A DNA stretch of 25,971 nt from a virus: positions 1 through 25,971 of IMG/VR virus record IMGVR_UViG_3300030419_003069; one strand, written 5' to 3'. The notes beneath the pieces were generated by a model. The model saw nothing but the letters and a program-made list of their open reading frames with translations. It did no database searches and was not told the DNA's origin. Position 1 is the stretch's first letter; each line of letters opens with the position of its first letter. Made by a program: the position numbers and the translations under genes. Of this stretch, positions 1 through 25,971 are shown in pieces.

Positions 1-1225
1 AAGAAGTATTATTAGTTCCTGAAGTAGAGGTATTTGTACTTTTACTTGTAGTTCTATCAATCGTTCCTAGTTCAATATCGAAACTTAAAGCAGTTTCGTA
101 AGAAGTTGTAGTATTAGTATTCCAAGAGGTATTTGTACTTCTACTTGTGTTCCAAGAAGTGTTTGTACTTCTGCTCGTATTATATGATGTACTTCTACTT
201 GTATTCCAAGAAGTGTTTGTACTTCTTGAAGTATTATAGCCTGTGTTTCTACTTGTGTTCCAAGAGGTATTTGTACTTCTACTTGTATTCCAAGAAGTAT
301 TAGTGTTCCTACTTGTATTAGTATTTCTTGTGGTTGAAGTATTATAACTTGTAGAATTAGTAAATCCTGTACTATCTACATAAGCTGTTGTTGTGTTACT
401 ATTATACTCTGTAGAGTTAGTAAATCCTGTACTTCTTGATGTATTTGTTCCTCTAGCTGTATTGGTATTTCTTGTGGTACTAAAACTTGTATTATCTGTG
501 TATGCAGTTGTTGTATCAAAAGTTGTAGTAGTTTCAAAAGTTGTAGTTGTATCAAAGGCTGTAGTCCTTGTAGTATTATAACTTGTATTATCTGTATATG
601 CAGTTGTTGTTTCGAAAGTTGTATTTGTTTCAAAAGTTGTACTTGTATCATAAGTTGTAGTTCTTGTAGTACTAAAACTTGTATTATCTGCATAAGCTGT
701 TGTGGTTTCGAAAGTAGTAGTATCTTCATATGCAGTTGTAGTTGCAAATGAAGTATTCCTTGTAGTACTTATAGTTGTATCGTAAGTTGTTGTGTATGCA
801 GTTGTTGTATTCCAAGAAGTTGTTGTAGACTGCGTTGTATTGAATGTTGTAGTTGTTGTATATGCAGTCGTTGTACCTTGTGTTGTTGTAAAGGTAGTTG
901 TTGTTGTAAAAGTAGTTGTTCTTGAAGTAGAAGTAGCTTTTGATGTTTCATATGTTGTCGAATGACTTGTATCAAAAGTTGTTGTTGTGTTCTTATCAGT
1001 TTCGTAAGTAGTTGTTGTATTAAAGGTAGTTGTATGAACACCTGAAATAGTAGATGTTGATGTAGCAGTGTTTCTAGAAGTTGTATGCGTAATGGTGAAA
1101 GGCCCTGCTATAGAGCCTCCATCATTTACATAGACTTCGTTAACTCGTCTGAGTGTCCCTGAGTCATTGACTGCAAGGTAACTAAGTTGACGAAGTGTTC
1201 CACTATCATTAACATATATTGCCAT
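1..1225 (-). CDS. Thr/Ser/Asn-rich repeat tail protein (3' end outside window)
   Basis: The frame is open from the ATG at 1225 to the left edge, 408 codons with no stop. It begins 'MAIYVNDSGTLRQLSYLAVN' and has three copies of the pattern VND-[SG]-G-[TS] (residues 5, 19 and 33), a small repeat common in phage tail proteins. After residue 45 it is almost entirely Thr, Ser and Asn with regularly spaced aromatic, acidic and Arg residues, for example 'TTTFNTTQSTTTSWNT' and 'NTSRSTNTSW'. The T/S at every second position suggests long beta strands, as in a beta-helix or fibrous shaft. The ATG follows the previous gene at TAATAAATG. Low-complexity sequence gives misleading short frames here, but this frame continues the operon and carries a recognisable N-terminus. 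Function is probably a tail fibre or tip shaft, inferred. Confidence 0.85.
   Translation of the reverse strand, partial: MAIYVNDSGTLRQLSYLAVNDSGTLRRVNEVYVNDGGSIAGPFTITHTTSRNTATSTSTISGVHTTTFNTTTTYETDKNTTTTFDTSHSTTYETSKATSTSRTTTFTTTTTFTTTQGTTTAYTTTTTFNTTQSTTTSWNTTTAYTTTYDTTISTTRNTSFATTTAYEDTTTFETTTAYADNTSFSTTRTTTYDTSTTFETNTTFETTTAYTDNTSYNTTRTTAFDTTTTFETTTTFDTTTAYTDNTSFSTTRNTNTARGTNTSRSTGFTNSTEYNSNTTTAYVDSTGFTNSTSYNTSTTRNTNTSRNTNTSWNTSRSTNTSWNTSRNTGYNTSRSTNTSWNTSRSTSYNTSRSTNTSWNTSRSTNTSWNTNTTTSYETALSFDIELGTIDRTTSKSTNTSTSGTNNTS
120..371 (-). repeat. 30/24-bp repeats inside the Thr-rich gene
   Basis: Plus-strand units beginning ttccaaga or ttata start at 120, 150, 180, 204, 234, 258, 288, 318 and 342, so lengths are 30, 30, 24, 30, 24, 30, 30, 24 and 30 bases. 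Translated, they are 'NTSRSTNTSW' or eight-residue variants. All keep frame; the short units lack two residues. Confidence 0.85.
474..770 (-). repeat. 96-bp tandem repeat inside the Thr-rich gene
   Basis: The start of the unit (plus-strand gtagta or gtggta followed by ctaaaac or ttataac) recurs at 474, 570, 666 and 762, exactly 96 bases apart. Each unit codes for 32 residues, with 'TTTAYTDNTSFSTTR' as its best-kept part. Copies 1-3 are clear and the fourth is degenerate. Confidence 0.85.
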
Positions 1226-1228
1226 TTA

Positions 1229-1450
1229 TTAACTCGAATATACAAACCATATATGTCCACTGGAAGTTGAACCAACCCCAGTCGGTGCGGTTGTAGTAAT
1301 AGTCCACGGTAATCTAGCTGATGCCATAGTACCACTAGTAACCTTATCTGTTGCTACCGCCCCCTCAAAGTTTCTGCTAGAGTCAATAGTGTCAGTTCCG
1401 TCAATCTTTAATCCTGCGTCTTCAATATTAAAATCTAATTTAGTTCCCAT
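1229..1450 (-). CDS. Small fibre-associated protein
   Basis: A 73-residue product: 'MGTKLDFNIEDAGLKIDGTD' then 'SSRNFEGAVATDKVTSGTM', 'ASARLPWTITTTAPTGVGST' and 'GHIWFVYSS'. The 'GTM-xx-ARLP' piece matches the GTL-xxx-RLP motif often found in phage fibres, just before a head domain. The frame is intact, with the ATG two bases after the fibre stop. It could be a small fibre tip or cap. I do not know a named family. Confidence 0.6.
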   Translation of the reverse strand: MGTKLDFNIEDAGLKIDGTDTIDSSRNFEGAVATDKVTSGTMASARLPWTITTTAPTGVGSTSSGHIWFVYSS

Positions 1451-1452
1451 TT

Positions 1453-3825
1453 TTAAACCTCTATCGTTGTTCTTATATATTTATAAGCCATTGTATCACC
1501 ACTTGCTGGTGTACATAGTAATCTTACATTACCACTATTTATGTCGGCATCAAAAGTTGCCTGTGCTCCATTATCAAATATTGAAGCATATTGTGTTAAA
1601 TAAACTGTTGAGCCATCATGGAACAAGAATATTTCAATTGCTTGATAATCACTATCTGTTGAATTAACAATTTGTACTATATATTTAGCTGTTCTAAAAG
1701 CACTTGCACTAAATGAATCAAGAGCAAATTGAGTAGTTGCACTAGAACTTCCTGTTCCTACATCCATACCTGCTACTTCATCAATATGAAGTTTTTGTGG
1801 AGGATTAGTGTCTTGTATACCTAATGAACCAGCTGCCACTAATTTATCAGCAGTTGAATCCCCTGCAGTAAATGTTCCTTCAACAGTTACATTACCACTA
1901 AAAGATTGTCCTGATAAAGCATCTGATTTAAGTTCACTTGCACTTACCGCATTAGCTGCTATAGTTTCTGCAATAACAGCATTAGAAGCTATTTTAGCAT
2001 TAGTAACTTGGTTTGCTCCAATATGGATAGTATCAATACTACCTGTCACTAATTCTGCGCTATCTATTGAGTTTGCAGCTATTTCAGATGAACCTACTGA
2101 GTTAGCAGCTATTTCTGCTGAACCAATGGCATTTGCTCCCATTTTCGCATTAGTTACTGCGTCATCATTAATTTTATCTGTTTCTACTGCTGAATCAGCT
2201 AAGTGTACTACTGTAATAACATTTTGTGCTATTTCAGAAGCTCCTACTGAGTTTGCTGCTAGTAAGTCTGCTGTAATTAGACCACTTGTTATAAATGCTA
2301 CACTATTAATTGCGTTATCTGCTATTTGAGCACTTGTAACAGAGTCATCAGCCAGTTGGTCTGATGTAACTTGGTCATCATCAATATGTCTTGTTAAAAT
2401 ACTATTCTGTGCAATTTTAGTAGCATCTATTGCGTTGTCTGCAATATTTCCTGTAGCAATTGTATTCGCTGCTATTTCAGCAGTTGTAATACTTGCTGCT
2501 ACAATTTTACTTGCGTTTACAGTATTATTTGCTATTGCACTTGCTGTTCCTGTAAGGTCACCAGTAACATCTCCTTCGATATTTGCCACTAGTGTTCCTG
2601 TTGTAATTGTTAAGTCGCCTGTCGATGCTCCTGTGAAACTTCCTGTACCTACTATAAATTTGTCTGCACTTTCGTCCCAACCCATAAAGGCGTTATCAGA
2701 ACTTCCTCTCTCCATAACAATACCTGTATCATTAGAAGGAGACCCTGAAGTTCCTGTTGCTAACTCTATAAGAGGGTCAGCAATTGTTGTAGTTGTTGAA
2801 CTAACAGTTGTGGTTGTACCGTTTACTGTTAAGTTTCCAGATAATGTTACATTACCTGTGAATGTTTGTCCACCCAATGCGTCTGATTTAAGTTCAGAGG
2901 CAGATACGGCATTAGCTGCTATTTGTGTAGCTGTTACTGCGTTACCTGCTATCTCACTTGAATTAACAGCGTTTTCTTGTATTTTTGCTGCCGTAATTGA
3001 GTTACCTGCTAATTGAGCAGTATTAACTTGGGCGTCATCAATATGTTTTGTTAAAATGCTGTTTTGAGCAATTTTTGTTCCGTCTACTGCGTTATCCGCA
3101 ATATTCCCTGTTGCGATGGTATTATTTGCTATCTGTGTAGTAGTAATTAAACCATCTGGTATTTTTGCAACTGATAATGCGTTATCCGCTATCTTTGCGG
3201 TTGTTACTGCGTCACTTGCTAATTGGTCTGCGGTAACTTGCGAATCATCTATATGTCTAGTTAAAATACTGTTCTGGGCTATTTTTGTTCCATCAACAGC
3301 ATTATCTGCTATATTTCCTGTTGCTATTGTGTTTGCGGCTATTTGTGTTGTTGTTATTAAGCCGTCTGCTATGTGCGCTACCCCTATTACATTCTGTGCT
3401 ATTTCTGAAGCTGTAATAGAGTTTTCTGCGATTTCTGAACTACCAACTGCGTTGGCAGCTATCTCTGCTGATGCTACTGAATTAGCAGCTAGTTCTGTGG
3501 AAGTAACTGCATTTGCAGCTATTTTTGCACTTGTAACTGCTCCAGTTGATAAATGTATAGTATCGATGGAGCCTGTAACAAGTTCACTTGAATCTACTGA
3601 ATTTTCAGCTATCTTTGCTGCTGTAATAGCGTTATCTGCTACTGATGTTACTGCAGAAGCTTGTAGTTCTGCAGCTCCAACGGCATTAGTAGCTATTTCG
3701 GCAGCAGTAACTGCATTTGCAGCTATCTCTGACGATGCTACTCCATTTGCAACTATTTTAGCAGCTGAAACTGAGTTAGCAGCGAGAGCTTGTTGTTCAA
3801 TTAAAACCTTACCTATTAATGGCAT
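1453..3825 (-). CDS. Repeat-rich tail fibre protein
   Basis: The product is 790 residues. After 13 residues it consists of ten-residue repeats (IAANAVxxxx) at 14-311. A linker follows with 'FTGNVTLSGNLTVNGTTT' and 'AFMGWDESADKFIVGTGSF', the fibre motif in which a WDES-aD pair is typical. A second run of repeats lies at 431-631. A C-terminal part (632-790) with 'FSGNVTVEG', 'PPQKLHID' and a beta domain with 'FRTAKYIVQIVNS', 'IEIFLFHDGSTVYLTQY' and 'GNVRLLCTPA' closes it. The last domain is of a kind I know from structural proteins of cyanophages and may be the receptor-binding head. The repeats resemble those of the J-like protein. The gene lies in the same transcript as the MTD-like fibre. 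Confidence 0.82.
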   Translation of the reverse strand: MPLIGKVLIEQQALAANSVSAAKIVANGVASSEIAANAVTAAEIATNAVGAAELQASAVTSVADNAITAAKIAENSVDSSELVTGSIDTIHLSTGAVTSAKIAANAVTSTELAANSVASAEIAANAVGSSEIAENSITASEIAQNVIGVAHIADGLITTTQIAANTIATGNIADNAVDGTKIAQNSILTRHIDDSQVTADQLASDAVTTAKIADNALSVAKIPDGLITTTQIANNTIATGNIADNAVDGTKIAQNSILTKHIDDAQVNTAQLAGNSITAAKIQENAVNSSEIAGNAVTATQIAANAVSASELKSDALGGQTFTGNVTLSGNLTVNGTTTTVSSTTTTIADPLIELATGTSGSPSNDTGIVMERGSSDNAFMGWDESADKFIVGTGSFTGASTGDLTITTGTLVANIEGDVTGDLTGTASAIANNTVNASKIVAASITTAEIAANTIATGNIADNAIDATKIAQNSILTRHIDDDQVTSDQLADDSVTSAQIADNAINSVAFITSGLITADLLAANSVGASEIAQNVITVVHLADSAVETDKINDDAVTNAKMGANAIGSAEIAANSVGSSEIAANSIDSAELVTGSIDTIHIGANQVTNAKIASNAVIAETIAANAVSASELKSDALSGQSFSGNVTVEGTFTAGDSTADKLVAAGSLGIQDTNPPQKLHIDEVAGMDVGTGSSSATTQFALDSFSASAFRTAKYIVQIVNSTDSDYQAIEIFLFHDGSTVYLTQYASIFDNGAQATFDADINSGNVRLLCTPASGDTMAYKYIRTTIEV
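1933..2535 (-). repeat. Decapeptide repeat block B of the fibre gene
   Basis: Twenty units cover residues 431-631, one of which is eleven residues long. It carries a third copy of the block 'ANTIATGNIADNAIDATK' that occurs twice in block A, followed by 'IAQNSILTRHIDD'. Confidence 0.87.
2893..3786 (-). repeat. Decapeptide repeat block A of the fibre gene
   Basis: Thirty units with consensus [IL]-A-x-N-x-[IV]-x-x-x-x cover residues 14-311; one unit near residue 64 has only eight residues (DNAITAAK). Within it a five-unit block (residues 152-201) recurs at 222-271, exactly 210 bases later. Confidence 0.88.
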
Positions 3826-3826
3826 T

Positions 3827-4159
3827 TTATGTCTGCTCCAAATACGATAGAACTACATCTATCGAGCTTGCTACATTGCTCTGTACCTTTATTATATCAC
3901 CAGCTTCTAACACTACCTTTGCATCGCCACCTATTGGGGCTAGTGTAGAAGCGTCTGGTATTTCGGTCGCTGCTAATAAATTTATATCTGCAGTTGCACT
4001 CGCATCATAAAAGAACACATTTGCTTCTATATCTCCACCTGATTGGTTACAAAGGTATAATCCAATTATCGTGGAAGTCGTACTAGAAGGGCAAGTATAA
4101 ACAGCCGTAGTTGATGTTCCTACACTTGCGCTAGTTACTGTTTTAAATGCTGATGCCAT
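3827..4159 (-). CDS. Small beta-rich virion protein
   Basis: Of 110 residues: 'MASAFKTVTSASVGTSTTAV' then 'YTCPSSTTSTIIGLYLCNQS', 'ANVFFYDASATADINLLA', and a closing 'DIIKVQSNVASSIDVVLSYL'. I recognise this type as small hypothetical structural proteins in marine phage fibre clusters ('TIIGLxxxN' motif), probably a jelly-roll or Ig-like subunit. Two cysteines (near 23 and 37) are present. It lies between the short MTD-like gene and the repeat fibre with gaps of four bases and one base. Function not known; a fibre tip or capsid/tail decoration are options. Confidence 0.6.
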   Translation of the reverse strand: MASAFKTVTSASVGTSTTAVYTCPSSTTSTIIGLYLCNQSGGDIEANVFFYDASATADINLLAATEIPDASTLAPIGGDAKVVLEAGDIIKVQSNVASSIDVVLSYLEQT

Positions 4160-4163
4160 AATC

Positions 4164-4367
4164 TTATCCTAATGCTATTGCAAAGGCTAGTGCGTCACCC
4201 TCAGATACTCCACCTTTTTGGGCAACTGTCACTATTGAGCCATTTGCGGCTTTTGTAAATATTTTTCCGTCTGCGACATTCATCGCAATTTCGTGTGTTT
4301 CTAAGTCAGAAGTGCTCGGTTCTGAACTGGCAGTTTCTGACCTTTTTGGTTTAATCACATGTGCCAT
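4164..4367 (-). CDS. Short MTD-N-like protein
   Basis: I chose the ATG at 4367 (67 residues), which follows the previous stop by one base and has GGAGGAA at good distance; an ATG at 4385 would overlap the fibre gene and lies in that ribosome site. The protein opens 'MAHVIKPKRSETASSEPST', followed by 'LETHEIAMNVADGKIFTKAA'. It lines up with the first 40 residues of the preceding fibre (KIKRS, GELAY, KKLFVG), so it is a short paralogue of that module without the fibre shaft. It could be a remnant or a stand-alone cap; intact reading frame and ribosome site favour expression. Confidence 0.65.
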   Translation of the reverse strand: MAHVIKPKRSETASSEPSTSDLETHEIAMNVADGKIFTKAANGSIVTVAQKGGVSEGDALAFAIALG

Positions 4368-4368
4368 C

Positions 4369-5943
4369 TTAGAAAGTTCCTCCATCTAATGTGTTAGTCC
4401 ATGTTATTGTTCCGTTGTTTCCAACTTGAAGCACTTGTCCTACTGAATTAGTAGAGTCATATGAGCCTATTGAAAGTGAGGCAAAAGAACCTCCACCATT
4501 CGCTCCATATAATACTACACCTTCAGGTACTGAAGTTACTCCTTTTAATCTTAGTGTATCAGAGTTAATTTCGATACTTGCATCGTCTACATTTACAGAA
4601 AGTGTATTTCCTGACTTAGCAAGACCGTTACCTGCTGTAACCTGACCAGCTCCTGAGAACTGTGTGAAAGTTAAGGCTGTTGTACCTATTGTAGCTGAAC
4701 CAGTTACATTAGTTAATACATAAGCATTGTCTGCATTTGTACTACCTTCTTCCACAAAACAGAACATACCACCTGTAACTTCGGTAGCTTGGTCTGCGTC
4801 TACTGACCTAGTAAGGACAGCTGCGGTACTGCCGTCACCAACAGTACTTACATAATAAATACCATTTTGTGCTCCAGTACTTTGGTTTTTAACAAGAACT
4901 CTGTCATCTGCAACTAGAGTTACTCCATCTATAGAGATGGCTCCGTTTGCATCATATGTTAGTGTTGCTCCAACACCACTTGAACCATTATTATAAGAGC
5001 CTGAAATAGCAGCTGCTGTAGCTACTCTTACTGAATCTTTAATATCAAGGGCTTGTTTAACGCTATCTACATATGCTTTAGTTGTTGCGTCTGTTGTTTG
5101 GGTAGGAGTTCCAATATTGGTAACTCTGTTTCCACCCATATTAACTGTTTGTGAGCCTGCAACTGTTAATCCGCCATCAAAGTCTGCTGACTGTGCGAAT
5201 GTTGCTGTACCTGTTACTGTAATAGCATCTCCTGATGCATTACCAAGTGTTACTGCTCCATCAGCTTGTAAAGCTCCATCAATTTCTACACCAGATGAGA
5301 AAGTTGCGGCATTTGTTACATCTAAAGTACCAGCGATTGCTGTATTACCTTCTCCACTTGTAACTGTAAACTTATTAGTGTTTATAGTTAAGTTTCCTGT
5401 AACTGCTGCTGAGCCAAGTGTTGCGGCTCCTGATACATCTATTGCTGCATTGATGTCTAAATCTTTGCTGATTTCAATTTCTTCACTACTATTGGTAGTG
5501 ATAAATTTCATGTATGAAGTAGTACCTTCTTTAATATCTAAAGCGGCTGCTTCGTTATCTTTAATTGCCAGTATGTTTGCTTGTGCATCAATATCAATTG
5601 TACCACCATGTGTAATTATTAAATTACCTGAAGGGGCTATTGTTAATGCGCCACTACCAGTAGATATTGTGTCTGAAGAACCAGTAACTACAATGTTACC
5701 AGACTTCAAGTAGTCAATCTTGCTGTTAGCGTCAACTACAATGGCTGAACTCGCTGTAAGAGTACCCGCTGTATGGTCGAGCATTTCAACATACAAATCA
5801 CCGCCGATTGTTGTTACTGCTGCTGAACTAGGGTGTCCTACAAAGAGCTTCTTAGAACTAGATGAATAAGCTAATTCACCAGCACTTAACGAAGTTGGTG
5901 CGGCGGTACTGCTACTTCTTTTAATTTTAATGGTTTGTGCCAT
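4369..5943 (-). CDS. Tail fibre protein with MTD-N-like start
   Basis: The product is 524 residues. The opening 'MAQTIKIKRSSSTAAPTSLS' followed by 'AGELAYSSSSKKLFVG' and 'IGGDLY' is the N-terminal module found in the major tropism determinant type of fibres. Residues 75-260 are repetitive beta strands ('GNLTINTNKFTVTSG', 'GTLDVTNAATFSSGVEID'). Near 275-300 is 'GGNRVTNIGTPTQTTDATTK', followed by 'AYVDSV', a widespread fibre element. Then comes a domain with 'DRVLVKNQSTGAQNGIYYV', also widespread. It ends 'WTNTLDGGTF'. No reverse transcriptase or variable repeat is seen, so there is no sign of diversity generation. An AGGAAA ribosome site precedes the ATG. It probably makes a trimeric fibre that binds the host surface. 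Confidence 0.8.
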   Translation of the reverse strand: MAQTIKIKRSSSTAAPTSLSAGELAYSSSSKKLFVGHPSSAAVTTIGGDLYVEMLDHTAGTLTASSAIVVDANSKIDYLKSGNIVVTGSSDTISTGSGALTIAPSGNLIITHGGTIDIDAQANILAIKDNEAAALDIKEGTTSYMKFITTNSSEEIEISKDLDINAAIDVSGAATLGSAAVTGNLTINTNKFTVTSGEGNTAIAGTLDVTNAATFSSGVEIDGALQADGAVTLGNASGDAITVTGTATFAQSADFDGGLTVAGSQTVNMGGNRVTNIGTPTQTTDATTKAYVDSVKQALDIKDSVRVATAAAISGSYNNGSSGVGATLTYDANGAISIDGVTLVADDRVLVKNQSTGAQNGIYYVSTVGDGSTAAVLTRSVDADQATEVTGGMFCFVEEGSTNADNAYVLTNVTGSATIGTTALTFTQFSGAGQVTAGNGLAKSGNTLSVNVDDASIEINSDTLRLKGVTSVPEGVVLYGANGGGSFASLSIGSYDSTNSVGQVLQVGNNGTITWTNTLDGGTF

Positions 5944-5961
5944 GATTGTTTCCTATACGAG

Positions 5962-6342
5962 CTAAAAGCTCCCTGCGTCTACCGTGTCCGAGTCCGCTGA
6001 ATCGTTACCTATCATTATAGGGACAAATTCAAATGTTCCCGATGATGTTTCACGGTAAATCTTTAACTGATTGTCATCAGTATCGTAAAATAAATCGCCT
6101 TCTGAAAGTCCAGTTGTACTTGAAGTTGGCGCTGATGTTTGCACGAAGAATTGATTGGCAAGGAAGTTTAATGCTCCCTCCACATGAGTTTGACCTGATA
6201 GAGTTCCTACAGGATTGTTAAAGGTTATACCCTGAGCATCAGTTGCGGAACCAGCGACTGCTGATGATATTGTAAGAGTAGTTGAATTACTCGTCGCATT
6301 GATAGCTGTTGTATTAGGAGTAAGTGTTAGGGTAAGTGCCAT
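5962..6342 (-). CDS. Small structural protein ending in DAGSF
   Basis: Of 126 residues. The first 40 are Thr/Ser/Ala/Asn-rich strands ('LTLTPNTTAINATSNSTTLT'). The centre has 'VEGALNFLANQFFVQTSAPT' and then 'GLSEGDLFYDTDDNQLKIYR', a motif common in fibre-associated proteins of phages ('GDLWYDTDNNKLYVY' type). It ends 'SDTVDAGSF', much like the next fibre (which ends 'TLDGGTF'). Likely a fibre subunit or adaptor; I do not know a named family. A small perfect hairpin (GAGCT-TTT-AGCTC, 5971-5959) lies across its stop codon. Confidence 0.65.
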   Translation of the reverse strand: MALTLTLTPNTTAINATSNSTTLTISSAVAGSATDAQGITFNNPVGTLSGQTHVEGALNFLANQFFVQTSAPTSSTTGLSEGDLFYDTDDNQLKIYRETSSGTFEFVPIMIGNDSADSDTVDAGSF

Positions 6343-6680
6343 TATCTTGTAACCTCTGGTGTAACTCGTGCTATGCCTTCAATTAATCTAGTGGTTGTAT
6401 TCGCACTAGTGTTGTGCAATTCTAAATCATAATAATATTTACCTGCTGCTACATTCCTAGTTGTCCCGTAGCCTAAGTACATTTTTAGTACTCCGTTAGC
6501 TTGGTCAACTGTAGAACAAGTAAATGTTGCCGTAAGAGTATTTGATGTGGGAGAAGGGCGCAATTGTGCGGACGCAGTTTGATTTACGAGGTTTACATTA
6601 TCCCCGTCCTGCGCTATTTGTACTTGTAATGAGAAATCAGAACCCTGATCGATTACAATATCGTATTTCCCTGCTGCCAT
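6342..6680 (-). CDS. Small beta-rich structural protein
   Basis: This 112-residue protein is the first gene after the promoter, with AGGAG nine bases before its ATG. The opening 'GKYDIVIDQGSDFSLQVQI' followed by 'VNLVNQTASAQLRPS' is a pattern I know from small virion proteins of marine phages and resembles the start of baseplate or receptor-binding accessory proteins with an Ig-like fold. The end ('GKYYYDLELHN', then 'LIEGIARVTPEVTR') reads as alternating beta strands. No enzyme motif is present. It probably forms an adaptor between tail and fibre, inferred only from its place at the head of a fibre operon. Its stop overlaps the next ATG. Confidence 0.65.
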   Translation of the reverse strand: MAAGKYDIVIDQGSDFSLQVQIAQDGDNVNLVNQTASAQLRPSPTSNTLTATFTCSTVDQANGVLKMYLGYGTTRNVAAGKYYYDLELHNTSANTTTRLIEGIARVTPEVTR

Positions 6681-6703
6681 AATTTTATACTCCTATATGC
6701 TAA

Positions 6704-6732
6704 ATTATATCAAAATCTTAAGGTGATGTCAA
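6704..6732 (-). promoter_or_regulatory. Sigma70-type promoter of the accessory fibre module
   Basis: The -35 box TTGACA (6732-6727) and -10 box TATAAT (6709-6704) are both perfect consensus with a 17-base spacer, pointing leftward. Transcription would begin near 6697, leaving a leader of about 17 bases before the ATG at 6680, which contains the AGGAG ribosome site (6694-6690). It is the only multi-base gap of note inside the left half of the window. Confidence 0.88.
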
Positions 6733-6771
6733 GAACTATTTTTGACTTGTTTTATTTTGACCCTAAGATTT
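6713..6771 (-). repeat. Inverted repeat around the accessory-module promoter
   Basis: On the minus strand AAATCTTAGGG (6771-6761) can pair with CCTTAAGATTT (6723-6713), 11 bp with one G-U. The intervening 37 bases hold a smaller GTCAA/TTGAC hairpin. The 3' arm lies in the promoter spacer. It may be an operator, an RNA fold acting as a weak terminator of the upstream operon, or both. The T-tract after it is poor. Confidence 0.55.
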
Positions 6772-6954
6772 AGGATATTTATCCTTTACAGCCTTAAGCT
6801 GTGTGTAAAAGTCAGTGGATTTTGCGCTGTTTCCAAACACGCCATCATCGATTGCATGCCATAACATATCCATCTGATTCTTTATTTTAGGATATTCATT
6901 TTGTCTATCCTCTGTATATGTTTGTGTTTTTGTTAAGTTTACTGCTAATGCCAT
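6763..6954 (-). CDS. Small conserved virion-associated protein (YPxxxxQxDMLWHAIDDG type)
   Basis: A 63-residue protein with 'NEYPKIKNQMDMLWHAIDDG' in the centre and 'DFYTQLKAVKDKYPK' at the end. I recognise this pattern from small hypothetical proteins in fibre regions of marine phages, where no function has been set. It is charged, probably helical, and has no signal peptide. It is the last gene before the promoter-bearing gap, and its stop codon lies inside one arm of the inverted repeat at 6761-6771. Confidence 0.65.
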   Translation of the reverse strand: MALAVNLTKTQTYTEDRQNEYPKIKNQMDMLWHAIDDGVFGNSAKSTDFYTQLKAVKDKYPKS

Positions 6955-7364
6955 TATACTAACTCCACTTTAATTTTACTGGTATAATCTCTATACCCTG
7001 TCTTGGTTAGTTTTACTGTATATTCACCTGGTTTAGTGCCAGTAAAAGTAACTGTTCCATCTGCTGGCACTGTGCCAACACTAGAACCATTTAAATAAAC
7101 TGTTGTGTCTTGTGGAATACCTGTCCATGATGCGGTAGACCCCATATCTACTTTTGCCACCTCAGTAGGTGAAAAAGTTAACCAAAGTACGATATCATCT
7201 CCTGCTCCATTAACATAGTACGAATCCAAAATAATTTCTGTATCTGATTCTTTGGTAAAATGAGATACTCCCTGTGCGGCTTGAGCCGCAATAATATCAC
7301 TAGTTACTGGATTAGTAGTAATCCATGTTATTGCTGTTCCTTTGTAAAATATATTATATGTCAC
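6954..7364 (-). CDS. Small tail protein with PEGA/Ig-like C-terminus
   Basis: The 136-residue product starts with GTG at 7364, well supported by GGAGGA about seven bases upstream; the start overlaps the preceding stop by four bases. The first half ('MTYNIFYKGTAITWITTN', 'VSHFTKESDTEIILDSYYV') is unknown to me. The second half has 'TTVYLNGSSVGTVPADGTVT' followed by 'GEYTVKLTKTGYRDYTSKI', the strand order of PEGA-type or other Ig-like surface domains. Such domains in phage tail genes are often thought to bind weakly to cell surface sugars. It closes with TAATG overlapping the next gene. Role in the tail tip is inferred from position. Confidence 0.65.
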   Translation of the reverse strand: MTYNIFYKGTAITWITTNPVTSDIIAAQAAQGVSHFTKESDTEIILDSYYVNGAGDDIVLWLTFSPTEVAKVDMGSTASWTGIPQDTTVYLNGSSVGTVPADGTVTFTGTKPGEYTVKLTKTGYRDYTSKIKVELV

Positions 7365-8257
7365 TCTATATCCTCCGATTTAAAAATTACATACGAATAG
7401 TAAATTGATGGAGCTCTAGATATATAATCTACTTCATATATATCTCTAGATACATCAAGGCCTTCTGCTGCCTCATGCGCATTTGTAATAGTAAGAGTAG
7501 AAGTACTTACTGCGTGTTGAACTCCTTCGGATACTTCAAATTCTCTAATATCGCAATCTTCTCCATAATCACAGGATTCGTAATCTTCTATATACCTCAT
7601 ACACCCTGTAAATGAATTATTTGCCCAACCAATTTTAGCTGTATTAATTGAGGGGTGAGTTACTGTTGCATGTCCTGGGTCTGTTGTATCACACATATCT
7701 TCTGCAGGCATAATTATTTTTATTCTACCTGTTGGGTTATTACCATCATATGTTCCACTGTCATTAATTGTAGCTCCTGTAATTACTCCTGAAGAATTTG
7801 TGGTACATGTTACTCTTGCTCCCCAATTCCGATTTCCAATAGTATTATTTGTTGTTGAATTATTTTGATAATATCCTTTCAAATTTGAAACACTTGGTTT
7901 AAATCCGCTCCCACCACTAGTAACTGAAATACTTCCTAAGCTATAATTTTGGTCATATGAGTTATATGACCAGGTATAACTAAAAGTTGGCTGAGTTATT
8001 CCAGTCATCCAATTACTCATCTCGCTATCCATAGTCCATACTACATTTACTTTCGGTTTGTATCCTAAGCTGTGTGTAATGGTATGGGTTGCTCCCGGGT
8101 CTAATCTACCTTGTCCTCTATGAGACACTATATACGCTTGAAGCGCATCTGAATCAAACATCATCTGGTCTGTTGAAGCAGTAACATTTACACTAGGTTT
8201 ACTTACATAAACCCCTTTGTCACTTCCTCTTGTTCCTATTAATACTCTATCTACCAT
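7361..8257 (-). CDS. Tail-tip accessory protein, paralogue 3 of 3, with GGSGF and Cys-rich parts
   Basis: At 298 residues this is the longest paralogue. It opens 'MVDRVLIGTRGSDKGVYVSK' and then 'NVTAS', 'MMFDSDALQAY'. Residues about 50-75 hold 'PGATHTITHSLGYKPKVNVV', a beta segment seen in many phage tail proteins. A 'SISVTSGGSGFKPSVSN' strand pair with a later 'VITGATINDSGTY' resembles the GGxGY-type repeat domain of fibres. A segment with five Cys follows ('MPAEDMC', 'FTGCMRY', 'YESCDYGEDCDIREF', besides one earlier in 'ARVTCTTN'). That is unusual in this window and could bind metal or form disulfides outside the cell. The stop overlaps the GTG of the next gene by four bases (GTGA read as stop TGA). 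Confidence 0.7.
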   Translation of the reverse strand: MVDRVLIGTRGSDKGVYVSKPSVNVTASTDQMMFDSDALQAYIVSHRGQGRLDPGATHTITHSLGYKPKVNVVWTMDSEMSNWMTGITQPTFSYTWSYNSYDQNYSLGSISVTSGGSGFKPSVSNLKGYYQNNSTTNNTIGNRNWGARVTCTTNSSGVITGATINDSGTYDGNNPTGRIKIIMPAEDMCDTTDPGHATVTHPSINTAKIGWANNSFTGCMRYIEDYESCDYGEDCDIREFEVSEGVQHAVSTSTLTITNAHEAAEGLDVSRDIYEVDYISRAPSIYYSYVIFKSEDIE

Positions 8258-8259
8258 AA

Positions 8260-8697
8260 TTAAAATAATGCCAAGTTAGAAATTGGCTTAAATGCCCATA
8301 CTCTTAAAGTTTGAGTTGGTACTGTTGTTGTTACTGTTTGATTACCATCATCTGCACTAAAACCAAAACTAGCACTTGTTGCTAATGTTAAAGTACTTCC
8401 GCTTAATGAAGTAGTCATTGTGTTTGTTACTGGGTCATTATAATAAAAATTATTTTCATTACCACTCGCTGTAGTACTTTGTGTTGCAGTTGCTGAGCCT
8501 CCTGCTGCTACACTTCCTACATCTATGGCTTGCATAATTAAAGCAGTATCAACTTGGTCGGCACTGTTGCTACTAAATAAAAGTTCATCAGCTGAACAGG
8601 TATGTACATTAGAACCTGGACGACTTATCCATATTCCATAAACTCCTGAGCCTCCACGAGTTGTTGATGCTTGTCCTATTATTACTCTATCTACCAT
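8260..8697 (-). CDS. Tail-tip accessory protein, paralogue 2 of 3
   Basis: A 145-residue protein with the shared opening: 'MVDRVIIGQ', then 'GVYGIWISRPGSNVHTCSAD' and 'ELLFSS'. Compared with its neighbours it has an insertion of about six residues (Ser/Thr/Gly) between the IG and the 'WISRPG' strand. After residue 60 it is Ser/Thr/Ala-rich ('GSATATQSTTASGNENNFYY') and ends 'LRVWAFKPISNLALF'. It is the shortest of the three. Two bases separate the previous stop and this ATG (TAATATG-type junction). It may be an adhesin, an adaptor, or a decoration of the tail tip; nothing in the sequence decides among these. Confidence 0.7.
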   Translation of the reverse strand: MVDRVIIGQASTTRGGSGVYGIWISRPGSNVHTCSADELLFSSNSADQVDTALIMQAIDVGSVAAGGSATATQSTTASGNENNFYYNDPVTNTMTTSLSGSTLTLATSASFGFSADDGNQTVTTTVPTQTLRVWAFKPISNLALF

Positions 8698-8698
8698 A

Positions 8699-9283
8699 TT
8701 AATCCCATAATAACCCTGTATCCCCTAAACTTGGGTGATTAGCTTTTGCTGTAGAAACTCCTGCATTGCTAGTATAAGTATTACCCATAAATCCAAAACC
8801 ATTTGGTACTCTTAATACTAAAAAGGATACTGCATTAGAAGTTCTTGTTTGCACTACTTGTGAATCAACACCATACCACCAACCATAACTATTATTTTCA
8901 TTATAACCATCGTCTCCAGAACCTACAGGTTTAATAGAACTGTCAGTAAAAGCCCAACTATAAGCTAGTGCATTGTGTATTCTAAAATAATGAACATCTC
9001 CACCCCAACCACTTGCTTCTTCAGTATGTATTTTTGTACCTTGTTCAAATAGTATATAAGTAGGTATATAAGTTAAAGTTGCTTTACTTCCAGAAGTCCA
9101 AGTTAATCCACTACTACTAATACTGGATTGTGTTCCTCCTGCGTATATTTGACCATATCTTACACTTGTTGAATCAAATAATAAATCATTACTACTAGCG
9201 GTAAATACATTAGAACCGGGTTTACTAATAAAAACTCCTAATGTACTTCCATCTTTATTTCCTATTACTATTCTGTCCGCCAT
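8699..9283 (-). CDS. Tail-tip accessory protein, paralogue 1 of 3
   Basis: This 194-residue protein begins 'MADRIVIGNKDGSTLGVFIS', followed by 'KPGSNVFTASSNDLLFDS'. The same opening of about 45 residues is found in the next two genes, with a shared pattern M-[AV]-D-R-[IV]-x-IG, then G-[VI]-[FYW]-[IV]-S-[KR]-P, NV, and LLF-x-S. The rest is Ser/Gly/Trp-rich and beta-like ('HYFRIHNALAYSWAFTDSSI', 'AVSFLVLRVPNGFGFMGN') and is not shared. Its ATG overlaps the J-like stop by one base, so it is co-translated with the tip protein. The common opening could attach each protein to the tail tip while the unlike ends contact the host; this is inference. I recall similar small proteins after J in other phages, with no named function. 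Confidence 0.7.
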   Translation of the reverse strand: MADRIVIGNKDGSTLGVFISKPGSNVFTASSNDLLFDSTSVRYGQIYAGGTQSSISSSGLTWTSGSKATLTYIPTYILFEQGTKIHTEEASGWGGDVHYFRIHNALAYSWAFTDSSIKPVGSGDDGYNENNSYGWWYGVDSQVVQTRTSNAVSFLVLRVPNGFGFMGNTYTSNAGVSTAKANHPSLGDTGLLWD

Positions 9284-12200
9284 TAGTCTGCTATTACTAT
9301 CCTTTTATTTGTTGAATCTAAAATTATTTTACTGTCTGAAGTTCTTAAAACTGTTGAGTCCATAACCCAACCACCAGCTGAACCTGCACTTATTGTTAAG
9401 TTCAAACTACTTGTTGAACTAATAGAAGCTGCTGTAATATTATTTGCAGCAATCTCTGTTGTTCCTATTGCGTTTGCTGCTATTTTTGCATTTGTTATTT
9501 GGTCTGCTCCTATATGCACTGCATCAATAGAGCCCGACTTAATCTCTGCACTGTCTATAGCGTTAGCTGCTATCTTAGCTGATGTAATTGCATCTGCAGC
9601 TATCTCTGCTGTATCTACATTACCTGCAGCTATTTTAGCTGATGTAATCGAATTAGCTGCTATTTGTGGAGCAGTAACAGCTCCTGCTTGTATAACTGCA
9701 CTATTAATTGTATTACCAGCTATCTCTGAATTTGTTATAGTTCCAGCTACAACTGCTGCTGCTGTTATACTGTTAGCTCCTATTTCACTCTGTCCTATTG
9801 CGTTAGCAACTATCGCTGTACTGCCAATAGAGTTTGCTCCAATATGAGAACTATCTATTTGTCCTGCTACTATATTAATTGCTGATACTGAATTTGTTGC
9901 TATTTCTGAGCTTCCGATAGCATTTGCTGCTATTGCATCACTTCCTACTGCTCCAGTAGCTATTTTAGCTGCTTCAACAGCATCTGTTGCTAGTTGTGTG
10001 GTATCTACTGCTCCCCCTGCTATGATTATACCATTTACAGAGTTTGCTGATATTTGAGTACCACCTACAGAATTTCCTGCAATAATTGTTCCGTTAACCG
10101 CATTTGCTAGTATCTCCGAACTTCCTATTGAGTTAGCTGATATCTCTGCCGAAGCAATCGAGTTTGCTGCTACCTGAGCTGCTCCAATAGCATTTGATGC
10201 TATTTCTACAGCTGTAATTTCATTAGCACTAACTGAGAACGAATCTATCGCGTTAGTTGAAAGCTGTGTCGAATTAATAGTATTAGCGGCTATTGATGCA
10301 TTAGTAATAGTATTAGCTGCAATTAAACTATCTGTAATAGCTCCTGCTGCTATAGCTGCTGTTCCTATTGAGTTCGCTGCTATAAGAGAACTACCAATTG
10401 AACCTGCTACAATAGAAGCCGCTGTAATAGAGTTAGCTGCTATTTGTGTTCCTGATATAACATTTGCTGCTACTTCTGATGAATTATCTATTACTTGTTT
10501 ATTTGTAAAAGGAGTAATTGCAAAAGTACCTGAATTATTAGCAACCATTGCTATAATACTATCTTTACTACTATCTAATCTTAGTGCTTGTCTGTAAATA
10601 TTTTTACCACTATATGCTCTATTAGGGGCGGATACTAGTTGCATTACTGTATTACTTGTAATATTACTTACAGTTGACATAAAGCGGTCAGTACCTGCTG
10701 CATCAATTGTTACAACATCTCCCTCTTGGAAATCAAGTTTGAAAGTAGTACTTGACCCAGTTACTTTAGGCGCTCCTGAAGTCATTGTTACAGTACCATT
10801 AGCTGCAACTAAATCATTACTAGCTTCTCCCAGTCTTTTGAAGAACTTAAATCGATATTTATCTCCTGTTAGTCCATTCGTTGCTGTAGTATCTGTATGT
10901 AAATGTATTGCATGTAGTGGGTCTGTTCTAGTACTTCCACGAGCTAAATTTGCATCATAATCATATAATAAGTATCCTTCTTCTCCATCTGCCAAATTAT
11001 TAAATCCACTACAAGTTGTAAAATTAGTATTACCTGCGGACACAGCTATAGGGTCAGCTGCTCCTAATGGTTGAAAACTATATGTGCTATTGGCAAAAGT
11101 TACAGTACCAGTACTTGCATTAATAACTGGAGCAGTAGTAAGAATACCACCTTTCATTATACCACCATTTAATCCACCACCAATTAAACCACCTGTAAAA
11201 GTAGGGAATAAATTAGTCGGGAATTTAGCAGTTACTTGAATATAGTCTGAAGTTTTATTATCTGTTCTTACAGTTTGAACACGAACTTTAAATTCATCTC
11301 CTTGTTTAACATCAGATATTCTATATGATGTATGTGTATTACCTGCTAGATATTCTGTAGTCCATGAGCCAGGTCGTGCCTCTCCTGTACTATCCACATT
11401 ATGTTGAATATTATACCCTGCTAAATGTTCATATACATCTGCAAGAGCTGTTCCATCGGAGTCCGCTCTTAAACTAGCTGGGTGTTGCCAAGATACTAAA
11501 ACATCATATCCTATAGAAGCAGTTTGGTCATTTTCTAATCCTTGTGAAGCTTCATTACTTGGAACTATCTCTGCGGTTAGATTAGTAGGCGCAGGAACAT
11601 TTGTTGTTCTTTTTGGTGGTCTTAATTCTTCTGGGAATTGGGGTAATTCATAACCTCTATCCACCATATCAAATTTTACAAGGTCATAAGCTGCTGCAGT
11701 AATAGAATAGGTCATTTTATCATTTTCTTCTTTAATGCTTGTTATTATGTACTGTTTTGCACTTCCTACAGTATTACTTCCATCTGCTTTTTCTCCAACT
11801 AAAGAGAACATTGTATCTCCTGTGGGAGCTCCTGTGAATGCACTGCTTACTGTAACTGTTGAAACATTATAAGCAGATACTGCTTGTGTTTCTACTCTAA
11901 GGTCTTCACTCCAATACAAGTGTACAATCGCTCCTGCATCGTCTTTACAATTTCTAGCTTTTGCTGATGAATCTATATCTGCTCCTGTTTCATCTTCAGG
12001 AACATAATCTCCTTTATTATATACAACAGAGTTAATAGTTGCAGTTTCTTCCATTAAGTAGGCACCACCTTCAGGGTATATTAAACTTAAATAGAAGTTA
12101 TCTGTACCATTTATATAAGAAGTTAAATCTCTATCTACTTTTATTTGTGTTGTTGTTGAAGTTGCTGCATTAGTTACTCTTCCACTATACAATACTTCTC

Positions 12201-14613
12201 TTTCATCAGAGTCTTGTACATCTATCACATCACCTGGTCTAAGCGCTGCTCCTTGAATACCTGTTGCAAAAGTACACATCTCTTGTTCTAGCCCTTCACT
12301 ATATAGAATCCATTTTCCGAACCTAATAGCCTGACCTTTGGAAGTACAACCATAAGCTATTGCATCTTTACTTCTAACTTTATTAGTTTTTAAAATATCT
12401 GATTCATCTTCAACAACTTCAACTGCTTGTTTATAACTATCCTCTGGGTCATTCCAAGTAACTCTTATTTGATTATGTCTATTTCTAAGTGCTGTTCCTG
12501 AATACGAAAATTCTCCCCCTAAAACATTTGATTTATTGAATAAGTAAACGGGTCCTTTCTGTGCATTTTGACCTAGAGTAACTTGTCCTCCATGCCATAA
12601 TAACATTGACCTCATTACTTGAGCAAATTGTTGTATAGCTTTATAAGCGTCTTGTGGTTTAGATAGATAAGTATTACATGTAAATCGTGGTTCAGTTCCA
12701 CCTTCTCCATCAGGAACTAATTCATCACAATATTTTGCTACTTGGTATAATTGATATTTGTCTATTTGAGCAAAATCGCCATCTGGGTCAATAAACTGCC
12801 CTAAACCATATCTATGATTAGTGAGTAAGTCAAAAAATATCCAAGCTGGATTATTACAATAAACAGGGTCGTAATTTTCAGCATGAACACTATTTGTTCC
12901 TGGAGTACTAAAGGTTTTTCTATCTCCTCTAAAATTACCGTCCCAGTCTACATACGCTCCTGTATCTGCTCCTGTCTCGACATTTCTAGTGTAAGCTGCT
13001 ACTGTTCTTCTTGCATTAGTAGTTCCACTTCTTTCATCTCTTGGGAAATAATTAGTAGGAACTTTTACTTTCATTCCATAAACTTCATAGTCCCTAGTAG
13101 GTATTTGAGAAAAATCTTCTGCATCAACTATCACTCCTGCAAATGCAGTATAAGGATAAGTTAATTTATCAGTAATTATGTTTTCTATAGATTTTATTTG
13201 AGAAGCGTTTTGTTGTGACCAATGATTCTCATCTTGGTTTACAACAGAAATTCTTTCAACTGAAACTCTATATTTATCATAAGGTTGAAAAGCAGTGGTT
13301 GGGAACTCAAAAGTGTGTACAAACGGTTGCTTAGTTTTACCTGTAATAATACCACTTGAATACCCTTTATACCTTGAGTTTGCATGATACTGGTTAATAT
13401 CATTAGTAATATTATCTCTTCCAAGAACAGTTACATCAGTATAACTACTTCCACCATCTCTTGAAAATCCAAATTTAATTCTAAACTCAGCGAAACCATG
13501 TCCTAAATCTCCTTCGTCTTTTTGTGATATAAGAGAATTAAATCCTAAATTAACTTTAATTATATCAACTTCACTAGGATTTCCGATACTCATAGCATCG
13601 GAAGTATATATTGAGGCACTAGCTGAATCATTACCTGATGGAGGGTTTTTCCAACGACTAGTTCTAGCTGCGAATTGAGCACAAGTAGGGTGTCCTGAAT
13701 AACTTGTACCCCCTTGTACTTGGTCTAAGTTTGCATTAATATTATGTGCTTTAGATGCGGAACCTGTTCCATAAGGTACACTAACATATCTTTGTTCTTG
13801 TTCCCCTGTTCTAAAGACTAGTCCAAAATTATTATAATTATAAGTAGGTAATGAATTTGGGTTTCTTGATGGGCTACTTACTTGTACAATAGCATTGGCA
13901 GTATCTATACCTCCGCCATTTGTTAATATACACTTATTATTAGAACTATCATAACTTGCTATTTTATCTACTAAGTCAATTTTTACTGTACTATTAGTTA
14001 CAGTCGTCATTGGGGCATGATTAACTTCTACTGCGGCAGTATTAATGTATCTAACTATTTTAGCTACATGGTCTGTACCATTTGGTCCTGCTTTTGCTAT
14101 TCTAATTTGTGGAGCAAGTCTCATATTTGTATCAGTCATTACATCTGTAGATGCAAAAGCTATGTCTGAAGTATCAGTACTAGTAACTATAACATTACCA
14201 GCTTGAGTAGAACATTTAGTTCCTCTTTTTGACCCACCAACTATTAATGCATATCTATCTCCATTATCTGTACTCATATTAGTAAATACATCTGGATTTA
14301 CATTATCTACAATAGTTTTAGTTGATGCAGTATATCCTGCATCGAGTGTTCTTTGTGGAGAGAAGGTGCTATATGCAGTATTACCCATAACAGGGTTTTT
14401 ATTTAAACGAACACTAGCTGGCCCATCTACTAATCCTTCAATCGGCCCTTCTGATAAAGCATCAAATATAACAGCGGTCTGCTCGGTACTACGATTGCCT
14501 ATAGCTCTCGTACCAGCATTATAATTATTAGGATTAGCTGCACTTTCTTGTTGTTGTTGTGCTGCTGCTGCCTCTTGTGCTGCTTGTGCTGCTTTTCTAA
14601 GTGCTTTTAACAT
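9283..14613 (-). CDS. Central tail tip / host-specificity protein J-like with decapeptide-repeat tail
   Basis: The product is 1776 residues. After a Gln/Ala-rich start it has 'ALSEGPIEGLVDGPASVRL', the usual J opening. A tail-tip domain with 'RNRHNQIRVTWNDPED' and 'LRPGDVIDVQDSDER' lies near residues 700-810, and a fibronectin III-like part near 1007-1133 ('VLVSWQHPAS', 'FKVRVQTVRT'). Then come a Gly-rich linker ('GGLIGGGLNGGIMKGGIL'), a beta-rich part, and about 35 ten-residue repeats of the type IAANSIxxxx at residues 1381-1730. The final 46 residues contain 'GGWVMDSTVLRT'. J proteins form the trimeric hub and receptor-binding spike of lambda-like tails. The repeat region is not a usual J feature; it may form a long beta-solenoid shaft carrying the tip. 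Lambda J has 1132 residues. Confidence 0.92.
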   Translation of the reverse strand: MLKALRKAAQAAQEAAAAQQQQESAANPNNYNAGTRAIGNRSTEQTAVIFDALSEGPIEGLVDGPASVRLNKNPVMGNTAYSTFSPQRTLDAGYTASTKTIVDNVNPDVFTNMSTDNGDRYALIVGGSKRGTKCSTQAGNVIVTSTDTSDIAFASTDVMTDTNMRLAPQIRIAKAGPNGTDHVAKIVRYINTAAVEVNHAPMTTVTNSTVKIDLVDKIASYDSSNNKCILTNGGGIDTANAIVQVSSPSRNPNSLPTYNYNNFGLVFRTGEQEQRYVSVPYGTGSASKAHNINANLDQVQGGTSYSGHPTCAQFAARTSRWKNPPSGNDSASASIYTSDAMSIGNPSEVDIIKVNLGFNSLISQKDEGDLGHGFAEFRIKFGFSRDGGSSYTDVTVLGRDNITNDINQYHANSRYKGYSSGIITGKTKQPFVHTFEFPTTAFQPYDKYRVSVERISVVNQDENHWSQQNASQIKSIENIITDKLTYPYTAFAGVIVDAEDFSQIPTRDYEVYGMKVKVPTNYFPRDERSGTTNARRTVAAYTRNVETGADTGAYVDWDGNFRGDRKTFSTPGTNSVHAENYDPVYCNNPAWIFFDLLTNHRYGLGQFIDPDGDFAQIDKYQLYQVAKYCDELVPDGEGGTEPRFTCNTYLSKPQDAYKAIQQFAQVMRSMLLWHGGQVTLGQNAQKGPVYLFNKSNVLGGEFSYSGTALRNRHNQIRVTWNDPEDSYKQAVEVVEDESDILKTNKVRSKDAIAYGCTSKGQAIRFGKWILYSEGLEQEMCTFATGIQGAALRPGDVIDVQDSDEREVLYSGRVTNAATSTTTQIKVDRDLTSYINGTDNFYLSLIYPEGGAYLMEETATINSVVYNKGDYVPEDETGADIDSSAKARNCKDDAGAIVHLYWSEDLRVETQAVSAYNVSTVTVSSAFTGAPTGDTMFSLVGEKADGSNTVGSAKQYIITSIKEENDKMTYSITAAAYDLVKFDMVDRGYELPQFPEELRPPKRTTNVPAPTNLTAEIVPSNEASQGLENDQTASIGYDVLVSWQHPASLRADSDGTALADVYEHLAGYNIQHNVDSTGEARPGSWTTEYLAGNTHTSYRISDVKQGDEFKVRVQTVRTDNKTSDYIQVTAKFPTNLFPTFTGGLIGGGLNGGIMKGGILTTAPVINASTGTVTFANSTYSFQPLGAADPIAVSAGNTNFTTCSGFNNLADGEEGYLLYDYDANLARGSTRTDPLHAIHLHTDTTATNGLTGDKYRFKFFKRLGEASNDLVAANGTVTMTSGAPKVTGSSTTFKLDFQEGDVVTIDAAGTDRFMSTVSNITSNTVMQLVSAPNRAYSGKNIYRQALRLDSSKDSIIAMVANNSGTFAITPFTNKQVIDNSSEVAANVISGTQIAANSITAASIVAGSIGSSLIAANSIGTAAIAAGAITDSLIAANTITNASIAANTINSTQLSTNAIDSFSVSANEITAVEIASNAIGAAQVAANSIASAEISANSIGSSEILANAVNGTIIAGNSVGGTQISANSVNGIIIAGGAVDTTQLATDAVEAAKIATGAVGSDAIAANAIGSSEIATNSVSAINIVAGQIDSSHIGANSIGSTAIVANAIGQSEIGANSITAAAVVAGTITNSEIAGNTINSAVIQAGAVTAPQIAANSITSAKIAAGNVDTAEIAADAITSAKIAANAIDSAEIKSGSIDAVHIGADQITNAKIAANAIGTTEIAANNITAASISSTSSLNLTISAGSAGGWVMDSTVLRTSDSKIILDSTNKRIVIAD
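9424..10473 (-). repeat. 35 in-frame 30-bp units (decapeptide repeat) in the J-like gene
   Basis: The protein splits cleanly into 35 ten-residue units with consensus I-x-A-[NG]-x-[IV]-x-x-x-x, for example IAANSIGSSE and IAANAIDSAE, with no register break from VAANVISGTQ to IAANNITAAS. At DNA level, units diverge but keep a 30-base period. Confidence 0.9.
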
Positions 14614-15368
14614 TATTCTTCGTCCGTTGCTCCATTGTTGTCATCATGACCACTACCATTTCCACCTGGTCCACTGCTTCCTCCAGCGTCTATATTTCCA
14701 TCGCCTGCTGGGTTATTAGCTGATGAGTAAAAATCCCAACCTTGTTGTGATTTAACTCTACTTCTTGTAAATCCAAAGTTAACAACTGCTCCCCCTACTA
14801 TTGTTTTTCCATAAGCAATTGGAACAGGTACACCTGGTTTAGTTGTATTTACTGGTCCGTTGAATAAAGTGCTTTTTTGTTCATCTATTTTGTCAGGGTC
14901 ATCTGGCATCATCATTTCGACAATCCCCATTGTTGCTAACATCATACCTGTAGAAGCTAGTGCTGCTAAAGCCCAACCTCCTGAAGCCCAACCCATTGGA
15001 TTCATAATTGCTAAAACTACTAGTACAAGACCTATAATAGCTTTAAATACACCTTTAAGAGACCCTTGTGGAATAGGAGTAATAATTATATCATTATTTT
15101 CTAAGTCAAGACCTCTACCTTCAGGTCCTTGTAATTCTGTTTCATTTAAAAAATGTTCTGCGTTTGCTTCATCATTTTCTAATATTTCACTTCCTTTTTG
15201 TACAGAGAACTCAATGCCTTTATCCTGACATTCTAGTATATATCTTCTAAGTCCTCCTTTCATACAATCTATTGCATGAGTAGCCTCTTGAACTGTTTTT
15301 ACATTCAATCTATGCTTCTCTCCGAAGAGTCTTCCCATTTCTCCCATTAAGTATATGTTTCTAGTCAT
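14613..15368 (-). CDS. Tail tip assembly protein I-like
   Basis: I chose the ATG at 15368 (251 residues): it has GGAG nine bases upstream and overlaps the JAMM gene by only eight bases, while an earlier ATG at 15413 would add 15 residues without a clear ribosome site. The layout copies lambda I. There is an N-terminal beta-grasp-like part ('NIYLMGEMGRLFGEKHRLNV', then 'NDIIITPIPQGSLKG'). Two hydrophobic helices follow ('IIGLVLVVLAIMNPMGW' and 'LAALASTGMMLATMGI'), and then 'VNTTKPGVPVPIAYGKTIV', matching the lambda I segment with 'GNVLPVLYGE'. The last 35 residues are Gly/Ser/Asp-rich and probably flexible. I proteins are needed for tail tip assembly together with K. The stop overlaps the J-like start (TAATG). 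Confidence 0.85.
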   Translation of the reverse strand: MTRNIYLMGEMGRLFGEKHRLNVKTVQEATHAIDCMKGGLRRYILECQDKGIEFSVQKGSEILENDEANAEHFLNETELQGPEGRGLDLENNDIIITPIPQGSLKGVFKAIIGLVLVVLAIMNPMGWASGGWALAALASTGMMLATMGIVEMMMPDDPDKIDEQKSTLFNGPVNTTKPGVPVPIAYGKTIVGGAVVNFGFTRSRVKSQQGWDFYSSANNPAGDGNIDAGGSSGPGGNGSGHDDNNGATDEE

Positions 15369-15681
15369 AATTTGGCTCCAAAATATAGTGGTCTTTGTCG
15401 GGATAGGATACAATAAGATACGGTATACCTATCGCATTACAATTATTTATATCATGCTCACTCGGGCGACAATCTTCCTCATAGTGACTATGCACTACAT
15501 ATAATATTTTTGAAAAGAGTTGATGATGAGTGAATAACTTTGGGTCGATTTTAAAGGACGAATTGTTTTCGTGGAGATTTTCAGATGGAATATATTTTTT
15601 ATTATTTCCATCAGCTATAACAAGTCCACAACACTCTCGAGGTGCCTCTTGTTCTGCATGTTTAAAAATCTCTTCTATCAT
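15361..15681 (-). CDS. JAMM (Mov34/JAB) metallopeptidase-like tail protein, K-like N-terminal domain only
   Basis: In this 106-residue protein the zinc site of the JAMM family is complete. The H-x-H-x7-S-x2-D motif is H64, H66, S74 and D77 within 'HSHYEEDCRPSEHD', and the upstream acidic residue is E16 in 'PRECCGLVIA'. In lambda, the K protein carries this domain followed by an NlpC/P60 cell-wall peptidase domain. Here the gene ends after the JAMM domain, and I see no Cys-His peptidase part in the following genes. It probably acts in maturation of the tail tip, though its substrate in phages is not established. Its stop lies eight bases into the I-like gene. Active-site residues are intact, so it is likely functional. 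Confidence 0.88.
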   Translation of the reverse strand: MIEEIFKHAEQEAPRECCGLVIADGNNKKYIPSENLHENNSSFKIDPKLFTHHQLFSKILYVVHSHYEEDCRPSEHDINNCNAIGIPYLIVSYPDKDHYILEPNYD

Positions 15682-16913
15682 TATGAAAACGCCTTTGAAG
15701 CCGGGAATCCACCAAAAGGTAACTCTACATCAGTATTAGTATCAGTTGACCCTGTTGAACTTGCCGTGCCTGAATTTAAAGGTTTAAACCCAAATCTTTT
15801 CTTACAACCTGTAGTAGTTTTACTACAACCATCTCCTCTTTCCCAATATGCCCCTAGAGTAGGAGCTTGACTTTTACTTGGTTGTCTTGCTTTCCATAAT
15901 AATGTTTTATTATAAGTGGAAGAAGTAGCAACATTATCAGTAAAAGTTACATAATCTGCATTTCTATCATCAGTATAATTAAAATACTCAGTTCCGTGTG
16001 AATATGCTGCGTAAACTCTAACACGCTGAAAATTACTATTAGTATCAGAAGGAGTTCCTGGTGAGGACTCACTTTTAATAGCTTGCCAATAATTAGTTAT
16101 AGTATGACTAGTAGTGATAGTTCCATCTGCATTAAATCTATTAGTACTTTCTGTATTCTTATAGTAGGCATCTTTTGTTACTGCACCACTACTATAAGTA
16201 GTAAAACTTGTTGTGCTTGGAATTACTGGCTCATCATCTTTATTTACAAAAACTGTATATTCCGTACCTGTTGCATAAGCTCCAGAAATTATAGTATATT
16301 TTCCTTCTTGATGCCAACGACAGCCACTCCTAGCTTTTTTCCATTCGGGTAAATCTGGACTAGCTCCTTGATATAAGAAAGGACATCTTTCAGGTAAAAC
16401 CTGTCTTGCTGGTATTTTTTCACCACTAAAGTCAAAAGGTGAAATTAATTCTATTTGTACTTGTTGTTTAGTTCTAGTTTTTATTCTATCAATTAACCAA
16501 ACTTGTCTTCCAAATTCTTGAGGTGGATTCGAATCTCCACTTTCTCCATATAGGTACTTTTTAAGAGTCATTCTTCTAATTACTCTTAATCCTAATAAAA
16601 CATTATAATCAAAAGTACCTACTGCATCAGAAAAAGTACTTGAAATATTTGCTAATGTAATTGTAGGTCTTGCTATTGCTCCTGAAGCTTTTAAATCAAA
16701 GCCCTCGGCATTAACTGGAATTCTAGTATAGGTTCTAACTGTTGATGGAGTATCATAATCTCTAAATTGTAGACTTGTAAAAGAAGCATCTTCATTTACT
16801 GATTCTGAAAAATATACAAAACTATCTTTTGCTATTTCTATTTCAAATAAGGTAATTAACTCGGAACCTGGGTCGAGTTTTTGTATGTCTTTTATAGCGA
16901 GATTTTGTGCCAT
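15681..16913 (-). CDS. Minor tail tip protein L-like, with four Cys and a large insert
   Basis: This protein has 410 residues. The first 160 match the lambda L pattern ('LITLFEIEIA', 'GFDLKASGAIARPTITLANI'). There are exactly four cysteines: C177, C198, C363 and C370. Lambda L holds a 4Fe-4S cluster on four cysteines of its C-terminal domain. The local motifs here are 'ERCPFLYQG', 'SGCRWHQ', 'GDGCSKTTTGCKKRFG' and 'ELPFGGFP', which fit that domain. Lambda L has 232 residues; the extra length lies mostly between C198 and C363, a Ser/Thr/Tyr-rich insert of about 150 residues that could form a surface domain on the tail tip. The cluster itself is inferred from family knowledge. Both gene ends overlap neighbours by one base. 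Confidence 0.85.
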   Translation of the reverse strand: MAQNLAIKDIQKLDPGSELITLFEIEIAKDSFVYFSESVNEDASFTSLQFRDYDTPSTVRTYTRIPVNAEGFDLKASGAIARPTITLANISSTFSDAVGTFDYNVLLGLRVIRRMTLKKYLYGESGDSNPPQEFGRQVWLIDRIKTRTKQQVQIELISPFDFSGEKIPARQVLPERCPFLYQGASPDLPEWKKARSGCRWHQEGKYTIISGAYATGTEYTVFVNKDDEPVIPSTTSFTTYSSGAVTKDAYYKNTESTNRFNADGTITTSHTITNYWQAIKSESSPGTPSDTNSNFQRVRVYAAYSHGTEYFNYTDDRNADYVTFTDNVATSSTYNKTLLWKARQPSKSQAPTLGAYWERGDGCSKTTTGCKKRFGFKPLNSGTASSTGSTDTNTDVELPFGGFPASKAFS

Positions 16914-17290
16914 TATGCTTCGTATACCCTTTCAAAAGTAGCACTTAAGCTATAATAGTCGTCATGTTCCCATACTTGATTCCATTGAGTACAAATTACC
17001 TTTACAGCAAGTTCACTACTTCCTGAATTAGAGTCTGGTACTGTGAAAGTAAAAGCAGTTACACCTTTTTTACTTTCAAAAAAGGCAACTATATCGTCAA
17101 TATCTGCTTTTGTCCTGTTGGCAAAATTTACTTTTATATCCTGTTTTAAATTATTTAATCCTCTAGATATACGCTGTGTATACCCATCTCCAAATTCATT
17201 TTTTATTACTTGTGGGTCTGTAGACCAGCCCATTCCTTTATCAGGGACTACTACGCCTAAACTTCCACTTATATCAAATCCTATTGCCAT
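16913..17290 (-). CDS. Minor tail tip protein (lambda M-like)
   Basis: The 125-residue product fits the phage minor tail protein M family (the group I know as PF05939). It has 'NEFGDGYTQRISRGLNN' near residues 30-46, then strand and helix 'DIDDIVAFFESKKGVTAFTF'. Next comes a Pro-containing turn, and then 'VICTQWNQVWEHDDYYSLSATFERVY'-type closing strands. M proteins take part in the distal tail tip where tube polymerisation begins. It starts one base after the tape measure stop, and its own stop overlaps the ATG of the L-like gene (TAATG), consistent with coupled translation of tip proteins. Length matches lambda M (109 residues) closely. Confidence 0.85.
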   Translation of the reverse strand: MAIGFDISGSLGVVVPDKGMGWSTDPQVIKNEFGDGYTQRISRGLNNLKQDIKVNFANRTKADIDDIVAFFESKKGVTAFTFTVPDSNSGSSELAVKVICTQWNQVWEHDDYYSLSATFERVYEA

Positions 17291-17291
17291 C

Positions 17292-20200
17292 TTAACCGCC
17301 TCCTGGTATTAAACCACCTGGTCTTTGTTGAACTTCTATTTCTTTTTGTACTGCTGCATTAATTGCTATTGCTAACTGTTTTCCTGACTCTGCGTCACTT
17401 GTAGTATCACTACTTCCTTCTGCCATATTTACATTAATTGTTGTGTTTGTATTTCCCGCCATATTACCTTTAACTGGTATACTTCTATCATTTCCTAATG
17501 GAACTACTGCTTCTGTACCATGAAGAACTGCTCCATAACCTGATTCTGGTCCTGTTGCAACTCCTCCACCTGAGAAAGACCTTCCTGCAGGACTAAATAC
17601 TCCTCCGTATCTTCCAAATCCTAGGAAGGCTTTGAAGAATGAGAAGATTGGATTATCTCCAGTAGCTGCCTTCAGTGCAGCTGTTGTTTGTTCAACTATA
17701 GCTGCTGCCATCTGAACTTTTGCGGCTATTTCCATAACTTTTGCCGCTTTATCACTATTTCCTGCAGCTGTTGCTAACATTGCTATTCCACCACCCATTT
17801 TAGTGATGCCATCTGCAAATCCTTGGACTCCTTCATTGAAAGTTTCGGCACCTGATTTCTTTGGTGTTGTCCCTGCTCCAGCAACAATTTCTCCATTTTC
17901 TCCCGTGCCCTCTCCGTCCTTTTCCTCTTTGTCATTATTTTGTTGTATAACTACCGGAATTGAGCCGTCTAATAATTGAAGCTTACCATCATCACCAATT
18001 TGATACCCCATCTGGTTTAATACATCATACTCTCCTGCTATATCTGCTTGAGTTATCCTACCAGGAGTTACATTTGGGTCTCCTTGCCAATTTGGTCCTT
18101 GCCATTGTTGTAATCCTTGTTGCAAATAGCCAGGCGCAGTCATAGCATTAATGTTAAATCCATTTACTGTGGTAGGTATGTCTGAAAGGTCGTTTTGTGT
18201 CCAGCTGTACAGATTTCTTTGACTACGCATTGACTTCACCATGCTGTCGTAGTCCCAACCAAACGCTCCTATTTCCCAGGTAGTATCAGCACTATATTTC
18301 TCTTGACCATCTGGAACATCTACATAGCGCTGGCCGCCTGGGGCATTCTTGTCTTTTATCAGCATTTGGTCATATTTCTCTAACCATTGATTAGCTTCTG
18401 TCCACATCTTACCCTGTTCTGACTTCCAAATTTTAAAAGCTTCATCAAAACTAAGTCCACTAGGCATTGAAGAAACCTGATTTGGTCTATTTTTGAAGTC
18501 TTCTGAAGCATTAGGTCCAGTAAATCCAAGAGCAGCTAGTTTCTTAGGGTCACGATATACATCGGACTGAAAGTCTACTGCTTTCCCTTTTCTATATTGG
18601 TCCATTTCATGTTTACTAAGAGTTTCCATGAATAGTTGTTCTGCTACAGTACTACCTATAAATGCTTGACTACCTTCATATAATTCTTGACCTTCTCTTC
18701 TCTTTTCTAAGTCTTTAATTTTCTTTAATTGTATTTCTGCTCTGTCCCGAGCCAGTTTTTCTTTAGCTTCGTTTGTTCCTGTTATAGCATCGGATATTGC
18801 TGCAGCTGCATCTTTTCCACCTTCTACCACTGCTGTCTCAATTTTATCGGCTCCTGATGTAAATGCTGTTGACAGCGTGTCTGATACTGTTAGGGAGCTT
18901 TTTTCCACTGCATCGGCAATTTCTTCGCCAGGAGACTTCTCTTTATCATCTCCCCAACCTCCGAATAAATCTTCCATTAATCTTCCAGCAACTACTCTTC
19001 CCATTTCGTCAGATATAGCTTTTGTTATATTTGTACCGATTTTTGCAAAGGCATCTTCTTCGTTTCTTATAGCTCCACCGATTGCTTGTCCTAAATCTTT
19101 TTCTAAATTATTATAAATGTTGGTTACGGCTTTATTCATCATATCGGCCTGCTTCTCCAGCATTTCTAATTTTTCTCTTTCAGCTTGTATTGCTAATCCT
19201 GATAATTCGAGTTGGTATTCTAATTCTTTTCTTCTTTTCTCGTCTAAGTCTTCCATTTGTTCTGCAACAAATAGTTTTTGAAGTTCAAAAGCAACTTCCA
19301 TCTCTCTAAGTTTGAATTCTTGTTGTCCTATCTTAGCTCTATTTTTTGCCTCACGAACTGCTTTTAGTCCTAAAGTAGTTCTCTCGGCTTCCATTTGTAA
19401 CAGCATAGCTCCTAATTTGAATTCAGTTTGTTTCTCATTTATTATAAACCATGTGTCTTTCATTCTACGGGCAAAGACCATTTCGGATTCTAATTCTTGT
19501 ACGCCAAGTTCATCACCTAATTCTTTAGCAACTTTAATCATTCTTTCTAGTGCTTTTTCTTGTGTAATTATTTCTGTAATTAACTTAGAGTAAGGTAATT
19601 GTGGTAATGTCTGAATTAAATCATTTGTAATTTTTAATTCATTCTTTTTAGATTGATTATAATCTGTTACAGCTGCTGTTGCATCACCATAAAAATCAAC
19701 TAACTTCATACCTAGTTGAATATGTTCTTCCGTAATATCGTTTCCTTGATAAATTGTGGTAAATAACTCTTCTGCTCTAACATCGAATTTTCTTACTGAT
19801 TCTAGAACATTTAGCATACCTGTTTGAACTTCTGCGAACGCTTCTGGGTCTAAAACTTTATCTACTTGTAAATCCATGTACTTTCTAAGGTTAGTACCTA
19901 GGTCTGCACTTACTATTGCATTACCTATCTGCTGAATTTGCATCATTAAGCCTTTGCTTTTTAATTCCCCTTTCTCAAAACTATCTGCTACACCTTTTAG
20001 TTCTTCCCCTAAAGTGTTTAATGATTTGGATAATTCGTCAGTTTCTTTTCTAAATTTTACTAGATTTTCTGGGTCAGGATTAAAAAATTTCCATGCTTGA
20101 ACAACCATTTGAATTGCGATTACAGCTATACCTAACCACCCAGCAAAACTCATTAAACCAACTAATGCTTGTTGTAGTATCTTCATAGACCCGATAAATT

Positions 20201-21449
20201 TTCCATATTCGGCAAGCATTAGGGTTAAATGCATTTTAAACCTTAGTCTAATTTTCTTAAATCCTGTTGCTTCATCTATTTCTCTTTGTTTTATTAATAA
20301 CTTAAGCTCCATTCTAAGTCTTTTTTCTTGAGCTAAAGTCCAAGAATGATGATTTTTTATTAGTTTCTTTCTAGTGTCTAAAGATTTTTGAAAATCTTGT
20401 AAATCTTTCTTAGTAGAAACACCCTGTTCAAGTCTTTCTAACCTTGCCTTTCCTGCTTTACCTGTACCAGTAACTTGACTTAATACATCTGTTCTCATTC
20501 CTTTGAATAGTTCAGGGGTAGCTAAAGTCTGTATACCAGGTAATAATTGTTTACCAATACTAGCTACAAAAACACCTATAGCTGCTGATGCTGCCCATAT
20601 ACTGTCTGCTAATGTTTTTCCGAAGAACTCGGCTACTGGCGCTATAGCATTTCTTATATTATTTAAAACTTCATCAAACTGAACACCTAATTGTGTTAAA
20701 GCACTAACTCTACCTTCTATTAATCCAAACTTTTCGTCTGCCTGCAAAAGAACATCATTGGCAATCGCTTGTGATTTTTGGAAAGTTGTTAATTCGTTTT
20801 TATTTAGATTTAATGCTGCTGCATATCTAGTCGTTGCTTCTTCTAGTCTTAATACGATACCTAATTCATCTAAGAGTTCGGGTTCGGCTTTTGTCACACC
20901 TCGAACAAGCCTATTGAATGAGTCTGTCGTATCTCTACCTAAAGCAATGGATACTTTTCTTGCTGCTTCACCTAATTCGTTTAACTGAGAAGGTGATAGT
21001 CCTGAAGCTAAACCTATTGCTCCTGCTTGTGAAGCTTCTTTAAAAGTTATTTGTCCATCTGTTGCCGCCTGTAAGTCTTTTGCCAAGCTTCTCATAGCTT
21101 TACCAGTTATAGCTGCGAATCGTGCTTGACCTTCTTGCAATACTCTAAAGTCTGCTGCATCTTTTAAGAAACGGAATACAGCGTCAACAGCAAATAACTG
21201 AGCTGCTAAAGTCGCATAGGCAGGCACAAGGCCTCCAGTGATACCTTGTGACATTTTTGAAAAGTTTTTTGATGCGTTAGACGACTGTTGTGATAGACCT
21301 TTCATAGCACGGTCTGTGCTATGAACATTTTTGTCTAATAGATTGAAGCCTTGACCAGTTTTTCTAGCCTTCTTCTCGGTATTTTTTAACGAACCCTTAT
21401 CATCGACCTCGATGGTAATAGTTGCGCCATGTATTGTTTGTTTTGCCAT
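17292..21449 (-). CDS. Tape measure protein (lambda H-like)
   Basis: At 1385 residues, this protein follows the chaperone pair, as tape measures do. It sets tail length by spanning the tube lumen. Residues 1-70 are polar; a helical part follows with 'GVTKAEPELLDELGIVLRL' near 185, a segment type I know from tape measures. There are two hydrophobic stretches, near 281-303 ('SAAIGVFVASIGKQLLPG') and near 428-455 ('FAGWLGIAVIAIQMVV'), which could enter the host membrane during DNA delivery. Residues about 673-785 are a long charged coiled coil. The C-terminal 100 residues are Gly-rich and contain 'HGTEAVVPL', a motif common at tape measure ends. If it is mainly helical at about 0.15 nm per residue, the tail would be about 200 nm long. 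No lysozyme or peptidase motif was recognised. Confidence 0.92.
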   Translation of the reverse strand: MAKQTIHGATITIEVDDKGSLKNTEKKARKTGQGFNLLDKNVHSTDRAMKGLSQQSSNASKNFSKMSQGITGGLVPAYATLAAQLFAVDAVFRFLKDAADFRVLQEGQARFAAITGKAMRSLAKDLQAATDGQITFKEASQAGAIGLASGLSPSQLNELGEAARKVSIALGRDTTDSFNRLVRGVTKAEPELLDELGIVLRLEEATTRYAAALNLNKNELTTFQKSQAIANDVLLQADEKFGLIEGRVSALTQLGVQFDEVLNNIRNAIAPVAEFFGKTLADSIWAASAAIGVFVASIGKQLLPGIQTLATPELFKGMRTDVLSQVTGTGKAGKARLERLEQGVSTKKDLQDFQKSLDTRKKLIKNHHSWTLAQEKRLRMELKLLIKQREIDEATGFKKIRLRFKMHLTLMLAEYGKFIGSMKILQQALVGLMSFAGWLGIAVIAIQMVVQAWKFFNPDPENLVKFRKETDELSKSLNTLGEELKGVADSFEKGELKSKGLMMQIQQIGNAIVSADLGTNLRKYMDLQVDKVLDPEAFAEVQTGMLNVLESVRKFDVRAEELFTTIYQGNDITEEHIQLGMKLVDFYGDATAAVTDYNQSKKNELKITNDLIQTLPQLPYSKLITEIITQEKALERMIKVAKELGDELGVQELESEMVFARRMKDTWFIINEKQTEFKLGAMLLQMEAERTTLGLKAVREAKNRAKIGQQEFKLREMEVAFELQKLFVAEQMEDLDEKRRKELEYQLELSGLAIQAEREKLEMLEKQADMMNKAVTNIYNNLEKDLGQAIGGAIRNEEDAFAKIGTNITKAISDEMGRVVAGRLMEDLFGGWGDDKEKSPGEEIADAVEKSSLTVSDTLSTAFTSGADKIETAVVEGGKDAAAAISDAITGTNEAKEKLARDRAEIQLKKIKDLEKRREGQELYEGSQAFIGSTVAEQLFMETLSKHEMDQYRKGKAVDFQSDVYRDPKKLAALGFTGPNASEDFKNRPNQVSSMPSGLSFDEAFKIWKSEQGKMWTEANQWLEKYDQMLIKDKNAPGGQRYVDVPDGQEKYSADTTWEIGAFGWDYDSMVKSMRSQRNLYSWTQNDLSDIPTTVNGFNINAMTAPGYLQQGLQQWQGPNWQGDPNVTPGRITQADIAGEYDVLNQMGYQIGDDGKLQLLDGSIPVVIQQNNDKEEKDGEGTGENGEIVAGAGTTPKKSGAETFNEGVQGFADGITKMGGGIAMLATAAGNSDKAAKVMEIAAKVQMAAAIVEQTTAALKAATGDNPIFSFFKAFLGFGRYGGVFSPAGRSFSGGGVATGPESGYGAVLHGTEAVVPLGNDRSIPVKGNMAGNTNTTINVNMAEGSSDTTSDAESGKQLAIAINAAVQKEIEVQQRPGGLIPGGG

Positions 21450-22261
21450 CTACTTTTTAATCTTACTTTGCCTTGCTTTGGCTCTTTGCTTTTCAGCTTG
21501 TTTTTCGTTTATCGAATTACTGTGCGTATTTTCTATATGCTTCAAAAAGTAGACTACTGTCTTTTTATCTTCAATTTCATAAATTTTGAGTAAGAGTTCT
21601 AATGATGACATGTCTTTACCCATGTACATACCACTCATACCGTCCCATCTATCTGATAGTAGCGAATATAGAAGAAATGCCTGTTGTACCTCCAAGGGAT
21701 ACATTCTCATCTCTGGAGGCATTTTTTCTGGGTCAGGCTCTTCTCCTAAGTGTTCGCATAACTGAAGATATTTATCGACATCTATGCTTTCGGAGTATTG
21801 TCTTTTAAATAAAGCAAGTATGTAATCTACTTGCTCTTGGTAAAATTTTCTAAATCTCCGACAGTTTCAGAAACCCAGTTGTCGAAATCCGCAGAGTTTT
21901 TCATCATTAACTCTGCATTCTCTTGTGACCAAGGTAGTTCGTCATCAGGGTCCTGCTTACTTACATCTACTAATAGAAGCTCTTCTAAGTACTTGTACTT
22001 TAAGCCGCTCCAGCCTTTAATAATTGCTTTACAGTATTCAGTTAAGAATTTATCATTATCAAGCTGTTCTTCGTATGACCTAGTTTTTTTATTGAACTGT
22101 TGTGATACACTACGATTTCTAAGTTTTAGCAATTCTTCTCTTGCTAAATATGTGAGATTAACTGAAAATCCTTCCATTCCTGGATAATCAATTCCCACAG
22201 TCTTGCTTGGAGTTAATAAACTCTTAAGCGATACTGGTTGTGTTTTTTGTGTTTCTGCCAC
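21450..22261 (-). CDS. Tail assembly chaperone G-T fusion made by -1 frameshift
   Basis: Reading zero frame from 22261 to 21842 and then re-reading base 21842 in the -1 frame gives a 270-residue protein: 140 residues of G followed by 130 T residues ending at 21450. The -1 frame has no stop from the slippery site to 21450. Its joining segment starts 'YQEQVDYILALFKRQYSES' and passes through 'LCEHLGEEPDPEKMPPEMR' without a break. The T part contains 'YPLEVQQAFLLYSLLSDRW' and ends in a Lys/Arg-rich tail 'AEKQRAKARQSKIKK'. In lambda the G-T form binds the tape measure through its T domain. A 90-residue reading from the ATG at 21722 is just the last part of T and is unlikely to be a separate gene. 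The tape measure gene starts one base after the stop. Confidence 0.8.
21813..21835 (-). promoter_or_regulatory. Stem-loop downstream of the slippery site
   Basis: AGCAAGTA (21835-21828) and TACTTGCT (21820-21813) are perfect inverted copies around the loop GATTACA. One further G-U and one A-U pair can extend the stem. It starts four to six bases after the slippery heptamer, the spacing at which such structures stimulate -1 frameshifting, and it includes the zero-frame stop codon. Confidence 0.7.
21827..22261 (-). CDS. Tail assembly chaperone G (short, unshifted product)
   Basis: This 144-residue protein comes before the tape measure and after the major tail protein, the position of lambda G. 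Chaperones of this type coat the tape measure and recruit tube subunits during tail assembly and are absent from the finished particle. The protein is mostly helical, with 'LTYLAREELLKLRNRSV' near residues 38-54 and 'YCKAIIKGWSGLKYKYLEEL' later. It starts with GTG at 22261, supported by AGAGGA about nine bases upstream; the GTG and the terminator just before it both suggest a reduced level. Near its 3' end is a slippery heptamer (21848-21842), so a fraction of ribosomes should shift into the -1 frame and make the longer G-T protein. Confidence 0.8.
   Translation of the reverse strand: MAETQKTQPVSLKSLLTPSKTVGIDYPGMEGFSVNLTYLAREELLKLRNRSVSQQFNKKTRSYEEQLDNDKFLTEYCKAIIKGWSGLKYKYLEELLLVDVSKQDPDDELPWSQENAELMMKNSADFDNWVSETVGDLENFTKSK
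21842..21848 (-). promoter_or_regulatory. Slippery heptamer for -1 ribosomal frameshift
   Basis: On the minus strand the zero-frame codons GAA AAT TTT ACC contain A AAT TTT, a canonical X XXY YYZ heptamer (AAATTTT) in the right frame. It lies 12 bases before the zero-frame stop TAG (21829-21827). After slippage, TAC is the next codon and the frame stays open into the T domain. Confidence 0.8.
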
Positions 22262-22275
22262 TTTAATTTCCTCTT

Positions 22276-22311
22276 AAAAAAGAGTGCGGAAGCTCGAGAA
22301 CTTCCACACTC
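22276..22311 (-). terminator. Rho-independent terminator after the major tail protein gene
   Basis: Read on the minus strand, GAGTGTGGAAG (22311-22301) pairs with CTTCCGCACTC (22292-22282). This makes an 11-bp stem with one G-U pair and an 8-base loop, followed at once by six T (22281-22276). It lies in the 61-base gap between the major tail protein and the chaperone gene. Since all downstream tail genes are needed, it probably acts as a partial terminator that lowers their expression relative to the tube protein. Confidence 0.85.
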
Positions 22312-22322
22312 GGTTATTCTAA

Positions 22323-23549
22323 TTATGCTCCTACATAAGTTACTTTAACTTCGTTGGTAGCATTTGCTGCTGTTGATGATGATAAATCAGACGGTAAGCC
22401 GTGGAAGGCTACATCTACTGATATTACATCTTCAAAGCTGTGTGTTGGTAATTCCAAATGTGCTTTCGGAATTGCAACATTACATCGAGGTGTTTGACCT
22501 GAGCCACCTATACTAAATGTCATTGCAAATGCATTAGTAATTACACCTCTTGATTCTTGCATTCTTTCGAATAGGTCTAATGAACCGTTAGCAGCATCGT
22601 TTAGATAACAAGTAAAGTTACCTGATACTGACCTTGTTCCCATTACATGTCCTAATGGAAGGTTCACTGTTCCTAAAGTTTCAGGAGTTACATAAGTAAG
22701 ATTGTTTTCTATGGTAATATTACCACCTGTAAGAGTCATTGAGTAAGTTTGGTCAGATGAACTGTTACTATCCAATGCTCCTAAAGTACCTGTAGCTTCT
22801 GATACATCGAAACTGATTGCTAAATCTGTTAATTTCTGTCTAATAAAGTTAGATGTAGTATCTACACCTTCTCTTATTAATCCTTTTGCGGTGTTTCCAC
22901 CTGTACTTGTATCGAGTGCTGCAACTTCTTCAATTGTTTGTCCTTGTCCAGACCACCCAACTTGGGCGATTCCTTCAATATCAAAATCAATTGATGCTGA
23001 CCCTACTGAACAATTGGCTAGTTTATAAACTGTTACACCATCTGTTCCTGTAGTATACGCTGCAGTAGTGCTATCTTTAGCGGCTCCTAGTACAAAAAAC
23101 ATATTAAAAGTTCCAAGTGTTACTTGGTTAGAATTTGCAAAATCAAATTCCATCTTTGATGTATCGTTTGCATAGTCTCCACCACTAGACCTGTCATAAG
23201 TGTTTGCACTCATAGCAGCCCATAATGGTCCTTCTACTGCGAAGTGGCACCCGCTGTCCGCGTGGTCGCCACTGGTCATTTTAGCATTTGAGCCTGATTT
23301 TGTAGGCCTCATATAAGTACTGAAACTCCATTCAGCTGGCGCAAAAGAGTCAGTAAACATTGCTCTACCTCTTTTTGTATACCCAGTTGAACTTGCTGCT
23401 TCATTCAAAGTAATCTCCGAAGTATTTGTAGCTTGACTGAATGAGAAACCATCTAATACAGGTATTTCAAATAACGCTGTAGTAGACGCTGTTCCGTCTT
23501 CACTCCATTCCATAAATACTTTGGTATCTCTACTAAAGAAAAATGCCAT
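22323..23549 (-). CDS. Major tail (tube) protein
   Basis: This 408-residue product is beta-rich and begins 'MAFFFSRDTKVFMEW', followed by 'IPVLDGFSFSQATNTSEITLNEA'-type strands. An Asn/Ser/Thr-rich start with a 'SQ.T.tsEitl.E' segment is typical of long-tailed phage tube proteins, which stack as hexamer rings around the tape measure. It sits between the tail terminator and the chaperone pair, the usual place of lambda V. It is longer than lambda V (about 250), so the second half may hold an extra surface domain; it reads as beta strands, for example 'YSMTLTGGNITIENNLTYV'. A GGAG precedes the ATG at 23549 by about seven bases. A strong terminator lies just after the stop, as expected for a product needed in many copies. 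Confidence 0.75.
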   Translation of the reverse strand: MAFFFSRDTKVFMEWSEDGTASTTALFEIPVLDGFSFSQATNTSEITLNEAASSTGYTKRGRAMFTDSFAPAEWSFSTYMRPTKSGSNAKMTSGDHADSGCHFAVEGPLWAAMSANTYDRSSGGDYANDTSKMEFDFANSNQVTLGTFNMFFVLGAAKDSTTAAYTTGTDGVTVYKLANCSVGSASIDFDIEGIAQVGWSGQGQTIEEVAALDTSTGGNTAKGLIREGVDTTSNFIRQKLTDLAISFDVSEATGTLGALDSNSSSDQTYSMTLTGGNITIENNLTYVTPETLGTVNLPLGHVMGTRSVSGNFTCYLNDAANGSLDLFERMQESRGVITNAFAMTFSIGGSGQTPRCNVAIPKAHLELPTHSFEDVISVDVAFHGLPSDLSSSTAANATNEVKVTYVGA

Positions 23550-23561
23550 ATTATTTCTCCA

Positions 23562-24023
23562 TCAATATCGAACTTCAAGGACGATTTCTCCTACGCCCAA
23601 GGGTTCGAGTACGCCTTCATCTGTATCTACTGATTGAATTGTTGTTTGCACAGTAGTATGAGATGTACCTGTTGAGTCTGTGTAGGTTAAAGGATCATTA
23701 TCCTCCAACACAGTTTCAACATCTTCTAACAGTTCCTCTAGTGCTTCAATGACATCACTATCATCACTCACATAGCATCGAACTGTTATCGTTAAAAATC
23801 TAAATCGAAAGCCGCCGCCGTCGTATTCTCTTGTTTCTGCCCCCGCTCCTATATGTATAGTAGGAAACTCGTCAACTTCGTCCCAAAATTTTAATCGTCT
23901 TTCGACTTTTGCTACCGAAGTCCTGTAGGGAGCTTGTCCATTGATATCTTCGAGAACATCAGCTATTGCTTCTACAATGGCTCTGCGACGCGACGAATAT
24001 CTTCTTGCTGTCGTTGAGTCCAT
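23562..24023 (-). CDS. Tail terminator (lambda U-like)
   Basis: This 153-residue protein is placed directly before the major tail protein, where lambda U and its relatives lie. Tail terminators cap the tail tube when it has reached the length set by the tape measure and give the surface for head joining. The sequence starts with a helix rich in Arg and Ala ('RRRAIVEAIADVLEDI'). Beta strands and an acidic helix 'IEALEELLEDVETVLED' follow, and it ends in a strand 'EIVLEVRY'. This alpha/beta layout with a closing beta strand is common in the U/gp10/minor-tail-Z group. The ATG at 24023 follows the previous stop directly (TAAATG) and has GGAG upstream. The role comes from order, size and fold-like pattern; no catalytic residue is expected. 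Confidence 0.6.
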   Translation of the reverse strand: MDSTTARRYSSRRRAIVEAIADVLEDINGQAPYRTSVAKVERRLKFWDEVDEFPTIHIGAGAETREYDGGGFRFRFLTITVRCYVSDDSDVIEALEELLEDVETVLEDNDPLTYTDSTGTSHTTVQTTIQSVDTDEGVLEPLGVGEIVLEVRY

Positions 24024-25700
24024 TTAAATTCTCCTCATACCTGTGAACTTACTTCCCATTTGCTTAGCCATTATTGACCTAATACTTGTTTCTATAATTC
24101 TTTTCGGGTCTCTTTGTACATCACCCATCTTACCACCTGGTTCAAAGGTTGCGTAAGGATTTGTCATATATGTATAATCTGCATACATACCACCTCTTGG
24201 GCCTTCTCTTACTTGCTGTACCCTTGCTGAGCTGGCAAATCTACCTGTTCTAAATTGTAGTCTAGGAGATACCATTCTTCTTGCTACTTCTGTCGGTAAA
24301 AGAGTATTAATCATATTTCTTAATTTAACTGGGCTTGCATTTGCCATGGCTTCTCTTTTACTTTTTGCTTTTCTACTTCTTCCAGCTGCAGTTGTTGCTG
24401 CTATTTGTTTACCATATTGAGTACTTTTTCCTTTACTTTTTTTACCTCTAGTACTTTTTGAAATTGATTTTTTACCTTTAGCATTATCTATATACTCTTT
24501 TGCTAACGCTCTATTAACCTTATATTTCATATTTGGTCTAGATTTGTGAGGAAACATATTTTTTATCGCAACTCTAGCTGCGGCTTTTAAAGCTTTATCT
24601 TTCATAGGTGTAGAACCTTCTTTTTCTGCATAAGCTTTTCCACCTATCTTACCTGTTGACCAATCATCTAGAAGTCTGTTCATTTGCTTTCTATGCCATT
24701 TCTTAACAGCTTCTTGTATTGCAGGTAAATCTGTTCCTTCCCAAATCTCATTTTTTGTTGACATCTTCATCTGAACTGTCATATTGTCTTTAATTTTAGC
24801 TTTTGTAGTACTAACATCTAGTACCCTGCTAAAATCTATATCACTCATCATTTCTTGTTGATATTCTTCTATTTCGTCCCAATAAATAGGGTCAAGAGTT
24901 TTTAAATGTTTCTCTAAAAGCGGTCCCATGTTTTTTACAAAGCTAATCATAGCATGTGTAGTTGTTTCGCCATGGTGAGCTCCTGCCATTACTGGTGGAA
25001 CTTCTTGTTTCTTTAAGTCTATACCTGTTCCTGAGGTAGCGTTAAGTAAGCTATGTAATTTTGAACCTTTCTTAGCTCTATTCATTGCTTGGTTGATTTT
25101 ACTCTCTACTTGAACTAAAATACCATCTCTAGCATTCAGACAAATTGTTAAATTAACTCTTAGTGCTGCACGAAAAACATCTTTATATTGCCCTTTTTTA
25201 GATTGTTGAGAAGTTGCCCTTTCTATTTTATAACCAAACTCTCCTTTTTGAAATAGTATAGTTATGCCTCTAGTTGTTTGTTTTACTCTTTTTGGGTTTC
25301 TCCAAATACTGCTATACATATTCTTTGCAGCGGCTTTTCCTGCAGAATCGGCTCCTGAACTATTAATTTGTCCCATGATACCCGTTTTACCGCCTGAGAA
25401 TCCCAAAAGGGAATTAGCTGTTAGTTTCTTTTGAACTATTGCTAGACACATATTTTCTAATACTCTATCAGCGTTTGAACCTTTTCGTAAAGTTTCTTCC
25501 CATAGTTCCCAATAACTAACAGAACTTACTAAATCTTTAACCTCAGTTTCGACCATTTGTCTTTTTAAAAGCCTCGCTAACATCTGGGCTTGGTCTCTAT
25601 AAAAAATTCTTACATTATGTTTATAATTTTTCTCTATCCAACTACGAATAGACCTATGAGCAACTTGGTCCCATTCTTTAGCCATACTAAGTAAAGCCAT
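24024..25700 (-). CDS. Large basic Z/gp10-like putative tail-completion (neck) protein
   Basis: The product is 558 residues. Its position between a connector and a tail terminator is that of lambda Z or HK97 gp10, which act at the head-tail joint. The last 100 or so residues look like that family: a basic helix with 'LLPTEVARRM', then 'FRTGRFASSARV', then 'ADYTYMTNPYATFEPGG', then 'RDPKRIIETSI'. The first 400 or so residues I do not recognise; they are helical, and residues about 395-455 are very rich in Lys and Ser. At 558 residues it is far longer than usual gp10/Z proteins (roughly 100-200), so it may be a fusion that includes another neck role; no separate head-closure gene is visible here. 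The start at 25700 overlaps the upstream stop and has AGGG about 10 bases before it; a second ATG at 25685 is possible. Confidence 0.55.
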   Translation of the reverse strand: MALLSMAKEWDQVAHRSIRSWIEKNYKHNVRIFYRDQAQMLARLLKRQMVETEVKDLVSSVSYWELWEETLRKGSNADRVLENMCLAIVQKKLTANSLLGFSGGKTGIMGQINSSGADSAGKAAAKNMYSSIWRNPKRVKQTTRGITILFQKGEFGYKIERATSQQSKKGQYKDVFRAALRVNLTICLNARDGILVQVESKINQAMNRAKKGSKLHSLLNATSGTGIDLKKQEVPPVMAGAHHGETTTHAMISFVKNMGPLLEKHLKTLDPIYWDEIEEYQQEMMSDIDFSRVLDVSTTKAKIKDNMTVQMKMSTKNEIWEGTDLPAIQEAVKKWHRKQMNRLLDDWSTGKIGGKAYAEKEGSTPMKDKALKAAARVAIKNMFPHKSRPNMKYKVNRALAKEYIDNAKGKKSISKSTRGKKSKGKSTQYGKQIAATTAAGRSRKAKSKREAMANASPVKLRNMINTLLPTEVARRMVSPRLQFRTGRFASSARVQQVREGPRGGMYADYTYMTNPYATFEPGGKMGDVQRDPKRIIETSIRSIMAKQMGSKFTGMRRI

Positions 25701-25971
25701 TAGATAACCACCCTATATAAATCAAGTACTCTTTTTATGTGGTCTGGAAAATCAGTATTATCTCTAACTCCAGAAGTTCCTTGATTCGACATTTGAGCGC
25801 CCCCTAAAACTTTACGCTCTTTGTGTTCGTCTTTTAAATAATAATTTACTAAATCGTAGAGAGCAAGTTTTAAATCATTGGGTGTAGCTGAATATCCTGC
25901 TTTATAAGTAATTCTAACTGCTCCCATTCCTTTTGCCCAATTTGAGGGTTCTCCATTTTTTGTTGTTCTTA
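25700..25971 (-). CDS. Head-tail connector protein, gp6-like (5' end outside window)
   Basis: The frame is open from the right edge to a stop at 25700-25702, giving at least 90 codons. An ATG at 25927 exists, but the frame continues upstream of it without a stop and with connector-like sequence (KNGEPSNWAKG), so the true start is probably beyond the window. The part seen has the pattern usual at the end of HK97 gp6-type connectors: a 'VRITYKAGY' strand, then 'TPNDLKLALYDLVNYYLKD', an acidic/basic helix, and a final helix 'IKRVLDLYRVV'. Such proteins form the ring below the portal that joins head to tail. The stop overlaps the next start by one base (TAATG), so the two are probably translationally coupled. 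Family assignment rests on pattern and position, not on a search. Confidence 0.7.
   Translation of the reverse strand, partial: RTTKNGEPSNWAKGMGAVRITYKAGYSATPNDLKLALYDLVNYYLKDEHKERKVLGGAQMSNQGTSGVRDNTDFPDHIKRVLDLYRVVI

Follow-up and report, generated by a model that had tools for sequence, protein, structure and literature searches.

Tail assembly chaperones of phages are well known to be produced with the help of translational frameshifting, which goes in the -1 direction as a rule, with +1 shifts described both for an archaeal virus and for a minority of the annotated actinophages. A list of phage heptamers is said to be found in Xu 2004. In phage lambda, the proteins G and G-T are made by a programmed -1 frameshift (Levin 1993, Xu 2004, Xu 2013; reviewed in PMC5009743). 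According to PMC6256483, the chaperone of phage Sugarland, like that of T5, has no predicted frameshift signal. In bacteria, UUU_Ynn has also been reported as a sequence that favors +1 slippage (PMC5009743). Frameshift sites have mostly been studied singly; here, one homologous pair of genes is compared. The starting point was a stretch of 25,971 nucleotides of DNA from an uncultured marine phage (IMG/VR virus record IMGVR_UViG_3300030419_003069, positions 1 to 25,971), which is referred to below as the window and for which an initial annotation had proposed a complete -1 frameshift cassette in a tail chaperone gene.

Results

Putative -1 frameshift cassette in the window

Gene G of the window (21827 to 22261, minus strand) encodes a tail assembly chaperone of 144 amino acids (phrog_313, E 4.7e-13), starts with a GTG at 22261 and ends on the minus strand with GAT TTA GAA AAT TTT ACC AAG AGC AAG TAG. 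The slippery heptamer A_AAT_TTT, which had been claimed to be in phase, was confirmed at 21848-21842 (minus strand), near the 3' end of G, and its phase is that required for tandem -1 slippage. Since in-frame X_XXY_YYZ occurs at 34 of the 7025 codons of the window's genes (~0.5% per codon), the heptamer by itself is only a modest signal. It is followed by the spacer ACCA (21838 to 21841, minus strand), which leaves 4 nt to a stem of 10 bp, or 6 nt to a stem of 8 bp. The exact 8-bp stem is formed by AGCAAGTA (21835-21828) and TACTTGCT (21820-21813), and the outermost pairs, one A-U and one G.U, lengthen it to 10 bp. The complete hairpin on the minus strand therefore has the 5' arm AGAGCAAGTA (21828 to 21837), the loop GATTACA (21821 to 21827) and the 3' arm TACTTGCTTT (21811 to 21820), as seen in the predicted RNA fold and, for the stem, also in covariation. 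The zero-frame stop TAG (21827 to 21829, minus strand) is spanned by this structure, with TA lying within the 5' arm and G being the first base of the loop. The spacer, stem and loop are thus as the initial annotation had described them. The folding energy at the site was -12.1 kcal/mol, compared with -2.8 +/- 1.9 in shuffled sequences, a strong deviation (z -5.0).

From 21866, the -1 frame continues without interruption to a stop at 21452-21450, and it had been said to run into a T domain of 130 residues. This was borne out: the T domain (21450 to 21842, minus strand; phrog_3914, E 4.3e-19) comprises 130 codons plus the stop, with no ATG, GTG or TTG in the frame ahead of the first ATG (21720 to 21722, minus strand), which lies 40 codons past the junction and is not taken as the start of T. 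The G-T fusion would have 270 amino acids, 130 of them from T, with the predicted junction peptide NSADFDNWVSETVGDLENFYQEQVDYILALFK. Two other candidate elements were considered and rejected. A pairing of TCGGAG with CTCCGA upstream in a longer fold, judged by eye, is not kept by relatives, and a Shine-Dalgarno-like GGAG 5' of the heptamer is unconserved, its Gly codon being free to vary in relatives.

Gene neighborhood and predicted folds

The gene pair lies between the major tail protein gene (22323 to 23549, minus strand; phrog_3575, E 7e-52), which is immediately upstream of G, and the tape measure protein gene (17292 to 21449, minus strand; phrog_3779, E 2e-48), which is immediately downstream of T. 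A tail terminator gene (phrog_3907) is also found upstream of G, and lambda-like tip genes (Phage_tail_L, Prok-JAB, tail assembly protein phrog_32 and a J-like gene) follow beyond the tape measure gene. Both phrog_313 and phrog_3914, to which G and T are respectively homologous, are T5-family tail assembly chaperones. No Pfam family, the Phage_TAC families included, matched G or T at the gathering score, either in the window or in the T5-type phages.

The AlphaFold model of G (pLDDT 83) was compared with solved structures, of which only YqbN 3klu (Z 5.7) and the HK97 chaperone 2ob9 (Z 4.9) exceeded Z 2.7; the Foldseek E-values for the model are not significant taken alone. On this basis, a tail-assembly-chaperone fold is predicted for G. 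A sequence search of the PDB with the G profile gave chance-level matches only. The model of T had a pLDDT of 93 and no significant match to folds in the PDB. Considering that the first helix of T begins at residue 2 and that the last helix of the G model extends to residue 142, a continuous helix over the junction is likely in the fusion protein.

Two other features of the window were observed. At 7361-9283 (minus strand) there are three tandem genes of 298, 145 and 194 amino acids, which have an N-terminal block (MADRIVIGN..GVFISKPGSNV..SSNDLLFDS) in common and unlike C-termini; the 298- and 194-amino-acid genes had no PHROG match, and the former also had no Pfam match. Tail fibre-like proteins, encoded at 1453-3825 and in the C-terminal part of 9283-14613 (minus strand), contain long runs of short repeats like IAANSIGSSEIAANAVTSA.

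Classes of putative shift site among homologous gene pairs

Scanning of IMG/VR and of phage records yielded some 470 loci, and 468 could be placed and classed at a conserved Phe; a contig scan of genomes gave only two fragments, both from a SAR86 bin. The loci comprise 302 distinct homologous G-T fused proteins, and in every one of them G and T join at, or one codon ahead of, one near-invariant Phe, which is invariant in alignments A2 and A10, with a conservation of at least 90% in A12, an enlarged alignment. Loci were assigned to the +1 or the -1 class by the open frame alone, and the GGGAAAC class was split off afterwards by motif. The -1 A/T class has 131 members (117 AAATTTT, 8 AAATTTC, 2 TAATTTT, 2 GAATTTT, 1 CAATTTT and 1 AGCTTTT), the -1 GGGAAAC class has 54, in which the slip would take place one codon upstream of the junction Phe, and the +1 TTT_CGN class has 117 (99 CGT, 10 CGA and 8 CGC). 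The initial annotation had asked whether related phages keep the heptamer and stem. They do so in the window's own clade, whereas farther homologues carry G_GGA_AAC (-1) or UUU_CGN (+1) instead.

Codon usage at the site was tested with one member per 80%-identity cluster, the other codons of the same genes serving as background. With p values that are optimistic because the clusters are akin to one another, the A/T class has AAT in 50/50 of the clusters with Asn there, against 66% in the background (p 7e-10), and TTT in 47/51 (p 8e-4, same-gene background); the GGGAAAC class has GGA in 24/24 (p 1e-16) and AAC in 24/24 (p 2e-11), values that are partly circular since this class was picked by motif; and the +1 class has TTT in 48/48 (p 8e-7), followed by CGN in 48 clusters versus AGR in 0 (p 3e-11). 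The codon pattern is uniform over deep branches. Natural G_, T_ and C_AATTTT sites exist, so the first base of the heptamer is, on this comparison, inessential.

Some single loci deserve mention. One -1 phage (L301) has A_AAT_TTT_CGG, that is, the -1 heptamer plus the +1 motif UUU_CGN. The fusions of L346 and L361 are at least 80% identical and have the heptamers CAATTTT and GGGAAAC, respectively, which points to a recent change or recombination. L309, L468 and L469, two of them from a SAR86 bin, are remote G homologues whose T frame did not turn up where it was expected.

Conservation of the hairpin and translation signature of the -1 frame

Manual counting gave a stem of at least 7 bp just past the heptamer in 93 of the 96 distinct sites that belong to the window's marine clade, and the mean hairpin score of the whole A/T class was 18.5, compared with 6.5 in nucleotide shuffles and 7.6 in codon shuffles (SD 0.4). 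The relatives have two stem registers, one with a loop of 7, as in the window, and one with the 3' arm shifted downstream (loop mostly 6-14). Pair 15-35 of register A is never broken, with G-C in 24, C-G in 10 and U-A in 5; in register B, covariation is seen between the third position of the stop codon and its partner (G-C 26, A-U 4, G-U 3). Covariation in the two registers was 0.206 versus 0.080 +/- 0.012 and 0.257 versus 0.124 +/- 0.016, was equalled in 0 of 500 shuffles for each register, and failed for slid pairings. From reading the codons, the compensatory pair changes alter amino acids in both frames, and coding is therefore no explanation for them. Two variants (L010/L091 and L193) have TCG in place of TAG with the stem retained. 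No hairpin above shuffles was found in the GGGAAAC and +1 classes, nor at the 11 sites of the A/T type that lie outside the marine clade, and the stem is therefore no universal feature.

Between the stop of G and the first ATG of T, the -1 frame has a dN/dS of 0.137 over ~1090 codons compared; past the ATG it is 0.189. For the +1 class, the pre-ATG comparison covers only ~130 codons, with synonymous sites saturated. The zero frame past the stop closes soon, within at most about 24 codons, and is unconserved. T thus bears the signature of translation from the junction rather than from a start of its own.

T5-type homologues

The +1 class includes T5 and all Demerecviridae sampled; we take locus L260 to be phage T5. 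In the T5-type phages (L260, Sugarland L471, PM135 L470 and others), T lies in the +1 frame, which is open from the same Phe; the annotated T start or first Met comes only 26-34 codons further on. Both genes are homologous to those of the window, since both parts align, and a T query of the -1 class retrieves T5-type T at E 2e-11. The site of the window reads UUU_ACC and is -1; that of the T5-type homologues is the +1 site UUU_CGN. For T5, the predicted +1 junction peptide is DNAVMLMQNSAAFDSWINQTVFHLDTFVAQK and the zero-frame product ends in ...HLDTFR. The T5-type isolate records examined annotate two separate genes. In the Vibrio phages of the T5 kind (L082, L084, L162, L166 and L171), there is an extra gene of ~250 amino acids between T and the tape measure gene, which is missing from the enterobacterial relatives examined.

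In a tree of 123 clusters, whose root is not fixed, the direction has to change once, whichever way it went, a result supported at 100/91 and recovered in each of the 200 bootstrap trees; in the same tree, AAATTT to GGGAAAC changes several times. As to the flanks, the -1 A/T sites are U_UUY_A in 47/51 clusters and the +1 sites are N_UUU_C in 48/48. Sites with U_UUU_C occur in both groups (13/48 of the +1 clusters and 4/51 of the A/T-type -1 clusters).

Discussion

A programmed -1 ribosomal frameshift cassette that ends gene G and gives both G and G-T, as the initial annotation had suggested, is the best explanation of the sequence, conservation, covariation, translation signature, gene position and predicted fold found here, and we put its probability at about 0.93. 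In its favor, the comparison with relatives shows selection on the heptamer, on the spacer and on the stem, the -1 frame is translated ahead of any start, and readthrough is all but excluded. Slippage would proceed as follows. While AAU occupies the P site and UUU the A site, the 10-bp hairpin 4-6 nt downstream would block entry of the mRNA, and a minority of the ribosomes would move back by one base, Phe-tRNA going from UUU to UUU and Asn-tRNA from AAU to AAA, and make G-T, while the remaining ribosomes would terminate four codons on, at the TAG in the hairpin, and release G. A point against this reading is that the Asn codon gives a wobble mismatch once slipped. By analogy with lambda G and G-T, G would coat the tape measure protein and T would recruit the major tail protein, with T joined to G by the helix that would run over the junction.

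It could be argued that T is a separate gene, started at the ATG at 21722 or by reinitiation after G, and that the overlap is incidental. The ATG is indeed present, and the isolate records examined annotate G and T apart. However, the 40 codons ahead of this ATG are under purifying selection (dN/dS 0.14), the position of the first ATG varies among relatives, a start at 21722 would cut the first helices from a confidently predicted domain, and this reading gives no reason for the conservation of the heptamer or the covariation of the stem, which makes a separate T gene highly improbable. The pre-ATG selection, together with the short unconserved zero-frame tails, speaks against an own start of T and against readthrough of the TAG alike. 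Although the stop sits within a conserved hairpin that could act as a stimulator, T is in the -1 frame, the early and unconserved closure of the zero frame leaves no readthrough product, and the stem is retained in the two variants with TCG, so that readthrough has almost no probability left. Slippage of the RNA polymerase on AAAATTTT, by which mRNA of altered length would yield the fusion, is suggested by the A/T-only run at the site. Transcription slippage requires long homopolymers, and the runs here are just four A and four T, with the A run even shortened in the GAATTTT and TAATTTT variants; the GGGAAAC homologues have no long run, and a hairpin at such spacing would be unnecessary. We regard this origin of the fusion as extremely improbable.

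A different question is whether the -1 frameshift depends on tandem slippage on the heptamer or mainly on slippage of Phe-tRNA alone on U_UUY. The U ahead of UUY is present in 51/51 A/T-class clusters, and the first base of the heptamer is variable (GAATTTT, TAATTTT and CAATTTT, with one AGCTTTT), so strict tandem slippage may not be needed. However, AAATTTY is present in 47/51 clusters, as taken from the cluster list, and the spacing of the hairpin suits tandem slippage. Slippage mainly of the single tRNA is therefore unlikely in our view, though a serious alternative.

The putative +1 shift at UUU_CGN in the T5 family is well supported. In T5 and its relatives, Phe-tRNA would move forward from UUU to UUC. 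At U_UUU_C, Phe-tRNA could re-pair at UUU (-1) or at UUC (+1), and such a site may have been a bidirectional intermediate. Because the -1 and +1 frames are one base apart modulo three, a one-base indel downstream of U_UUU_C would switch the productive direction, and since U_UUU_C could slip both ways, the fusion would be kept. We consider it probable that, at one conserved Phe codon, a single chaperone family has switched between the -1 and the +1 direction and that the T5 relatives carry an unrecognized +1 signal, UUU_CGN, with U_UUU_C being a possible bidirectional route.

The cassette in the window is an instance of a known phenomenon, tail chaperone frameshifting, and its heptamer has already been recognized in other viruses. 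In the literature searched, mostly papers available without subscription, we found no report of the +1 signal in the T5 family or of a switch of direction at a homologous codon. In one alignable gene pair, the G/G-T product has stayed constant through at least four changes of the signal and one of the direction. This suggests that the fusion and its dose, not a mechanism, are under selection. The comparison also points to a specific putative +1 site that has been missed in T5, a standard laboratory phage, and would lead to a corrected annotation for many of the matching isolate records, of which there are roughly 900.

Compared with known systems, the window resembles lambda G/G-T in gene order, in having two products, in its T, which lies in the -1 frame close to where G ends, and in the tail chaperone role. 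It differs, as the initial annotation had noted, in its heptamer (A_AAT_TTT here, G_GGA_AAG in lambda), and also in having a strong covarying hairpin that contains the stop and in the lack of a Pfam match. The "tape measure chaperones" of T5 and other Demerecviridae (PHROG 313 and 3914) have homologous G and T and the same junction Phe, but they lack a hairpin, carry UUU_CGN and have T in the +1 frame. The uncultured G_GGA_AAC phages (within L311-L389) also have homologous G and T and a -1 frame, but their heptamer is of the lambda kind, lies one codon upstream and has no hairpin. Influenza PA-X and the plant amalgaviruses, which are unrelated eukaryotic viruses, use +1 UUU_CGN as in the T5-type homologues (PMC5052127), whereas the window has UUU_ACC and -1. 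The entomobirnavirus DXV, whose gene and host are unrelated, has the same heptamer, A_AAU_UUU, which has been proposed to be prone to -1 shifting (PMC3832450).
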